NCBI RefSeq assembly: GCF_003471585.1
Contig: NZ_QRJO01000002.1
Coordinates: 156,232 to 220,231 of the forward strand
Reading direction: 5' to 3'
Length of the DNA stretch: 64,000 nucleotides
Source of the DNA: Collinsella sp. AM18-10
GTDB taxonomy: Bacteria > Actinomycetota > Coriobacteriia > Coriobacteriales > Coriobacteriaceae
The notes under the pieces are model-generated. The model was not told the DNA's origin. It did not search any database and saw only the letters and a program-made list of their open reading frames with translations. Made by a program: the position numbers and the translations under genes. The first letter of the stretch is position 1, and the number at the start of each line of letters is the position of its first letter. Shown piece after piece: positions 1 to 64,000 of this stretch.

Positions 1-637
1 AAAAGCCCTCGGAATCCTGCGTCCACTCGCCCGTGCGGTGGTGATACAACACGTTGCTGCTGTAATAAGTCTCGCGGCGGCCGTTATAGTTATTGACGCC
101 GCTCGAGCGCGTCAGACCCGAGCCGTTCGCGTAATACGCAGCAGACGTATAAGACGAGCCGAAGCCGGCGTTGTAATACGAAGCCTGAACGGCCTCAGCG
201 GCCTCGGCTTCGGCTGCGGCAGCCTCGAGCGCCTCGCGCTTGGCATCCTCAAGCGTGGAGCGAAGCTCGTCGAGCTCGGTCGACTTGGCGTCGACTTCCC
301 CCATCGTCAACAGGCTACCCGCACCGTCGATGCAACCCTGCAACACAGCGCGCTCGTCATCGGTAGCATAGTCGCCATACATATTCATAATGATCTGAGC
401 GCGCATCTCCAGGGAATCGCGCTTTGCCCCCATCGAGGCGTTCCACTCCTGCATAGAGCCATAACCGTCGCCGCGGTAGTCGACGGGCTGCACCAGCGTC
501 GCCTCGGACGGCGCAGATCCGACCGTATCGGATAGTGTTGCCGCATGGGCATCAGTTGCGCCGGCGCCCGCCAAAAGTGCCACGGTCAGAGCGGCGGAAA
601 GGGCGGCGGCTTTCGGTTTTCGTGAATCGATCCTCAT
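1..637 (-). CDS. Secreted protein of unknown function, 3' part outside the window
   Basis: About 212 codons are visible, reading leftward off the window edge. The start at 637 has a GGAGGT ribosome site 10 bases upstream. Residues 1-32 form a signal peptide: a basic start (MRIDSRK), a hydrophobic core and an AHA-A cleavage site. Then comes a helical part rich in Glu and Ala (about residues 90-145), probably coiled coil, followed by a Tyr/Ser/Asn/Gly-rich stretch with repeated YY pairs. I do not recognise a catalytic domain. The Ala/Glu helix resembles the stalks that precede cell-wall hydrolase domains, but the C-terminus that would show this lies outside. A surface or cell-wall role is only an inference. 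This frame was chosen over the plus-strand frame because it has a good RBS and signal peptide. Confidence 0.7.
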   Translation of the reverse strand, partial: MRIDSRKPKAAALSAALTVALLAGAGATDAHAATLSDTVGSAPSEATLVQPVDYRGDGYGSMQEWNASMGAKRDSLEMRAQIIMNMYGDYATDDERAVLQGCIDGAGSLLTMGEVDAKSTELDELRSTLEDAKREALEAAAAEAEAAEAVQASYYNAGFGSSYTSAAYYANGSGLTRSSGVNNYNGRRETYYSSNVLYHHRTGEWTQDSEGF

Positions 638-949
638 GTAGCTGGAAACCTCCGTAGTGCGTTTTTGCTGCGTGTGAGCTGCGTGTGATTCAATCGCGCT
701 GCATAGTACCCCGAGCAAATCGCGACCTGCGGTTTTACTCAAAAGGCGCACGTCAATTGCGTAAAACTCACATCCTCTCAACAGGAGTTTTCCACAACTC
801 GAATGCATAAAGCATGTCAAAAACCCTGTTTTTGCACCCTCTCTATGCAAAAAAGGCGCCTGTGCAACCATTGTTCGCACAGGCGCCTTGAGCAGGCATT
901 TTATGCAGTTATACCTATCGAGTCGCAAGGGGTCCTTGCACAAGTCGCC
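638..949. other. Intergenic region with no gene seen
   Basis: This 312-bp gap lies downstream of metY and upstream of the secreted protein gene. It holds the metY terminator (849-887). It also has a 7-bp inverted repeat GTTTTAC/GTAAAAC (732-738 and 761-767) that could be an operator for the secreted protein gene. I see no coding potential with an RBS. Confidence 0.5.
849..887 (-). terminator. Rho-independent terminator of metY
   Basis: An 11-bp perfect stem (GGCGCCTGTGC, 855-865 with 877-887) is followed on the minus strand by a run of six T (849-854). It sits 60 bases after the metY stop. Confidence 0.9.
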
Positions 950-2260
950 TTACTCGTCCAGCGCGGCGAAGGCCTGCTTCAGATCCCAAATGATGTCCTC
1001 GGCGTTCTCGGTACCGATGGAAAGACGGATCGTGGAGGGCGTGATGTTCTGCTCGGCGAGCTCCTCGGCAGAGAGCTGGGAGTGCGTGGTGGTAGCCGGG
1101 TGCACGACGAGCGACTTGACGTCGGCCACGTTGGCGAGCAGCGAGAACACCTGCAGATGATCGATGAACTTCCATGCAGCCTCCTGGCCACCCTTAATCT
1201 CAAAGGTAAAGATCGAGGCACCGCCACGGGGGAAGTACTTCTGATAGAGCTCGTGATCGGGGTGCTCAGGCAGGCTCGGGTGATTCACCTTGGCGACGTG
1301 GCTGTCACCAGCCAGGAACTCAACGACCTTCTTGGTGTTCTCGACATGGCGGTCAACGCGCAGCGACAGAGTCTCGGTGCCCTGGAGCAGAACCCAGGCG
1401 TTGAACGGGCTGATGCAGGCGCCCTCGTCACGCAGCAGGATAGCGCGGACATAGGTTGCGAAGGCGGCGGGACCGGCAGCCTCGGCAAACGAAACACCAT
1501 GGTAGGAGGGGTTGGGCTCAGCGATCTGGGCGTACTTGCCACTCGCCTTCCAATCGAAGTTACCGCCGTCGACGATCACACCGCCCAGCGAGGTACCGTG
1601 GCCGCCGATGAACTTGGTTGCGGAGTGGACGACGATGTTGGCGCCGTGCTCCAGCGGACGGAACAGATACGGGGTGCCGAAGGTGTTGTCGACGACAACC
1701 GGCAGACCGTGCTTCTTGGCAATCTCGGAGATGGCGTCGATGTTGGGGATGTCGGAGTTGGGGTTGCCGAGCGTCTCGAGATAGATGACCGTGGTGCTGT
1801 CCTTGATGGCACCCTCAACCTCTTCCAGGTTATGGGCATCGACAAACGTGGTCTCGACGCCAAACTGGGAGAGCGTATGCTCCAGCAGGTTGTAGGAGCC
1901 ACCGTAGATGGTCTTCTGAGCCACCACGTGGTCACCAGCCTGGGCAAGAGCCTGCAGGGTATAGGTGATGGCAGCAGCGCCGGAGGCGACGGCAAGACCT
2001 GCCACGCCGCCCTCGAGCGCGGCGATACGGTCCTCGAAGACGCCCTGGGTGGAGTTGGTCAGACGGCCGTAGATGTTACCGGCGTCGGCAAGACCAAAGC
2101 GGTCGGCGGCGTGCTGGGAGTTGCGGAACACATAGCTCGTGGTCTGGTAGATAGGCACGGCACGGGAGTCGGATGCGGGATCGGCACTCTCCTGGCCAAC
2201 GTGCAGCTGCAGGGTATCGAAACCAAAGGTGTGCTCGGGGTTGTTGATGAACTGGCTCAT
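950..2260 (-). CDS. metY: O-acetylhomoserine aminocarboxypropyltransferase / sulfhydrylase
   Basis: A PLP enzyme of the Cys/Met metabolism family, 436 aa. It makes homocysteine from O-acetylhomoserine and sulfide (direct sulfhydrylation), feeding methionine synthesis in the cytoplasm. The PLP lysine lies in HSATKFIGG (K216), with the ring-stacking Asp at D191 (VVDNTFGTP). The PNPSYHG stretch and the length of about 430 aa are typical of MetY rather than of cystathionine gamma-synthase (about 380 aa). The ATG has AAGGAGA just upstream, but this ribosome site can be masked by leader RNA pairing (see 2266-2346). A LysR gene is divergent at 2533. A terminator follows, so it is probably monocistronic after the leader peptide. 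Confidence 0.95.
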   Translation of the reverse strand: MSQFINNPEHTFGFDTLQLHVGQESADPASDSRAVPIYQTTSYVFRNSQHAADRFGLADAGNIYGRLTNSTQGVFEDRIAALEGGVAGLAVASGAAAITYTLQALAQAGDHVVAQKTIYGGSYNLLEHTLSQFGVETTFVDAHNLEEVEGAIKDSTTVIYLETLGNPNSDIPNIDAISEIAKKHGLPVVVDNTFGTPYLFRPLEHGANIVVHSATKFIGGHGTSLGGVIVDGGNFDWKASGKYAQIAEPNPSYHGVSFAEAAGPAAFATYVRAILLRDEGACISPFNAWVLLQGTETLSLRVDRHVENTKKVVEFLAGDSHVAKVNHPSLPEHPDHELYQKYFPRGGASIFTFEIKGGQEAAWKFIDHLQVFSLLANVADVKSLVVHPATTTHSQLSAEELAEQNITPSTIRLSIGTENAEDIIWDLKQAFAALDE

Positions 2261-2265
2261 GATGA

Positions 2266-2346
2266 TCTCCTTGATCGAACGAAAGTAAGTAAAAGGAGAG
2301 AAGTAAGTCGCTGTCTCCTGATCACGCCGACGGGCGCAAACAGGAG
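2266..2346 (-). promoter_or_regulatory. Candidate translational attenuator in the metY leader
   Basis: Four complementary segments lie on the minus-strand RNA: 1 CUCCUG (2341-2346, inside the leader ORF), 2 CAGGAGA (2314-2320), 3 UCUCCUU (2293-2299) and 4 AAGGAGA (2266-2272, the metY ribosome site). Possible pairs are 1:2 (with an inner CGCC/GGCG stem), 2:3 (AGGAGA/UCUCCU) and 3:4 (7 bp, masking the ribosome site). A ribosome paused at Cys codon 12 covers segment 1 and lets 2:3 form, exposing segment 4. A ribosome at the leader stop covers segment 2 and lets 3:4 form. This predicts higher metY translation when charged Cys-tRNA is scarce. Confidence 0.6.
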
Positions 2347-2375
2347 CCCGGCATTCGTCTTGGTAAGCAATTCAT
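2322..2375 (-). CDS. Cysteine-containing 17-aa leader peptide of metY
   Basis: A short frame too small for usual gene calling: MNCLPRRMPGSCLRPSA then TGA. It has a strong AAAGGAGG ribosome site just upstream of its ATG at 2375. It ends 61 bases before the metY start. Cys codons are at positions 3 and 12; codon 12 (TGT) lies directly at the edge of RNA segment 1 of the downstream pairing array, and the stop codon lies just before segment 2. It is therefore a plausible sensor peptide whose translation controls metY. Cysteine-coding leader ORFs upstream of sulfur genes are known in mycobacteria. The exact function here is inferred. Confidence 0.7.
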   Translation of the reverse strand: MNCLPRRMPGSCLRPSA

Positions 2376-2443
2376 ATGCGGGCCTCCTTTCGCGTCCCGA
2401 TTCCGTAGTCGGCTTAATAACCTACCGCCTTTGTGTGTTTTGA

Positions 2444-2472
2444 ATAGTACGGGCATTGTCTTCCTCGGTCAA
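2444..2472 (-). promoter_or_regulatory. metY promoter
   Basis: Minus-strand -35 TTGACC (2467-2472) and -10 TACTAT (2444-2449) are separated by 17 bases. Transcription would begin near 2437 and include the leader ORF. Confidence 0.65.
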
Positions 2473-2492
2473 TCACTTAAAAGCGCTAACTT

Positions 2493-2513
2493 GTTATCTG
2501 TTTTATAGATAAC
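2493..2513. promoter_or_regulatory. Probable LysR-type operator between metY and its regulator
   Basis: The inverted repeat GTTATCT-N7-AGATAAC fits the LysR pattern of a dyad with a T-N11-A core. Its centre (2503) is about 66 bases upstream of the predicted metY start, the classical position of a LysR recognition site. It is also 20 bases before the lysR start codon, so it could mediate autorepression. Confidence 0.6.
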
Positions 2514-2532
2514 TATCGAAAGGATGGTGTCG

Positions 2533-3435
2533 ATGACCCTTCAGCAGCTTCGTTTTCTGATCACCGTGGCAGAGTCCGGCTCAATCAACGCCGCAGCTCA
2601 ACGCCTCTATACTGCTCAGTCCAACATCTCAAACGCCGTCAAAAGCCTGGAACAGGAGCTCCATCTGGAGATCTTTACGCGCTCCAGCCGCGGCGTCACG
2701 CTCACCAACGACGGCACCGAGCTTTTGGGCTATGCGCGCCAGGTCGTAGAGCAGGCCGACATGCTCGAGGCACGCTACGAGGACGGCGGCACCCCGCAAG
2801 CCCGCCTCGCCATTTCCGCCCAGCACTACGCCTTTTCGGTCGAGGCCTTTGTCAACGTAGTCGAGCGCTGCCGCGACAGCAAGTTCGAGTTCATCATGCG
2901 CGAGACCACCACATCGCAGATCATCGACGACGTGCGCGCGTTTCGCAGCGACATCGGCATCCTCTATCTGGACGACTTTAATACCCGTGTCTTGCAGAAG
3001 GCCTTCGCCGATGCCCGCGCAAGCTTCCATCCCCTCTTCGACGCGACGGTCCACGTCTTCGTCAGCGAACGCCATCCGCTCGCACGCCGCCCTCAACTGT
3101 CCCTTGCCGACCTCACGCCCTATACGCGCTACAGCTTTGAGCAGGGAACCTCAAACTCCTTCTATTACGCCGAGGAACCCTTTAGCTATATCCCTTGCGA
3201 CCGCAACATACGAATCTCGGACCGCGGAACACTTACCAACTTACTTATCACGTCGAACGGTTACACCCTGTCGACCGGTGTCCTCTCCAATGAAATGCAA
3301 TGGGGCATGGCATCGATCCCGTTAGCAGACGCCCCAACGATGCACGTTGGCTACATCATGCACGACGAGCGCAAGCCCTCTCTCCTCTTGCAGCAATACC
3401 TCGACGAGCTCAACCGCATCATCCATGCCAGCTAA
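2533..3435 (+). CDS. LysR-family transcriptional regulator, likely of metY
   Basis: A 300-aa LTTR of usual length. The N-terminal winged helix-turn-helix spans residues 1-60 (LQQLRFLITVAESGS, then the recognition helix AQSNISNAVKSLE and LFTR-like IFTRSSRGV). The remainder is the periplasmic-binding-protein-like effector domain. The ATG at 2533 is preferred over the in-frame ATG at 2524 because AAAGGA then sits 8 bases upstream and the product begins at the conserved helix. It is divergent from metY and shares the dyad at 2493-2513, so activation of metY in response to a sulfur metabolite is the simplest reading. The effector cannot be read from the sequence. Confidence 0.9.
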   Translation: MTLQQLRFLITVAESGSINAAAQRLYTAQSNISNAVKSLEQELHLEIFTRSSRGVTLTNDGTELLGYARQVVEQADMLEARYEDGGTPQARLAISAQHYAFSVEAFVNVVERCRDSKFEFIMRETTTSQIIDDVRAFRSDIGILYLDDFNTRVLQKAFADARASFHPLFDATVHVFVSERHPLARRPQLSLADLTPYTRYSFEQGTSNSFYYAEEPFSYIPCDRNIRISDRGTLTNLLITSNGYTLSTGVLSNEMQWGMASIPLADAPTMHVGYIMHDERKPSLLLQQYLDELNRIIHAS

Positions 3436-3534
3436 CAGTCGGAAGACGGGGCAGAAATCGTAGATTGCTGGCCCCCGGCGGGCATGGCGCTACAATGGTC
3501 ACTCACATGAAATGCACTCAAAGAAAGGAAACCC

Positions 3535-4020
3535 GTGAAGGTCATCATCTATACCGACGGCTCGGCCCGATCAAATCCGGGACGCGGCGGCTACGGCGCC
3601 GTGCTCAAATACACCAACCCCGCCGGCAAGACCTTTACCTCCGAGCTTTCGCGCGGCTACGCCAAGACCACCAACAACCGCATGGAGCTCATGGCCGTTA
3701 TCGTGGCGCTCGAGGCACTCAACCGCCCCTGCGAGGTCGAAGTCCATTCCGATTCGCAGTACGTCGTCAACGCCTTCAACAGGCACTGGATTGACGGATG
3801 GAAAAAACGCGGCTGGAAGACCGCCAACAAGCAACCTGTCAAGAACCGCGATCTGTGGGAGCGCCTGCTCACCGCAAAGAGCAAGCACAAAGTGGAGTTC
3901 ATCTGGGTTAAGGGCCACGCCGGCCATGAGCTCAACGAGCGCTGCGACGAACTTGCCACCACGGCGGCCGACGGCAGCAACCTCGATATCGACACTGGCT
4001 TTAACGAGAGCGACCTGTAA
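3535..4020 (+). CDS. rnhA: Ribonuclease HI
   Basis: 161 aa. It cleaves the RNA strand of RNA-DNA hybrids (R-loops, Okazaki primers) with two metal ions. The DEDD set is intact: D8 (IYTDGS), E51 (NNRMELM), D73 (SDSQYV) and D138 (RCDELA), with the catalytic-loop His in KGHAGH. The basic handle region ([18 protein letters not shown]) of HI enzymes is present. The start is GTG at 3535 behind AAAGGAAA. It stands alone between lysR and the oxidoreductase. A TACAAT at 3491-3496 could be its -10, with no clear -35. Confidence 0.96.
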
Positions 4021-4095
4021 CGGCGTTTTCGTACGCTATTTCCTGCCTCCTCGCGCTACACTCATCCTGTAAACCGAACGGCACGAGGGGGATAC

Positions 4096-5202
4096 ATGCT
4101 GCGCATAGCGACCATCGGCACATCCATGATTACCGACGACTTTATCCAAGTCGTCAACGCCAATGACCAAGCCGCGTTTGTGGGCACGCTTTCACGCGAT
4201 GCCGATCGCGGTGCTGCCTTTACCGCCGAGCGCGGTGGCGAGCGAAGCTTTACTTCACTCGATGAGCTTGCGGCAGCCGCCGACGTCGACGCCGTCTACA
4301 TCGGCAGCCCCAATGCGCTCCACTACGAGCAGGCGCTCGCCTGTATCGCCGGCGGCAAGCACGTTATCGTCGAAAAGCCTTTTTGTGCCACCGAGGCGCA
4401 AGCGCTCGAGGTCTTTCGCGCAGCCGAGGCGGCGGGCGTCGTAGCCCTCGAGGCCATGCGCCCGCTCCATGACCCTGCTTTCCACGCCGTCGAGGACGCC
4501 CTGGGCGAGATTGCGCCCATTCGTCGTGCATCGTTGCGCTTTGGCAAGTATTCTTCGCGCTACAACGAGGTTCTCGCGGGGCGCGCCACCAATATCTTCG
4601 ACTGCCACATGGCATCGGGTTCCCTCATGGACATCGGCGTCTACACCGTCGAGCCCATGGTCGAGATCTTCGGCATGCCCTCCGGTCTTACGAGCATGAC
4701 TACTCTGCTCGACCCCACCACGCGACAGCTCACGCACGGCCCCATCGACGGCTGCGGCTCCATTCTCGCCAGCTATGGCGGAGGCCGCATTTCCGTCGAG
4801 CTTGCGCATTCCAAGATCACCAACGATCTGCTGCCCTCGCAAATCGAAGGTGAGCGCGGCACCATCCAGATTGATCATCTGTCCACGCCCCGCAACGTAC
4901 GCATCGACTATCGCGGCGACGTCGTACGCGGCTCGGCGACCGAGGCACCGCGCGAACAGGGCGACAATGGCCGCGTGCTCGACCTGCCCAAATCGTGCAA
5001 CACTATGGAATACGAACTCGCAGACTTTATCACCGCTATCGGCGGCATCGATAACGTTAAGGAAGAGATTTGGGAGACCCCAGCGGGACGCCACGAGCTT
5101 GGCCACTACCGCGATGTCACGCTCGTGTCGCTGCGTATCATGGATGCCGTGCGTCAGCAGGCGGGTATCGCCTTCCCGGCCGACGCAGGCAAGCAGGCAT
5201 AG
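4096..5202 (+). CDS. Gfo/Idh/MocA-family NAD(P)-dependent oxidoreductase
   Basis: 368 aa. The N-terminal Rossmann fold begins at MLRIATIGTSMITDDF. The family signature GSPNALHYEQALACIAGGKHV followed by VEKPF (the catalytic Lys of EKP) is at about residues 76-100. The C-terminal half is the alpha/beta dimerisation and substrate domain. The substrate is unknown; family members act on sugars, inositols or trans-dihydrodiols. The RBS GAGGGGG precedes ATG 4096. The acylphosphatase starts 2 bases after its stop, so the two are probably cotranscribed, although a functional link is not evident. Confidence 0.88.
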   Translation: MLRIATIGTSMITDDFIQVVNANDQAAFVGTLSRDADRGAAFTAERGGERSFTSLDELAAAADVDAVYIGSPNALHYEQALACIAGGKHVIVEKPFCATEAQALEVFRAAEAAGVVALEAMRPLHDPAFHAVEDALGEIAPIRRASLRFGKYSSRYNEVLAGRATNIFDCHMASGSLMDIGVYTVEPMVEIFGMPSGLTSMTTLLDPTTRQLTHGPIDGCGSILASYGGGRISVELAHSKITNDLLPSQIEGERGTIQIDHLSTPRNVRIDYRGDVVRGSATEAPREQGDNGRVLDLPKSCNTMEYELADFITAIGGIDNVKEEIWETPAGRHELGHYRDVTLVSLRIMDAVRQQAGIAFPADAGKQA

Positions 5203-5204
5203 CG

Positions 5205-5615
5205 ATGGGCTTCTTCGATACGTTCTTCTCCAGCGTCACCGGAGGCAGTCGAGAGCCTCAAAAACCATCAAACATTGAGCTCGAGTTGCGCCGCAGGCTT
5301 ACCGTGCTCGCAAGCGACGAGGCCACTCAAGACACTCCCCTGCGCTATTTCCTGCGCTGGGCGGGGCAAGTCCAAGGCGTTGGTTTTCGCTTTACCAACA
5401 CCAACCTCGCGCAGGCACGCTCCCTCACCGGCTGGGTGCGTAATATGGAAGACGGCTCAGTCGAGATGGAGATACAGGGAGCTCCGGCAAACGTCCTATC
5501 TCATCTCGAGGCGCTTCATGCCTCCTACGAGCGCATAGGTACGCGTTTTCGCCTCGTAGACGCCCAGGCCCGAGCCCCACTTGCCAATGAAGACGGTTTC
5601 ACGCCTCGTTATTAG
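5205..5615 (+). CDS. acyP: Acylphosphatase with N-terminal extension
   Basis: 136 aa, hydrolysing acyl phosphates such as acetyl phosphate or 1,3-bisphosphoglycerate. The roughly 90-aa core starts near residue 46 and carries the phosphate-binding GQVQGVGFRF (catalytic Arg) and GWVRNMEDGSVE (catalytic Asn). The N-terminal extension of about 45 residues is not part of the usual domain (the family is typically 90-100 aa) and has no recognised motif. The start at 5205 lies 2 bases after the oxidoreductase stop. Alternative starts farther upstream would overlap that gene. Confidence 0.9.
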   Translation: MGFFDTFFSSVTGGSREPQKPSNIELELRRRLTVLASDEATQDTPLRYFLRWAGQVQGVGFRFTNTNLAQARSLTGWVRNMEDGSVEMEIQGAPANVLSHLEALHASYERIGTRFRLVDAQARAPLANEDGFTPRY

Positions 5616-5676
5616 TATTGTGTGCTAAATACGGTATCATTTACCTACGACCGTTGATAGAAAAGAGGCGAGGCGC

Positions 5677-6057
5677 ATGGCGGTGCAAAGAAGGAATACC
5701 AGGCAGCGAAAGTTGGTTCTTGACGCCGTGCGCCAAAGCTATAACCATCCCACCGCCGACGAAATCTACAACGTCGTGCGCGCGCAGGATGACAAAATCA
5801 GCCGCGGTACGGTCTACCGCAACCTCAATCTCTTGGCCGACGCCGGCGAGATTCTCTCCATCAAGACGCCGGGCGGAAGTCGCTTCGATCGCACGATCGA
5901 GCCGCATGCGCATATCATCTGCACCTCATGCAGCCGCGTCATCGACGTACCGCTCCCCTTCGATGCCCAGCTCGACGCCAAGGCGTCCGAGCAAATCGGC
6001 TGGCACGTCACGTCGCACTACACCATCTTCGAGGGTCTCTGCCCCGACTGCCGGTAG
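5677..6057 (+). CDS. Fur/PerR-family metalloregulator
   Basis: 126 aa, at the short end of the family. The winged helix spans residues 5-80 (HPTADEIYNVVR, then ISRGTVYRNLNLLADAGEI, which is the Fur recognition helix). The dimerisation half has the structural zinc cysteines CTSC (about 92-95) and CPDC at the very end, plus the metal-site HAHIIC. The sequence alone does not say whether it senses iron, zinc or peroxide; PerR-like length and spacing make peroxide sensing possible. It is monocistronic and convergent with the HAD gene. Confidence 0.92.
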   Translation: MAVQRRNTRQRKLVLDAVRQSYNHPTADEIYNVVRAQDDKISRGTVYRNLNLLADAGEILSIKTPGGSRFDRTIEPHAHIICTSCSRVIDVPLPFDAQLDAKASEQIGWHVTSHYTIFEGLCPDCR

Positions 6058-6064
6058 ATGTTCA

Positions 6065-6127
6065 GGACATGCCTTAAAATCCACCTTTCCGCGCTTTGCA
6101 GCAAAAAATAGATTTCTAGGCATGTCC
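6065..6127. repeat. Spaced 10-bp inverted repeat between convergent genes
   Basis: GGACATGCCT (6065-6074) and AGGCATGTCC (6118-6127) are exact complements separated by 43 bases. The location between the 3' ends of the Fur-family and HAD genes suits a bidirectional terminator, but the loop is large and there is no clear T run. It may instead be an end-repeat of a small element. Confidence 0.5.
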
Positions 6128-6134
6128 CAAATAT

Positions 6135-6932
6135 CTACTCAGCAAGCAGGCGATGCAATTCCTCTTCGACCGTGCGCACGTAACGGACGCGGTCGTTGAT
6201 GCCACGCATAGAGGGATTGCAGCTCTCCATTAGATAAGGATGGCCCACGACGTTGAGCATGTCGCGGTCGTTTTCGTTATCGCCAAACGCCATCATCTCA
6301 TCGGGCGAAATCCCCAGCGCACAACCATAATCGGCAAGCGCGGACCCCTTGCCCGAATCAAAGCCGATAAAGTCGGTCCATTCGGTTCCCGATGTCATCA
6401 CATCGACCCGGTCGCTAAAGCGACGCACAAAATACTCCAGCGCCGCCGGCTGCTCCACCTCGGGCGTCTGGAAGGCAATCTTAATGACGCCCTCGTCGAT
6501 GTCCTCTGGACGGTCGACCACCGCCACATCGCAGTGGACCTCATAACGCAGGTGGTCAACAAACGCGTCGTTGCCGCTCATGGTGTAGAGGTGCCCCTCA
6601 CACGAAAGGGTCACGTCGGCATGGGGGTACGCAACCACGGCATTCGCGATATCCATGGCCAGGCCACGCTCCATAGAACGCTTGACAACGGCACGCCCCT
6701 CGCTCATGACCAGGGCTCCGTTTTCGCATACATAGGCGAGTTCATCGGCCACCGGGGCAAACAGGTAGCGCAGGCTCGCATATTGACGGCCACTCGCCGG
6801 CATAAACACGATACCGCGACGATGCAGCTCATCGATAAGCTCAAAGGCCTCGGAACGCGGCTCGCGCTCCCCCGGGTGCAGCAACGTGCCGTCCAAATCG
6901 CATGCAATCAGCTTGATTCCCTCAAGACCCAT
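6135..6932 (-). CDS. Cof-type HAD phosphatase
   Basis: 265 aa, HAD superfamily subclass IIB (YidA/Cof type). Motif I DLDGTLL (nucleophile Asp) is at residues 12-18, the motif II Ser/Thr region at PASGRQY, the motif III Lys in DSGKGSAL, and motif IV GDNENDRDM near residue 215. The cap domain lies between motifs II and III. These enzymes dephosphorylate sugar phosphates, FMN or PLP; the substrate is not predictable here. The RBS GGGGGAA precedes ATG 6932. Confidence 0.93.
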   Translation of the reverse strand: MGLEGIKLIACDLDGTLLHPGEREPRSEAFELIDELHRRGIVFMPASGRQYASLRYLFAPVADELAYVCENGALVMSEGRAVVKRSMERGLAMDIANAVVAYPHADVTLSCEGHLYTMSGNDAFVDHLRYEVHCDVAVVDRPEDIDEGVIKIAFQTPEVEQPAALEYFVRRFSDRVDVMTSGTEWTDFIGFDSGKGSALADYGCALGISPDEMMAFGDNENDRDMLNVVGHPYLMESCNPSMRGINDRVRYVRTVEEELHRLLAE

Positions 6933-6960
6933 ATGCTTCCCCCAAAGCCTCCTATCAACA

Positions 6961-7003
6961 GCAAGACGGACCTTGATCGGTCACCCCTCAAAGCCCGTCT
7001 TGC
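6961..7003 (-). terminator. Two-tier hairpin after the UreE-like gene
   Basis: GCAAGACGG/CCGTCTTGC (6961-6969 with 6995-7003) encloses GACC/GGTC. It lies just after the UreE-like stop on the minus strand. There is no strong T run, so termination strength is uncertain. Confidence 0.5.
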
Positions 7004-7015
7004 GCATACGCGCGC

Positions 7016-7594
7016 TTAGTCGCGAGTCTTTTTAACGATGGTAAAGTCCGGAGCCATGCTCACGACAACATCGGCCGCGCTCGACGCAAAGCGTCGGCCC
7101 GCATCGAGCTCGCGCGAAACGATCGAGATCCGAGCTCCCTCGACGCCGCGAAGCATGCGGCCCAAAACAGGCTGCACCGGCGTATACATGCGCACGGTAT
7201 GCTCGTCCGAATCGCCTCGGAAAAGCGGCGCGTGCATATTGCCGATCTCCCAGCACGCATGCGCGAGCGCAATCGGGTCCATGCGGTCAACTTCGACCAA
7301 ATAAACCTCGGCACTGCGCAGGCGCACGACAACCGCCACGGGCACCATGCCCGAACGGTCGATGGCGAGCACGTCGCCGTCGGCAAGACGACTGCCGTCG
7401 GCAGCATCCAGCCGAACATCGATCGTGCGCCCCAGCTCCGTCACGCCCGCAAACGCGCATACATCAGCCCGGTCCCAATCGAACAGTAGCTCGTCAACTT
7501 CAAAGACGCCGCCCAACTTCCGGCGAAGCAGGAGTTCATAGGACGGATCGTTGAGATTTCCCAAGCATGTCGTCGAAACCAAGCGTTCAGGCAT
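7016..7594 (-). CDS. UreE-like nickel metallochaperone homolog
   Basis: 192 aa. The C-terminal part matches the UreE nickel-binding domain: HACWEIGNMHAPLF aligns with the YHLGNRHVPL block that carries the conserved metal His, followed by VLGRMLRGV resembling VLEDMLRQLG. The N-terminal beta-rich half fits the UreE peptide-binding domain. The HDH metal ligands of classical UreE appear replaced (PVQP), and there is no C-terminal His-rich tail. No urease gene is in the window, so the protein may deliver metal to another nickel enzyme or have diverged. It begins 3 bases after the SlyD-like gene stop, so the two form an operon. Confidence 0.7.
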   Translation of the reverse strand: MPERLVSTTCLGNLNDPSYELLLRRKLGGVFEVDELLFDWDRADVCAFAGVTELGRTIDVRLDAADGSRLADGDVLAIDRSGMVPVAVVVRLRSAEVYLVEVDRMDPIALAHACWEIGNMHAPLFRGDSDEHTVRMYTPVQPVLGRMLRGVEGARISIVSRELDAGRRFASSAADVVVSMAPDFTIVKKTRD

Positions 7595-7597
7595 ACT

Positions 7598-8026
7598 CTA
7601 ACCCTCGACCTCAACGAGCTCGATATCAAAGTTGAGGTCCTTGCCGGCCAGCTCGTGGTTGGCGTCGAGCGTCACAGCCTCGGGCGTTACGTCGATGACC
7701 ACGGCGGGAACGGGCATACCGCTCGGCGTGGACAGGAAAAGCTTCATGCCCTTCTCGATCTGCTCGATGTTGGGAACCTGTTCGGCCGGGAAGGTCAGAA
7801 CCATCTCGGGATTGTGCTCGCCGTAGGCATCGGCAGCAGGAATGTGCACGGTCTTCTTCTCGCCCACCTGCATGTCGACAACAGCGGCGTCGAAGCCCTT
7901 GATCATCTGACCGGCGCCGCAGGTGAACTCCAGCGGCTCGCCGCGATCGTAGGAGCTATCGAACTGCGTGCCGTCATCGAGCGTGCCGCGATAATGGGTC
8001 TTGACCTTCTTGCCCTGGTTGGACAT
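7598..8026 (-). CDS. SlyD-like FKBP-type peptidyl-prolyl isomerase
   Basis: 142 aa. The FKBP fold is interrupted by the insert-in-flap domain: FDSSYDRGEPLEF and GQMIKGFDAAV belong to FKBP, and AYGEHNPEMV through SGMPVPAVV is the chaperone flap. DANHELAGKDLNFDIEL is the SlyD family signature. The His/Cys-rich metal tail of E. coli SlyD is missing. The start at 8026 has GGAGGT 4 bases upstream; an upstream in-frame ATG at 8056 lacks a site. It is first gene of a two-gene operon with the UreE-like protein, and both families handle nickel in other bacteria. Confidence 0.9.
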   Translation of the reverse strand: MSNQGKKVKTHYRGTLDDGTQFDSSYDRGEPLEFTCGAGQMIKGFDAAVVDMQVGEKKTVHIPAADAYGEHNPEMVLTFPAEQVPNIEQIEKGMKLFLSTPSGMPVPAVVIDVTPEAVTLDANHELAGKDLNFDIELVEVEG

Positions 8027-8146
8027 GGTAACCTCCGTGATAAGGGCGGCGCACAACGCGGGCCGCCGTGAACATATGGCGCTAACTATACCCTAGTCAT
8101 ACAATTCAATGACAGTTTGCAAAGAAACGCTGCAACCGGAGGAACC

Positions 8147-9160
8147 ATGGCATATCCCGTATTTGACCTACACTGCGACACTGCCGACCGAATCGGCTGG
8201 GCCACGCTCGATCTCGACCTGCGCTTTACCGCCGGCACCGACGGTTATTTCCCCGGCGACGAAACGCATCCGCAAGATTTCGACCTCATCGAGGGTAACG
8301 CCTGTGCCATCTCGCTCGCAAAGATCGGCAACACGCCGTGGGCACAGTGCTTCGCCACGTTTGTCCCCGACGAGATTCCCACCGCCCACGCCGCGCGCTT
8401 CCAGGCGCAGATCATGGCGCATATGAGCGGCCAGGCAATGCTCAACCACGACCGTATGGTCAACGTGCGCAGCGCCGCAGACATTCGCCCCGCGCTCAAG
8501 GACGGCAAGGTCGCTTGCATCCACACCATCGAAAACGCCACGTTCTTTGCCGAGGACCCCGCGCTGATCGAGGTGCTCAAGAGCCTGGGCGTGCTTATGT
8601 CGTCACTCAGCTGGAACGCGCAGGGACCGCTCGCGAGCGGCCACGACACCCACGCCGGCCTCACCGCCGCCGGCATCGAGGCGCTTACGCAGATGGAGCA
8701 CGCCGGCATGGTGCTCGACGTCTCCCACCTCAACGATGAGTGCTTTGACGAGGCCGCCGCCCGCGCCACGCGTCCCTTCGTCGCCAGCCACTCCAACTCC
8801 CGTGCGGTTTGCGGCGCCAAACGCAACCTTACCGACGACCAGTTCCGCACCATTCGCGACATGGGTGGCATCGTCGGCCTCAACTACTGCAGCGAGTTCC
8901 TTTCCAACGACGCAACCGACAAGACCGCCGCAGACGTCACCTTCGACCAGCTGGCGGCGCATATCGAGCACTGGCTCGACCTGGGCGGCGAGGACGTCAT
9001 CGCGCTCGGCGGCGACTGGGACGGCGCCACGGTGCCCGCTTTCCTCTCCGATGCCAGCAAGATGCCCGAGTTCCAGAACATGCTTTCCAAGCATTTTGGC
9101 AAGACCGTGATGCAAAAGCTCTGCAGCGACAACGCGCTTGCCTTCTTCGAGCGTTATTAA
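8147..9160 (+). CDS. Membrane dipeptidase family (peptidase M19)
   Basis: 337 aa. This binuclear zinc amidohydrolase-fold dipeptidase family also includes enzymes acting on D-amino-acid dipeptides. Zinc-ligand motifs are DLHCDTADRIG (HxD, residues 6-8), the bridging Glu in HTIENA, and the two His in DVSHLND and ASHSNSR. GGDWDGAT corresponds to the usual GSDFDG. No signal peptide is present, so the enzyme is cytoplasmic. The start at 8147 has GGAGGA just upstream. It is divergent from the SlyD-like gene; the 120-bp gap has AT-rich -10-like boxes for both directions (TATAGT, minus; TACAAT, plus). Confidence 0.92.
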   Translation: MAYPVFDLHCDTADRIGWATLDLDLRFTAGTDGYFPGDETHPQDFDLIEGNACAISLAKIGNTPWAQCFATFVPDEIPTAHAARFQAQIMAHMSGQAMLNHDRMVNVRSAADIRPALKDGKVACIHTIENATFFAEDPALIEVLKSLGVLMSSLSWNAQGPLASGHDTHAGLTAAGIEALTQMEHAGMVLDVSHLNDECFDEAAARATRPFVASHSNSRAVCGAKRNLTDDQFRTIRDMGGIVGLNYCSEFLSNDATDKTAADVTFDQLAAHIEHWLDLGGEDVIALGGDWDGATVPAFLSDASKMPEFQNMLSKHFGKTVMQKLCSDNALAFFERY

Positions 9161-9177
9161 TTTCACATCCCTTGAGC

Positions 9178-9211
9178 GGGCCGGCATGCCGAACGGTCGA
9201 CATGCCGGCCC
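9178..9211. terminator. GC-rich hairpin after the dipeptidase gene
   Basis: GGGCCGGCATG (9178-9188) pairs perfectly with CATGCCGGCCC (9201-9211). It lies between the dipeptidase stop and the next gene and lacks a T run, so it may reduce rather than stop read-through. Confidence 0.55.
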
Positions 9212-9234
9212 GTCCCCGATCTGAAGGACCGCTT

Positions 9235-10011
9235 TTGACGCAGCAGTTTACGATTTCCGCATCCCGACCGGATGGGACGACCATCCCCGTCGTCGTTACC
9301 AAAAAGCGCGTCAAGAACTTCAACCTACGCGTCACATCGAGCGGCGAGGTCCACGCCAGCGCACCGATCGGCGCCAGCCGCGAGCGTATCGAAGCGTTTG
9401 TGAAGCGCAACAGCGCCTGGATTATCAGCCGACTTGCCCAGCGCGAGCAACGTCAGGCGACGGCACGAGAGCCGCTCAGCCCCTCGTCCATCATTGCACT
9501 TTGGGGCAAGCCCATCACGGTACAGGATGCACTCGATCACAACTTTGCATCACCCGCACCGCGACCCAAACAGGCCACCTTCGCAAGTTTTATGGGTACC
9601 GATGAATCGGACGAAGGCCCACAGGCCAAGCGGCACGCAATCCTCGACGGCCTAACGTCCGATGAGCTCCAAGCCCGTATCGACCAGCTCTATGCAACCG
9701 AGGTCACCACGGCACTGTACGATATGGTGCACGCGTACGAAATCGCAATGGGCGTCACCGTGGCCCGCGTCTCCGTGCGCAGCATGAAAACGCGCTGGGG
9801 ATCATGCACGCCCAAGACCGGCGCCATTCGCATCGCGCGCGAGCTCGCCGCCTACCCTGTCGAATGCCTCGACATGGTTGTCGCCCACGAGCTCGTCCAT
9901 CTGCTCGAGCCGAGCCACAATCAGCGCTTTCACGCCCTGCTCGACACGTACTGTCCCAACAATAGAGCACTGTCTCAGCGGCTCAAGCAGCCACCCCTCA
10001 ACAAGCTCTAG
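9235..10011 (+). CDS. YgjP/DUF45-family metallopeptidase-like protein
   Basis: 258 aa. The C-terminal third carries the zinc motif HELVH (VVAHELVHLLEPSHNQRFH) with a downstream His, and KTRWGSCTPKTGAIRIARELAAYP, the family block that precedes it. The N-terminal RVKNFNLRVTSSGEVHASAP is the conserved beta region. The start is TTG at 9235 with AAGGA six bases upstream; no better start fits before the conserved region. The cellular role of this widespread family is not established; members are sometimes associated with restriction systems, but none is seen here. Confidence 0.85.
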   Translation: MTQQFTISASRPDGTTIPVVVTKKRVKNFNLRVTSSGEVHASAPIGASRERIEAFVKRNSAWIISRLAQREQRQATAREPLSPSSIIALWGKPITVQDALDHNFASPAPRPKQATFASFMGTDESDEGPQAKRHAILDGLTSDELQARIDQLYATEVTTALYDMVHAYEIAMGVTVARVSVRSMKTRWGSCTPKTGAIRIARELAAYPVECLDMVVAHELVHLLEPSHNQRFHALLDTYCPNNRALSQRLKQPPLNKL

Positions 10012-10017
10012 CGTCGA

Positions 10018-10503
10018 CTAGCGCACGCGCTCGATCTCGACGCCGCAGCTTGCCAGGGGCAGGCCAACAGGAGCCCACGGCTTATCGAGCTTTATGCGCA
10101 CACCAAGCAGCGAGGGATAACGGCGCAGCAGCATCTGGGCTGTCCCCTCGGCTGCCGCCTCGATGAGCTTAAACGTATGCTCGCGCAGATAGCCATCGAC
10201 ATCGTGGCACACCGAGCCGTAGTCAATCGAGGCGTCCAGGTTATCGTGCTCCCCCGCCGCGCGCAGGTCGGCATAGAGCACCAGAGAAACGATGAACTTC
10301 TGACCCAGCGCGTTCTCCTCGGGATACACGCCATGGTTGGCAAAAACCTCAAGACCGTCAATGACAATACGATCGGCATGGCGCAAATCGTCATAGCTCA
10401 CGTGAGGCACCGCCGTTGCGGTGGATATTTCGCCCCTTCCACGGCGGGCGAGCTCGGCGCCTTCGGTCTTGGTTGCATTCTCGGGCAGTTTCTTGTTACT
10501 CAA
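10018..10503 (-). CDS. folB: Dihydroneopterin aldolase
   Basis: 161 aa; cleaves 7,8-dihydroneopterin to 6-hydroxymethyl-dihydropterin in folate synthesis. The core starts near residue 43 with IVIDGLEVFANHGVYPEE (catalytic Glu) and ends with IKLDKPWAP (catalytic Lys). The N-terminal 40 residues are an extension with no motif; the usual length is about 120 aa. The start is TTG at 10503 with AAGGAG upstream; an internal start cannot be excluded. It is the last gene of folE-HD-folB. Confidence 0.93.
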   Translation of the reverse strand: MSNKKLPENATKTEGAELARRGRGEISTATAVPHVSYDDLRHADRIVIDGLEVFANHGVYPEENALGQKFIVSLVLYADLRAAGEHDNLDASIDYGSVCHDVDGYLREHTFKLIEAAAEGTAQMLLRRYPSLLGVRIKLDKPWAPVGLPLASCGVEIERVR

Positions 10504-10546
10504 CGCGATCGTCTCCTTCGTTTAGAACCCCGACCGCGCAAACTAA

Positions 10547-11128
10547 CTACACGCGAATCGACAGGTTCTTTTTATCATCGCTCCAGTTGCAAGCATTGCG
10601 CGCGGGGCATGCAAAGCAGGCGCGCGACGCTTTGTCGGCTGCATAGAGCAGACGCTCAAGCGGTTGGCTGTTCACGCGCAGCTTTCGATGGCCCAGAATG
10701 GCCGTCTTAATGGCTGCGGCATCGGCCGGCTCAAACGCCACGTCATCGGGCATGCCGCCGAGAATCGCATCAGCGACGCGTTCGCTTGCAACATCATGGG
10801 ATATACCCGATTCATACTGTTCATCTTTGCCGATATCGTGAAGAAGTGCCGTGGCGTAGATGACCTCGCGGTCAAATTCGAGCTGTTCCTCGAGATTCTT
10901 GATCCACATAATGCGAGCGACATCGAGCAGATGGTCAATACCGTGGCGGCAGAAGATGCGCCCCGATTCCAACTGTACGATGTTGCCCAGGTGCCGCCGG
11001 AACAGCCCGTTGGCACAAATGTAATCAATGCGAGGCATGGCACCAAAGGGGGCCAGGCCCGAAGCCATAAAGCCGCGACGCGACGTCCCCTCATCGGTCT
11101 TCGATGTAAAGTCGTTGACGACTCTCAT
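10547..11128 (-). CDS. HD-domain phosphohydrolase in the folate operon
   Basis: 193 aa. Metal motifs are RHGIDHLLDVARI and LLHDIGK (HD), with a further His in GHRKL, as in HDIG proteins. The C-terminus has a short cysteine cluster CFACPARNAC followed by NWSDDKKN. It starts 2 bases after folE, so it is translationally tied to folate synthesis. Removal of phosphate from dihydroneopterin triphosphate is an attractive idea, because no other enzyme for that step is nearby, but this is inference. Confidence 0.85.
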   Translation of the reverse strand: MRVVNDFTSKTDEGTSRRGFMASGLAPFGAMPRIDYICANGLFRRHLGNIVQLESGRIFCRHGIDHLLDVARIMWIKNLEEQLEFDREVIYATALLHDIGKDEQYESGISHDVASERVADAILGGMPDDVAFEPADAAAIKTAILGHRKLRVNSQPLERLLYAADKASRACFACPARNACNWSDDKKNLSIRV

Positions 11129-11130
11129 GG

Positions 11131-11688
11131 TTAGCGGCCCAGCATCCTAAAGAAACGCTCCTCGAGCGCGGGATCGGTCTCAAAGACGCCGCGGCGAGCA
11201 AGCGTCACGGTCTTGGTGCCGGGCTTTTGCACGCCACGCATCGTCATGCACATATGCTCGGCCTCCATCAACACAATCGCTCCCTGGGGAGCGAGATAAT
11301 CCATGAGGGCATCGGCAACCTGTGCGCACAGTTGCTCCTGCAGCTGAAGACGGCGGGCATAAACCTCAACCGTGCGGGCGAGCTTGGAAAGCCCAGCCAC
11401 CCGACCGTTAGGGATATAACCAATGGCGGCCTTGCCATAAAACGGCAGCAGATGATGTTCGCACAGCGAGTAGAACGTGATGTCGCGCTCGATAACCAAA
11501 TCGTTCGAAGCGACGGCAAAGGTTTTGGACAGGTGTTCCTCGGCACTCTGGTCCATACCGCCGGCGATCTCACCATACATACGGGCAACGCGCGCCGGGG
11601 TCTCCAGCAGGCCCTCACGAGTTGGGTCCTCGCCTATGCCCTCAAGCAACAGCTTAATGGCGGCCTCGACTTTTTCCTGATCGACCAT
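11131..11688 (-). CDS. folE: GTP cyclohydrolase I
   Basis: 185 aa; converts GTP to 7,8-dihydroneopterin triphosphate, the first step of folate synthesis. [18 protein letters not shown] holds the zinc Cys/His residues, [22 protein letters not shown] is the family block, and [13 protein letters not shown] carries the second zinc Cys. It heads the operon folE-HD-folB. Confidence 0.97.
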
Positions 11689-11754
11689 CTGGGCCTCACT
11701 TTTCCGATTTCACGTTCGCGCTATGGTACCACGCCCTTCGGCATCGACCACAAG

Positions 11755-12336
11755 CTACATAGTATGGGTCGAATAGACCGGATCATCACGCCAAAGTTCA
11801 ACCGCATCACAAAGCGCAACGCCCTCGCGCTCAGCACGGGCGCGCGTAGCGTTCATATCGATCACGCGCTGGTTGCTCGAGCCCCTAAAGCGCAACGAGA
11901 TATCGTACAGGTCCTGAACAAACGGGCCGTCCACCAACATGTCAAGGCAGGCAAGGATGCGATCCGTCACCTCGGTATGATGGCAACCGCCCGGCATAAG
12001 CTCCTCGAGCACATCGCCGGTAAAGCACCAAATAGTCTTCCCCGACTCCATCGGGTAAGCCGCACGCACGCGCTCAATGAAATCAACGAGCCCCGCCTGA
12101 TTCTCGGGCTCCATAGGCTCGCCGCCCAGAATCGTCAGGCCATCGATAAAGGGATGATCGAGGCTCTCGATAATCTTGTCCTCGACGGCACGATCAAAGG
12201 GCTCGCCCGCAGCAAAGTCCCACGCAACAGAGTTAAAGCAATTCTTGCACCCACGACGGCACCCGCTCACAAACAGAGAAGTGCGGACGCCTTCCCCATC
12301 AGCAATGTCGAAATACTTAATGTTCGCGTAGTTCAT
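11755..12336 (-). CDS. nrdG: Anaerobic ribonucleotide reductase activase (radical SAM)
   Basis: 193 aa. It uses SAM and a 4Fe-4S cluster bound by CRRGCKNC (CxxxCxxC, about residues 25-32) to install the glycyl radical on NrdD. LGGEPM is the SAM-binding GGE motif. The start at 12336 gives MNYANIKYFDIADGEG, the family N-terminus, with GGGAG upstream; in-frame upstream ATGs fall in the palindrome and are not used. It lies 427 bp downstream of nrdD on the same strand, with two large palindromes between. Confidence 0.96.
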   Translation of the reverse strand: MNYANIKYFDIADGEGVRTSLFVSGCRRGCKNCFNSVAWDFAAGEPFDRAVEDKIIESLDHPFIDGLTILGGEPMEPENQAGLVDFIERVRAAYPMESGKTIWCFTGDVLEELMPGGCHHTEVTDRILACLDMLVDGPFVQDLYDISLRFRGSSNQRVIDMNATRARAEREGVALCDAVELWRDDPVYSTHTM

Positions 12337-12351
12337 AGGTAACTCTCCCGG

Positions 12352-12435
12352 GAGGCCGGGACATATCATCCCGTCCTCAAACATTCTCGGCCTGCGGCCT
12401 GCGAAACTGCGGGCGGGACGATATGTCCCGGCCTC
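12352..12435. repeat. Palindrome with 16-bp arms in the nrdG leader
   Basis: GAGGCCGGGACATATC (12352-12367) pairs perfectly with 12420-12435. One mismatch then follows, and a further 5 bp (TCCCG/CGGGA). It lies 16 bases upstream of the nrdG start, so the transcript would form a large hairpin before the ribosome site. Confidence 0.85.
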
Positions 12436-12613
12436 ATGCAAAAGGCAACTCAATGAACGAAGCGAACATCGAGTATAGGGTTCGAGGTCCAATAAAAACT
12501 GGGTTGCGGCTCAACCGCCATCGCAAGTAAATCGCAGCTGCAGCTCGAATTATTTCCGCTAAGAACTTCGAGGAGTGAGCAGACCGCATGCTGCATCTCA
12601 GCTACATCAACTT

Positions 12614-12751
12614 GGCCGCCCCGTAGCGAGGCCCCGGACCTTTGCTCGATATGAGTTCCGCACGAACAGGAGGCGCCAGTGGCGCCTCCATCGTGAGCCA
12701 GGACTGTCCGAAATAGCGAGTAAAGGTCCGGGGCCTCGCTACGGGGCGGCC
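12614..12751. repeat. Nested 138-bp palindrome with 35-nt arms after nrdD
   Basis: Outer arms 12614-12648 and 12717-12751 are complementary over 35 bases with one mismatch. Inside, CACGA/TCGTG (12661-12665, 12691-12695) encloses a perfect 9-bp hairpin GGAGGCGCC-AGT-GGCGCCTCC (12669-12689). It starts 11 bases beyond the nrdD stop. It may act as a very strong terminator or be a palindromic repeat element. Confidence 0.9.
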
Positions 12752-12762
12752 TGGGATGGTTA

Positions 12763-14985
12763 TTAGAGATGCAGCACGCGGTCGCGGATCTCCTCGGTTC
12801 GGCCCTGGTTCCAGAACTGGGTACCGATGTAGCCGCACGTACGACGAGCGACGTTCATCTTCTCCTGGTCTCGGTTGCCGCAGTTGGGGCACTCCCACAC
12901 CAGCTTGCCATCGTCCTCAACAATCTTGATCTCGCCATCGTAGCCGCACACCTGGCAGTAGTCGCTCTTGGTGTTGAGCTCGGCGTACATGATGTTGTCG
13001 TAGATGTACTGCATCACGCGAATGACAGCCTTGAGGTTGTCCTGCATGTTGGGAACCTCAACGTAGGAGATAGCACCGCCCGGCGAAAGCTGCTGGAACA
13101 TGCCCTCAAACTTAAGCTTGTCGAAAGCATCAATCTCCTCGGACACGTGGACGTGATAGCTGTTGGTAATGTAGCCCTTGTCCGTCACGCCCGGAATAAT
13201 GCCAAAACGACGCTGCAGGCACTTGGCGAACTTGTAAGTCGTCGACTCCAACGGCGTACCGTACAGCGAGAAATCGATATCGCTTTCGGCCTTCCACTCG
13301 GCGCACTTGTCGTTCATGCGCTGCATGACGGCCATGGCAAACGGCGTGCCTTCCTTCTCGGTGTGGCTGTGGCCCGTCATGTACTTGACGCACTCATACA
13401 GGCCAGCATAGCCCAGGCTGATGGTAGAGTATCCGCCCACGAGCAGTTTGTCGATCGTCTCGCCCTTCTTCAGACGAGCGAGGGCGCCGTACTGCCACAA
13501 AATCGGTGCGGCATCCGAAAGCGTACCCATCAGGCGCTCATGACGGCACAGCAGGGCACGGTGGCACAGCTCAAGGCGCTCGTCGAAGATCTTCCAGAAC
13601 TTGTCCATGTCCTGATGCGAGCTCAGCGCGACATCGGGCAGGTTGATGGTCACAACACCCTGGTTAAAGCGGCCATAGTACTTAGGTTTGGTCGGGTCAT
13701 AGTTCAGCGCGTTGGCTACGTTGTTAAATCCGTTACCGGAGCGGTCGGGCGTCAAGAAGCTGCGGCAACCCATGCAGGTGTAGCAATCGCCGTTGCCGGC
13801 GGTCTCGCCCTTAGACAGCTTGAGCTCGCGCATCTTCTTCTCGGAGATGTAGTCGGGCACCATGCGCTTGGCGGTGCACTTGGCAGCCAGCTGGGTCAGG
13901 TAGAAGTACGGGGAATTCTCGTGAACGTTATCGTCCTCGAGTACATAGATGAGCTTGGGGAATGCCGGGGTAATCCACACGCCGGCTTCGTTCTTAACGC
14001 CCTCATAGCGCTGGCGGAGCGTCTCCTCCACAATCATGGCAAGGTCGTGCTTCTCCTGCGCTGAGCGAGCCTCGTTGAGATACATGAAGACCGTCACGAA
14101 CGGCGCCTGGCCGTTGGTGGTCATAAGGGTCACGACCTGATACTGAATCGTCTGGACGCCGCGACGGATCTCGTCACGCAGGCGGTCCTCAACAACCTCG
14201 CGGACCTTTTCGGGAGATGCGGAAACGCCGAGCTCCTCGAGCTCGCGGGCGACCTCGCCGCGAATCTTTTGACGGCTCACCTCGACGAACGGGGCAAGAT
14301 GGGTCAGCGAAATCGACTGGCCACCGTACTGGGAGGAAGCAACCTGGGCGATAATCTGCGTCGCGATGTTGCAGGCAGTCGAGAAACTGTGCGGCTTCTC
14401 AATCAGCGTGCCCGAGATAACAGTGCCGTTCTGGAGCATATCCTCCAGGTTCACTAGGTCGCAGTTATGCATGTGCTGGGCAAAGTAGTCGGAATCGTGG
14501 AAGTGGATCAGGCCCTCATTGTGGGCATCCACGATCTCCTGGGGCAGCAGCACACGCTGAGTCAGGTCCTTGGAAATCTCGCCGGCCATGTAGTCACGCT
14601 GAACGGAATTGACGGTCGGGTTCTTGTTGGAGTTCTCCTGCTTGACCTCTTCGTTGTTGCACTCGATGAGCGACAGAATCTTGTCGTCGGTCGTGTTCTT
14701 CTGGCGCTTCAGGCTCTGAACATAGCGATAGATGATGTAATGGCGAGCGACCTCGTAGCAGTCGAGACGCATGATCTCGTCCTCGACCAGATCCTGAATC
14801 TCCTCGACCGACACGGTGTGGCCCGCGTTCTCGCATGCCTCGGCGACGTTTTGCGCCGCATAAACCACCTGGCGGTCGGTAAGACGAGAGCCCTCCTCGA
14901 CCTCCAAGTTGGCGGCGCGAATCGCATTGACGATCTTATCGATGTCAAAGACAACCTCGGTGCCGCTGCGCTTGATGATCTTCAT
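12763..14985 (-). CDS. nrdD: Anaerobic ribonucleoside-triphosphate reductase (class III)
   Basis: 740 aa; reduces NTPs to dNTPs without oxygen using a glycyl radical. The N-terminal ATP-cone (MKIIKRSGTEVVFDIDKIV...) occupies about residues 1-95 and should give allosteric control. The catalytic barrel includes DCYTCMGCRSFL. The C-terminus has two CxxC pairs (CQVCG, CPNCG) for zinc and the radical loop RRTCGYIGTQFWNQGR with the radical Gly in CGY. ATG 14985 is favoured because AGAGG lies 8 bases upstream and the protein then begins at the ATP cone; the ATG at 15015 lacks a site. Activated by NrdG. A probable NrdR-controlled promoter lies near 15213-15258. Confidence 0.97.
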   Translation of the reverse strand: MKIIKRSGTEVVFDIDKIVNAIRAANLEVEEGSRLTDRQVVYAAQNVAEACENAGHTVSVEEIQDLVEDEIMRLDCYEVARHYIIYRYVQSLKRQKNTTDDKILSLIECNNEEVKQENSNKNPTVNSVQRDYMAGEISKDLTQRVLLPQEIVDAHNEGLIHFHDSDYFAQHMHNCDLVNLEDMLQNGTVISGTLIEKPHSFSTACNIATQIIAQVASSQYGGQSISLTHLAPFVEVSRQKIRGEVARELEELGVSASPEKVREVVEDRLRDEIRRGVQTIQYQVVTLMTTNGQAPFVTVFMYLNEARSAQEKHDLAMIVEETLRQRYEGVKNEAGVWITPAFPKLIYVLEDDNVHENSPYFYLTQLAAKCTAKRMVPDYISEKKMRELKLSKGETAGNGDCYTCMGCRSFLTPDRSGNGFNNVANALNYDPTKPKYYGRFNQGVVTINLPDVALSSHQDMDKFWKIFDERLELCHRALLCRHERLMGTLSDAAPILWQYGALARLKKGETIDKLLVGGYSTISLGYAGLYECVKYMTGHSHTEKEGTPFAMAVMQRMNDKCAEWKAESDIDFSLYGTPLESTTYKFAKCLQRRFGIIPGVTDKGYITNSYHVHVSEEIDAFDKLKFEGMFQQLSPGGAISYVEVPNMQDNLKAVIRVMQYIYDNIMYAELNTKSDYCQVCGYDGEIKIVEDDGKLVWECPNCGNRDQEKMNVARRTCGYIGTQFWNQGRTEEIRDRVLHL

Positions 14986-15209
14986 CCTCTTGCCTCTTTC
15001 GCGTCGTAGTCTCATTGCGTTTCAGAGCCAAACGATGCCCGGCAGGGCTTACCCCCGTCTTGCGGCGCCGTCGCGCAATCTGTGTTCTCGATAAACCATA
15101 AGCCTCAATGCGGACACTCCCAGGAGCCGATCAAGCGGCTCAAGGACACGTTCAAAAGAGGCAGTTAAGGTCTTCGTTCTCTGTCCGCCATCTATCATAC
15201 GACAAAGAG

Positions 15210-15258
15210 GCATCTATATCCTGTATTCTTTTTTTAGGTCAAACACAACATATAGTGT
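15210..15258 (-). promoter_or_regulatory. nrdD promoter with a pair of NrdR boxes
   Basis: On the minus strand, ACACTATATGTTGTGT (15243-15258) is a near-perfect NrdR box, immediately followed by -35 TTGACC (15237-15242) and, 18 bases on, -10 TATAGA (15213-15218). The -10 lies inside a second, weaker box (15210-15225). Box centres are 33 bases apart, close to three helical turns, as NrdR sites usually are. Repression of nrdD when ATP or dATP is abundant is expected. Confidence 0.75.
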
Positions 15259-15617
15259 TTCAGCAGGTCAAAGCAATTGGTCATTTTGCAGACGCATTAA
15301 TTATGAGGGGTTCTTGGCAAGTCGGTAAAACGTTACCAGCACGGCTACCTGCATGGCAGTTATAAAACCCCCTTAGTTAGGCCGCTGACAAATCCTACCA
15401 AAACCAAGCCACTCACGCCAAAAGAATCCAAAAGATTATGCTTGACCAACATGTTGCGGTCGTGCCTTGCCGAGCCTCATGCAACCGCGGCACGAATCCT
15501 TGAAAGATATGTGTATGCAAACGGAGAAGACGAGAGTTTCCTCGGATGACTGCTGAGAAGCATCCCGGAAGATCAAAAACTCGAAATTTGGTGACGTATT
15601 TGGCGACCAAAACAAAA

Positions 15618-15644
15618 CAGCTCAGGGGCTAAGCCTCTGAGCTG
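15618..15644 (-). terminator. Terminator of the tRNA-Gly/tRNA-Val operon
   Basis: CAGCTCAGAGG...CCCCTGAGCTG (15618-15644) is followed on the minus strand by TTTTGTTTT. Confidence 0.9.
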
Positions 15645-15652
15645 CGAACATT

Positions 15653-15727
15653 TGGTGGGCGTTAGAAGATTTGAACTTCTGACCTCTTCCGTGTCAGGGA
15701 AGCGCTCTCCCCCTGAGCTAAACGCCC
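15653..15727 (-). tRNA. tRNA-Val(GAC)
   Basis: 75 bases including encoded CCA. The acceptor GGGCGTT/AACGCCC pairs fully, the anticodon loop is CTGACAC (GAC), and the T loop is GTTCAAAT. It begins 3 bases after tRNA-Gly, so the two are processed from one transcript. Confidence 0.95.
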
Positions 15728-15730
15728 AAA

Positions 15731-15806
15731 TGGAGCAGACAACGGGGCTCGAACCCGCGACCCCAACCTTGGCAAGGTTGTGCTCTACCAACTGAGCCAT
15801 GTCCGC
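15731..15806 (-). tRNA. tRNA-Gly(GCC), copy 1
   Basis: 76 bases including CCA; the anticodon loop is TTGCCAA (GCC). It differs from the other two copies by one base in the 3' acceptor strand (TGTCTGC instead of TGTCCGC), giving a G-U wobble. Confidence 0.96.
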
Positions 15807-15818
15807 TTACGAGGATTA

Positions 15819-15867
15819 ATCTTACGTGATGCCCGCATCCTATGCAAGAACTTTTTTTGAAAAGTTT
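15819..15867 (-). promoter_or_regulatory. tRNA promoter with A/T-rich upstream element
   Basis: -35 TTGCAT (15842-15847), 17-base spacer, -10 TAAGAT (15819-15824). It is preceded by an A/T block AACTTTTCAAAAAAAGTTC. The same block-plus-TTGCA design recurs before the other two tRNA units. Confidence 0.8.
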
Positions 15868-15947
15868 CGCGACGCCCTCGCGAGCCTCATGAAGGCATCA
15901 GACACCACGGAAGGCGCAGGCAAACGCAAACTCGCCGCAAGAGGCCC

Positions 15948-17681
15948 CTACAACTCAGCGAGCATGATCCAGGCAGAGCTGTCCTGCACGAGCCTGCCGT
16001 CTGCGAGCGGTGATGAGGTGAGCAGGACCCTGCCCGCCGGCAGCTCCACGGGCGCTGCACCGAAGTTCGTCACACACGCCCAGCCGTTGTCGCGGCGATA
16101 GGCGATGACGCCGCCCTCAGCGCCCTCGGCACCATCCGCAAGGCCGGTGCGCCCGTCAAGATCGAGCCACGCGAGATCGTTGGCGCACCCGCGCAGCTTG
16201 CGCCGCAGCCAGAGGGCGTCACGATAGAGCGCAAGCATCGATGTCGGGTCCGCTTCTTCCCTATCGGCAGCGTAATCGGAAAACCATGCAGGCTGCGGCA
16301 GATGGGGCGCCGCATCGGCGTCCGCCGGTGAAAACCCAAACGATCCGCCCTGCGCGGGATCGTCCGCCGCCACCCACGGCAGGGGGACACGGCAGCCGTC
16401 GCGCCCCTTCTCGCGCTTCGGTCCGTGCGTATTGGTCGCAGTAGGATCTTCGAGTACAGCCCACGGAATGTCAGCCACCTCAAAAAGGCCGAGCTCCTCA
16501 CCCTGATACACGTATGCCGAGCCCGGAAGCGCCAGCTCGAGCAAAAGGGCCGCCCGCGCGCGGCGCTCGCCGAGTTCACGTTCCTCGTCATAAGACGACC
16601 CGTCGCGTAAGAGCCAGTCGAGCGCAATCTGGTGGTAGCGCGTCGCCTTGATCTGCGGCAGGGCATAGCGTGTCGCCACGCGCGGCACGTCGTGGTTGGA
16701 GAGCACCCAGGTCGAGGCGGAATCGGATTCTATAGCTGCCTTCAAGCCCTCCTCGATTGCAGCGTGCATGTCATCATAGGTCCAAGTGGCCTTGGCAAAC
16801 TCAAAGTTGAATGTCTGGCCAAGCTCGCTGGGACGCGCGTAGAGATACTGGCGATCGGGCAGCACCCACGCCTCGGCAACGGCGCTGCGTGGCGGATCAT
16901 AGCGGTCGAACACGCGGCGCCACTCGCGATAGATCTCGTGGACCTCGTTGCGGTCCCACAGCGGATGGGTGCCGTCCTCAACCATGTCATCGCCCTCGGC
17001 GAGATGCCACCGGTCGAGGTCATCGCGGTCGAGATCCTTGGCGAGACCGTGCGCCACATCAATGCGAAAGCCATCGACGCCTCGATCGCTCCAAAACGCC
17101 AGGACGTCGCAAAAGAACGCATGAACCTCGGGGCACGACCAGTCAAAGTCCGGCTGCTCGGGCGTAAACATGTGCAGATACCACTGACCGTCCGCGACAC
17201 GCGTCCAGGCGGGGCCGCCAAAGTTGGCATTCCAATTGGTGGGAGGCAGCTCGCCATGCTCGCCGCGACCATCGCGGAAGATATAACGGGTGCGCTCGGG
17301 CGATCCGGGGCCGGCGGCAAGAGCGGCTTTGAACCAAGGATGCTGGTTAGATGAATGGTTGGGCACGATGTCGACGATGACCTTGATGTCGCGCGCATGA
17401 GCCGCAGCGATCATGTCATCGAAGTCATCAAGCGAGCCGAGACGTGGGTCGACATCGCAGTAGTCCGCCACATCATAGCCGCCATCGACAAGAGGCGATG
17501 GGTAAAACGGGCTCAGCCAGATAGCCTCGATGCCCAGCTGCTCAAGATAGTCCATCTGCTGGGTAATGCCCGCGATATCGCCCAGACCCGAACCAGTCGA
17601 ATCCTTAAACGAGCGCGGGTAGATCTGATAGATCGCGGCGTCGGACATCCATGAGCGCGAAGAAGACTTTTCTGTAGCCAT
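15948..17681 (-). CDS. GH13 alpha-glucosidase / oligo-1,6-glucosidase
   Basis: 577 aa; cytoplasmic retaining glycosidase cutting terminal alpha-1,6 or alpha-1,4 glucose links of imported oligosaccharides. The barrel shows the family blocks DIVPNHSS (region I), GFRIDVAHGL (region II, nucleophile Asp), AEAW (region III, acid Glu) and SNHDVPR (region IV). The start IYQIYPRSFKDSTGSGLGD is typical. The ATG at 17681 has AGGGAG nine bases upstream; a longer frame upstream lacks a site. It stands alone between tRNA units with no sugar transporter adjacent. The exact linkage specificity is not determined. Confidence 0.92.
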   Translation of the reverse strand: MATEKSSSRSWMSDAAIYQIYPRSFKDSTGSGLGDIAGITQQMDYLEQLGIEAIWLSPFYPSPLVDGGYDVADYCDVDPRLGSLDDFDDMIAAAHARDIKVIVDIVPNHSSNQHPWFKAALAAGPGSPERTRYIFRDGRGEHGELPPTNWNANFGGPAWTRVADGQWYLHMFTPEQPDFDWSCPEVHAFFCDVLAFWSDRGVDGFRIDVAHGLAKDLDRDDLDRWHLAEGDDMVEDGTHPLWDRNEVHEIYREWRRVFDRYDPPRSAVAEAWVLPDRQYLYARPSELGQTFNFEFAKATWTYDDMHAAIEEGLKAAIESDSASTWVLSNHDVPRVATRYALPQIKATRYHQIALDWLLRDGSSYDEERELGERRARAALLLELALPGSAYVYQGEELGLFEVADIPWAVLEDPTATNTHGPKREKGRDGCRVPLPWVAADDPAQGGSFGFSPADADAAPHLPQPAWFSDYAADREEADPTSMLALYRDALWLRRKLRGCANDLAWLDLDGRTGLADGAEGAEGGVIAYRRDNGWACVTNFGAAPVELPAGRVLLTSSPLADGRLVQDSSAWIMLAEL

Positions 17682-17778
17682 GGGGCGTATCTCCCTTGCA
17701 ACGAGGTTATGCGAGATGCCCACGATGATACGCCCAAAGCGGACATTCGCGGCAAACAACGCCACAGCCACGCCCCAA

Positions 17779-17803
17779 ACGCTCGCTCCCTCTCGGGTTC
17801 GAG
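17779..17803. repeat. 25-bp direct repeat, copy 1
   Basis: Identical to 18124-18148. It reads ACGCTCGCTCCC then TCTCGGGTTCGAG; the GGGTTCGAG part resembles a tRNA T-loop on the plus strand. Flanking bases differ between copies. Confidence 0.75.
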
Positions 17804-17866
17804 TCTCCTGGGACGAATCGATCGATCAGTGAAAAGAACGGAAGGCCCACTCCTCCGGCCACGACA

Positions 17867-17970
17867 GCGAGCGGGCTCCGGGTGCCCCAAGTTGCCGCGA
17901 AAGAGGAGGGAAGCGTACTTTATGTACGCGACCGACGATTGAGGGGCAAGATGGGGTGCCCGGGGCTCGC
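17867..17970. repeat. Multi-tier palindrome sharing a core with 36720-36817
   Basis: Paired tiers are GCGAGC/GCTCGC (17867-17872, 17965-17970), CCGGGTGCCCC/GGGGTGCCCGG (17878-17888, 17953-17963) and TTGCC/GGCAA (17892-17896, 17945-17949), around GTAC-N5-GTAC. Read on the minus strand, the centre contains AAGTACGCTTC and CTCCTCTTTC, also found at 36720-36817. Confidence 0.75.
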
Positions 17971-17981
17971 GCAGCGTCAAC

Positions 17982-18008
17982 AAAAAACGCGGTTCGTTAG
18001 AACCGCGT
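17982..18008 (-). terminator. Terminator left behind the tRNA-Gly remnant
   Basis: ACGCGGTTC-GTTA-GAACCGCGT (17987-18008) is followed on the minus strand by TTTTTT. It lies 8 bases past the tRNA remnant. Confidence 0.85.
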
Positions 18009-18016
18009 AAGATAGT

Positions 18017-18034
18017 TGGAGCGGACAACGGGGC
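18017..18034 (-). pseudogene. 3'-end remnant of tRNA-Gly(GCC)
   Basis: The 18 bases are identical to the last 18 bases (T-stem end, acceptor and CCA) of intact copy 2 at 18204-18221. The rest of a tRNA is absent. Either a decayed tandem copy or one end of an integrated element (attachment-site-like). Confidence 0.75.
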
Positions 18035-18123
18035 GTCTGCGTATCCGCTTCGCGGATCCGCACCGGCTTCGGTCGCCTGTCGGCGTCCTCGCCAGCTCGC
18101 TACAAACGCTCCGCGTTTGCTTA

Positions 18124-18148
18124 ACGCTCGCTCCCTCTCGGGTTCGAG
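18124..18148. repeat. 25-bp direct repeat, copy 2
   Basis: Exact copy of 17779-17803, inside the segment between the tRNA remnant and intact tRNA-Gly copy 2. Confidence 0.75.
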
Positions 18149-18165
18149 CCCATACGATGGGTACG

Positions 18166-18195
18166 AAAAAGCCCGGCTACCGTAGTAGTCGGGCT
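18166..18195 (-). terminator. Terminator after tRNA-Gly copy 2
   Basis: AGCCCGaCTAC-TACG-GTAGcCGGGCT with TTTTT on the minus strand (18170-18195 stem, 18166-18170 T run). Confidence 0.85.
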
Positions 18196-18203
18196 GTTGC
18201 GTT

Positions 18204-18279
18204 TGGAGCGGACAACGGGGCTCGAACCCGCGACCCCAACCTTGGCAAGGTTGTGCTCTACCAACTGAGCCATGTCCGC
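18204..18279 (-). tRNA. tRNA-Gly(GCC), copy 2
   Basis: 76 bases with CCA; anticodon GCC; identical to copy 3. Third tRNA of the Gly-Cys-Gly cluster. Confidence 0.96.
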
Positions 18280-18290
18280 ATATGTAAAAC

Positions 18291-18312
18291 AAAACGGGCG
18301 CCGGAGCGCCCG
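18291..18312 (-). terminator. Hairpin between tRNA-Cys and tRNA-Gly copy 2
   Basis: CGGGCGC-TCCG-GCGCCCG (18295-18312) followed by TTTTGTTTT on the minus strand. A terminator-like structure inside the cluster. Confidence 0.75.
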
Positions 18313-18321
18313 GATGTTGCT

Positions 18322-18395
18322 TGGAGGCGAAGCCCGGATTCGAACCGGGGGTAAAGGCTTTGCAGGCCTCTGCCTTACCACTTGGCCACTTCGCC
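18322..18395 (-). tRNA. tRNA-Cys(GCA)
   Basis: 74 bases with CCA; acceptor GGCGAAG/CTTCGCC, anticodon loop CTGCAAA (GCA), T loop GTTCGAAT. Confidence 0.96.
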
Positions 18396-18396
18396 G

Positions 18397-18419
18397 AAAA
18401 AGGACCGCCTAAACGGTCC
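18397..18419 (-). terminator. Hairpin between tRNA-Gly copy 3 and tRNA-Cys
   Basis: GGACCG/CGGTCC (18402-18407, 18414-18419) followed by TTTTT on the minus strand. Confidence 0.75.
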
Positions 18420-18429
18420 GGAAATGCAA

Positions 18430-18505
18430 TGGAGCGGACAACGGGGCTCGAACCCGCGACCCCAACCTTGGCAAGGTTGTGCTCTACCAACTGAGCCATG
18501 TCCGC
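18430..18505 (-). tRNA. tRNA-Gly(GCC), copy 3
   Basis: 76 bases with CCA; anticodon GCC; first tRNA of the cluster. Confidence 0.96.
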
Positions 18506-18517
18506 TTGCGGGTTATT

Positions 18518-18565
18518 AATTTACGCGAGTTGTCCAAAAGACGCAAGTACTTTTTTCAAAAAACT
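18518..18565 (-). promoter_or_regulatory. Promoter of the Gly-Cys-Gly tRNA cluster
   Basis: -35 TTGCGT (18541-18546), 17-base spacer, -10 TAAATT (18518-18523), with the A/T block AGTTTTTTGAAAAAAGTAC upstream. Confidence 0.75.
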
Positions 18566-18610
18566 TGTCTGCCGCATGTTCTTAGTAGCTAAACGCGCTA
18601 AAGCGATTGG

Positions 18611-19357
18611 CTAGGCACACGATTCCAGTGCTCCGCTAAACAGCTTCACCATCTGCACGCGCGTGCCAGCGCCGTCCGTACGACGAGCAACCTCCACGTT
18701 ATCGACGAGCATACGCATAAGCTTGATACCGCGGCCGCGTTCCTCGGATGCGACCGGCTCGCTCGTTTCATCGATAGAATAGCCAGCACCTCGATCAAGC
18801 ACCTCAACCACAACGCGATCGCCATAGGCCTGAACCGTCAGGACGCACCCGATACCGCCCGCATGGTCATAGGCATTACCCAGTGCCTCCCCCGACGCCA
18901 ATGCGACATCGTAGCGCTCGTCACGGCGCAACGGAAGCGATTCAAGGAGTTCGGCGATGCGATGTCGGTAGTATGGAAGATTCTCGATACCCTGACGGAC
19001 CTCGACGCTCTTACTCCAGCGAGGCAGCTCCCCCACCGGAATGGCGGGAATAGGCTCCCGTGCCGGCCCCGCGACATGAAGGATATCGACAAGACGAGCA
19101 ATCTCCAAAAAGCGAACAACTTCACCTGATGCATTGACGAGCGAAAGCAGGCCTTCTCGCCTCATGAGCTCACGAGCGCGCGTAAGCAGGAATGCCAAGC
19201 CCGTCGAATCGATAAAGCTAACAGCCTGACAGTTGATGACGACACGACGCACGCCGCGGCCAATCAAAGCATCCAACCGCCGACGCAGCGCAGGCACCGT
19301 GGCGATGTCGATATCGCCTGGTGGCGTCAAAACCGCTATGTCATTCCACTCATTCAT
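18611..19357 (-). CDS. STAS anti-sigma antagonist fused to a serine kinase (HATPase) domain
   Basis: 248 aa joining two normally separate partner-switching proteins. Residues 1-100 are a STAS domain with the phosphorylatable Ser in FIDSTGLAFL (S51). Residues 115-248 are an RsbW/SpoIIAB-type GHKL kinase: N-box EALGNAYDHA (N161), G1 DRGAGY, G2 RGRGIKLM. ATG 19357 is chosen over an in-frame TTG at 19375 because it starts at the STAS fold and has GGGGA at suitable distance. It lies 81 bases after the SpoIIE phosphatase gene, its probable cognate phosphatase. No sigma factor is nearby. Confidence 0.88.
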   Translation of the reverse strand: MNEWNDIAVLTPPGDIDIATVPALRRRLDALIGRGVRRVVINCQAVSFIDSTGLAFLLTRARELMRREGLLSLVNASGEVVRFLEIARLVDILHVAGPAREPIPAIPVGELPRWSKSVEVRQGIENLPYYRHRIAELLESLPLRRDERYDVALASGEALGNAYDHAGGIGCVLTVQAYGDRVVVEVLDRGAGYSIDETSEPVASEERGRGIKLMRMLVDNVEVARRTDGAGTRVQMVKLFSGALESCA

Positions 19358-19438
19358 ACGACCATGGTTCCCCAAAAGAGCTTGTTCGATGCATGCCTTT
19401 CCGCAACCGTGCGGATTCGGCGCGCCCAGCGTCGCTGT

Positions 19439-21784
19439 TTAGGACCGGCCCCGCAAAAACTCAAGAGACACTAATGCGATGTCATCGTCCAGCGCCGATT
19501 CGGTAAATCGGTCGAGCTCGCCCAAGACCTTGCCGCAGATTCCCGATACGCCCTCACCCGAGACAGAGAGCAGAAGATCACGAAGGCGCTGCTCGCCAAA
19601 GAACGCTCCGGTGCGGTCGCGGGCCTCAATCGTTCCATCCGTATACATGAAGAGCATGTCGCCAGGAGCGAACGTAAACACGCCCGTCTCGTAAACCATG
19701 CTCTCAAATGCACCGATTACGCCCGATTGGCATCCAAGCAGCTCGACCTCTCCCCCACGGGCCTCGCCGCCACCCAGCGGCATCGACTCTGGCCTGATGA
19801 CCATGGTCGGAGGATGGCCCGCCGAACAATACGTTGCGCGTCCGGTTTTAAGGTCAATCTTGGCGATAAAGGCCGTCACGAACGTCTCGACCCTCGAGAA
19901 GCCCATGAGCATGCTGTTAAGGGAGCGTGCCATGCGGGCCGGTCCAGCGCCCTCCCAAGCATATGCCGTCAGGGCCGTCTTGACGAGCGCGGACATCGAT
20001 GCGGCCTCAATGCCTTTGCCAGACACATCACCCAGAATCATGACGGCGCAGTCGTCGGGAAGACGGATGAGCGTATAGAAATCGCCGCCGACCAACGCCG
20101 AGTTCGTGGCCGACAGGTACACCGAATCGGCGGCGATTCCCGGAACATCCCCCAGGGAATTTCTCATGCCAATCTGAAGGGTCTGAGCGATATGGCGCTC
20201 CTCGCGCTTTTGAGATTCGCCTTCGTAGATCAGTTCAAAGTCATGCGCCAAGTGCACCAAGTAGTCATATTCGAGGTCATCAATCGGCTCTTGGCTACCA
20301 TCACGAAGCAGCAGCGCGCGCGTCGTCGGCCCCTTCGCAACAGAAGCAGGAACAATCGCGTCGTTACTGTGTTTGCCATCACCCTCAGAGCGCGGGCGCC
20401 CCGCCTCGATGCCGGAGTCGACGTAGAGACCTTGACAAGGCAGACCATGCGCCCTAAGCCAGCCTCCCATAGGCATCGATTCGTCAACGCGAGTTATACG
20501 GACGTGTTTAAGGTCCTCGGCACTCGTGCCGCCCAAAACAGATGCCTCAAAGCCATCAGGGCCAGCCCCCAGACGTGCCGCCGGCGCCGTCGTGGAAAAG
20601 AATAGCTTCTCGGGATCGTCCGGCAAAACAACGCGACTGCCGCCTTCAAAATCTATGACGTAGGAGTCCAGACTGGCGTCATACTCAACAGGACAAAAAT
20701 GGCAGTTGAGCATATTGCAGATCTCGGACGATACCGCCTGGGTAGCCGCGGCGGAATCGTCTAGAAAGGTAAACAACTCATCCCGCAAGACATTGAGCGA
20801 GCGGCCAAGCTCGGCCGTGCGACGGGAGCGAAGGCTCGATGCCATGCCGACCAGCTGGATAGACAGGTAATCGCAAATGACCTCAAGTACATTAACATCA
20901 TAAGCGAGCGGTGCCTGGGGGCGTTTCCAACCAACTTCCAGCACGCCGAGGATCTGCGTACCGTAAAAAACGGGAAGACAGATTTCACTGCGGTACGGAG
21001 GCATATCCTGCATGCGCAACAGGTGCTTAGAACGATTATCCAGGTCCATGAACATACCGGAGGCGGCCTTATCGCCCTCAAGGTCCTGTTGAATCGACAA
21101 GCGACAGGCACGCGACTCGCGAAGAACATACGTCGGAATGCCAGCGCCATACGGCAAAAACTCGGGCAGGTAGCTGTCGAGCAGCTCCTTGGAAACACCG
21201 CGGAGCTTAAAGCCGCCGCTCTCAGAAAAATAGATAGCAGCACCCGAAGCATCGAGCGTTCCTACAAGCTGGTTCAAAACGGTATCAAGCAGGCTGGGTA
21301 ACTCATCGGAGCCCACAGTGCTCATAATGACCGAGAGCGTGCCAGAGAGACGCTTGTTCGCCACTCTAAGCTCCGATAACGCACGCTTGAGTTGCCGGTC
21401 GTGAGAATACTGTTCCTCAATACTGTGAAGCGCCACCAGGACACGTGGCGCGCGGCGCCCAAAGATACGTGGAGGCGTTACGGAGCCTGCGCGAACCAAT
21501 ACGGGAATAAAGGAGCCATCGCTCAGCTTGAGCATCAGTTCGCTCTCGGAGCCATCAGTTTCAAATGGCAAACGATGTTCCGTCGCACGTTCAAAAGCGG
21601 ACGAGTACAGGACGTCTTTAACATCTCCACCGATGACGTCGGCGCGTTCCTCGCACATCAAACCAAGTAAGCGATTATTCACATGCAGAATGGTTCCGTC
21701 GAGCTCGCAGATGATGACAGCATCGCTCGTGATCTCGACTAGTTGGGCAACGTCTGCCCACTCGTTGCGTTCAAGCGTTTCCAT
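19439..21784 (-). CDS. PAS-GAF-SpoIIE (PP2C) serine phosphatase
   Basis: 781 aa sensor phosphatase of the RsbU/RsbP kind, which dephosphorylates a STAS antagonist. Residues 10-120 form a PAS domain (ITSDAVIICELDGTILHVNNRLL). Residues about 165-325 form a GAF domain (LPSLLDTVLNQLVG, EVICDYLSIQLVG). An unassigned middle follows, then SpoIIE from about 535 with metal motifs GGDFY, GDVSGKGIEAA, CSAGHPP and YTDGTIEARD. There are no membrane segments, so the signal is cytoplasmic or diffusible. ATG 21784 with GGTGGGG upstream is preferred to a GTG 4 codons earlier. The partner is the STAS-kinase fusion downstream. Confidence 0.9.
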   Translation of the reverse strand: METLERNEWADVAQLVEITSDAVIICELDGTILHVNNRLLGLMCEERADVIGGDVKDVLYSSAFERATEHRLPFETDGSESELMLKLSDGSFIPVLVRAGSVTPPRIFGRRAPRVLVALHSIEEQYSHDRQLKRALSELRVANKRLSGTLSVIMSTVGSDELPSLLDTVLNQLVGTLDASGAAIYFSESGGFKLRGVSKELLDSYLPEFLPYGAGIPTYVLRESRACRLSIQQDLEGDKAASGMFMDLDNRSKHLLRMQDMPPYRSEICLPVFYGTQILGVLEVGWKRPQAPLAYDVNVLEVICDYLSIQLVGMASSLRSRRTAELGRSLNVLRDELFTFLDDSAAATQAVSSEICNMLNCHFCPVEYDASLDSYVIDFEGGSRVVLPDDPEKLFFSTTAPAARLGAGPDGFEASVLGGTSAEDLKHVRITRVDESMPMGGWLRAHGLPCQGLYVDSGIEAGRPRSEGDGKHSNDAIVPASVAKGPTTRALLLRDGSQEPIDDLEYDYLVHLAHDFELIYEGESQKREERHIAQTLQIGMRNSLGDVPGIAADSVYLSATNSALVGGDFYTLIRLPDDCAVMILGDVSGKGIEAASMSALVKTALTAYAWEGAGPARMARSLNSMLMGFSRVETFVTAFIAKIDLKTGRATYCSAGHPPTMVIRPESMPLGGGEARGGEVELLGCQSGVIGAFESMVYETGVFTFAPGDMLFMYTDGTIEARDRTGAFFGEQRLRDLLLSVSGEGVSGICGKVLGELDRFTESALDDDIALVSLEFLRGRS

Positions 21785-21810
21785 CGTGGACCCCACCGTC
21801 TATCGGTAAC

Positions 21811-21831
21811 AAAAAAGCCTCCGAAGAGGCT
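21811..21831 (-). terminator. Terminator of tRNA-Leu
   Basis: AGCCTC-TTCG-GAGGCT followed by TTTTTT on the minus strand, placed between tRNA-Leu and the phosphatase gene. Confidence 0.9.
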
Positions 21832-21843
21832 TCTCAAATGCGA

Positions 21844-21933
21844 TGGTGTCGGAGGCGGGACTTGAACCCGCATGACCAAAAAGCGGTCACTAGCACCTCA
21901 AGCTAGCGCGTCTGCCAATTCCGCCACTCCGAC
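21844..21933 (-). tRNA. tRNA-Leu(GAG)
   Basis: 90 bases with CCA and a long variable arm (GACCGCTTTTTGGTC). Acceptor GTCGGAG/CTCCGAC, anticodon loop TTGAGGT (GAG). Confidence 0.95.
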
Positions 21934-21990
21934 ATGCTATGTTGTTGATTCGCAGTTCGTTTTGTTCGACCCGCGCGTTCAACGAAGAAG

Positions 21991-22040
21991 ATGATAACCT
22001 ATGATTCGAGAACTGTGCAAGCACTTTTTAAAAAAAGTTT
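21991..22040 (-). promoter_or_regulatory. tRNA-Leu promoter
   Basis: -35 TTGCAC (22015-22020), 18-base spacer, -10 TATCAT (21991-21996), with the A/T block AACTTTTTTTAAAAAGTGC upstream. Confidence 0.75.
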
Positions 22041-22080
22041 ACGAATTTGTAAATGCGCTGGTAGACGGACCTGTTCGGGT

Positions 22081-22197
22081 CGGAATGAGGTTGCTTTCCA
22101 ACGCGTCCTCGGGCATGCGGCATTATTTTGATTCGCGCTTCGCGCTACAAAATAATGCCGCCCCCTGCGGAATGCGTTGGAAAGCAACCTCATTCCG
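22081..22197. repeat. Nested palindrome, 24-bp and 13-bp arms
   Basis: Outer arms 22081-22104 and 22174-22197 are perfect complements (24 bp). A 13x13-base internal loop separates them from perfect inner arms CGGCATTATTTTG/CAAAATAATGCCG (22118-22130, 22148-22160). Confidence 0.9.
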
Positions 22198-22379
22198 GCC
22201 CTAGGAGTATGTACTCCGGGCACAGTTCTCAAATATGTTCTGGGGCTGATAAGAATTTAGTGGCTCGGCTTTGCCGAGCCCTTATATGGGAAGGCCGGAG
22301 CCAAAGCTCCGGCCTCGCTCAATTTCCTATTAGATTAAGTGAGCGATCAAGGAATCGCCCCCCCTGCAGCGGTAACACA

Positions 22380-22511
22380 GGGCCCGTGCTGGACTTAGTT
22401 TTCAGAACATTCCGCAGACCAGGAAACCCCCTTATCCGCAGCTCCGAAGGAGCAGGATAAGGGGGTTTCCATGGTCGAGGACGTTCTGAAAACTAAGTCC
22501 AGCACGGGCCC
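22380..22511. repeat. Nested palindrome, 29-bp and 16-bp arms, after the opp operon
   Basis: Outer arms 22380-22408 and 22483-22511 are perfect over 29 bp. Inner arms GGAAACCCCCTTATCC (22422-22437, 22455-22470) are perfect over 16 bp and extend past one bulge by GACCA/TGGTC. GCTCC-GAA-GGAGC caps the tip. It begins 16 bases after the oppF stop and could end the opp transcript. Confidence 0.92.
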
Positions 22512-22527
22512 GAACGATAACAACCGA

Positions 22528-23556
<1,029 letters not shown>

Positions 23557-24648
23557 TTACGCCTCGCCTCCCTTCTTGGAATCCTTGCGCGTGCGGGACG
23601 TCTCAGGCGCGTTCTTGAGGAACTCGGGGTCACCGGAATAATGGCACGCAGAATAGTGGCCGGACTCGGTGACAACGCGCTCGGGGCGCTGCTTGCGGCA
23701 CTTGTCCGTCGCATAGGGGCAGCGAGGAGAGAAGACGCAGCCCTCGGGCAGGTTCATGAGCGAAGGCGGGTTGCCGTGAATCGGCGTCAGCGGCTTCTTC
23801 TCCTCGATGGCCTGCTCCGGAATGGAACGAATAAGACCCCAGGTGTAGGGATGGCGGCTCTCGTAGAAGATTTCCTCAGCTGTACCGAACTCGACGGGAC
23901 GGCCGGCGTACATAACCATGATCTTATCGGCCATATCGGCGACGACGCCCAAGTCATGGGTAATCATGATAATGGCGTTGCCGTTCTTCTGCTGCATCTC
24001 CTGCATGAGCTCGATAATCTGAGCCTGAATGGTAACGTCCAGAGCCGTCGTGGGCTCGTCGGCAATCAGGATATCGGGATCGCAGGCAAGCGCCATGGCA
24101 ATCATGACGCGCTGACGCATACCGCCGGAGAACTGGTGCGGATACTCATTGACGCGCTTCTCGGGCTCGGGGATACCCACGAGGTCCAAAAGCTCGGTGG
24201 CGCGCTTGAGCGCCTCCTGCTTGGAGTAGCCACGGTGCAGACGAAGACCCTCGCCCACCTGCTTGCCGATCTTATAGACCGGGTTCAAGGAGGTCATAGG
24301 ATCCTGGAAGATCATCGCGATGTCGTTACCGCGAATGTGTTGCATCTCTTCCTCGGTCATCTCGAGGATGGAACGACCGCGATAGCGAACGTCACCGCCC
24401 TCAATCTTTCCCGGAGGCATCGAGATAAGGCCCATGATGGTCATGGCGGTCACGGACTTACCAGAGCCGGACTCACCGACGACACCCAGGGTCTCACCGC
24501 GATCGAGCGTGTAGGACACGCCATCGACAGCGCGAACGACGCCATCCTCGGTGTGGAAATACATCTTAAGGTCATCGACCTCGAGCAGATGCTGGCCCTC
24601 GGGAACCGGCTGGTCCTTCAGGTCCACATAGTTCTTGTTCTTCTTCAT
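23557..24648 (-). CDS. oppD: Oligopeptide ABC transporter ATPase, OppD type
   Basis: 363 aa. Walker A GESGSGKSVT, Q-loop FQDPMTSLNP, signature SGGMRQR, Walker B ILIADEPTTALD, H-loop ITHDLG. The C-terminal extension has GCVFSPRCPYATDKC. It pairs with OppF as a heterodimeric ATPase. Confidence 0.93.
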   Translation of the reverse strand: MKKNKNYVDLKDQPVPEGQHLLEVDDLKMYFHTEDGVVRAVDGVSYTLDRGETLGVVGESGSGKSVTAMTIMGLISMPPGKIEGGDVRYRGRSILEMTEEEMQHIRGNDIAMIFQDPMTSLNPVYKIGKQVGEGLRLHRGYSKQEALKRATELLDLVGIPEPEKRVNEYPHQFSGGMRQRVMIAMALACDPDILIADEPTTALDVTIQAQIIELMQEMQQKNGNAIIMITHDLGVVADMADKIMVMYAGRPVEFGTAEEIFYESRHPYTWGLIRSIPEQAIEEKKPLTPIHGNPPSLMNLPEGCVFSPRCPYATDKCRKQRPERVVTESGHYSACHYSGDPEFLKNAPETSRTRKDSKKGGEA

Positions 24649-24650
24649 CC

Positions 24651-25586
24651 TTATGCGTCCTTCATCTTGACGTCGAGGGCGTCGCGCAGACCGTCACCCA
24701 GCAGGGTGAAGGCGAGCACCGTCGAGAGAATTGCCAAACCGGGCATGATCATCATCCAGGGAGCAGTCAGAAGATACTGCTGACCGTCCTGAATCATGGA
24801 GCCCCACGAAGGCGTAGGCGGAATAACGCCCATGCCGAGGAAGGACAGAGCGGACTCGGTCAAAATGGCACCACCAATGTTCATGGTCGCGTAGACCACG
24901 ATGGAGGCGACGGAGTTCGGGAAGATGTGACGCACGACGATACGAGCATCGGATGCGCCCATCGCGCGCGCAGCGTCAACATAGTCGTTCTCTTTGACCG
25001 TTAGGATCGCGGATCGGAAGACGCGCGCAATCGAAGGCCAGCCGAGAATGCCGATGGCGATAAAGACATTCTGAAGACCACGACCGATAACGGCAATCAT
25101 GGCAACAACGAACAGCACGTACGGGAACGCCAGGAAGATGTCCGCACAGCGCATGATGATCGTATCCCAGATGCCGCCATAGAAACCGGCGAGGGCGCCC
25201 ATGACCAGACCGATCACCGTGGAGATGGCGGTGGCCATAATACCGACGGAAAGCGAAACGCGTGCACCGTAGATAACACGGACGAGAATGTCACGACCAA
25301 GAGAGTCGGTGCCAAACGGATGCTCGGCACACGGAGCCAGCAGAGAAGTCTCGGCCATGGTGGTCGAGTCGGAAGCCGTAGGAGAGCCGAGCCAGGGCTT
25401 AGCCCACAGATCGGCGGTCAGGGCGACCACAACAACGATGATGATCCAGCAGACACCGATAACGGCGAGCTTGTTCTTACGAAGACGCTTAAAAGCGTCG
25501 CCCCACAGCGTGCGGGACTTGGCGGGAGCAGATGCGGCCTTGGTGGCGGTAGCCTGCTCCTGAGACTGAGAATCAGTTTCCTGCAT
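24651..25586 (-). CDS. oppC: Oligopeptide ABC transporter permease, OppC type
   Basis: 311 aa. The N-terminal 40 residues are polar (Gln/Ser/Ala-rich), then one membrane helix, a periplasmic loop with HPFGTDSLGRDILVRVIYGARVSL (the OppC hallmark), and five further helices. The EAA loop is DAARAMGASDARIVVRHIFPN. GGGAGG precedes the ATG. Confidence 0.93.
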   Translation of the reverse strand: MQETDSQSQEQATATKAASAPAKSRTLWGDAFKRLRKNKLAVIGVCWIIIVVVVALTADLWAKPWLGSPTASDSTTMAETSLLAPCAEHPFGTDSLGRDILVRVIYGARVSLSVGIMATAISTVIGLVMGALAGFYGGIWDTIIMRCADIFLAFPYVLFVVAMIAVIGRGLQNVFIAIGILGWPSIARVFRSAILTVKENDYVDAARAMGASDARIVVRHIFPNSVASIVVYATMNIGGAILTESALSFLGMGVIPPTPSWGSMIQDGQQYLLTAPWMMIMPGLAILSTVLAFTLLGDGLRDALDVKMKDA

Positions 25587-25600
25587 GAGACGTACCTCCC

Positions 25601-26638
25601 TTAGGCCTTATCCGACGGACCGCCAAGGCGGATGCGCGGGTCGAGGAATGCATAGCTAATGTCGACGAGCAGGTTGATCACCATAACGACGACAACAATG
25701 AGCGTAACGCCGCCCATAACGATGGGCCAGTCGCGCATGCTGATGGCGCGGTAGACCTCGAAGCCGATGCCGGGCCAGTTAAAGACCGTCTCGGTCAGGA
25801 TGGCGCCCGAAAGCATGCCGCCGAAGTCGACACCAATATAGGTAACGACGGGGATGAGTGCATTCTTAAGCGCATGCTTGACGATGATCGCGCGATTGGA
25901 GAGACCCTTGGCCTTTGCCGTGCGGATGTAATCCTGGTTCATGACGTCGAGCAGCTGCGAGCGCATGATGCGGGCAGCATAGGCGGTCGAAACCGAAGCC
26001 AGCGTAATGGTCGGAAGCACGTAGTGCATCCAATCCTGATACTGGGAGCTGGCACCGCCGGCACCCGAGATCGGCATGGAGAATGCGCCGCCGGTGGCAT
26101 CCTTAAGGATGACGCCGAAGAACAGCTGCAGCAGCATACCGAGCCAGAAAGCCGGGACGGCAACGAGGATCGACGTGGTCAGCGTTACCAAAATATCCCA
26201 GAAGGAATAACGCTTGACCGCCGAAATAATACCCGCACCGATACCCATGATTGCCTCGAGCACGATAGCGCACGCGGCAAGTTTGACCGTATACGGATAC
26301 TTCTGGGCAAAGATTTCCGTAACCGGCAGCTTGCGCTGGTACGAATTGCCCAGATCGCCATGAAGCAGACCGTTCATGTAATACAAATAACGGTCCACGA
26401 GCGACGTTTGAACGGGATCGCCGTTCTCGTCAAGGATCGCGTTGCCGTCCTCGTCCGACTGGACCAGGTGATAGCGCACGCGAAGCTGAAGCTCCACCTC
26501 GGGGGACAGAGCCTTGTCTCCACCGATCAGCTTGATCGGGTCTCCCGGCACGATATTCTGGAGGGCGAACAGAATCAGCGTAACGCCCAAAAATACCGGG
26601 ATGAACTGAAGCACACGTTTAACGATGTACTTACCCAT
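25601..26638 (-). CDS. oppB: Oligopeptide ABC transporter permease, OppB type
   Basis: 345 aa with six predicted membrane helices. The N-terminus KYIVKRVLQFIPVFLGVTLI and NIVPGDP are typical of OppB, and the EAA loop is RTAKAKGLSNRAIIVKHALKNA. It is separated from oppA by 157 bases with a hairpin, so it may be made at a lower level than the binding protein. Confidence 0.93.
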   Translation of the reverse strand: MGKYIVKRVLQFIPVFLGVTLILFALQNIVPGDPIKLIGGDKALSPEVELQLRVRYHLVQSDEDGNAILDENGDPVQTSLVDRYLYYMNGLLHGDLGNSYQRKLPVTEIFAQKYPYTVKLAACAIVLEAIMGIGAGIISAVKRYSFWDILVTLTTSILVAVPAFWLGMLLQLFFGVILKDATGGAFSMPISGAGGASSQYQDWMHYVLPTITLASVSTAYAARIMRSQLLDVMNQDYIRTAKAKGLSNRAIIVKHALKNALIPVVTYIGVDFGGMLSGAILTETVFNWPGIGFEVYRAISMRDWPIVMGGVTLIVVVVMVINLLVDISYAFLDPRIRLGGPSDKA

Positions 26639-26668
26639 ACCACTCCCCTATCTAGGGATTAACCTAAA

Positions 26669-26698
26669 TGGGATGCCGATCGCCAGACCGGCATCCCA
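26669..26698. terminator. Intra-operon hairpin between oppA and oppB
   Basis: TGGGATGCCG/CGGCATCCCA is a perfect 10-bp stem with a 10-base loop and no T run. This is the usual position for partial termination or mRNA protection after a binding-protein gene. Confidence 0.75.
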
Positions 26699-26795
26699 AA
26701 ATTACCATCAGCCAGTTTACCCCAGGTTAGGGAGAACTGTATGTTTCCCATGAGGTCTACGTAAATACTTGACCCTCACGGAAGCTGCAAAACCC

Positions 26796-28472
26796 TTAGG
26801 CGAGCTCGGCGGTACCCAGATCGGCGTGCTTCTGCGGATCAACATAGAGATGCTTGACGCGGTCAGAGCCAGCGATGGTGTGCGTGTAGAACATCACCGG
26901 GATAACCGGGCAGTCAGCAGCGACCATGGCGTCGGCCTCCCGCATCTTGGCGATGCGCTCCTCGTCATCAACCGTGGTGCGGGCCTCGTCGACCTTGGCA
27001 TCGAACTCGGGGTTGTTGTAACCGGAGCGGTTGTCGCCACCGAGGGAGTCGGAGTGGAACAGAGGGTACAGGAAGTTGTCCATGATCGGGTAATCGGCGA
27101 TCCAGCCCAGACGGCCGAACTGATAGTTGAAGTTCTGATACTGCTCGAGCAGGGCAGACCACTCGGGAGTATCGGAGACGGCGGTGACGCCCACCTTGGC
27201 GAGGTCGCCGATGATGGACTCCATGATCTCCTTGTGGCCACCGTCCTGGTTGTAGGAAAGGGTCACGCTAATGCCACGATCGCCGTTAGCGCCAGCGGGA
27301 GCGACCTTGTCGAGGTACTCGTTAGCCTTGTCGACGTCATAGGCGCAGAACTCCCATGCGCCCTCCTTGTAGCCGGCGATTCCCGGAGGAACAATACCGT
27401 CGGCGGGGGTACGGGTACCCTTGAAGATGGTCTTGCAGATGGCCTCACGGTTGATGGCCAGGGAGATGCCCCTGCGCAGGTCGGCGTTATTGAACGGCTC
27501 GGCCGTGGTGTTGCAGGTCAGATAGTACGTGGAAGGCTCGGCACCGAGCAGCATATGCTCGCCGTCACCCATGGTGTAGCCGTCCTTGGACTCGCCACGG
27601 TCCTTCTTTGCGGCGTCGATCTGAGCAACGGGAACGTCGCAGACATCGAGGTTACCGGCCTGGAACTCCTTGTAAGCGGTCTCCATGTCCTTGATGACCT
27701 GGAAGTGGATGGCGTCGATCTTGGCCTTGTCGCCATAGTAATCATCGAACTTCTTGAGGTTGATCTCCTGGCCATCCTCCCACTTACCGTCCATCATGAA
27801 CGGGCCGTTACCGACCGGGGCAAGGTAGAAGCTCTTAACATCGGACTCGGCGCACTCGGGAACCGGGGACAGAGCCGGGTGAGAGGCGACGAAGGGGAAG
27901 TCGGCGTAAGCGGAAGACAGCTTGACGACGAGGGTCTCATCGTCGGGGCAAGTAACACCGCTGAGCTCGGTAGCGTTGCCGGCAAGCAGATCGTCATAGC
28001 CCTCAACCATGGAAAGGTGATAGGAGACCTCGGAAGGACCATACTCGGTGGCGATGGCCGACTTGGTGTTGACTAGACGCTCCCAACCGAGCTTGAAGGA
28101 CTTGGAGGTAACGTCGTCACCGTTGTGGAACTTAGCCTTCTTGATCTTGAAGGTGAACTCGGTGGCGTCGTCGTTAGCCTCGAAGGACTCGCAAGCCAGC
28201 GGAACGATCTCGCCCTTCTCGGGGTCGTACTCCGTCAGAGCGTCGAAGAGCTGGTACTCGACCTGAGTGCCCTGATCCTCCTGGACGTTGTAGGGGTCGA
28301 TGCAGACCGGGTTGTTGATGTAGAAGTTCAGCGTCGAACCGGAGTCAGATCCGGAAGCGTCGCCGCCCTTCTTGCCGCACGCGGCAAGAAAAGCCATGGA
28401 GCTCGCAGCGAGGGTGCCGCCAACAAAGGCGCGACGACCCATAACGGGCTGGTGGAACATAGAATCAGCCAT
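26796..28472 (-). CDS. oppA: Oligopeptide-binding lipoprotein
   Basis: 558 aa, SBP family 5. The N-terminus is a twin-arginine-like lipoprotein signal (GRRAFVGGTLAASSMAFLAAC; Cys about residue 37). The SBP_5 fold follows, with TFKIKKAKFHNGDDVT and later ADYPIMDNFLYPLF. The ATG at 28472 has AAGGAGG seven bases upstream and gives the right signal peptide; farther ATGs do not. First gene of oppABCDF, downstream of the secG terminator. Confidence 0.93.
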   Translation of the reverse strand: MADSMFHQPVMGRRAFVGGTLAASSMAFLAACGKKGGDASGSDSGSTLNFYINNPVCIDPYNVQEDQGTQVEYQLFDALTEYDPEKGEIVPLACESFEANDDATEFTFKIKKAKFHNGDDVTSKSFKLGWERLVNTKSAIATEYGPSEVSYHLSMVEGYDDLLAGNATELSGVTCPDDETLVVKLSSAYADFPFVASHPALSPVPECAESDVKSFYLAPVGNGPFMMDGKWEDGQEINLKKFDDYYGDKAKIDAIHFQVIKDMETAYKEFQAGNLDVCDVPVAQIDAAKKDRGESKDGYTMGDGEHMLLGAEPSTYYLTCNTTAEPFNNADLRRGISLAINREAICKTIFKGTRTPADGIVPPGIAGYKEGAWEFCAYDVDKANEYLDKVAPAGANGDRGISVTLSYNQDGGHKEIMESIIGDLAKVGVTAVSDTPEWSALLEQYQNFNYQFGRLGWIADYPIMDNFLYPLFHSDSLGGDNRSGYNNPEFDAKVDEARTTVDDEERIAKMREADAMVAADCPVIPVMFYTHTIAGSDRVKHLYVDPQKHADLGTAELA

Positions 28473-28712
28473 GCCATCCTCCTTATGAGATAGGACAAAG
28501 TGAATTCGGCCGGGCAACGTCGAGACAGCCCATTCGAACCATTCAAACGCGGTCCGCCGTTATGGCTGGTTATGCAATGCGGGCCAACGTTTTGCAATAC
28601 AGTAGCGCATTTTATGCACAATTTGGCGCTGATTCCGGTTAACGGTCGAGAATTTCTTTAGTTAGGCGAAGTATGTGGGGATATTTTGATTCTATTACAA
28701 GTCTGTAAACAA

Positions 28713-28740
28713 AAAGGGCCCCGCACATGCGGGACCCTTT
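28713..28740 (-). terminator. Terminator after secG
   Basis: AAAGGG-TCCCGCA...-type stem (28713-28725 with 28728-28740, one opposed C/A) followed by TTTTTG on the minus strand. It separates the glycolysis/secG block from opp. Confidence 0.9.
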
Positions 28741-28762
28741 ACAAACGTATATACGCCGATGC

Positions 28763-29017
28763 TTAGTAGCCGACGATGCCCTGCGGGAAGAAGAACATGC
28801 ACAGAACGACACACACGGCAAAAACGACGGCCATAATTACCGTCAGGCGATCGAGGTTCTGCTCCATAACGCCCGTGGCAGAGCTGGAGTTATACAGCGA
28901 GCTGGCAATCATATCCGAAACGCCGGTACCCTTACCGGAGTGCATCAGGACGAGAATCGTCAGCGCCACGGCAGAGACAGCCCAAACGACAAACAGAAGA
29001 ATCTGGAACGGACCCAT
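28763..29017 (-). CDS. secG: Preprotein translocase subunit SecG
   Basis: 84 aa. Two membrane helices (residues about 5-26 and 58-78) are joined by a loop with LMHSGKGTGVSDMI, the SecG signature. It assists SecYE-mediated export. It sits at the end of the glycolytic cluster, its standard place in actinobacteria. Confidence 0.93.
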   Translation of the reverse strand: MGPFQILLFVVWAVSAVALTILVLMHSGKGTGVSDMIASSLYNSSSATGVMEQNLDRLTVIMAVVFAVCVVLCMFFFPQGIVGY

Positions 29018-29125
29018 AGATAAGCTCCTTAATAGAACAATTCAAACTCCAGTACTGTACCACAACCTCCAACACTCCCCCACCTGCCATTTAGGGACGG
29101 GGTAGAAATGGCAGAAATACCAAAA

Positions 29126-29153
29126 GGGGGTTGCCCGAATATGGGCAACCCCC
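29126..29153 (-). terminator. Terminator between gpmI and the reading edge toward secG
   Basis: GGGGGTTGCCC/GGGCAACCCCC (11 bp) followed by TTTT on the minus strand, 28 bases past the gpmI stop. secG must then rely on its own promoter or on read-through. Confidence 0.85.
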
Positions 29154-29180
29154 TCGCATGAAAACGCTTGGAGTTTTCTC

Positions 29181-30734
29181 TTAGGCCTCGGTGGCGAGCA
29201 CGCGACCCGTCATCTCGGCGGAAGGCTCAATACCAGCCATGGTGAGCATGGTCGGAGCGATATCGGAAAGACGGCCGTCCTCGATACCGGTGAGCTGGGC
29301 CTTCTCATCAACGATGATGAACGGCACACGGTTGGTGGTGTGAGCCGTAAACGGATGCTTGGAACCGTCGGAAGCGACGTCAAACATGTGGTCGGCGTTG
29401 CCATGGTCGGCGGTAATCAGCGCAAAGCCGCCCTTGGCGAGAATCGCCGGGACAACCTTGGACAGAGCATCGTCAACAGCCTCGACGGCCTTAACGGCGG
29501 CGTCGAAGACACCGGTGTGACCAACCATGTCGCAGTTCGCGAAGTTCACGATGTAGAAATCAGCGCGATCCTCGTTGATTGCGGCGACGAGCTTCTCGGT
29601 AACCTCGGGAGCGCTCATCTCGGGCTGCAGATCGTAGGTAGCAACCTTAGGGGAAGCGACGAGCACGCGCTCCTCGCCCTCCTTGGGCTCCTCGATGCCG
29701 CCGTTGAGGAAGAACGTCACGTGGGCGTACTTCTCGGTCTCGGCGGTGTGCAGCTGCTTCAGGCCATTGGCAGCGATAACGTCGGCCAGAACGTTCTCGG
29801 GGAACGTCTTGGGGAAGGCGACCTCGACGTCAAACGTCGGATCGTACTCGGTCATCGTCACAAAGTGCGAAAGCTTGATCTGTTCGCGCTCAAAGCCGTC
29901 GAACTCCTTGTCCGTGAACACGCGGGTCATCTGACGAGCGCGGTCGGGACGGAAGTTGAAGAAGATGGCCGCGTCGCCCTCGTGGATGCCCTCATTGTGG
30001 GCAGCGAAGGGCTCGACGAACTCATCGCCGCGCGGATCCTTCTCGTAGTAGGCCTTGATACCGGCCACGGGGTCGGTATCGGCATCGGATGCGTTGACCA
30101 TGACATCGTAGGCACGCTGGATGCGCTCCCAACGGTTGTCGCGGTCCATGGCCCAATAGCGGCCCGAAACGGTGGCGACGCGAGCGTCGCAACCGGTCTC
30201 CTCGGAAATCTTAGCCAGGAAGGCGCAGAACTCGCTCATGTAGCCGGCGCCGGACTGCGGGTCAACGTCGCGGCCATCCATGAAGGCGTGGACGCGAACG
30301 GTCTTGACGCCGTGCTCGGCAGCCATCTTGACCAGAGCCTCGACGTGGTTCATGTGAGAATGAACACCGCCAGGGCTCATAAGGCCCATGAGGTGCAGGG
30401 TCTTGCCGTCAGCCTTGACGTCGTCCATAGCCTTGACGAAAACCTCGTTCTTGGCGATGGAGCCGTCCTTGATGGCATTGTTGATGCGCGAAAGCTCCTG
30501 GAACACGATGCGGCCGGCACCGATGTTGAGGTGGCCTACCTCGGAGTTGCCCATCTGACCGTCGGGAAGGCCCACGTCCTCGCCCGAAGCACCGAGCGTG
30601 GTGTGGGGATACTGAGCGTACAGGCTATCAAGGAAGGGCGTCTTGGCAGCGGCGACGGCGTTCTCGCCATCGGCCGGAGCAAGGCCGCAGCCATCCATGA
30701 TGATCAGGAGTGCAGGAAGATGACGCTGTGCCAT
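29181..30734 (-). CDS. gpmI: 2,3-bisphosphoglycerate-independent phosphoglycerate mutase
   Basis: 517 aa, manganese-dependent alkaline-phosphatase-superfamily enzyme converting 3- to 2-phosphoglycerate. IIMDGCGLAPADGENAV at the start, MGNSEVGHLNIGAGR with the phosphorylated Ser, FMDGRDVDP, RYWAMDRDNRWERI and the C-terminal ADHGNADHMFD are all present. It follows tpiA by 5 bases, so pgk-tpiA-gpmI is one operon. Confidence 0.97.
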   Translation of the reverse strand: MAQRHLPALLIIMDGCGLAPADGENAVAAAKTPFLDSLYAQYPHTTLGASGEDVGLPDGQMGNSEVGHLNIGAGRIVFQELSRINNAIKDGSIAKNEVFVKAMDDVKADGKTLHLMGLMSPGGVHSHMNHVEALVKMAAEHGVKTVRVHAFMDGRDVDPQSGAGYMSEFCAFLAKISEETGCDARVATVSGRYWAMDRDNRWERIQRAYDVMVNASDADTDPVAGIKAYYEKDPRGDEFVEPFAAHNEGIHEGDAAIFFNFRPDRARQMTRVFTDKEFDGFEREQIKLSHFVTMTEYDPTFDVEVAFPKTFPENVLADVIAANGLKQLHTAETEKYAHVTFFLNGGIEEPKEGEERVLVASPKVATYDLQPEMSAPEVTEKLVAAINEDRADFYIVNFANCDMVGHTGVFDAAVKAVEAVDDALSKVVPAILAKGGFALITADHGNADHMFDVASDGSKHPFTAHTTNRVPFIIVDEKAQLTGIEDGRLSDIAPTMLTMAGIEPSAEMTGRVLATEA

Positions 30735-30739
30735 ATGTC

Positions 30740-31507
30740 CTACTCGCCTGCCTTGACGACCATAGAGGCGAAGTCGGCAGCCTTGAGCGAAGCGCCGCCC
30801 ACGAGGGCGCCGTCAACGTCAGGCTTGGCGACGAGCTCGGCGATGTTGCCGGGCTTGGCAGAGCCACCATAGAGAACGCGGATGCCGTTAGCGAGCTCCT
30901 CGCCAAACATCTCCTTGAGGGTCTCACGGATAGCGCCGCAGACCTCCTGAGCGTCCTCGGCGGTAGCGGTCTTGCCGGTGCCGATGGCCCAGATGGGCTC
31001 GTAGGCGACGACGACCTGCTTGGGGCAGGTGATCTCAAGACCGGCAAGGCCAGCCTTGACCTGGTTCACGACGTGCTCGACATAGGTGCCAGCCTCGCGG
31101 ACCTCGAGGGACTCGCCGCAGCAGAAGACGGGAACAAGACCGGCGGCAACGAGGGCCTTGGCCTTCTTGTTCTGATCCTCGTCGGTCTCGTGGAAGTAGT
31201 CGCGACGCTCGGAGTGACCGATGATGCAGTAGGTGCAGCCAGCGGACTTGAGCATGTCGCAAGAGGACTCACCGGTGAAGGCACCCTTGGCCTCCCAGTA
31301 CACGTTCTGTGCACCGAGGGCGATGGGGGCAGCCTGAATGCGGTCATGAACCGTGGTGATGTCAATGGTCGGAGGGCAGACGAGCACCTCGACGCCAGCC
31401 GGAACCTCGGGCAGAGCCTGAGCCAGCTCGTCGGCGAGCTTGGCGGCCTCGGCGACGTCGTTGTTCATCTTCCAGTTACCAGCGATAAGAAGGGTGCGAT
31501 TAGGCAT
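30740..31507 (-). CDS. tpiA: Triosephosphate isomerase
   Basis: 255 aa. GNWKMN with the catalytic Lys, IIGHSERR with the catalytic His, YEPIWAIGTGK with the catalytic Glu, and the phosphate-binding YGGSAKPGN. The ATG at 31507 overlaps the end of pgk by 8 bases, indicating translational coupling. Confidence 0.97.
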   Translation of the reverse strand: MPNRTLLIAGNWKMNNDVAEAAKLADELAQALPEVPAGVEVLVCPPTIDITTVHDRIQAAPIALGAQNVYWEAKGAFTGESSCDMLKSAGCTYCIIGHSERRDYFHETDEDQNKKAKALVAAGLVPVFCCGESLEVREAGTYVEHVVNQVKAGLAGLEITCPKQVVVAYEPIWAIGTGKTATAEDAQEVCGAIRETLKEMFGEELANGIRVLYGGSAKPGNIAELVAKPDVDGALVGGASLKAADFASMVVKAGE

Positions 31508-32690
31508 CGAGAAGCGCCTCCACTCCGGGCAGGGCCTTACCCTCGACGAGCTCCATGGAAGCGCCACCACCGGTGGAGATCCAGCTCATCTTGTCGGCCA
31601 GGTTGAACTTGTTGACAGCCGCGACAGAGTCACCACCGCCGATGATCGAGGTGCAGTCGGCCTCGGCGACGGCCTCGGCGATAGCCTGGGTGCCGTGAGC
31701 GAAGTTGTCGAACTCGAAGACGCCCATGGGGCCGTTCCAGAACACGGTCTTGGCGCCCTTGACGGCCTCGGCGTAGAGCTCCTCGGTCTTGGGGCCGATG
31801 TCCATGCCCTCACGATCGTCGGGGATAGCGTCGGAAGCGACAACCTCGGGGACAGCGTCCTCGCCAAAGTGATCGGCAACGCGGTTGTCGATGGGGAGCA
31901 GGATCTTGACGCCCTTCTCCTCGGCCTTCTTGAGCATCTCGCCGGCGCGCTCGACCCAGTCCTCTTCCTTGAGGGACTGACCGACGGTCAGACCCTGAGC
32001 CAGGAAGAAGGTGTAGGCCATGCCGCCACCGATGATCAGGGTATCAGCGGAGTCGATGAGGTGATCGAGAACGCCGATCTTGGAGGAAACCTTGGAACCG
32101 CCGACGATAGCGACGAAGGGGCGCTCGGGCTCGGCGAAGATGCCGGTCAGCGTGTCGACCTCCTTCTCGAGCAGGAAGCCGGCGACGGCAGGCAGGTAAG
32201 CGGCGGGGCCCACGACGGAACCCTGGGCGCGGTGAGCGGTGCCGAAGGCATCGAGAACGAAGACGTCACCATAGGAAGCGAGCTTCTTGGCGATCTCGGG
32301 ATCGTTCTTCTTCTCACGCTTGTCAAAACGGACGTTCTCGAGAACGAGGACCTTGCCCGGCTCGACGGCGGCAACAGCCTCAGCAGCCTTCTCGCCGTAG
32401 GTGTCGGCGACAAAGGCAACATCGAGACCAGAGAGCTCAGCGAGCTTCTTGGCGACAGGCTCAAGGGAGAGCTCGGGCTGGAAGCCGGTGCCATCGGGAC
32501 GGCCGAGGTGGCTCATGAGGATGACGCGAGCGTTGTGCTCAACGAGGTAGTTGATGGTGGGCAGGGCAGCCTTGATGCGGGTGGTATCGCCAACGACGCC
32601 ATCCTTGATAGGCACGTTGAAGTCAACGCGGACGAGAACGCGCTTGCCGTCGACATCGATGTCGCGGACGGTCTTCTTGGTAAAGGCCAT
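31500..32690 (-). CDS. pgk: Phosphoglycerate kinase
   Basis: 396 aa, transferring phosphate from 1,3-bisphosphoglycerate to ADP. RVDFNVPIKDG and LMSHLGRPDG in the N-domain, and GPMGVFEFDNFAHGT and GGGDSVAAV in the C-domain. The start at 32690 begins the family N-terminus. A 7-bp hairpin (32714-32736) lies in its leader. Confidence 0.97.
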   Translation of the reverse strand: MAFTKKTVRDIDVDGKRVLVRVDFNVPIKDGVVGDTTRIKAALPTINYLVEHNARVILMSHLGRPDGTGFQPELSLEPVAKKLAELSGLDVAFVADTYGEKAAEAVAAVEPGKVLVLENVRFDKREKKNDPEIAKKLASYGDVFVLDAFGTAHRAQGSVVGPAAYLPAVAGFLLEKEVDTLTGIFAEPERPFVAIVGGSKVSSKIGVLDHLIDSADTLIIGGGMAYTFFLAQGLTVGQSLKEEDWVERAGEMLKKAEEKGVKILLPIDNRVADHFGEDAVPEVVASDAIPDDREGMDIGPKTEELYAEAVKGAKTVFWNGPMGVFEFDNFAHGTQAIAEAVAEADCTSIIGGGDSVAAVNKFNLADKMSWISTGGGASMELVEGKALPGVEALLDA

Positions 32691-32746
32691 GTTTGCTTCT
32701 ACCTTTCGTACGTGTCTGCCTCCCATTACGGCAGACGATTTCCTAT

Positions 32747-32793
32747 AAAAAGGGCGCGACCCTAGGGTGTAAGCCCTATGAGGCCGCGCCCTT
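32747..32793 (-). terminator. Terminator of gap
   Basis: AAGGGCGCG/CGCGCCCTT (32750-32758, 32785-32793) with an inner TAGGG/CCCTA and TTTTT on the minus strand. gap is thus separable from pgk-tpiA-gpmI. Confidence 0.9.
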
Positions 32794-32830
32794 CTTTAGA
32801 CGCTCAACGAGCTATTCGCTAAAAGCTAAA

Positions 32831-33856
32831 TTAAGCAACGAACTTCTCGAAGTACTTGATGGTGCGGACCATCTGAGAGGTGTAGGAGTTCTCGTTGTCG
32901 TACCAAGAGGTGACCTGAACGAGGGTCTGGCCGTTGCCGAGGTCAGAGCACATGGTCTGAGTGGCGTCGAAGATGGAGCCGTGGGTCTCGCCGATGATGT
33001 CGGTGGAGACGATGTCGTCCTCGTTGTAACCGAAGGTCTCGGAGATGGTGGAAGCGTAGGCCTTCATAGCGGCGTTGACCTCGTCGACGGTGACCTTCTT
33101 GTCAACGACAGCGTAGAGGTTAGTGATGGAGCCGGTCGGCGTCGGGACGCGCTGGGCGGCACCGATGAGCTTACCGTTGAGCTCGGGGAGAACCAGGCCG
33201 ATAGCCTTGGCAGCACCGGTGGTGTTGGGGACGATGTTGACGGCGCAGGCGCGGCTACGACGCTTGTTGCCCTTGCGCTGCGGGCCGTCGAGCGGCATCT
33301 GGTCGCCGGTCCAGGCGTGAATGGTGGTCATGATGCCGGACACGATGGGAGCGAAGTCGTTCAGACCCTTGGCCATCGGGGCGAGGCAGTTGGTGGTGCA
33401 GGAAGCAGCGGAGATGATGTTGTCCTCAGCGGTCAGCGTCTCGTGGTTGACGTTGTACACGATGGTGGGCAGATCGCTGCCGGCCGGAGCGGAGATGACG
33501 ACCTTCTTGGCGCCAGCGTTGATGTGGGCCTGAGCCTTAGCCTTGCTGGTGTAGAAGCCGGTGCACTCGAGAACGACGTCGACGTCGAGGTCGCCCCAAG
33601 GCAGGTTGTTGGCGTCGGCCTCCTTGTAGATCTTGATCTCCTTGCCGTCAACGGTGATGGAATCCTCGCCAGCAACGACCTCGTGATCGCGAGCGTAGTT
33701 GCCCTGCGTGGAGTCGTACTTCAGCAGGTAAGCGAGCATATCGGGAGAGGTGAGGTCGTTGATAGCGACGATCTCGGAGCCCTCATGACCGAACATCTGA
33801 CGGAAAGCCAGACGACCGATGCGACCGAAGCCGTTAATAGCAACCTTTACTGCCAT
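32831..33856 (-). CDS. gap: Glyceraldehyde-3-phosphate dehydrogenase, type I
   Basis: 341 aa. INGFGRIGR binds [15 protein letters not shown] holds the catalytic Cys and HAWTGDQ region the catalytic His, and the C-terminus [17 protein letters not shown] is intact. AAAGGAG is close to the ideal ribosome site. It has its own AT-rich promoter region with a 14-bp palindrome (33991-34004). Confidence 0.97.
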
Positions 33857-33928
33857 TGTGTCTCCTTTCGTAAGGCCCCCGCAAGCTACAGCGCCCGCCG
33901 TTGAGGCCCACAAACTAACCACTCGCCT

Positions 33929-34004
33929 AATATACCTTTTTTTTGACTTGAATTTCACGAGAATGCTCGAAATTGAAAATCAAATTTACGTTAAAACGTT
34001 TTAA
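33929..34004 (-). promoter_or_regulatory. gap promoter region with perfect 14-bp palindrome
   Basis: Minus-strand -10-like TATATT (33929-33934) has only a weak -35 (TGAAAT, 17 bases away). TTAAAACGTTTTAA (33991-34004) is a perfect palindrome with a central CG, as in LacI/GalR-family operators. Confidence 0.5.
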
Positions 34005-34049
34005 AGAATAAAATAGCAGCTAAATCCGTATATAAGTCGATACTATAAA

Positions 34050-34979
34050 CTACCTGTTTGCTTCAATGAGCTTTTCAAGCCTCAAAACTCGATGGTAGAG
34101 GGCCGACTTCGACAAGGGAGGGTCAGCCATCTCCCCTAAATCACGCAGCGACAGATCGGGATAGCGCTCGCGCAGGTCGCAAAAGACCGCCAAGGCATCC
34201 GGAAGCGCATCGCGAAGGCCGCGCTGCTCGAGCTCATCGATAAGCGCAAGCTGATGTTGGGCAGCACCGGCGCTTCTGGTCTGGTTGGCGAGCTCGGCGT
34301 TCACGCGACGGTTCACATCGTTCTTAACCAACTTGACCGCGCGCGCCTCCTCAATCTCGGCAACGCTGCGCTTGGCACCAATCAGCTTTAATAAATGCTC
34401 GATTTCCTCGGCGCTCTTAATGTACACGGCATATGACCCCCGCCGCGCATTAACACGAGTATGGACCCCAATCTGCCCCAACAGGTCGCAAAGCCCCTTG
34501 GCATATTGCTCGCCCTGCACCGCGATCTCCAAATGAAAATCGCCGCGTGGATCGGCCACGAAGCCGCCCGCGATGAGCGCGCCGCGGATGTAGGCAAGCC
34601 TGCAGCAGGGACGGGCAACGATGTGTCGGGGAACACCAGCAACGAGCCCTCCCCTGCGGTCTAGAATGCCCAGCAGCACCAGAGCCTTGTCCAGGTCGGG
34701 TTGATCGGGCAGGGTAATGAGATAGTTACGGACCTTATGCAAGACCGATTTACGAACGGTGAATTCCGTTTTGAGCTTAAGGATGCGATGCGTCAGCGTG
34801 ATCATCGTGCGCGCGACGGCGCCCGTCTCGGTCGCGACCGTCAAACGATACCGCCCGGAGCCGGCCAACGAAAGCGTACCGCTCACACGCGTCAGGGCGG
34901 CAAGCGTCGACAAATCGCAGTATTCACATTCGGGTTCGCAGCGCGCAAGCTCGTCGCGCACCTCAGCGGTAAACGACAT
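34050..34979 (-). CDS. whiA: DNA-binding protein WhiA
   Basis: 309 aa. N-terminal LAGLIDADG-like homing-endonuclease fold without catalytic residues (FTAEVRDELAR, then GVPRHIVARPCCRLAYIRGALIAGG). The C-terminal helix-turn-helix includes LRERYPDLSLRDLGEMADPPLSKSALYHRVLRL. In streptomycetes WhiA controls sporulation; in non-sporulating Gram-positives it is linked to division and chromosome segregation. Starts 6 bases after rapZ. Confidence 0.95.
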   Translation of the reverse strand: MSFTAEVRDELARCEPECEYCDLSTLAALTRVSGTLSLAGSGRYRLTVATETGAVARTMITLTHRILKLKTEFTVRKSVLHKVRNYLITLPDQPDLDKALVLLGILDRRGGLVAGVPRHIVARPCCRLAYIRGALIAGGFVADPRGDFHLEIAVQGEQYAKGLCDLLGQIGVHTRVNARRGSYAVYIKSAEEIEHLLKLIGAKRSVAEIEEARAVKLVKNDVNRRVNAELANQTRSAGAAQHQLALIDELEQRGLRDALPDALAVFCDLRERYPDLSLRDLGEMADPPLSKSALYHRVLRLEKLIEANR

Positions 34980-34985
34980 GCAGGC

Positions 34986-35888
34986 CTATGCCTTCGTGTT
35001 GGCGCGCGACAGGTCGCGGTGGGAGATGCTCACGTGATACTGGGCGCCTTCCAGGTAACGGGCCGTGGCCTCGGCAATGGCGACGCTACGGTGCTGTCCG
35101 CCCGTGCAGCCGATGGCGATAGAAAGCTGCGGCTTACCCTCCGCGATATAGCCCGGCATCACCGTATCGAGCAGCTGCGTCCAGGCCTTCCAGAACTCCT
35201 GGGTCTTGGGATGGTCCAGAACAAAGTCGGAGACTTTCTTATCGAGACCGGTCATGGTACGCATCTCGGGATCGTAAAACGGATTGGGCAGGAAGCGAAC
35301 GTCGATCATAATGTCCGCCTCGACGGGCATACCGTGCTTAAAGCCAAACGAGAACACGTGAACGTCCATGAGCTGCTGGTCGGACAACTCGGAGAACGCC
35401 ATGCGCAATTTGTTGCGCAGGGCAGAGGTGCGCAGGCGGCTCGTGTCGATAATCATATCGGCTCGATCGCGCACGCCCTGCAGCTGAAGGCGCTCGCGCT
35501 GAATGGCATCGGCCGTAGTCTCCCCCGGCTTGGCAATGGGATGACGGCGGCGATTTTCGCTGTAGCGACGAATCAGCACCTCGTCAGAAGCCTCCAGGAA
35601 CACGATGTCGCAGCTCATCTCGCGCTCTTCGAGCGCGGCGACCGCATCGAGCAACTCGTCAAACAGTCCCTGGCTACGCAAATCGCAGGTGACGGCGAGA
35701 TGCCTGCCCACGCCCGTATTGATGCCGACGAGCTCGGCAAGCTGGGCGATGAGACGCGGAGGTAGGTTATCAATGCAAAAATAGCCCATGTCCTCGAACA
35801 CGTGCATGGCCTGTGTGCGGCCCGATCCGGACATTCCGGTGATGATGACGATATCGGGGATGCGCTCCGAGCGCTCCGCCGCATCCAT
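34986..35888 (-). CDS. rapZ: RapZ/YvcJ nucleotide-binding protein
   Basis: 300 aa. Walker A GMSGSGRTQA (Arg in place of the usual Lys), Walker B-like SRLRTS..., and the C-terminal block IAIGCTGGQHRSVAIAE. In E. coli it guides RNase E to GlmZ; in Gram-positives it is a P-loop GTP/ATP-binding protein of less clear role. ATG 35888 with AAGGGAG upstream is favoured over earlier ATGs. yvcK, normally next, is absent: whiA follows directly. Confidence 0.94.
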   Translation of the reverse strand: MDAAERSERIPDIVIITGMSGSGRTQAMHVFEDMGYFCIDNLPPRLIAQLAELVGINTGVGRHLAVTCDLRSQGLFDELLDAVAALEEREMSCDIVFLEASDEVLIRRYSENRRRHPIAKPGETTADAIQRERLQLQGVRDRADMIIDTSRLRTSALRNKLRMAFSELSDQQLMDVHVFSFGFKHGMPVEADIMIDVRFLPNPFYDPEMRTMTGLDKKVSDFVLDHPKTQEFWKAWTQLLDTVMPGYIAEGKPQLSIAIGCTGGQHRSVAIAEATARYLEGAQYHVSISHRDLSRANTKA

Positions 35889-36007
35889 GGCATCTCCCTT
35901 TTGCATGTGTTGCCTCCCGAAAACAAGCGCGGGACCCAGCAACCCGGATCCCGCGCGGTCAATTGCCTATATTGAGTATACCGCCCCGAGCGGATACGAG
36001 GCCTGTC

Positions 36008-36694
36008 TTACGCCTCAAGCGCAGCCTTGAACCAACTCGTAATACTCGTGGGGTGCGTGATGGCGGTGCCGACGACAACGGCCCAGGCGCCCGCATCGAT
36101 CGCGGCGCGAGCCTCCTCGGGCGTGTGAACGCGGCCCTCGCAGATGATGGGAAGACCGGGAAATTCCTCGGTCGCCTGACGCAGGAGCGGCAGATCGGGG
36201 CCATCGGCCATGGTGCAGTCGATGGCGGCGACACCATGAGAAAGCGTGGTGGATACAAGGTCGAAGCCCATATCAACCGCACGGCGAATGTCCTCGATGG
36301 TGGCACAATCCGCCATCAGGAGCACACCCTCCTCGTGCAGCGGGCGGAAGATATCCTCGACCGTCTTGCCATCGGGGCGCGGACGATCGGTGGCGTCGAT
36401 CGCCACGATATCGGCACCGGCAGCAACGCAGGCGCGAGCGTGACGCAGCGTCGGCGTGATGTAAACGCCCTCGTGTCCATCCTTCCACAGGCCGATGACG
36501 GGAACCTCACAGCGACCCTTAATAGCGGCAATGTCGGCAAGGCCCTGACAGCGAATGGCGGCGGCGCCGCCAAGCTCGCAAGCGCGAGACATTTGAGCCA
36601 TGGTCTCGGGCGTACGAAGCGGCTCGCCCATATACGCCTGAACGCTCACGACGAGCTTGCCCTTCAGGGACTGGATCAAAGGATCAACGGTCAT
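36008..36694 (-). CDS. nanE: N-acetylmannosamine-6-phosphate 2-epimerase
   Basis: 228 aa TIM barrel converting ManNAc-6-P to GlcNAc-6-P. LVVSVQAYMGEPL, GAAAIRCQG, PVIGLWKDG, IDATDRPRPDG with the active-site Asp/Lys region, MADCATIED and ICEGRVHTPEEA are family blocks. The ATG at 36694 begins the conserved part. Last gene of the nan locus, with a palindrome between it and nanK. Confidence 0.95.
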   Translation of the reverse strand: MTVDPLIQSLKGKLVVSVQAYMGEPLRTPETMAQMSRACELGGAAAIRCQGLADIAAIKGRCEVPVIGLWKDGHEGVYITPTLRHARACVAAGADIVAIDATDRPRPDGKTVEDIFRPLHEEGVLLMADCATIEDIRRAVDMGFDLVSTTLSHGVAAIDCTMADGPDLPLLRQATEEFPGLPIICEGRVHTPEEARAAIDAGAWAVVVGTAITHPTSITSWFKAALEA

Positions 36695-36719
36695 GTTCGA
36701 CTCAACCTTTCTCAAAACA

Positions 36720-36817
36720 GCCTTCTGAGACACCGCACCTTGACGTTCAAACCGTCGCTCGCGTACCGAAGTACGCTTCGCTCCTCTTTCACGTCAATCT
36801 GCGGCACCTCAGAAGGC
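36720..36817. repeat. Multi-tier palindrome between nanK and nanE
   Basis: Tiers: GCCTTCTGAG/CTCAGAAGGC (36720-36729, 36808-36817), CCGCA/TGCGG (36733-36737, 36800-36804), TTGACGT/ACGTCAA (36740-36746, 36791-36797) and GTAC-CGAA-GTAC at the tip, with small internal loops. The centre shares AAGTACGCTTC and CTCCTCTTTC with 17867-17970. Confidence 0.85.
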
Positions 36818-36834
36818 GCACTTGGTAGTTATGT

Positions 36835-37800
36835 TTACTTCAACGACGCAAGAAGGTGTTCGGCGGCGCCGATGAGCGGCGCGTCGCCCTCCAGAGAACC
36901 GATGAGGATCGGCGTGTCCTGAAGCGGATCGAGCGCCTGGCTGGCATAGCCCTCGTGCACCGAATCCTTCCACGTCTGCGAACGCCAATCGGGACCTTGG
37001 TGAATCACACCGCCCGAAAGCACGATGACCTCAGGGTCCAGGATGTTAGCGAGCGAGCCCAAGCTGGCACCCAACGCAAAGCCGGCGTCATGGATGACCT
37101 CGGTTGCCTTTGCGTCGCCCGCGCGGCACAGGTCGTTCACATCGCGACCGACCGAAGGACGGCTGGGGTCGACGCGGCCAAAGCGCTCATCGTACATACG
37201 ACCAATGGAAGTGCCCGAAGCGACAGACTCAAGATGGCCGGAACGCCCGCAGGCGCAGGGAATGCCGGCGGCAGCCGAGCACTCGATGTGGCCCATATGG
37301 CCAGCAGCACCATGGAAGCCCTGCATCACGCGGCCGTTCTCGACATATGCGCCGCCAATGCCCGTACCGATGCCAAGACACAAGACGGAGAACTTGCCCT
37401 TGCCGACGCCCCAGTGGGCCTCGCCCAGAGCATGAGCCTGCACGTCGCCTACAACGGCAACGGGAAGACCGAGATCCTCACGCAGACGCGGCCCCAACTG
37501 AACGCCGGACCAGCCGGGCATGATCTCATTGGCATACGCGATGGCGCCCGTCTTGGGATCGACGACGCCGGCGGCACCGATACCGACGCCAAGGACCTCG
37601 ACATCGGGATTCGCCTCGAGAGCAGCCTTGATGGACGCCTCAATACGCTGGAAGACGGCCTCGCCGCCCTCTTGGGCCTCCGTGGGAACCTCGGCCTCAA
37701 AAACGGGATGGGGCACACTACCGTCAGCCGGGTACTCCATGATGGCAGTCGCAATCTTAGTTCCGCCGATATCGACAGAGCAGACGTACTTGTTCTCCAT
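36835..37800 (-). CDS. nanK: ROK-family kinase, probable N-acetylmannosamine kinase
   Basis: 321 aa. ATP-binding DIGGTKIATAIM at the N-terminus, GIGTGIGGAYV, and the zinc loop PCACGRSGHLE, where the usual third Cys of CxCGxxGCxE is His. The EIMPGWSG motif fits a hexose kinase of the ROK class. Assignment to ManNAc rests on its place between nanE and nanA; glucokinase is the alternative. GAAGGAG precedes ATG 37800. Confidence 0.87.
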   Translation of the reverse strand: MENKYVCSVDIGGTKIATAIMEYPADGSVPHPVFEAEVPTEAQEGGEAVFQRIEASIKAALEANPDVEVLGVGIGAAGVVDPKTGAIAYANEIMPGWSGVQLGPRLREDLGLPVAVVGDVQAHALGEAHWGVGKGKFSVLCLGIGTGIGGAYVENGRVMQGFHGAAGHMGHIECSAAAGIPCACGRSGHLESVASGTSIGRMYDERFGRVDPSRPSVGRDVNDLCRAGDAKATEVIHDAGFALGASLGSLANILDPEVIVLSGGVIHQGPDWRSQTWKDSVHEGYASQALDPLQDTPILIGSLEGDAPLIGAAEHLLASLK

Positions 37801-37877
37801 GTCGCTCTCCTTCGGAGATAAAAACAACTACAGGAAATGCGCCGTCAGGCTAGCCGTCACAGCGCAGTAAAGGTTAT

Positions 37878-37965
37878 CCAGGTGCCCAAGATCGCCGAGA
37901 AACCGTGTGGCCATTGACCGAATGGGTCATGGCCACACGGTTGAACGGCGAGGTCGGGTGCCTGG
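37878..37965. repeat. Multi-tier palindrome between nanA and nanK
   Basis: ACCGTGTGGCCAT/ATGGCCACACGGT (37902-37914, 37929-37941) with TGACC/GGTCA inside, then CGCCG/CGGCG (37893-37897, 37946-37950) and CCAGG/CCTGG (37878-37882, 37961-37965) outside, separated by symmetric internal loops. Confidence 0.85.
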
Positions 37966-37972
37966 GAAAGCT

Positions 37973-38893
37973 TTACAGGAGACCGTTGTCCTGGAGGACC
38001 TTCTTAATAGCCTCAACGTTCTCGCCGGTCATGGCCTTCACCGGGCGCGGCATGGTCGGGCTGTCGAAGATGCCCATGAGGTTCATAGCGGTCTTGAAGG
38101 CGCCGACGCCACCGGCATAGCCCTGGACGCCCGAGGTGACATCCCAGATGTGCGAAATCTCATTGAGGCGATCCTGCTCGGCCTTGACGGTAGCCCAGTC
38201 ACCGGCTTGAGCGGCCTTCCACTGACGAACGTAGCCCTCGGGCTCAACGTTGGCGAGACCCGGGACGGAACCGTCGGCGCCACCGAGGTAAGCGCCGTCG
38301 ACAACAACCTCGTGACCGGTGAGGATGCTCATCGGATGGCCGTTCTTCTCGTTCTCCTGAACGAGATAGCGGAACGAGATGTCATCACCCGAGGAATCCT
38401 TGACGCCAGCAAGGACGCCCTCGGCGCCGAGCTTGGCAAGGAGCTTCCAGGGGAGCTTGGTGTGAACGCAGACGGGAATGTCATAGGCAAAGATGGGCAG
38501 GTCGAGCTCCTCGTGCAGGATGCGGAAGTGCTCCTCGACCTCGGTCATGCCCTGCAGGGCATAGAACGGGCAGGTGGCGACAAGCGCATCGGCGCCCAGC
38601 TCCTGAGCGACCTTACCGTGCTCGATCATGCGCTCGGTCTCGGTATCGATGATGCCGACCAGGACGGGCACGCGGTGGTCGACGATACGAACGGCCTCGG
38701 CGATGATCTGGCGACGACGCTCATCGGTGGAGAAAACGACCTCGCCCGAAGAGCCCAGGAAGAACAGGCCATCGACGCCGGCATCGATCATGCGGTTGAT
38801 GCTGCGCTCAAAGGAGGCAACGTCGAGCTGGTGATCTTCGGTATCGGGAACAACGACGGGAGGGATAACGCCGGTGAATTTCTGAGTTGCCAC
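37973..38893 (-). CDS. nanA: N-acetylneuraminate lyase (DHDPS/NAL family)
   Basis: 306 aa Schiff-base aldolase splitting sialic acid to ManNAc and pyruvate. FFLGSSGEVVFS matches the substrate loop (usually GSTGE), YAL in CPFYALQGM gives the catalytic Tyr, and GVLAGVKDSSGD the Schiff-base Lys. GTG 38893 is chosen because AAGGAG is six bases upstream and the product begins at the barrel (ATQKFTGVIPPVV). NAL rather than DHDPS is inferred from nanK and nanE beside it. Confidence 0.9.
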   Translation of the reverse strand: MATQKFTGVIPPVVVPDTEDHQLDVASFERSINRMIDAGVDGLFFLGSSGEVVFSTDERRRQIIAEAVRIVDHRVPVLVGIIDTETERMIEHGKVAQELGADALVATCPFYALQGMTEVEEHFRILHEELDLPIFAYDIPVCVHTKLPWKLLAKLGAEGVLAGVKDSSGDDISFRYLVQENEKNGHPMSILTGHEVVVDGAYLGGADGSVPGLANVEPEGYVRQWKAAQAGDWATVKAEQDRLNEISHIWDVTSGVQGYAGGVGAFKTAMNLMGIFDSPTMPRPVKAMTGENVEAIKKVLQDNGLL

Positions 38894-38961
38894 AAGAATC
38901 TCCTTAGTTGTCTGGCGGGCGGCCCTATGCCACCCACTCTTGTTGGCAGTGTCCAGGCCGT

Positions 38962-39813
38962 CTAGGCCAAAGAACACGGGTAGAACGTTTGGTTAAAAAA
39001 GTCGATGACTTCGTTTTCGAACGCGTTGATGCGCTCATGAGCGTATTTGGCATAGATGATATGCCTCCGGTCACACTCAAGACCGTTGAATACGGCAAAC
39101 TGGCCCTTGGGATCACTCACGGCATCCATGAGCGATGTGCCCATGAGCACCGATCCACGCACCCGAGACGACAACGCCTCGAGGCCACCGGGAATTGGAT
39201 TGGCAACCGCCGTGCAGGCGAGGCCCCGCTCGTCCAGAGCAGAAACCGCCAGCGCGACTCCGCCGCCAAGCCCCTCGCCCCATGCAAAGATGCGGTCGGG
39301 GTCCATGCCATCAAGATTGCGCGCGACCTCCGCCAACGCGCAGCCCCAACGGACGCGCCTGACAAAAGCAGGCGAGGTAATCCCCTGTCGCAGATCGCTG
39401 GGTCCAATCGCCTCATCGTCCAGCGCAAGCACGGCATATCCCATGGCCGCAAATCTCGTCATGTGATGCCAGCCGCGCACAGGCCGATCGATGTCGTGGA
39501 ACATCAGGCACAGCGGCACGCGCTCAGAAACCCGGGCACGACCGACAGGCTCGATCAAACGAGCGTGAATCGCATCGTCACCGAGCTCAAAGGAGACCTC
39601 CGAGTAACGGGCGCAGGGGTTAACAAAGTCAATCGCCGTAATGGCCAGGCCTTGAATCTCAAGATTCGAAGCACATGTCTCCAAATCAGAAACATCTGCC
39701 TGAACATCACCGTGCCAGTCCCGATATTCAGAGAGCCTTGACGAAACCGTCCCGGGAATCCCCACAAGGTCGGGGACAATCAGCTCGCCGACATTGCTCT
39801 CGCACTTAGACAT
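38962..39813 (-). CDS. Acetylesterase-family protein lacking the catalytic serine
   Basis: 283 aa alpha/beta-hydrolase related to its neighbour at 39806-40783 and to the acetyl xylan esterase (AXE1) family. The nucleophile elbow reads GEGLGGG (residues 179-185), with Gly181 where the neighbour has Ser in GASQGGG. Asp230 and His259 of the triad appear retained. It therefore looks catalytically dead by the usual mechanism, yet the frame is intact, which suggests a binding or scaffolding role, or another chemistry. It overlaps the upstream gene by 8 bases, implying coupled translation and perhaps a heteromer. Confidence 0.8.
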   Translation of the reverse strand: MSKCESNVGELIVPDLVGIPGTVSSRLSEYRDWHGDVQADVSDLETCASNLEIQGLAITAIDFVNPCARYSEVSFELGDDAIHARLIEPVGRARVSERVPLCLMFHDIDRPVRGWHHMTRFAAMGYAVLALDDEAIGPSDLRQGITSPAFVRRVRWGCALAEVARNLDGMDPDRIFAWGEGLGGGVALAVSALDERGLACTAVANPIPGGLEALSSRVRGSVLMGTSLMDAVSDPKGQFAVFNGLECDRRHIIYAKYAHERINAFENEVIDFFNQTFYPCSLA

Positions 39814-40783
39814 GAGCCTCCCCTCCCTTGCAGAAAAACGGAATGATCAGATCGTCAAAATCCTGAATCTCCTCGTGGCCAAAGCCTTCAAAGAACTCAT
39901 GACGCTTTTCACAGGTCAGGTTGTTATAGACCGCAAACTGCGTCGCTGGCGGACAGACGGTATCGGCTGTGCCGGTGCCAAACAGCACGGGGCATTTGAC
40001 CATAGGGGCAAAGTTCTTGGAATCGAAGTACGCCAGCTTGGCATAGGCTTCGTCGATACGAGTCGAGTCCTCGTCAAACCAGCGAGACCAATAGCGCAGG
40101 CCCTCGTAGGCAATGTCGTCGGCATCCAAGTCCCAGACCAGGCGGAAATCCGACAGGAAGGGATAGAGGATGGCGGCGCGATTGATAAGCTCGCTGTTAA
40201 GTGCACAGGTCGCAATGCCCAAACCGCCGCCCTGCGACGCGCCGTTCACAAACACACGGGCAAGATTGATGCCCTCGAGCTCGCGAACGATGCGACACAG
40301 GATGCGAATATCTTGGTGCAAGCGGACATAGTAGAGGTTGGCCGGGTCGCCGTCGATACCGGCGACGATATGGCCCGCGACCGTTGTGCCCTCAAATCCA
40401 CCAATGTCCTCGGAGGGACCTCCTTGACCGGGGCAGTCGAGGGCGATGAGTGCCATGCCCATGCCCGCAAACGACGCCTGCTCAAACCAGCTGCGGCTTG
40501 CACCCGGATATCCATGGAACTGAAGTACCAATGGCACGGGCTCGTCCGAGACGGGTTTAAGGTACTTGGCATGCAGGCGAGCGCCACACATGCCGGTATA
40601 CCAAAGGTCGAAAAGCTGGCAGGTCACGGCATCGGTGACCGATGCCGTCTCGATCGCATAGTCAAGCCCGACGGCGTCGGCCTCGGCCATGCGGTCCTTC
40701 CAAAAGAGATCGAAATCTGATGGACGGGGCATGGCGCCCCGATACCCACCAAATTGCTGTTGTAGCTCCTGAGCACTTGGCAT
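39806..40783 (-). CDS. Acetyl xylan esterase-family hydrolase, probable sialate O-acetylesterase
   Basis: 325 aa. The triad is complete: Ser183 in VNGASQGGGLG, Asp274 in GTGTADTVCPP and His303 in GFGHEE. LQFHGYPGASRSWF holds the oxyanion region. The AXE1/Cah family is cytoplasmic and often hexameric, removing acetyl groups from sugars. Its position inside the sialic acid operon suggests de-O-acetylation of imported sialic acids; this is inference. The start is uncertain: ATG 40783 begins the family N-terminus but has a poor RBS, and a TTG lies 5 codons upstream. Confidence 0.85.
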   Translation of the reverse strand: MPSAQELQQQFGGYRGAMPRPSDFDLFWKDRMAEADAVGLDYAIETASVTDAVTCQLFDLWYTGMCGARLHAKYLKPVSDEPVPLVLQFHGYPGASRSWFEQASFAGMGMALIALDCPGQGGPSEDIGGFEGTTVAGHIVAGIDGDPANLYYVRLHQDIRILCRIVRELEGINLARVFVNGASQGGGLGIATCALNSELINRAAILYPFLSDFRLVWDLDADDIAYEGLRYWSRWFDEDSTRIDEAYAKLAYFDSKNFAPMVKCPVLFGTGTADTVCPPATQFAVYNNLTCEKRHEFFEGFGHEEIQDFDDLIIPFFCKGGEAHV

Positions 40784-40822
40784 GGCTCGTGAACCCAACC
40801 TTTCGAAATCGCAACGGAGGTG

Positions 40823-40844
40823 CGCCCGGCAAGGGAACCGGGCG
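40823..40844. terminator. Intra-operon hairpin after satD
   Basis: CGCCCGG/CCGGGCG (7 bp, 8-base loop) between the transporter genes and the esterases; no T run, so partial termination or mRNA stabilisation is more likely. Confidence 0.55.
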
Positions 40845-40863
40845 TACGGGAGGGAAAGCGAGG

Positions 40864-41691
40864 CTACTCGCCGAGCTTGGGATGCAGCAGCGACGGCGCA
40901 GCACCGAGCAGCATCTTGGTGTAGGGGTCCTGAGGGTGCTGGAAGACCTGCTTGGCCTCGCCCTGCTCGACGATCTTGCCGCCATTCATAACGATGATGT
41001 CGTCAGAGATATAGCGGACCGTCTGGATGTCATGGCTGATGAACACCATGGCCAGGCCGAGCTCCTTCTTAAGGTCGGTCAGCAGGTTCAGAATCTGCGC
41101 GCGAACCGAAACGTCCAGAGCCGAGGTGGGCTCGTCGGCGATGATGGCATCGGGGTTCAACGACAGGGCACGGGCAATTGCGACGCGCTGGCGCTGGCCG
41201 CCCGAAAGCTGGCCGGGAAGAACCTCGGCGGCGGAGCTGGGCAGACCGGTGAGCTCCAGGAGCTCCTTGACGCGCTTCTCCTGCTCGGCCTCGGTACCCA
41301 GGTTGTGGACGCGCATGGGGTCGAGCAGCTGCTCGCGAACGACCATGCGGGGATTGAGCGCCGTAGCCGGATTCTGGAACACGACCGAGATGACACGGCC
41401 CATGTGGCGACGGTCCTCGGCGGTACGCTTGGTTACGTCCTTGCCCTTAAAGTAGACCTTGCCGCTCGTGGGGGCCTGCAGGCCGCACATGACGTTGGCG
41501 GTGGTGGACTTACCGCAACCGGACTCGCCGACGATACCGATCGTCTGACCGGGCATGAGCTTAATCGTTACACCCTGGACGGCGTGAACCAGGTTGGGGT
41601 GCAGAATCGAGCCGGTACGGGTCCTAAAGGTGACGTGGACGTCATCAAGGAAGATGATCGGCTCGACGCCGTTGACTGCGGTCTCGCTCAT
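40864..41691 (-). CDS. Sialic acid ABC transporter ATPase, SatD-like
   Basis: 275 aa ATPase of the peptide/nickel importer class. Walker A GESGCGKST, Q-loop FQNPATALNPR, signature SGGQRQR, Walker B IIADEPTSALD, H-loop ISHDI. It ends soon after QDPYTKMLLGA and so lacks most of the oligopeptide extension of OppF. It begins right after the fused permease-ATPase. Substrate assignment comes from that fusion and from nanAKE. Confidence 0.85.
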   Translation of the reverse strand: MSETAVNGVEPIIFLDDVHVTFRTRTGSILHPNLVHAVQGVTIKLMPGQTIGIVGESGCGKSTTANVMCGLQAPTSGKVYFKGKDVTKRTAEDRRHMGRVISVVFQNPATALNPRMVVREQLLDPMRVHNLGTEAEQEKRVKELLELTGLPSSAAEVLPGQLSGGQRQRVAIARALSLNPDAIIADEPTSALDVSVRAQILNLLTDLKKELGLAMVFISHDIQTVRYISDDIIVMNGGKIVEQGEAKQVFQHPQDPYTKMLLGAAPSLLHPKLGE

Positions 41692-43707
41692 CTACATCAC
41701 CTCCGCGTGAGGGGTCAAACCATTTGCCTTGAGCACCTCGTCGGGGAGCTCGGAATAGAAGTGCTCGGTGCCGGGCACGCGCTTGAAGACCGGACGGGTG
41801 TCCAGGCCAATGCGCGGATGGCTCGAGCGGGGCGCGAAGCGATCGCCCTTGGGGAAATCGCGCGGGCTCGGAACGGCGCCGGGCACCTGGTGCAGACGGC
41901 CCGAACCGCTCTCGATGGACAGAACGGAGCCCAGAAGACCGCGGGTGTACTCGTGGATCGGGTTAGTGAGCAGCTCCTTGGTGGGCGCCTGCTCGATAAC
42001 CTGACCGGCGTACATAACCGTGATGTTATGGGCGACCTCGGCGACCAGCGCCAAGTCATGCGAGACGAAGATCATGGCAAAGCCGAGCTTGGCCTGAAGG
42101 TCGTTGAGCAGCTTGATGACCTGCTTCTGGACGGTAACGTCCAGAGCGGTCGTGGGCTCGTCGCAGATGACCAGCTTGGGGTCGCGGGTAAGGGCCATAG
42201 CGATCAGGACACGCTGACGCTGGCCACCGGAAAGCTCATGCGGGTAGCTCTCGAGCGTACGCTTGGGGTCGAGGCCCACGAGCTCCAGGAGTTCCTCGGC
42301 GCTGCGGGTGCCGCCGCGCTTGGTGAGCTGCTTCATCTGGGCAGAGATGAGCATGGAGGGGTTGAGCGAGGACAGGGCGTCCTGATAGACCATAGCGATA
42401 TCGGTACCGCGCAGGCCGAACCACTCCTTCTTGCTCATCTTGAGCAGGTCGCGGCCCTCCCAGAGGACCTCGCCGGAAAGGTGCTCGTCATCGTCGGTCA
42501 GGCCCATGATGGCCAGCGTGGTGATGGACTTACCGCAACCGGACTCGCCCACCAGGCCCATGGTCTGACCAGGACGGACGTCAAAGTTGACATGGTCGAC
42601 GACGTTGATATCGCCGTGATGCTCAAACTGAATGCAGAAGTCACGGACCGAGAGAATCGGTTCGACAGACTCGTCGGGCACATGGCGATCGTCACGCTTG
42701 AGCTCGACATCGCGCAGGGCGCCAAGGCGAGCGGAGAGGGACTGGGCCTGCTCCTTGTAGGCGCGAACGGGGTCGGAGACCAGCAGGTCGGCCTCGCGAC
42801 GCTTGGAGGAATCGGTCGGATCCAGGGCGGCGGAGGGAGCAGCGGCCATGGCGTCGGTAATGCCCTCGGAGAGGATGTTGAGCGCCAGGCAGGTGATCAT
42901 GATGGCCAGGCCCGGGAACAGCGCCTGCCACCAACGGCCGGCGAGCACGCCGCCGCGGGCGTCGGCGAGGATGTTGCCCCAGGTAGCGGTGGGCTCCTGG
43001 ATACCAGCGCCGATGAAGGTCAGCGAGGCCTCGAAGATGATGGCGTCGGCGACCAGGGTAACGGTGAAGACCATGATCGGGGCGATGCAGTTACGCAGAA
43101 CATGCTTGATCAAAATCCACGGAGCCTTGGCGCCGGAAACGATGACCGCGCGGACATAGTCCTCGCCGTACTCGGACACGATGTTGGCGCGCACGATACG
43201 GGCAATCTGCGGAGTGTACATAAAGCCGATGGCGAAGATGATCGACGGCACGGAGTTGCCCAGGATGGAGACGAAGACGGCCGCGAGGGCGATGCCCGGG
43301 ATGGACATGATGATGTCCAGGATACGCATGATCGTCTCGGAAACGGCCTTGCGCGAAACCGCCGCAAGGGCGCCCACGACCGAGCCGCAGACCAGAGCCA
43401 TGGCAGTGGCGCCAAAGCCGATGATCAGCGAGTAACGGCCACCGTAGAGCATACGCGACAGAATGTCGCGACCCTTATCGTCGGTACCGAAGATAAATCC
43501 GTTGCCGGGAGCCTGGCGAGCCGTAAAGATCTCGACCGGGCTATAGGGGGCAAGGAGGGGCGCCAGAATCGCGGTCAGGGCGACCAGCACCAGCACGACG
43601 GCGGCAATCTTGGAAGACAGCGTCATCTTCTTCCAGCCACCGAGCTTGAGCCCCTTGGAGGCAGCCTTCTCGAGCTGCTCGGTTTGCTTCTCTCGAATCT
43701 TTACCAT
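41692..43707 (-). CDS. Fused permease-ATPase of a SatC-type sialic acid ABC transporter
   Basis: 671 aa. Residues 25-290 are a DppC/OppC-type permease (FIFGTDDKGRDILSRMLYGGRYSL; EAA loop VRAVIVSGAKAPWILIKHVLRN). After a charged linker (about 290-350), residues 350-600 are an OppD-type ATPase (GESGCGKSITT, YQDALSSLNP, SGGQRQR, VICDEPTTALD, VSHDL). Such a fusion is the architecture known for SatC of Haemophilus ducreyi and SiaG of Corynebacterium glutamicum sialic acid importers. The Cys pattern normally closing OppD is replaced by GDRFAPRSSHPRIG. Confidence 0.88.
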   Translation of the reverse strand: MVKIREKQTEQLEKAASKGLKLGGWKKMTLSSKIAAVVLVLVALTAILAPLLAPYSPVEIFTARQAPGNGFIFGTDDKGRDILSRMLYGGRYSLIIGFGATAMALVCGSVVGALAAVSRKAVSETIMRILDIIMSIPGIALAAVFVSILGNSVPSIIFAIGFMYTPQIARIVRANIVSEYGEDYVRAVIVSGAKAPWILIKHVLRNCIAPIMVFTVTLVADAIIFEASLTFIGAGIQEPTATWGNILADARGGVLAGRWWQALFPGLAIMITCLALNILSEGITDAMAAAPSAALDPTDSSKRREADLLVSDPVRAYKEQAQSLSARLGALRDVELKRDDRHVPDESVEPILSVRDFCIQFEHHGDINVVDHVNFDVRPGQTMGLVGESGCGKSITTLAIMGLTDDDEHLSGEVLWEGRDLLKMSKKEWFGLRGTDIAMVYQDALSSLNPSMLISAQMKQLTKRGGTRSAEELLELVGLDPKRTLESYPHELSGGQRQRVLIAMALTRDPKLVICDEPTTALDVTVQKQVIKLLNDLQAKLGFAMIFVSHDLALVAEVAHNITVMYAGQVIEQAPTKELLTNPIHEYTRGLLGSVLSIESGSGRLHQVPGAVPSPRDFPKGDRFAPRSSHPRIGLDTRPVFKRVPGTEHFYSELPDEVLKANGLTPHAEVM

Positions 43708-43710
43708 AAT

Positions 43711-44667
43711 CTACACCGTCCTGATGCGCGGGTTGATGAGCAGGTAGAGCATGTCAACCACGATGTTGATGATGATGAAGGCAAGAGCAACGACGATGAC
43801 GACGCCCTGAACCAGGTTCGCCTCGTTGCCCTGAACGCCCTGCAGGATCGCGGTGCCCATGCCGGGGAGGTTGAAGATAACCTCGATGACGACGGCGCCG
43901 CCCATGAGGTAGCCGATCTTAAGACCGAGGGTGGTGACCGGGGTGATCAGCGCATTGCGAAGTACGTTGATGCCGACGACGACCTTCTCGGGAACGCCGG
44001 CGCCGCGAGCCATACGGACATAGTCCTTGTCGAGCTCCTCGACCATGGCGGTACGCACGATACGAGTCATCTGGCCCGTCAGCGGAAATGCCAAGGCGAT
44101 GGCGGGCATGATCATACGTCCCAGATAGCCAACCGGATTCGTGGTGAAGTGAGGCAGAGCACCCGATGCCGGAAGCACCTTAAGGTAGGAAGAGAACAGC
44201 AGGATCAACAGAACGGCAAGCCAGAACGACGGGGTTGCCAAGCCGGCGATGGAAAAGACGCGGATCACTTGATCCGGCCATTTGTCGCGATACAGTGCCG
44301 CGATGACGCCGAGTAAAAACGAAACGACCGCACCGATGGCAAGGCCGATGAAGGTCAGCTGCATCGTGACGGGCAGGGCCGTGGAGATGCGCTTGGCAAC
44401 GGAGTTGCGAGCAGCACCATAGGTGCCCATGTCGCCATGGATCAAATCGCCCATATAGCGCACGTAGCGCACGGGCCAGGGGTCGTCCAGACCATACTTC
44501 TCATGGTACTCGGCAACCGCCTCGGGCGAGGCACCGTCACCCAACGCCGTGTAGGCGGGGTCGGTCTTGGAGAACGACATAAGGAAGAACACCAGGACGG
44601 TGACGCCCAATGCCATGATCGGCAGCGCCACAAGACGCCTTCCAATCAAACGTAGCAAGTTGTTCAC
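43711..44667 (-). CDS. Sialic acid ABC transporter permease, SatB-like
   Basis: 318 aa DppB/OppB-type permease with six helices: RLIGRRLVALPIMALGVTVLVF at the start, EAA loop RMARGAGVPEKVVVGINVLRNA. GTG 44667 has AAAGGGGAG a few bases upstream, better than the in-frame ATG at 44700. It lies 3 bases before the fusion gene. Confidence 0.86.
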   Translation of the reverse strand: MNNLLRLIGRRLVALPIMALGVTVLVFFLMSFSKTDPAYTALGDGASPEAVAEYHEKYGLDDPWPVRYVRYMGDLIHGDMGTYGAARNSVAKRISTALPVTMQLTFIGLAIGAVVSFLLGVIAALYRDKWPDQVIRVFSIAGLATPSFWLAVLLILLFSSYLKVLPASGALPHFTTNPVGYLGRMIMPAIALAFPLTGQMTRIVRTAMVEELDKDYVRMARGAGVPEKVVVGINVLRNALITPVTTLGLKIGYLMGGAVVIEVIFNLPGMGTAILQGVQGNEANLVQGVVIVVALAFIIINIVVDMLYLLINPRIRTV

Positions 44668-44729
44668 GTTCTCTCCCCTTTCTTTTGTCGGTAGGACCAA
44701 CTGGTATATGAGTACGGATACTCATTACA

Positions 44730-44761
44730 AGACCCGAGCGACATCGTTGCCGCCCGGGTCT
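44730..44761. terminator. Intra-operon hairpin between satA and satB
   Basis: AGACCCG/CGGGTCT encloses a GCGAC/GTTGC-like pair. A small GAGTA-N4-TACTC hairpin lies beside it (44710-44723). The position after the binding-protein gene fits differential expression. Confidence 0.65.
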
Positions 44762-44824
44762 TTGTTTCAACTATGAGGATACGGTCCCAACGACCGACAT
44801 CCTGCATACAGACTCAAGCGAGTC

Positions 44825-46438
44825 TTACGCCTTGACGGTCGCAACGCCCCTGAAGGACATGCTCGTCGTGCCGATGCCCTTGAAGCCATCGAGGGCCTCG
44901 CCGTTGGGCGCAGTGGACGGATCGTCCCAGGAAGCGGAGACGGTCTTGACGTGGACAACGGGGTACAGAACGGCGTTGTCGGCAATGATGTCGAAGCACT
45001 CGTTCCACTTCTTCTGCTGCTCGTCGCCCTCGGCGGCAAGAGCCTCGTCCATGAGACTGTGGAGCTTCTGCCACTCAGCGGACTCCTTCCACGGGCAACG
45101 GGTCTGCATCCAGACGTTGTCGCCGTACCACCAGTTGAGCAGCAGGTCGGGGTCGGCGCCGAAGCAGGAAGGATCGCCAGGGGCAAGGAGGATATCGTAG
45201 GCCTCGCCGCCGTCGATGGCAGCGTAGGTGGCCGGCGAGGTATCGGTCTGGATGGTCACATCGAAGCCGAGAGCGTCGAGGTCGTTCTTGACCTGGGCGG
45301 CCATGCCCTTAATCTGCTCGTTGTCGGTGGTGCGCAGGGTGATGGCACCCGGGGTGATGCCAGACTCCTCGATGAGCTTCTTAGCCTTCTTGGCGTCGGT
45401 CTTGTACACCGTGGAAGCCTCATGATAGTTGGTGAAGCTCTTGGGCAGGTAGCAGCTGGCAGCGGTGGCAAGGCCGGCGAAGGTGTTGCTGACCATCTTC
45501 TCGGTGTCGAGCGCATACATGACAGCCTGACGGACCTTGACGTTGTTCCAAGGCTCCTTGGCGACGTTGAACATGATGAAGCGGGTGCCGAAACCCTGAA
45601 CGTTATCGATCTTGCAGCCGGCGCTCTCGAGCTGGTCGACGGCGTCAGCGGTAACGAGCTCCATAACGAGCGTGGAGCCCTCCTGCTGAGCGGTAACGCG
45701 AGCGGTGGGGTCGGTCAGGATGCTGTACTGGATCTTCTTATCCTCGGCAGCATACTCACCGTTGTACTCGGGGTTGGGAACCAGGGTGATCTCGGTATCG
45801 GAGATAGAGTCGTACATCCAGGGGCCGGAGCCGATCGGCTGCTTGGCGCGATCCTCCTCGGTCTGGGTGGCCGGGGTAACGCGGACGATGGCCAGACGAT
45901 CCTTGAGCAGGGAGAAGTTGGGGACCTTGGTCTTGACCGTCACGGTGCTGGCGTCCTTGGCCTCGATGGACTCGAAGGGCTGGAAGAACGGAGCATAGGT
46001 AGCGGAAGCGGCGCAAGCGGTGTAGGAGGCAACGACATCGTCAGCGGTGACCTCGGTGCCATCGGAAAACTTGGCGCCCTTGCGGATGGTGACCTCGAAA
46101 GTGGTGTCGTCCACAGACTTGGGATCGTCGGTGGCGAGCTCGTTGAAGGTGCTGTAGTCGTGGTAATCGATGCCGTAGAGGCCCTCGACGACGTGCCAGT
46201 TAGCACCCAGGCCCACAGCGGAGCCGGTGCTGGCGGGATCGAAGCTGGACGGAGCGTAAGCGGAACCAGCGGTGATCACGCCGCCGCCACGGTTGGCGGA
46301 ATCGGTGGAACCGGAAGCGGAACCCTCGTCGCTAGAGCTGCCACCGCAGCCGGTGAGACCAAGCCCTGCGACAGCAGCGACGCTGCCGGTGAGGCCGAGG
46401 AACGAACGCCTGGACATACCCTTGTTGATGATGGCCAT
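44825..46438 (-). CDS. Sialic acid-binding lipoprotein, SatA-like
   Basis: 537 aa, SBP family 5. The signal is SRRSFLGLTGSVAAVAGLGLTGC: twin Arg and a lipobox with Cys about residue 31, so a Tat-type lipoprotein on the outer membrane face. KGAKFSDGTEVTADDVV and the later fold fit SBP_5. AGGAG precedes ATG 46438. First gene of the sat-nan operon; peptides or nickel remain possible substrates, but the operon points to sialic acid. Confidence 0.86.
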   Translation of the reverse strand: MAIINKGMSRRSFLGLTGSVAAVAGLGLTGCGGSSSDEGSASGSTDSANRGGGVITAGSAYAPSSFDPASTGSAVGLGANWHVVEGLYGIDYHDYSTFNELATDDPKSVDDTTFEVTIRKGAKFSDGTEVTADDVVASYTACAASATYAPFFQPFESIEAKDASTVTVKTKVPNFSLLKDRLAIVRVTPATQTEEDRAKQPIGSGPWMYDSISDTEITLVPNPEYNGEYAAEDKKIQYSILTDPTARVTAQQEGSTLVMELVTADAVDQLESAGCKIDNVQGFGTRFIMFNVAKEPWNNVKVRQAVMYALDTEKMVSNTFAGLATAASCYLPKSFTNYHEASTVYKTDAKKAKKLIEESGITPGAITLRTTDNEQIKGMAAQVKNDLDALGFDVTIQTDTSPATYAAIDGGEAYDILLAPGDPSCFGADPDLLLNWWYGDNVWMQTRCPWKESAEWQKLHSLMDEALAAEGDEQQKKWNECFDIIADNAVLYPVVHVKTVSASWDDPSTAPNGEALDGFKGIGTTSMSFRGVATVKA

Positions 46439-46507
46439 GTCTTCTCCTATCAATAGAGAATCTTACCCGGGAGCGCCTAGACGTGCCCCCGCGCAACTTG
46501 CGGACGA

Positions 46508-46535
46508 TATATACCTTACCTACCGACTAACCCAA
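46508..46535 (-). promoter_or_regulatory. Candidate sat-nan promoter
   Basis: Minus-strand -35 TTGGGT (46530-46535), 16-base spacer, -10 TATATA (46508-46513). The -35 match is weak. Confidence 0.4.
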
Positions 46536-46574
46536 CTGAGGTGCCGCGCTCGGCGACCGATACATACATACGCT

Positions 46575-46597
46575 TGAACGGTATTTACTACCGTTCA
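46575..46597. promoter_or_regulatory. Probable operator of the sat-nan locus
   Basis: TGAACGGTA-TTTAC-TACCGTTCA is a perfect 9-bp dyad upstream of satA, suitable for a dimeric repressor or activator. No regulator gene lies in the locus. Confidence 0.6.
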
Positions 46598-46803
46598 CCG
46601 AATTCATTGACAAACGATTCGCCAGACAGTATGTATCGACGAGGTGAGATATCAGTCTTCGTCAACCCGCTGGATAGCAGGGTTGTTCACCATGGCTAGT
46701 CAAACGTTTTAGCGTTAATTAAACCCGAAATCGGCTGGTAATCGCCGTGAAATAAATGATTGAAAATCACGCAATCATGTATATCAGTTGTTTAGAGGCG
46801 TGT

Positions 46804-48750
46804 TTAGTTTTCGGATTGCTTTGCCGCCGCCTCGGCGCGCTCGGCATTCCATGCAACGAGCGCCTCGTGAACCGCTTTGGCGACATCGGCAGGAACGCCT
46901 CGAACTTCCGCGATCTCTTGCTCGCTCGCCGCGCGCAAACGCTTCATCGAGCCAAAATGGCGCATAAGGGCACGTTTTCTGGTGGGTCCCACGCCTGGAA
47001 CGTCATCGAGTACCGAAACCGTCATGGCTTTATCGCGCAATTCGCGATGGAACGTGATGGCAAAACGGTGCGATTCATCGCGCACCTGTTTAATTAGATA
47101 GAGCGACGCGGACCCGGTCGGCAGCACGACTGGAGTCTCGTCCCAAGGCACGAAAACCTCCTCATCGGCCTTTGCCAAGCCACAAACTGGTATATCGAGC
47201 CCAAGAGCCTCAAGTTGCTTGATCGCAGCGGTCAATTGCGGCTTACCGCCATCGACAACGAGCAAATCGGGGCGCGAGCCAAAGCGCTCGTCGGCCATAC
47301 GCTCGGGAGCATAACGTCGTCCCAAAACCTCGGACATCGACACGAAGTCGTTTGCCTCGTCCAATTCGGCCTGAATTTTAAAACGACGATACTGACTCTT
47401 GTCGGCGCGCCCGTTGGTAAACACCACCATCGAGGCGACCGTAAAGGTGCCATGCAGTGTAGAGATATCGAAGCACTCGATACGCAACGGCGGCGATGGC
47501 AGCGCCAACGCACTTTCGAGCTCCAGGAGCGCTTGATTGGTGCGGTCGTCAGCGTACCCCGTTCGCATCATGTAGCGCATGAGGGCATGGCGCGCATTTT
47601 TGGATGCCATATCGAGCAGACGGTGCTTTTCGCCACGCTGCGGCCTATGGAGATGGCAGGAACGCTCACGCTTGCCCGCAAGCCACTCCCCCAGCGCCTC
47701 CGCATCCTCAAGCTCGACGGAAAGGTTGACCTCAGCTGGAATATCAGCCGTCTCGTCGTAATAGCGCTTAAGAAAGCCCGACTGGAGCTCTTCCTCGTCA
47801 GCATCAAGACCCTTGTCGAGAATGAACTCGCAGGTGCGAACTGTTCGGCCCTCGCGAACGACGAAGACACAAGCGGCGGAGATGGTCTCCTCGCGATAGA
47901 AACCGATGACATCTATATCGACACTGGAGGGAAAAACGACTTGCTGACGATCGTCCAGACCCCTGATGACCTCCAAACGACGTTTGACGCGTGCCGCGCG
48001 CTCAAAGTCGAGCGCCTCAGCGGCATCCGTCATCTCGGAGGTCAGCTCATCGACGACATCCTTGCGATGGCCCGACAAAAAGCGCTCGACACGCTTGACG
48101 TTCTTGGCATAGTCTGCCGGGGAAATCGCGCCGACACACGCACCCGGGCCGCGCCCGACATGGTAGTCAAAGCAGGGGCGCCCGTTTTGCGCGCAAATCA
48201 TATTGACGATGTCTTCCTCGCCCTTGTGGGACTCGACGATACGGCGACAACGACGCCACTCCGCACAGGATGCGGAGCAGATGGGGATAACCTTGCGCAG
48301 CGTATCTATCGTCTCACGTGCCGCGCGGCTATCGGTATAAGGTCCAAAATAGCGCGTTCCCGGCTTATGACGCTCACGCGTGTATTTGATAGCGGGATAC
48401 AGGTCGCCCTTTGTAATGGCGATAAAGGGGTAGCTCTTGTCATCCTTGAGGTCGACGTTAAAGTACGGATGGTACTGACCAATCAAATTGCGCTCGAGCA
48501 CCAACGCCTCGTGCTCGGTCTCCACCACGATATAGTCAAAGCTCGCCACCAGCTGCATCATAAGCGGGATCTTCTGGCGCTCGTCCTGCAGCGTCACGTA
48601 CTGACGCATACGAGCGCGCAGGTTTTTCGCCTTGCCCACGTAGATGACATCGCCCTTGGCGTCTTTCCAAAGGTAGCAGCCGGGCTGCGTGGGAACGCGC
48701 GAAACCTGCTCGGCAAGCGTTGGAATGTTGTCGTGACCGGCCACGCGCAC
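46804..48750 (-). CDS. uvrC: Excinuclease ABC subunit C
   Basis: 648 aa, making both incisions in nucleotide excision repair. GIY-YIG domain at the N-terminus (PGCYLWKDAKGDVIYVGKAKNLRARM), UvrB-interaction motif (ALDFERAARVKRRLEVI), RNase H-like domain with FDISTLHGTFTVASMVVF and VVDGGKPQLTAA, and a C-terminal HhH region (LDDVPGVGPTRKRALMRHFGS). The start is GTG at 48750, immediately after the murJ stop, so translation is coupled. Confidence 0.97.
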   Translation of the reverse strand: MRVAGHDNIPTLAEQVSRVPTQPGCYLWKDAKGDVIYVGKAKNLRARMRQYVTLQDERQKIPLMMQLVASFDYIVVETEHEALVLERNLIGQYHPYFNVDLKDDKSYPFIAITKGDLYPAIKYTRERHKPGTRYFGPYTDSRAARETIDTLRKVIPICSASCAEWRRCRRIVESHKGEEDIVNMICAQNGRPCFDYHVGRGPGACVGAISPADYAKNVKRVERFLSGHRKDVVDELTSEMTDAAEALDFERAARVKRRLEVIRGLDDRQQVVFPSSVDIDVIGFYREETISAACVFVVREGRTVRTCEFILDKGLDADEEELQSGFLKRYYDETADIPAEVNLSVELEDAEALGEWLAGKRERSCHLHRPQRGEKHRLLDMASKNARHALMRYMMRTGYADDRTNQALLELESALALPSPPLRIECFDISTLHGTFTVASMVVFTNGRADKSQYRRFKIQAELDEANDFVSMSEVLGRRYAPERMADERFGSRPDLLVVDGGKPQLTAAIKQLEALGLDIPVCGLAKADEEVFVPWDETPVVLPTGSASLYLIKQVRDESHRFAITFHRELRDKAMTVSVLDDVPGVGPTRKRALMRHFGSMKRLRAASEQEIAEVRGVPADVAKAVHEALVAWNAERAEAAAKQSEN

Positions 48751-50433
48751 CTACTTGCGACGAAGCAGCGCCGAGACCTCGGGCATCTTAAGGATGACGG
48801 CAAGGCCAAAGGTAACAGCAAGCGAGACGACACCCGCAACGCAAACGTAGCCAAGAGTAATCAGAATCGAGCCGCCAAGTGCCCCGACAAAGTGCTCAAG
48901 CGCCCACATGACGCCGGCGCCTGCGGCAGCACCCAGGCCACCGAGCAAAAGGCCAAAGAAACCGCCATGCAGGATGGATTTAACCTGAAGACCACGCAGG
49001 CGGCGACGCAGCCACCACAGCGAGCAACCGACCAAGATCACGTAGTCGACGACATACGAAAGCGCGATTGCCGGCATACCGAAGCCCAGCACAACGCCAA
49101 ACAGCAGAACCGAGCCGGCCTGGCCGATGGCGGAATACAGACAATAGCGGCTATAGGGCTTCATGTCGAGCAAGGCAGAGAAGCTCTTCTGCATCAGCAC
49201 GACCACGCCGTAGAGCGGCAGGGAAAGTGCCAGGTAGATAAGGAACTCCGACACCAGCGCCACACCGGACTCATCGAACTTGCCAGCGCAGTAGATCATG
49301 TTGAGCGGACGCGCGAAGACAATCAGGTACAGCGCGAATGGAATCAGGAAGAACAGCATCTGGGCGACGCCACGCGAAATGCCCGTGCGGACGCTGTCGT
49401 AATCCTTCTCCTGTGCGTCGTGAGAGAGCTCGGTATAGAGCGCCGTCGAAAGCGAGGCGGCAATCAGCGCGTAGGGCAGCGTGTACCACAGGCGCGCATA
49501 GGCGATGACGGAAGGACCAGTCTCGGGCTGGACCACCAGCGCAGCAGCGTTGGTGATAGAAGTCGAGACAAACATGCACACCGTGGCGAGCAGCGTCGGG
49601 ATACCGAGCGCAATCGTCTGGCGCAGTGCGGGGTCCTTAAAGTCGATATGGATATGGGGATGCACGCCGTGCTTGCCAAGCGCGGGGATCTGACATGCCA
49701 TCTGAACAAAGACACCGAGGGTCGTACCGGCCGCAATCAAGATGATGCCGGCACGTTCGCCAAACTGTGCGGACACGGGCGCAAAGCCCATAAAGCTCGC
49801 AATGACGATCACATTGTTGAGGACCGGGGCAAACGTCGACCAGAAGTAGTCGCGGTGTGCGTTGAGAACGCCCGAGAACACCGAGCCCAAACCATAAAAC
49901 AGAATCTGGATGGCGAAGAAACGGAACATGAACGCAGCGGTATCCATGCTGCCGCCGTCACCCGAAAGGAACGATTGCGTCCAAATAAAGCCCGGAGCGA
50001 ACACGGTCCCCAGCAACGAAATGCCACCCAGCACCAATAGCAGAATACCGAGCAGGTTGCCCACGTACTCGTTAGAGGCCTCGCGACCCTGCTCACGCCT
50101 CACGCCCATATACACGGGCAAAAACGCCGTCACGAGCATGCCGCCCATCACGAGTTCGTAGAGCATATTGGGCAGGTTGTTGGCGACCTGATAGGAAGAC
50201 GAGAGCAGCGACATGCCGATAGCGGCCGCCATTGCCCACGTGCGGATAAAACCGGTGACGCGAGACACGATGGTCAGGATGGTCATAAGCCCGGCGGAAC
50301 GACCAACCGTGGAGTAGTCCGACGAGCCCATGTCGTCAGTGTCGTCTCGCGACGAAGAAGCTTCGGATGAGGGTGTCTGAGGCGCAGATTCTTTTGCAAA
50401 ATAAGCTCCGCACTTCAATTCTTCCTGCGGCAT
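48751..50433 (-). CDS. murJ: Lipid II flippase MurJ
   Basis: 560 aa MOP-superfamily membrane protein with about 14 helices; moves lipid II across the membrane. Residues 1-38 are polar (Ser/Asp-rich). GLMTILTIVSRVTGFIRTWAMA opens the first helices, and ALNAHRDYFWSTFAPVLNN matches the family block (VLNAHRRF...P). ATG 50433 follows the ybaK stop by 3 bases. Confidence 0.93.
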   Translation of the reverse strand: MPQEELKCGAYFAKESAPQTPSSEASSSRDDTDDMGSSDYSTVGRSAGLMTILTIVSRVTGFIRTWAMAAAIGMSLLSSSYQVANNLPNMLYELVMGGMLVTAFLPVYMGVRREQGREASNEYVGNLLGILLLVLGGISLLGTVFAPGFIWTQSFLSGDGGSMDTAAFMFRFFAIQILFYGLGSVFSGVLNAHRDYFWSTFAPVLNNVIVIASFMGFAPVSAQFGERAGIILIAAGTTLGVFVQMACQIPALGKHGVHPHIHIDFKDPALRQTIALGIPTLLATVCMFVSTSITNAAALVVQPETGPSVIAYARLWYTLPYALIAASLSTALYTELSHDAQEKDYDSVRTGISRGVAQMLFFLIPFALYLIVFARPLNMIYCAGKFDESGVALVSEFLIYLALSLPLYGVVVLMQKSFSALLDMKPYSRYCLYSAIGQAGSVLLFGVVLGFGMPAIALSYVVDYVILVGCSLWWLRRRLRGLQVKSILHGGFFGLLLGGLGAAAGAGVMWALEHFVGALGGSILITLGYVCVAGVVSLAVTFGLAVILKMPEVSALLRRK

Positions 50434-50436
50434 CGC

Positions 50437-50937
50437 TCAGTCCTCTCTCGTAATCGGGGCGACCGTCGCCCCGCAAAATGCAATTAAATCATCGGGTGCA
50501 AGCTCAAGCTGATAACCACGCTTGCCTCCCGAAATAAAAATGGTATCCCAAAGGACACATGTCTCATCAATGAGCGTCCGGTAGCGTTTTTTCATACCGA
50601 CCGGACTGCAGCCGCCGCGAACGTAGCCAGTCGCCGCAAGCAAATCCTTCACATGCATCATGGCCAAGGACTTCTCCCCCGCGGCACGCGCGGCGGACTT
50701 TAGATCGAGCTCGTCGGCAACAGGGATGCAGCACACGACGTGGTCGTTGGACGGCGTCACGCAGACCAAGGTCTTAAATCCTTGTCCGGGCTCCTCGCCA
50801 AGCTGCTCCGAAATCGCGACCCCCAGGCCCGCCGACTCATCACCATCGTCTTCGTACGTATGTAGAACATAGGAAATGCCGGCGCTTTCCAGCTCGCGCA
50901 TCGCATTGGTTTTTGGCGTCTTTACAGCCTTTGCCAT
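50437..50937 (-). CDS. ybaK: Cys-tRNA(Pro) deacylase, YbaK/EbsC family
   Basis: 166 aa trans-editing protein that hydrolyses Cys mischarged on tRNA-Pro. TNAMRELESAGISYVLHTY at the start, KTLVCVTPSNDHVVCCIPVADELD with the conserved Lys, and GYVRGGCSPVGMKKRYRTLIDE, which is the YbaK signature. ATG 50937 with AAAGG seven bases upstream is used. Confidence 0.93.
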   Translation of the reverse strand: MAKAVKTPKTNAMRELESAGISYVLHTYEDDGDESAGLGVAISEQLGEEPGQGFKTLVCVTPSNDHVVCCIPVADELDLKSAARAAGEKSLAMMHVKDLLAATGYVRGGCSPVGMKKRYRTLIDETCVLWDTIFISGGKRGYQLELAPDDLIAFCGATVAPITRED

Positions 50938-51018
50938 GGCATATCCTTTCCCTCGCATTCGGACGCAAGGATTAAGTATATGTCCAATTCGGCTGCATAC
51001 GTCACTTCGACACAGCAA

Positions 51019-51049
51019 GCGCCATCGAATCACAAGGAGTCGATGGCGC
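51019..51049. terminator. Hairpin after uvrA
   Basis: GCGCCATCGA/TCGATGGCGC is a perfect 10-bp stem just past the ybaK promoter side and before the uvrA stop region at 51070, so it precedes uvrA's end on the plus strand and follows it on the minus strand. No clear T run. Confidence 0.65.
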
Positions 51050-51069
51050 CCATAAACTGAATCGCCTAT

Positions 51070-53949
51070 TTATTGAGCATCAAGTTGAGCCTGACGCTCC
51101 CGGTCACGCCTGAGCAACGGCGCCAAAAACTTGCCCGTATAACTCTGCGGACAGTCCGCAACCTGCTCCGGTGTGCCCGAAACCACGACGGTTCCGCCGC
51201 CGTTACCGCCCTCGGGGCCCATATCGATCAGGCGGTCGGCAACCTTGATGACATCAAGGTTGTGTTCAATCACCAGCACCGTGTTGCCCGCATCGACCAA
51301 GCGCTGCAGCACATCGAGCAGCTGGCGGACGTCCTCAAAATGAAGGCCGGTCGTCGGCTCATCCAAAATATAGAACGTCTTGCCCGTCTGGCGTCGATGA
51401 AGCTCCTTGGCGAGCTTCACACGCTGCGCCTCGCCGCCCGAGAGCGTCGTAGCGGGCTGGCCCAGGCTCACGTAGCCCAAGCCTACATCGTACAGCGTCT
51501 GGAGCTTGCGCTTAATCTGCGGGATATTCCCAAAGAAGGCCAGTGCCTCGGTGACGCTCATGTCGAGCACGTCCGAGATGGTCTTACCACGGTAGGTGAC
51601 CTCAAGCGTCTCGCGGTTATAGCGTTTGCCGCCGCAGACCTCACAGGGGACATAGATATCGGGAAGGAAGTGCATCTCGATCTTAATTTGTCCGTCGCCC
51701 TTGCACGCCTCACAGCGCCCGCCACTCACGTTGAAGGAGAAACGTCCCGGCGAGTAGCCGCGTGCCTTCGACTCCGGTGTGCTCGCAAACAGCGCGCGCA
51801 GATCATCCCACAGGCCAATGTACGTAGCGGGATTGGAACGCGGTGTACGGCCGATCGGCGACTGGTCAATGTCGATCACCTTATCGATGCACTCGATACC
51901 CTCGAGCTTTTTGTACGGACCCACAGGGCGCGTCGAACGGTGAATGGCATTCGTAAGGGCAGGTGCGATAGTGTCGGTAACCAGGGAGCTCTTACCCGAT
52001 CCCGACACGCCGGTAACGACCGTAAGCGTACCGAACTCAATCTTGGCGGTAACGTTTTTGAGGTTGTTGGCGCGGGCGCCCGTGATCTTAAGGCAGCCGC
52101 GACCGGGCTTGCGGCGTTCATCGGGAACCCGGATCATTCGTTTGCCGGTCAGATAAGCGCCCGTCATCGACTCGGGACACGCCATGATATCGGCAGGCGT
52201 TCCCGCCGCGACTACGTGTCCGCCGTTCACGCCCGCGCCGGGGCCCATGTCGATCACATAGTCGGCAGCACGAATCGTATCCTCATCATGCTCGACGACG
52301 ATGACGGTATTGCCGATATCGCGTAGGCGCTCAAGCGTCTTGATCAGGCGCTCGTTATCGCGCTGATGGAGGCCAATCGATGGCTCGTCCAAAATGTACA
52401 GCACACCCATGAGGCCGGCGCCGATCTGCGTTGCCAGGCGAATGCGCTGGGCCTCGCCTCCGGAAAGCGTCGCCGAGGCACGATCGAGGGTCAGATAGTC
52501 GAGTCCGACATCGACCAGAAAACGCAAGCGCTCCAGGATTTCCTTGACGATGCGCCCACCGATAAATTGTTGGCGCTCGGTAAGCTCCAAGCCCTCAAAA
52601 AACTCGAGCGACTCGCGGCACGATAGGCAGCAGACCTCGTAAATGGACTTACCGCCTACGGTAACGGCGAGCATCTCGGGGCGCAGACGAGCACCATGGC
52701 AACTCGAGCACGGCTCCTCGCGGATGTACTTCTCCAAGCGCGCCTTGGTGTTCTCATTCGTCGTCTCGGTATAGCGCTCGTACAGGATATTGCGCACGCC
52801 CGAAAACTTGGTGTCCCACTGGCTGCGGCGCCCATCGAGCTTTTGATAGTCGACCGAAATCTTCTGGTCGCCCATGCCGTCTAAAAACGCGCGACGCACC
52901 CGCGGAGGCAGATCCTCCCACGGCGTATCGACGCTCACCTTAAAGTGTTTGCAGACCGCAGCGAAAATCTGCGGATAGTAGTTAGAGTTGCCAAACAGGC
53001 TGCCAAAAACCCCGTCGGCGATCGACTTCGAGGGGTCTTCGATTAGGGCCTCGGCATCGACCGTCTTCTTAAAGCCCAGGCCATCGCACTCTGGGCACGC
53101 GCCATAGGGCGCGTTGAACGAGAAATCACGCGGCTGCAGGTCATCGATGGAGTGTCCATGCTCCGGGCACGCTAACGCCAGCGAATACTCCAGCAACTCG
53201 CCTTCGGTCCCCTCGGGAGCGTCGCGGTCGGGCAGCAAGTATACGTTCACATTGCCGTGCGCCAGCGCAGTCGCCTGTTCAACGGACTCGGCGATACGGC
53301 CCAGAGAGTTCTCACGGATCACGATGCGGTCGACCACGACCTCGATATCGTGCTTGAACTTCTTGTCCAGATCGATCTGATCGTCGAGCGAGCGCACTTC
53401 ACCGTCGACACGCACGCGGCTAAAGCCCTCGGCGCGAAGATCCTCAAACAGTTTGGTGTACTCGCCTTTTCGCCCGCGCACCACCGGTGCCAGCACAAAC
53501 GCGCGGCGGCCCTCCCCCGCCGTCAAGACCTTGTCGGCAACCTGGTCGGTCGTCTGGCGCTCAATGACACGGCCGCATTCGGGACAGTGCGGGGTGCCCA
53601 CACGGGCGAACAGCAGGCGCAGATAGTCATAAATCTCGGTTACGGTGCCAACCGTCGAGCGAGGGTTTTTAGACGTCGTCTTTTGGTCGATCGACACCGC
53701 CGGCGAAAGGCCGTCGATTGAATCCAAGTCGGGTTTGTCCATCTGTCCCAAGAACTGGCGCGCATAGCTCGAAAGACTCTCGACGTATCGACGCTGGCCC
53801 TCGGCATAGATAGTGTCAAATGCCAGCGAACTCTTGCCCGAGCCAGAAAGACCGGTAATGACCACGAGTTGGTCACGCGGAATGGAAACATCGATATCAC
53901 GGAGGTTGTGCTCACGGGCGCCGCGAATAACGATAGAGGAATCAGACAT
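51070..53949 (-). CDS. uvrA: Excinuclease ABC subunit A
   Basis: 959 aa damage-recognition ATPase. Two ABC modules: [12 protein letters not shown] at the N-terminus and [11 protein letters not shown] in the C-half, signatures [12 protein letters not shown] and [12 protein letters not shown], Walker [11 protein letters not shown] and [10 protein letters not shown]. Zinc fingers CPECG...CPEHG region, CSSCHG and [31 protein letters not shown] block are intact. The ATG at 53949 has AAGGAG upstream. Confidence 0.97.
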
Positions 53950-54142
53950 GGAAGCTCCTTGCCTCCTATTGCATCGAATCATACTGCCGATGAGTTTAGC
54001 GCACTCGACGCGCACAGATGTTCGTAATACAAGATTCGCAGACCTTTAGCTTTGCGTATCGGGCGCTTTGTTTCTCGAAATGCCGTGGAAAGGTTACAGT
54101 AATCTAATACTGAACTTAATTTGCTGTACCAGAGGAACGTCC

Positions 54143-56296
54143 ATGACCGAAGATATCCCCCTTGAAATCACTTCGAGCGACATGGCCAATCTGCCCATAT
54201 TCATCGCCGTCCTTATCGTGGCCGCCGTCGTCGTGCGCGTGTATTTTTCAATCAAACGCAACGAAAAGCCACCCATTGCCCGCGTCTTTTGGTGCGCGAC
54301 GCTCCTCATCCCGCTCGGCGTGGTAGCTGCATGGATTACGAATCAATCGCTCGTAAATGAGGGCAGCTCCCTATGGGTCCTTTCTTATTCGGCGCTCGGT
54401 GCTGCCGCCGTCATGCTTCTTGTCGAGCCCTTGGTTTCGGGACTTATCGACCAAACCGACCTTGCGACGGGAACGGTTGCCTGTATTTGCCGTGACATCC
54501 TTGTCATCGCCGCTGTTTCAGCGCTCTCGTTCGTTTCACTCGAAATTGCCTGCAACGAAACGTTCTATCGCATTCCCGCCAACTCATTCGGGTTTTCCGT
54601 CGGGCTGCTCGCGACGGTTCTGCTCTCCCTTTATTTGCTGGGACAGCGTCATGGAGGCGTCATGGCTCTCGTGCCCGTCGTCTGTTGCGTCCTTGGCATT
54701 GCCGAGCACTTCGTCATAACGTTTAAAGGCGAAGCCATCCTGCCAAGCGATATCTTGGCCCTTGGCACCGCAATGGAAGTGAGCAAGGGATACGAGTTTA
54801 CCTTTACCGCCGGAATCGTAACCTCTCTCGCCCTGCTGGAGATTTCCCTGGGGCTTCTTTCGCTCATCCGACCGCGAAAGCTCCGTACGCCCACCCATGT
54901 CTTCCCCGCTATCGCCGCTAACCTCTGTGCTTTTCTGCTAGTGACCGTTGTGGGGCTCTCAGGCTTTTCCAACATCGACTTGGAGCAGGCGCTGGATTTT
55001 GGATTTGACCGTTGGCAGCCCATCACCACGTATGCGTCTCAGGGTTTTATCACTTCGTTCACCGAAATGGTCAACGAGTTGCCCATTGAGAAGCCCGAAG
55101 ACTATACGCCCGATGAGGCGCAGAGCATCGAGCAGGAGCTCGCCGCCGTCTACGACAGCACATATGGCTCGAGCGAACAGCGCGCGGCGGCCGTTGCCCA
55201 GTTCAATGAAATCAAGCCGACGATTGTTGCCGTCATGAACGAGAGTTTTAGCGACCTTTCGTGCTTTGAGCAGCTCCAGGCGGCCGGGTACTCCGGCCCC
55301 GCATTCTACAACTCGCTTCCCGACACACTTGTTCGCGGCACCATGCTCGCTTCGGTCGCCGGTGGCGGAACGGCGAACTCCGAATTCGAATTTTTGACCG
55401 GAGCGACAACGGCCTTTGTCGGATTAGGCAAGATCCCCTATCAGCTGTATCAGATGAATGGCGTAAACAGCCTGGCAAAGGACCTTAAAGAGCTTGGGTA
55501 TACCACTACCGCTATGCACCCGCAAAACCCCGTCAACTACCATCGAGATAAAATCTATCAGCAGCTGGGCTTTGGAGACTTTCTTTCAATCGGCGATTTC
55601 GAAGGTGCGCCCTATTACCATGCCGGCGTATGCGACTACGCCACCTACGACAAGATACTCGACCTGCTTAGAACCGACGAAGCGCCGCAGTTCATCTTTG
55701 ACGTCACGATGCAAAATCACGGCGGCTACGACTATGGCACCGTTCCCGCCGAAGAGCTGACAAACTATTGGGTCGAGGGAGCCAGCGAAGGCGCCAACAG
55801 CGCGCTCAACACCTATCTCACCTGCATCAACGCATCCGACCGGGACCTCGAGTACTTTATCAACGAGCTCCGCAACATCGGCAGACCGGTTGTTCTTGTC
55901 TTTTTTGGCGACCATCAGCCGAGCGCCGCAACGACTCTCAACGACGAGCTGTACCCTCAGGAAGATACGGCAAGCCACGCTTTCCGTATCTATCAGTCGA
56001 CATATCTCGTCTGGGCTAACTATGAGATCGCCGGCAATACCGAGCTCAACGTCTACGACACCGTCGGGGCAAACGAGATTGCAGCCATTACCCTTAATAA
56101 GATCGGCGCCCCGCTCACCAATTACCAAAAGGCCCTGCTTGCGACAAGGTCAGATGTGCCCACCATCAATGTCGCCGGCTATCTCGGTGCCGACGGGCTG
56201 CGCTACGACTTGGAATCGGAAGACAGCCCCTACGCCTCGACGATCGACAAGCTGCAGCGCATGCAATACCTCGAGTTCGCCAGCAAAGTTCAGTAA
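54143..56296 (+). CDS. LTA synthase-family sulfatase-fold phosphoglycerol transferase
   Basis: 717 aa. Five or more membrane helices occupy residues about 12-300, then an extracellular alkaline-phosphatase-fold domain. Metal and catalytic motifs: VAVMNESFSD (metal Glu), GGGTANSEFEFLTG (Thr nucleophile position), FDVTMQNHGGYDY and VFFGDHQPS (metal Asp/His). It probably polymerises or decorates glycerol-phosphate polymers of the envelope; the exact polymer is unknown in this lineage. ATG 54143 has AGAGGA upstream and precedes the first helix. Confidence 0.88.
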   Translation: MTEDIPLEITSSDMANLPIFIAVLIVAAVVVRVYFSIKRNEKPPIARVFWCATLLIPLGVVAAWITNQSLVNEGSSLWVLSYSALGAAAVMLLVEPLVSGLIDQTDLATGTVACICRDILVIAAVSALSFVSLEIACNETFYRIPANSFGFSVGLLATVLLSLYLLGQRHGGVMALVPVVCCVLGIAEHFVITFKGEAILPSDILALGTAMEVSKGYEFTFTAGIVTSLALLEISLGLLSLIRPRKLRTPTHVFPAIAANLCAFLLVTVVGLSGFSNIDLEQALDFGFDRWQPITTYASQGFITSFTEMVNELPIEKPEDYTPDEAQSIEQELAAVYDSTYGSSEQRAAAVAQFNEIKPTIVAVMNESFSDLSCFEQLQAAGYSGPAFYNSLPDTLVRGTMLASVAGGGTANSEFEFLTGATTAFVGLGKIPYQLYQMNGVNSLAKDLKELGYTTTAMHPQNPVNYHRDKIYQQLGFGDFLSIGDFEGAPYYHAGVCDYATYDKILDLLRTDEAPQFIFDVTMQNHGGYDYGTVPAEELTNYWVEGASEGANSALNTYLTCINASDRDLEYFINELRNIGRPVVLVFFGDHQPSAATTLNDELYPQEDTASHAFRIYQSTYLVWANYEIAGNTELNVYDTVGANEIAAITLNKIGAPLTNYQKALLATRSDVPTINVAGYLGADGLRYDLESEDSPYASTIDKLQRMQYLEFASKVQ

Positions 56297-56356
56297 GCCC
56301 GCCCATTCGCTTGGGCCCATCGTATTGCAAGCACGCTCGGCCCAAACGCATCGCAA

Positions 56357-56386
56357 ATGACTCCCGCTCGTAAACGAGGGTACAAT
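56357..56386 (+). promoter_or_regulatory. Candidate promoter of mrp
   Basis: -35 ATGACT (56357-56362), 18-base spacer, -10 TACAAT (56381-56386), 56 bases before the mrp start. Confidence 0.5.
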
Positions 56387-56441
56387 GACGCTCGTGTCAC
56401 ATCGCGGGGCCCCGGCCCCAGCATATACAAAGGAGTCATAC

Positions 56442-57272
56442 ATGGGTTGCGAACATGCACAGGCCGCCGGCGGACAAACGTCGCCGTCGCAATTTGAGGA
56501 GAACACGCTGTCCGAGGTCAAGCGCGTCATCGCCGTGCTTTCCGGCAAGGGCGGTGTCGGCAAGTCATTTGTCACCGGTGCCATCGCCACCGAGCTTGCC
56601 CGTCACGGCCACAAGGTCGGCGTCCTCGATGCCGACATCACCGGTCCCTCTATCCCCAAGATGTTCGGTATGAGTGGACGCCACGTCCATGCCCTTGGCA
56701 ACCTTATGCTGCCCGAAATCTCCGAGCACGGCGTCAAGGTCATGAGCTCCAACCTGCTGCTCCAAAACGAGACCGACCCCGTCCTTTGGCGCGGTCCGGT
56801 CATCGCAGGCGCCATTAGGCAGTTCTGGAGCGAGACCTCGTGGGGCCCCATCGACTACCTGCTGGTCGACATGCCTCCGGGAACAGGCGACGTCGCGCTC
56901 ACCGTCTTCCAGTCGCTGCCCGTCGACGGCATCGTCATCGTCACGAGCCCGCAGGATCTGGTCTCGATGATCGTCGCCAAGGCGGTCAACATGGCCGAGA
57001 AGATGAACGTCCCCATTCTGGGCATTGTCGAGAACATGAGCTATATTGAGTGCCCCGACTGCGGCAAGAAGATCGAGGTCTTCGGCAAGAGCAAGCTCCC
57101 CGAAGTCGCCGAGACCTATCATCTCGACGTCCTTGGTCAGTTGCCCATCGATCCCGCGCTCGCCGAGGCCTGCGATAAGGGCGAGGTCGAGACCGCGCTG
57201 CCCGATGGCATGTTGCCCAAGGCAGTCTCTGCCGTCGAGGCCATTGCCCCGCACGAGACCGACGAGGCCTAA
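56442..57272 (+). CDS. mrp: Mrp/NBP35-family iron-sulfur cluster carrier ATPase
   Basis: 276 aa. Deviant Walker A GKGGVGKS (about residues 35-42), DADITGPSIPKMFG, LVDMPPGTGDVAL, and the cluster-binding CPDC at about 203-206. It carries and hands over Fe-S clusters in the cytoplasm. The start at 56442 has AAAGGAG upstream; a Cys at residue 3 lies near the N-terminus. A flavoprotein gene begins directly after its stop. Confidence 0.93.
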   Translation: MGCEHAQAAGGQTSPSQFEENTLSEVKRVIAVLSGKGGVGKSFVTGAIATELARHGHKVGVLDADITGPSIPKMFGMSGRHVHALGNLMLPEISEHGVKVMSSNLLLQNETDPVLWRGPVIAGAIRQFWSETSWGPIDYLLVDMPPGTGDVALTVFQSLPVDGIVIVTSPQDLVSMIVAKAVNMAEKMNVPILGIVENMSYIECPDCGKKIEVFGKSKLPEVAETYHLDVLGQLPIDPALAEACDKGEVETALPDGMLPKAVSAVEAIAPHETDEA

Positions 57273-58544
57273 GTGAACACAAGCGCCTTCTATGACGTCC
57301 TGGTAATCGGCGGTGGGGCTTCAGGCCTCGCCGCTGCTATTACGGCCGCACGCGTTGGCAAAAGCGTCTGCATCGTTGAGCGCGATGTCGCCTGTGGCCT
57401 TAAGCTCCTTGCGACCGGTAACGGCCGCTGCAACCTCTCCAACGAATCGATTGATCCTCAGCGGTATAACCACCCCGCATTCGTCGAATCCGTCATGGGC
57501 CCCCAGCCCGAACAAGAGCTTATGGGTTTCTTCTCCTCGCTGGGCATCATGACAACCTCCGAGGAAGGCCGGCTGTACCCGCGCTCCCTTCGCGCAGAAT
57601 CGGTGCGCGACGTGCTTCTCAACGTTTGCGACCGCCTAGGTATCACCTTAATCTGCGGAGCCAACGTTGCCTCGGCGCACAAAGCTTCCGAAGGCTGGAC
57701 ACTCCAAATAGACCGTCCAGCGCGGGCACTCAAGGCAAAAAAGCACGACGACCGAAAATCGGAGCTCCGCTCGCTTCGGAAAGCGCTCGTCGATGTCCCT
57801 CGCAAGAACGAGGCCCTGGAGGCACATGCCGTAATTATCGCCACGGGTGGCAACCCCACCGGTATCGCCGATACGTTTCGCCTCCCCCTCACTTCGCTGC
57901 GCCCCATCCTCTGCCCCGTATCGGCAACGGTCGTCGGCGATCGGGCGGCACTCAAGACGTTGGATGGCCTGCGCGTCCGCGCCCGCTTGACGCTCGCCCG
58001 CAATCATAATGAGCTCTGGCACGAAGACGGTGAAGTCCTGTTTCGAGCCTTCGGCATCTCGGGCGTCGCCGTCTTCAACCTCTCCCGTCGTATCCAGCGC
58101 GGCGATACGATCCTGCTCGACGTTTTCCCCGACCTCTCCAAAGACGAGCTGCTCGATATGCTCAACCGGCGCGTTGAGCTGCTCGGCGGCTTTTCGCCCC
58201 GCGATCCCCGTTGGCTCGACGGCATGCTCGCCCCGCAACTCTCCCGCGTCGTCTGCACGGCGTTCGAGCAGTGCCATCCAGGCTCCAACGATGTCATCCA
58301 CCTGGTCTCAATCCTCAAGCACTTTAAACTGTCCGTCGAAGGGACGGCAGAGGAGCGCTCGGCACAGGTCACGCGTGGCGGCATATCTATCGAATGCGTC
58401 TCGACACCCAATCTTTACGTGAGCAGCGCCACTGGCGCCCCGCTTTACGCCTGCGGAGAAGCGCTCGACATCGACGCCGACTGCGGCGGCTTCAACCTTG
58501 CATGGGCCTGGATCTCGGGTATTCGCGCTGCAAGCAGCCTGTAG
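57273..58544 (+). CDS. HI0933/BaiN-family flavoprotein
   Basis: 423 aa FAD-binding oxidoreductase. Dinucleotide motif VIGGGASGLAAAITAA at residues 11-26, followed by CGLKLLATGNGRCNLSN, the HI0933 hallmark, and a C-terminal GEALDIDADCGGFNLAWAWISG returning to the FAD. BaiN in gut clostridia reduces bile-acid intermediates, but most family members have no known substrate, so none is assigned. The start is GTG directly after the mrp stop codon. Confidence 0.88.
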   Translation: MNTSAFYDVLVIGGGASGLAAAITAARVGKSVCIVERDVACGLKLLATGNGRCNLSNESIDPQRYNHPAFVESVMGPQPEQELMGFFSSLGIMTTSEEGRLYPRSLRAESVRDVLLNVCDRLGITLICGANVASAHKASEGWTLQIDRPARALKAKKHDDRKSELRSLRKALVDVPRKNEALEAHAVIIATGGNPTGIADTFRLPLTSLRPILCPVSATVVGDRAALKTLDGLRVRARLTLARNHNELWHEDGEVLFRAFGISGVAVFNLSRRIQRGDTILLDVFPDLSKDELLDMLNRRVELLGGFSPRDPRWLDGMLAPQLSRVVCTAFEQCHPGSNDVIHLVSILKHFKLSVEGTAEERSAQVTRGGISIECVSTPNLYVSSATGAPLYACGEALDIDADCGGFNLAWAWISGIRAASSL

Positions 58545-58574
58545 CCGCACAGTCTATAATCAAAAACGCATTCG

Positions 58575-58606
58575 GGCCGTCTGGGATACCGGACGGCCTC
58601 TTTCTT
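58575..58606 (+). terminator. Terminator between the two flavoprotein genes
   Basis: GGCCGTC/GACGGCC (58575-58581, 58592-58598) followed by TCTTTCTT. Confidence 0.75.
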
Positions 58607-58624
58607 GCCTCTAAGGAGACCTCG

Positions 58625-60265
58625 ATGATCGAAATCACCCAAGTCAACGCATCGCTCGATGAAGCCGGCGATGAGAATGCCTGTCTCATTGTTGGCAAGC
58701 GAGTCGCCAAGCGCGTCCTACGTTGCAAGGACTCCGAGATCAAGTCCATCGAGCTCCACCGCAAGTCAATCGACGCTCGCAAAAAACGAGACGTCCATTT
58801 TATCCTGAGCTTTCGTGTTGAGCTGACTAGTCCCCACCTCGAGCGAGAAGCGGTCGACAGCGTTGCCGAGCGTGACCGCTCGCGCGTACGCGCGATAGAA
58901 GACGATGAGCCTTCATTCCCCTCCCCCGCCTCCGACGCGCCTCAAGAACGCCCTGTCGTTGTCGGCGCCGGATGCGCCGGCCTTTTCGCTGCGCTTACGC
59001 TCGCCGAAGCAGGTCTTAAGCCCTTGCTCATCGAGCGCGGCGACCCGGCATTTCGCCGCTCGCAGGCGATCGACCTCTTTCTAAAGGAGCGCATCCTCGA
59101 CCCCGAGAGCAATATCCAGTTTGGCCTGGGCGGCGCGGGAACCTTCTCGGACGGCAAACTCAATACGGGAACCAAAAATCCCGCCCATCGCCTTATCCTC
59201 GAAACCTTCGTCGAGGCGGGCGCGCCCCGCGATATTCTGTGGGATGCCAAGCCGCACATTGGCTCCGACATCCTTCCCACGGTCGTCACCGCTATATCCC
59301 AGCGCATCGAGCAGCTCGGAGGTGTCGTCCGCTATCGAACGAAGCTCGTCGACATTCGCATCGACGCGTCTGGCGCCATCACCGGTATTGATGTCCAATC
59401 GTCCCAAGACGCCGCTTGCGAGCCAATCGAGACAAAGCACCTCATCCTCGCCTGCGGGCATTCTGCTCGCGATATTTTTGAGCTCCTTAAGGGCCACAAC
59501 GTGGCCCTCGCACAAAAGACCTTTGCCATGGGCGTTCGCATCGAGCATCCGCAGCGCGACATCGACCGAGTCCAATACGGAGCCTCGGCGGGACATCCTG
59601 CCCTCGGAGCAGCCCCTTACAAGCTCGTCGCCCATCTTCCCAACGGCCGCAGCGTGTTCTCGTTTTGCATGTGCCCCGGCGGGCAGGTTGTCGCCGCCTC
59701 TTCCGAGCAGGGCCACCTGTGCGTCAACGGCGCCAGTCTCAATGCCCGCGACGGACGCAATGCAAATGCCGCCCTACTCGTTAACGTCACGCCTGAGGAC
59801 CTTCCTAACGATGACCCACTCGCCGGCGTCGAGCTCCAGCGTGCCTGCGAGGCGGCCGCCTATCGCCTGGGCGGTTCCAACTGGAACGCACCGGCACAAC
59901 TCGTCGGAGATTTCCTCGCAGGACGCGCCAGCAAGGCGCCCGGAAAGGTAAAGCCCACCTATCCGCTCGGTGTGACCTGGACGGCAATTGACGAAGCCCT
60001 GCCGCAGCATATCGTCGAGTCGCTCCGCCTGGGACTTCCCCTACTCGGAAAAAAGCTACGCGGCTACGACCGCCCCGATGCCATTCTTACCGGCGTGGAG
60101 ACTCGTTCGAGCTCACCGGTCACTGTCACCCGAGACCGAACGTGCCATGCCGTGTCGACCCCGGGCCTCTACCCTTGTGGTGAGGGAGCTGGATATGCCG
60201 GCGGCATCATGAGCGCAGCCACCGACGGCATCCGTTGTGCCGAAGCCCTGATCGCAGACCTCTAA
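58625..60265 (+). CDS. FAD-dependent dehydrogenase of the COG2509 type
   Basis: 546 aa. An N-terminal domain of about 100 residues (KRVLRCKDSEIKSIELHRKSIDARKK...) precedes the FAD motif VVGAGCAGLFAALTLAEAG. FGLGGAGTFSDGKLNTG and the C-terminal PCGEGAGYAGGIMSAATDGIR are family blocks. The reaction is unknown. AAGGAG lies nine bases before ATG 58625. Confidence 0.88.
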   Translation: MIEITQVNASLDEAGDENACLIVGKRVAKRVLRCKDSEIKSIELHRKSIDARKKRDVHFILSFRVELTSPHLEREAVDSVAERDRSRVRAIEDDEPSFPSPASDAPQERPVVVGAGCAGLFAALTLAEAGLKPLLIERGDPAFRRSQAIDLFLKERILDPESNIQFGLGGAGTFSDGKLNTGTKNPAHRLILETFVEAGAPRDILWDAKPHIGSDILPTVVTAISQRIEQLGGVVRYRTKLVDIRIDASGAITGIDVQSSQDAACEPIETKHLILACGHSARDIFELLKGHNVALAQKTFAMGVRIEHPQRDIDRVQYGASAGHPALGAAPYKLVAHLPNGRSVFSFCMCPGGQVVAASSEQGHLCVNGASLNARDGRNANAALLVNVTPEDLPNDDPLAGVELQRACEAAAYRLGGSNWNAPAQLVGDFLAGRASKAPGKVKPTYPLGVTWTAIDEALPQHIVESLRLGLPLLGKKLRGYDRPDAILTGVETRSSSPVTVTRDRTCHAVSTPGLYPCGEGAGYAGGIMSAATDGIRCAEALIADL

Positions 60266-60292
60266 CGCACGAATTCCAGCGCGCAAAAGACA

Positions 60293-60326
60293 CAGGCCCC
60301 AAGCTCCACAGGGAACTCGGGGCCTG
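60293..60326. terminator. Bidirectional terminator between convergent genes
   Basis: CAGGCCCC/GGGGCCTG (8 bp, 60293-60300 and 60319-60326) between the flavoprotein and uvrB 3' ends. Confidence 0.75.
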
Positions 60327-60330
60327 TTCA

Positions 60331-62571
60331 CTATTTCTTAAACCGTGCACCCTGGCGTTTTCTGCCCGATGCGAACGTGGAACCCTTGCGGGCCTGCGAA
60401 CGTAAGCGCTCGATCGTCTCGTCCTCAGACGCACCCTCGAGCATCGCCCGAATCTGAACGACGGCATCGCGCAGGCGCGCCGCCTCCTCAAAGTCCATGG
60501 CGGCAGAAGCGTTACGCATATCCTCTTCCATGGTTTCGACGATCCGCACAAGCTCGTCATGCGGCAGTTCTTCCAACTGCTCCGCAAGTGTCTGCTCGGG
60601 CGCCACCGTTTCCGGCACGCCACCCTCGCCCGACTCATCGGGCGTATAGAATGCGCCATGTCCAAGAGAGCCGCCCTTCGAGCGCCCCTTGGAACCCACG
60701 GTTTTTTCGGCCTCGGCAATAAAACTTGAGATGTCGTTGATGGCCTTGCGCACCGTCTTGGGCACAATGCCATGCTCTTCGTTATATGCCATCTGAATCT
60801 CACGACGGCGCTGCGTCTCCTCGATGGCCTCTTTCATCGAATCGGTCACAACGTCCGCATACATGATGACTTCGCCATCGGCGTTACGGGCCGCGCGGCC
60901 AATCGTCTGAATCAGCGAACGGCGGTTGCGCAAGAAGCCTTCCTTATCGGCATCGAGAATTGCCACCAGTGAGACCTCGGGAAGGTCTAGGCCCTCGCGA
61001 AGCAGGTTGATGCCAACGAGAACATCGATCTTGCCCTCGCGCAGCGTTCGCAGGATCTCGACACGGTCCATCGTCGCTGTATCGGAGTGCATGTAATTGA
61101 CCTTAATGCCGGCATCAAGCAGATGGTCGGTCAGGTCCTCGGCCATGCGCTTGGTGAGCGTGGTCACCAGCACGCGCTCCTTACGGGCAACGCGCTCGCG
61201 AATCTCGTCCTCAAGATCGTCAATCTGCCCACGAACCGGACGCACATCGATCTTGGGGTCGAGCAGACCGGTTGGACGAATAATCTGCTCAACGTCGTTT
61301 TGGCTCACCCGCAGCTCGTAGTCGCCCGGTGTGGCCGAAACATAGATAAACTGGGGTATCCTTGCCTCAAACTCATCGAAACGAAGCGGGCGGTTATCGA
61401 GTGCCGAAGGAAGGCGAAAACCATGCTCCACCAGCGTCACCTTACGCGAGCGGTCACCTTCGTGCATGCCGCGAATCTGCGGCACCGTCACATGGCTCTC
61501 ATCGATGATGCAGAGCATGTCCTTAGGGAAGTAATCGATCAGGGTAAACGGCGGCTCGCCCGGTTTTCGACCGTCCAGATGACGCGAGTAGTTCTCGATA
61601 CCGTTACAAAAACCCATGGTCTCGAGCATCTCGAGATCATAGTCGGTGCGCTGCTGCAGACGCTGTGCCTCGAGCAACTTGTCGGTCGCCTTGAGCTCGG
61701 CCACACGCTTCTCGCACTCTTCACTGATTGATTTCAGAGCCGCCTTGACCTTCGGCTTCTCGGTCACGTAGTGCGATGCCGGCCATACGGGGATGGCCTC
61801 GTACTCACGAAGCATCTCACCGGTAACCTCATCGATCTCGGCAATAAGCTCAACCTCGTCGCCAAAGAACTCAAACCGCAACGGATGCTCGGCATAAGGC
61901 GGATACACGTCGACAACATCGCCGCGCACGCGGAACGTGCCGCGTGCCAGGTCATAGTCATTGCGATCATATTGAATGTCGATAAGTGCATGGATAAAGT
62001 CATCGCGCTCGAGCGGCACTTTCTTGTCGACATTCGGCGCCAGCCCCGCATAGTCCTCGGGAGAGCCGATACCGTAGATACAGGACACCGAAGCAACGAC
62101 GATTACATCGCGTCGAGAGAGCAGCGATGCGGTCGCCTGATGTCGCAGCATCTCGACCTCTTCGTTAATCGAGGAGTCTTTCTCGATATATGTATCGCTT
62201 TGCGGCACATACGCCTCGGGCTGATAGTAGTCGTAGTACGAGACAAAGTAGACCACAGCGTTGTTGGGAAAGAACTCTTTGAGCTCGCTCGCAAGCTGAG
62301 CGGCGAGCGTTTTATTGGGAGCCATGACCAGCGTCGGCTTCCCCAGGGCCTCAATAGTCTTAGCCATCGTGAAGGTCTTGCCCGAACCAGTCACGCCCAG
62401 CAAAACCTGATAGCGATCTCCGTCCCTCACACCCTGCACAAGCGACTCAATGGCCTTAGGCTGAGAACCTGCAGGCTCATAGGGAGAAACGACTTCAAAC
62501 GGCACCTCAGCGCCCTCAACGCCAAAGCGCTTAAGTTCACCACCAACGCGTTCTACTTCAAATTCCGCCAT
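60331..62571 (-). CDS. uvrB: Excinuclease ABC subunit B
   Basis: 746 aa helicase-like damage verifier. Walker [11 protein letters not shown], the beta-hairpin [12 protein letters not shown], motif II DESH, motif [11 protein letters not shown], and the C-terminal UVR domain ([21 protein letters not shown]) that meets UvrC. A further basic tail of about 30 residues follows. AGGAG precedes ATG 62571. With uvrA and uvrC this completes the excinuclease within 16 kb. Confidence 0.97.
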
Positions 62572-62622
62572 GGATACTCCTAACTCATACATCTGCAGTA
62601 TACGCAGGAGGTGGGCTTAGTC

Positions 62623-63204
62623 CTATACGAACCGATCGGGATAGAGCGTCTTATAGCGAACCCAGGCATTATTGACGCGAATCAGATAAGCCTGCGTCTC
62701 GGGAAAGGTGATTGCATTATGAAGCGAGGTGCTCTGCTGCGCCCAACCATCCACATTGCCCATGCCGGCGTTATATGCGGCAATAGCGCTATCCGTCGAC
62801 CCGTTGAAATACGTTAAGAGATACGAGAGGTACGCGCAGCCAAACTCGATGTTCGTAGCGGGATCGTTAAGGTTGTCGGCTGAATACCCCCCACCGTCGA
62901 CAAGACCCTTGGCGATCATATCCTGGGCAGTCTCGGGCATCAGCTGCATCAATCCCTGAGCACCCTGATTCGACTCAGCCTCGGGATCCCAATTCGATTC
63001 CGACTTAATGACAGCGCACACCAGATACGGATCCAGATTATGCGAAATGCTCGATTGCTTTACATACGCCTCGTAGTCAATGGGATACAGCGGCTTAAAG
63101 AAAGCCGCAGGAGCACACGAGTAAACGAATGAGATAAGGCCGAAGGCAAAAACGGCAGCCAGCGGTATAAGGCGATACCACGCAAAGAAACGTGTCTTAG
63201 GCAT
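62623..63204 (-). CDS. SLT-type lytic transglycosylase
   Basis: 193 aa. An N-terminal membrane anchor or signal (residues 9-28, with Cys30-like SCAP) is followed by a lysozyme-like domain: VCAVIKSESNWDPEAESNQGAQGLMQLMPETAQDM with catalytic Glu, and AIAAYNAGMGNVDGW. It cleaves peptidoglycan glycan chains to anhydromuropeptides. ATG 63204 is favoured because AAGGAGG lies six bases upstream. It overlaps coaE by 8 bases. Confidence 0.92.
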   Translation of the reverse strand: MPKTRFFAWYRLIPLAAVFAFGLISFVYSCAPAAFFKPLYPIDYEAYVKQSSISHNLDPYLVCAVIKSESNWDPEAESNQGAQGLMQLMPETAQDMIAKGLVDGGGYSADNLNDPATNIEFGCAYLSYLLTYFNGSTDSAIAAYNAGMGNVDGWAQQSTSLHNAITFPETQAYLIRVNNAWVRYKTLYPDRFV

Positions 63205-63838
63205 CGGCATCCTCCTTATTCGCAGTGTCTATAAACCCATGGCATGCAAGCCATGAGTCAAGCTGCTCAAAGAGCGAATTATCGCCTGCGGCATTATCAA
63301 TCACCGTTGTAGCGAGATTGCACAGCGCAGACTCATCGGGCTGGCAAGCAGAACGGGCATCGAAATCAGATGGCTCCATGCCACGCTGAATAGCACGCTC
63401 GCGACGAACTGACAAAGGGGCGCTGATGACCAGAATTTCATCAGCCAAGCCAAATGCATCCTCAAAACCAGTCGGAGCAGAAACCTCGACAACCGCAAAG
63501 GGATAACGGGGAGATGAAACCGTACAACAAACCGGATCGAGAATCCTCAGTGACAGCTGCTCAATGAGAACGGGGTGCACAAGGTCATTGAGCCGTGCGA
63601 CCGAATCAGGAGAAGCGAAAGCTCGAGAAGCGAGGATGCTGCGGCGAATGCCGCCCTCCTCATCCAAAATATCCCAGCCAAATTCTTCCGCGAGGGCATT
63701 GACGATATCGGAGCCTGGCACATACAGCGATTTGGCAAGCTCGTCCAGATCGATAAGCATGGCGCCATGAGATTCGAGATAGCGGCAGGCAGTCGACTTA
63801 CCCGAAGCAATATTGCCCAAGACAAAAACGGTAAACAT
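63197..63838 (-). CDS. coaE: Dephospho-CoA kinase
   Basis: 213 aa, last step of CoA synthesis. P-loop GNIASGKST at residues 8-16, IDLDELAKSLY with the substrate Asp region, HPVLIEQL and VEVSAPTGFEDAF match the family. ATG 63838 has GGGAGG upstream; the longer upstream frame is not supported. Translationally coupled to the transglycosylase gene. Confidence 0.9.
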   Translation of the reverse strand: MFTVFVLGNIASGKSTACRYLESHGAMLIDLDELAKSLYVPGSDIVNALAEEFGWDILDEEGGIRRSILASRAFASPDSVARLNDLVHPVLIEQLSLRILDPVCCTVSSPRYPFAVVEVSAPTGFEDAFGLADEILVISAPLSVRRERAIQRGMEPSDFDARSACQPDESALCNLATTVIDNAAGDNSLFEQLDSWLACHGFIDTANKEDADA

Positions 63839-63965
63839 CAAGTCCTCCCTAACGCCAATGGGAGTTATTATCGCGCAAATACAAAAGAAGGACTCAAAAT
63901 ACAGCCAAACAGTAAGACAAGCTAAAAGAAGGCGAGTTCTTGTATTACAGCTCTTTATAAAACGC

Positions 63966-63995
63966 AAAAAAGGGGGAGGCCGCGAGGCCTCCCCC
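63966..63995 (-). terminator. Terminator of a gene beyond the right edge
   Basis: GGGGGAGGCC-TCGC-GGCCTCCCCC (63972-63995) with TTTTTT on the minus strand. It implies a minus-strand gene just outside the window. Confidence 0.9.
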
Positions 63996-64000
63996 TTCTT

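Follow-up and report, generated by a model that had tools for sequence, protein, structure and literature searches.

Collinsella sp. AM18-10 carries, in the 64,000-nucleotide stretch of DNA analyzed here (hereafter the window), a metY gene for an O-acetylhomoserine sulfhydrylase of 436 aa (950..2260, minus strand, ATG at 2260; NCBIfam TIGR01326, 608.9 bits against a cut-off of 495.1). Our findings argue, with somewhat better than even confidence, that the leader of this gene is a ribosome-sensed switch and belongs, as a derived form without a terminator, to a family of Met/Cys leader-peptide attenuators. The computed support consists of a conserved leader ORF, a conserved helix (1:2), an enrichment of Met and Cys codons, sulfur-related target genes, and a competition with terminators in folding predictions. 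Such leaders would make up a family of Met/Cys attenuators in gut bacteria that resembles a regulon, and the window would exemplify how transcription attenuation may have given way to a translational form with a shifted sensor. They also give meaning to small ORFs that are seldom predicted in databases.

The locus reads on the minus strand. Downstream of a predicted promoter-like site, TTGACC-17-TACTAT (2472-2444; 9/12 positions in a consensus scan), lies an ORF of 17 codons (2375-2322) with its own ribosome site, AAAGGAGG, directly 5' of it. It encodes MNCLPRRMPGSCLRPSA, the leader peptide of the C. aerofaciens group. The Cys3 codon is found at 2369-2367, the Met8 codon at 2354-2352, the Cys12 codon at 2342-2340 and the stop codon at 2324-2322; CGA-ATG (Arg7-Met8, 2352..2357) is the most conserved part of the leader. 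The window's leader has a single Cys3 and a single Cys12, and a run of Cys codons near the stop is absent from it. The original prediction had described four pairing segments at this locus, and these do exist. Segment 1 (CTCCTG, 2346-2341) and segment 2 (CAGGAG, 2320-2315) are the 5' and 3' arms of helix 1:2, segment 3 is the pyrimidine-rich TCTCCTT (2299-2293), and segment 4 (AAGGAGA, 2272-2266) is confirmed as the metY ribosome site, invariant in a 20-row alignment of the C. aerofaciens group. Pairings 1:2, 2:3 and 3:4 can each form and are mutually exclusive. Two details were corrected: Cys12, placed at segment 1, overlaps the 3' end of that segment, and the stop codon, placed just before segment 2, is already within the 3' arm of hairpin 1:2. 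It is part of an inner helix of this hairpin (TTGCGCC/GGCGTGA, 2322..2339) that is paired in all 17 distinct sequences of the group. The minimum-energy fold contains a fourth alternative pairing, between the leader's own ribosome site and segment 1, and the whole leader folds modestly better than its shuffles (z -2.0; 6/200 shuffles). No intrinsic terminator, as a transcriptional attenuator would carry, was found in the window's metY leader.

Upstream regions of metY were compared at 30 loci out of 58 relatives searched, plus 80 named loci. The loci whose metY is 98 to 100% identical to that of the window belong to Collinsella aerofaciens or Collinsella sp. A CGAATG-bearing leader lies close to metY in 22 of the 30 loci (21/23 in the same genus, 1/7 in others) and is lacking in C. 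tanakaei (L020/L056) and in L022. Among the named loci, 47 of 80 have a CGAATG-type leader ORF, a count in which the starts were chosen by script, L056 is not included and L104 is doubtful. All 20 aligned rows of the C. aerofaciens group keep the leader ORF with small changes, and leader and hairpin are far better conserved in this alignment than the spacer that follows. The expectation that relatives keep a leader ORF, complete with a ribosome site, ahead of metY was borne out. Cys12, which was also expected to be kept, is not conserved among hairpin-bearing relatives outside the C. aerofaciens group; conservation falls on the Met of CGA-ATG instead. Other Collinsella encode MQLTAMFMMRMPSSRP and similar peptides, Slackia encodes MRHTKRMPNSR followed by the stop, without any Cys, Lachnospiraceae-type MAGs encode IMCCRMLNSRA, and other Clostridia encode LVRANFRFGRMCCC or RFGRM-stop. 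Arg-Met is invariant across 15 aligned leaders, all of them preselected by CGAATG. Clostridial metY leaders (L062, L071, L094, L097, L100 and others) show a strongly conserved LVRANFRFGRM-type peptide and no 1:2 hairpin; some end straight after Arg-Met and others continue into Cys runs.

Helix 1:2 was borne out by pairing and covariation. In a first hairpin alignment of 19 sequences, 94.0% of the cells were paired, compared to 88.3% after shuffling. The corresponding values for 49 members (alignment A4) are 96.0% and 90.3%, to be read with caution as A4 is fitted to a covariance model; the same caution extends to the drop in pairing to at most 58.1% when the partner is slid, and to the six pairs with changes on both sides (shuffled mean 2.9; 0/500 shuffles reach 6). 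A4 holds 49 of 55 sources, the near-duplicates L110, L139, L169, L174 and L186 being omitted and L108 having no match, and three chance matches were removed by E-value. Since CGAATG-bearing sequences were the input for the first model, sampling leans towards this motif. All 17 distinct leaders of the C. aerofaciens group have a complete 1:2 hairpin (221/221 cells), which says little since it hardly varies there.

Helix 1:2 and the leader ORF recur together in distant relatives. A covariance model (R1), run on 296 genomes of the class, had matches in 58 of them at E <=0.1, the weak ones being partly chance. Twenty of the weaker Coriobacteriia matches were fetched and comprised 12 real leaders and 8 chance matches. 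A weak model match inside the window (7711-7766, plus strand) was taken as chance. In the order of the L098 genome, a Lachnospiraceae-type MAG, R1 matched 18 of 295 genomes at E <=0.01, and 20 of 21 matches from this order look real, the exception being L183. When 398 genomes from the wider phylum of this MAG were searched, a further model (R2) had matches in 5, the MAG itself included; among 296 Actinomycetota genomes it had matches in 7, including one Collinsella. Since R2 missed the C. aerofaciens form in genome G001, these numbers are minimum values. The six matched genomes outside the class had no convincing leader, and a spread of the family across the wider Actinomycetota was rejected. 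Related leaders occur in Coriobacteriia and in Lachnospiraceae-type Clostridia, and the element is not confined to Coriobacteriia.

The idea of a sulfur-amino-acid leader peptide holds for the family, whose leaders are enriched in codons for the amino acids of their targets, as expected of attenuators. Codons -5 to -2 before the aligned Met specify Met or Cys in 116 of 196 cases, compared to 52/196 and 2/196 in the other two frames. Codons were also counted by position in a list of 49 leaders that omits L047 (window type) and L137 (no clear start) and includes L188 and L189. There the Met plus Cys share at -5, -4, -3 and -2 is 50, 67, 55 and 69%, and falls to 0% at -1, where 45 of the 49 leaders have Arg. 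Four of the 49 have no Met or Cys between the start and the aligned Met. The run is lost in the window, where Cys3 (-5) is the only Met/Cys codon upstream of Arg-Met. The enriched codons sit ahead of segment 1. A ribosome covers about 12 bases beyond the first base of its A-site codon; by this footprint, segment 1 begins just beyond the edge of a ribosome that waits at -2 and is covered by a ribosome at the aligned Met. Codon make-up seems to track the target gene, with 27% Met in seven metQ/metN leaders (three of them near-identical) and 27% Cys in the single cysK leader. The metQ leaders L141, L143 and L146 read MTMAMSM-(Y/H/S)-MPSSRA; ahead of the aligned Met they have several Met codons but neither Cys nor CGA.

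The targets of the family, assigned by family models and similarity, are metY, MetQ, MetN and CysK, together with a family-3 substrate-binding protein, an amino-acid ABC permease and an MFS transporter. A U-run follows segment 2 in 31 of the 49 members, mostly behind a hairpin that uses segment 2; that of L047, from the C. aerofaciens group, is spurious, so that 30 members remain. The mean predicted terminator probability is 0.43 with the ribosome edge at -2 and 0.78 with the edge past segment 1, and it rises by more than 0.2 in 22 of the 31 U-run members (21/30 without L047). The members without such a rise are L065 (reversed), L098, L141, L144, L145, L149, L182, L184 and L185. For two of these, L182 and L184, the measure does not count the terminator, as it seems to begin before segment 2; in L098 and L185 helix 1:2 barely forms in the fold. 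Because the terminator gains when segment 1 is covered, starvation should favor helix 1:2 and read-through in most members. Helix 1:2 should then be the ON state in terminator-bearing relatives, opposite to the scheme originally proposed.

In the mechanism that we favor for most family members, a ribosome awaiting Met-tRNA or Cys-tRNA at positions -5 to -2 would halt before segment 1, allowing helix 1:2 to form, hindering the terminator that shares segment 2 and permitting transcription of the sulfur gene. When Met and Cys suffice, the ribosome would cross segment 1 and the terminator would form. The C. aerofaciens group has lost the terminator, and here the partner of segment 3 could instead be segment 2 or the ribosome site of metY. 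A ribosome slowed over segment 1 (Met8 to Cys12) would free segment 2 to hold segment 3, leaving metY open, and a ribosome finishing at the stop or waiting at Cys3 would leave it closed; with no ribosome the prediction is mixed. We infer the stalling of ribosomes and the residue that is sensed, and translation-level attenuation is our best guess for the leader in the window. This form would make helix 1:2 the closed state, an inverted polarity compared to terminator-bearing relatives. It is in this inversion, coupled with the lost Met/Cys run, that the explanation is least secure.

Folding predictions for the window follow this scheme in part. The openness of the metY ribosome site is 0.03 with the ribosome at Cys3, 0.70 at Met8, 0.66 at Cys12 and 0.03 at the stop, and the predicted opening is attained by 0 to 2% of 60 spacer shuffles, depending on the measure. 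Across 16 distinct sequences of the group, the means are 0.30 at Cys3, 0.64 at Met8, 0.62 at Cys12 and 0.31 at the stop. The Met8-minus-stop difference in this set is 0.33, against 0.05 in shuffled spacers, and exceeds 0.1 in 14 of the 16 sequences, against 25% of shuffles; L040 runs the opposite way and L015 barely shifts. These sequences are close relatives and not independent, and the trend is therefore support rather than proof. The claim that pausing opens metY and termination closes it is upheld in its direction by 14 of the 16 folds, but Cys12 is not unique in this, as Met8 gives the same result. A metY site closed by default is not borne out, since the untranslated site in the window is 0.57 open when folded from the leader's ribosome site on, because that site then pairs with segment 1. 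Over 20 sequences of the C. aerofaciens group, the openness of the untranslated site ranges from 0.05 to 0.80.

The pairings of segment 3 are less constant. Segment 3 is variable inside the group, and its pairing is kept in shifting registers only: of 17 distinct group sequences, 9 to 10 break the 2:3 and 3:4 pairs seen in the window, and an alternative register keeps five pairs in all 17. Covariation of 2:3 and 3:4, which had been anticipated, is absent from the C. aerofaciens group or rests on a single cell. We also considered the ribosome-site switch as a general trait of terminator-less Coriobacteriia and rejected it. Among 14 such sequences, 12 were scored (the window, L047 and ten others; L049 and L151 were unscored), and the ten others gave no clear opening. 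In this test the window goes from 0.03 to 0.55 open, which 2.5% of shuffles attain, and L047 is unmoved. L159 goes from 0.41 to 0.51 (7.5% of shuffles), L021 moves in the opposite direction, and L134 remains shut at 0.16-0.17, although its shuffles close further.

The leader could serve in C. aerofaciens only for basal translation, through coupling or re-initiation, with regulation left to other elements upstream; we regard this as unlikely. A gene for a LysR-type regulator (2524-3435, plus strand; Pfam HTH_1 and LysR_substrate) diverges from metY, and a palindrome between the two genes, GTTATCT-N7-AGATAAC (2493-2513), may, as read from the sequence, be its operator. Comparison of upstream regions also points to a GTAGG box near the metY promoter (about 2425-2418, minus strand) as a candidate operator. 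This box precedes metY in many loci, with or without the leader, and is found in 42 of 92 distinct upstream regions, many of them near-identical, against 5.3 after shuffling. The lost Met/Cys run and the untranslated leader, which is not clearly closed, would also fit a purely basal role. Such a role would leave unexplained why leader and hairpin are much better conserved than the spacer behind them, and why this spacer preserves the direction of the switch in 14 of 16 sequences. The original form of the switch, a Cys-specific translational attenuator in which a stall at Cys12 opens metY, we now hold to be quite improbable. The predicted openness in the window at Cys12 as against the stop is in its favor, and Cys12 is present in all 20 aligned rows of the group, with a synonymous TGT/TGC change in L047. 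Met8 predicts the same opening, however, and Cys12 follows from segment 1 reading CTCCTGT and not CTCCCGG, so that it may be a by-product of pairing. As for the key codon, only two C. aerofaciens-group rows of A4 have Cys at the equivalent position, and none of the 47 hairpin-bearing relatives outside the group does (Arg 44, Gln 2, Trp 1). The hairpin-less clostridial leaders L066 and L107 have Cys at this place, inside a Cys run.

No more probable is an arrest at Arg-Met (CGA-ATG), caused by the nascent peptide or by a slow CGA codon or codon pair and tuned by a sulfur metabolite rather than by plain starvation. In alignment A4, 45 of 49 members have CGA before the aligned Met, none of the 49 has another Arg codon there, and CGA is retained where a synonymous codon would leave the peptide unchanged. 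A search for an RNA partner complementary to CGAATG found none (5.5 against 5.3 shuffled). NFRFGRM-type peptides are conserved in 15 of 23 clostridial-type leaders, which were chosen by CGAATG and therefore cannot test this reading. L062, L094, L097 and L100 end right after Arg-Met, as ...(N)FRFGRM-stop or NYRFGRM-stop, with TAA, TAG or TGA as the stop. Three of these four have no Met or Cys besides the start (in L100 this depends on the chosen start), which plain starvation explains poorly and which feeds the arrest-peptide reading. On the other hand, three metQ leaders and L168 have another codon in place of CGA, L149 reads CGA-CTG, and the Met/Cys enrichment fits starvation sensing without arrest. 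Less probable still is a broader version, in which CGA-AUG would be a programmed stall and an arrest peptide, NFRFGRM at its most conserved, would sense a sulfur metabolite before homocysteine synthase genes. The stall would be combined with Met/Cys runs and hairpins according to lineage, and in C. aerofaciens the leader would be reduced to a form that depends on this stall.

The family of Met/Cys attenuators to which we assign the window's leader is apparently undescribed, judging by Rfam, Pfam, NCBIfam and a search of mostly freely available literature, which yielded only related but different systems. A covariance-model search of the window and six related loci ruled out a known riboswitch, T-box or other Rfam family: in the window only tRNAs reach the gathering score and two matches in the leader fall far below it, and the six loci gave one chance match far below it. 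Six leader peptides, a set without the window's 17-residue peptide, matched no Pfam or NCBIfam family. Fourteen database proteins match leader peptides at E <=1; two of them carry a name, both hypothetical.

Ribosome-mediated transcription attenuators of the trp/his/ilv type use amino-acid-coding leader peptides. They share with the family a short ORF with a ribosome site, codons for the target's amino acids, alternative hairpins and, in many relatives, terminators. The family differs in that its leader shares two amino acids, Met and Cys, and the window's leader differs further in having no terminator and having lost most sensor codons. In ErmC-type translational attenuators, the position of the ribosome decides whether a ribosome site is paired, as proposed for the window; the signal is an antibiotic for ErmC and would be an amino acid here. 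Further work on the Cys leaders of mycobacteria and actinobacteria was reportedly done by Canestrari in 2020. Cys leaders are described in mycobacteria, P. acnes and B. longum (Seliverstov et al., PMC1262725). The accessible part of this source describes the mycobacterial and actinobacterial leaders as having Cys runs near the stop, and reports for them no conserved terminator-like hairpin and, before methionine operons in Actinobacteria, no conserved RNA structure. These leaders resemble the family in placing Cys codons ahead of sulfur genes; as far as that part goes (PMC1262725), the covarying hairpin, the ribosome site and the additional Met codons set the family apart.

The metL leader before metNIQ in Streptomyces lividans ends in ...CMCRRMCAF and, in the accessible text of its source, has a leaderless start and several hairpins but no typical terminator (PMC8079986). 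It shares with the family Met/Cys codons and an Arg-Arg-Met before methionine transport genes; its leaderless start is unlike the family, and at the level of sequence we see a resemblance only (PMC8079986, same text). The exact pattern CMCRRMC had no match in 296 Actinomycetota genomes. The uORFC-8-2 motif before cysS in Rhodobacterales, as described in the accessible part of PMC8632094, has Cys codons 14-15 inside its first stem. It resembles the family in its Cys-codon leader, conserved stem and terminator, and differs in target, lineage and codon position. Genome G096, from the genus of the window's nearest relative, has a Met-rich family leader (L147/L192) before a cobalamin-independent methionine-synthase-like (metE-like) gene.
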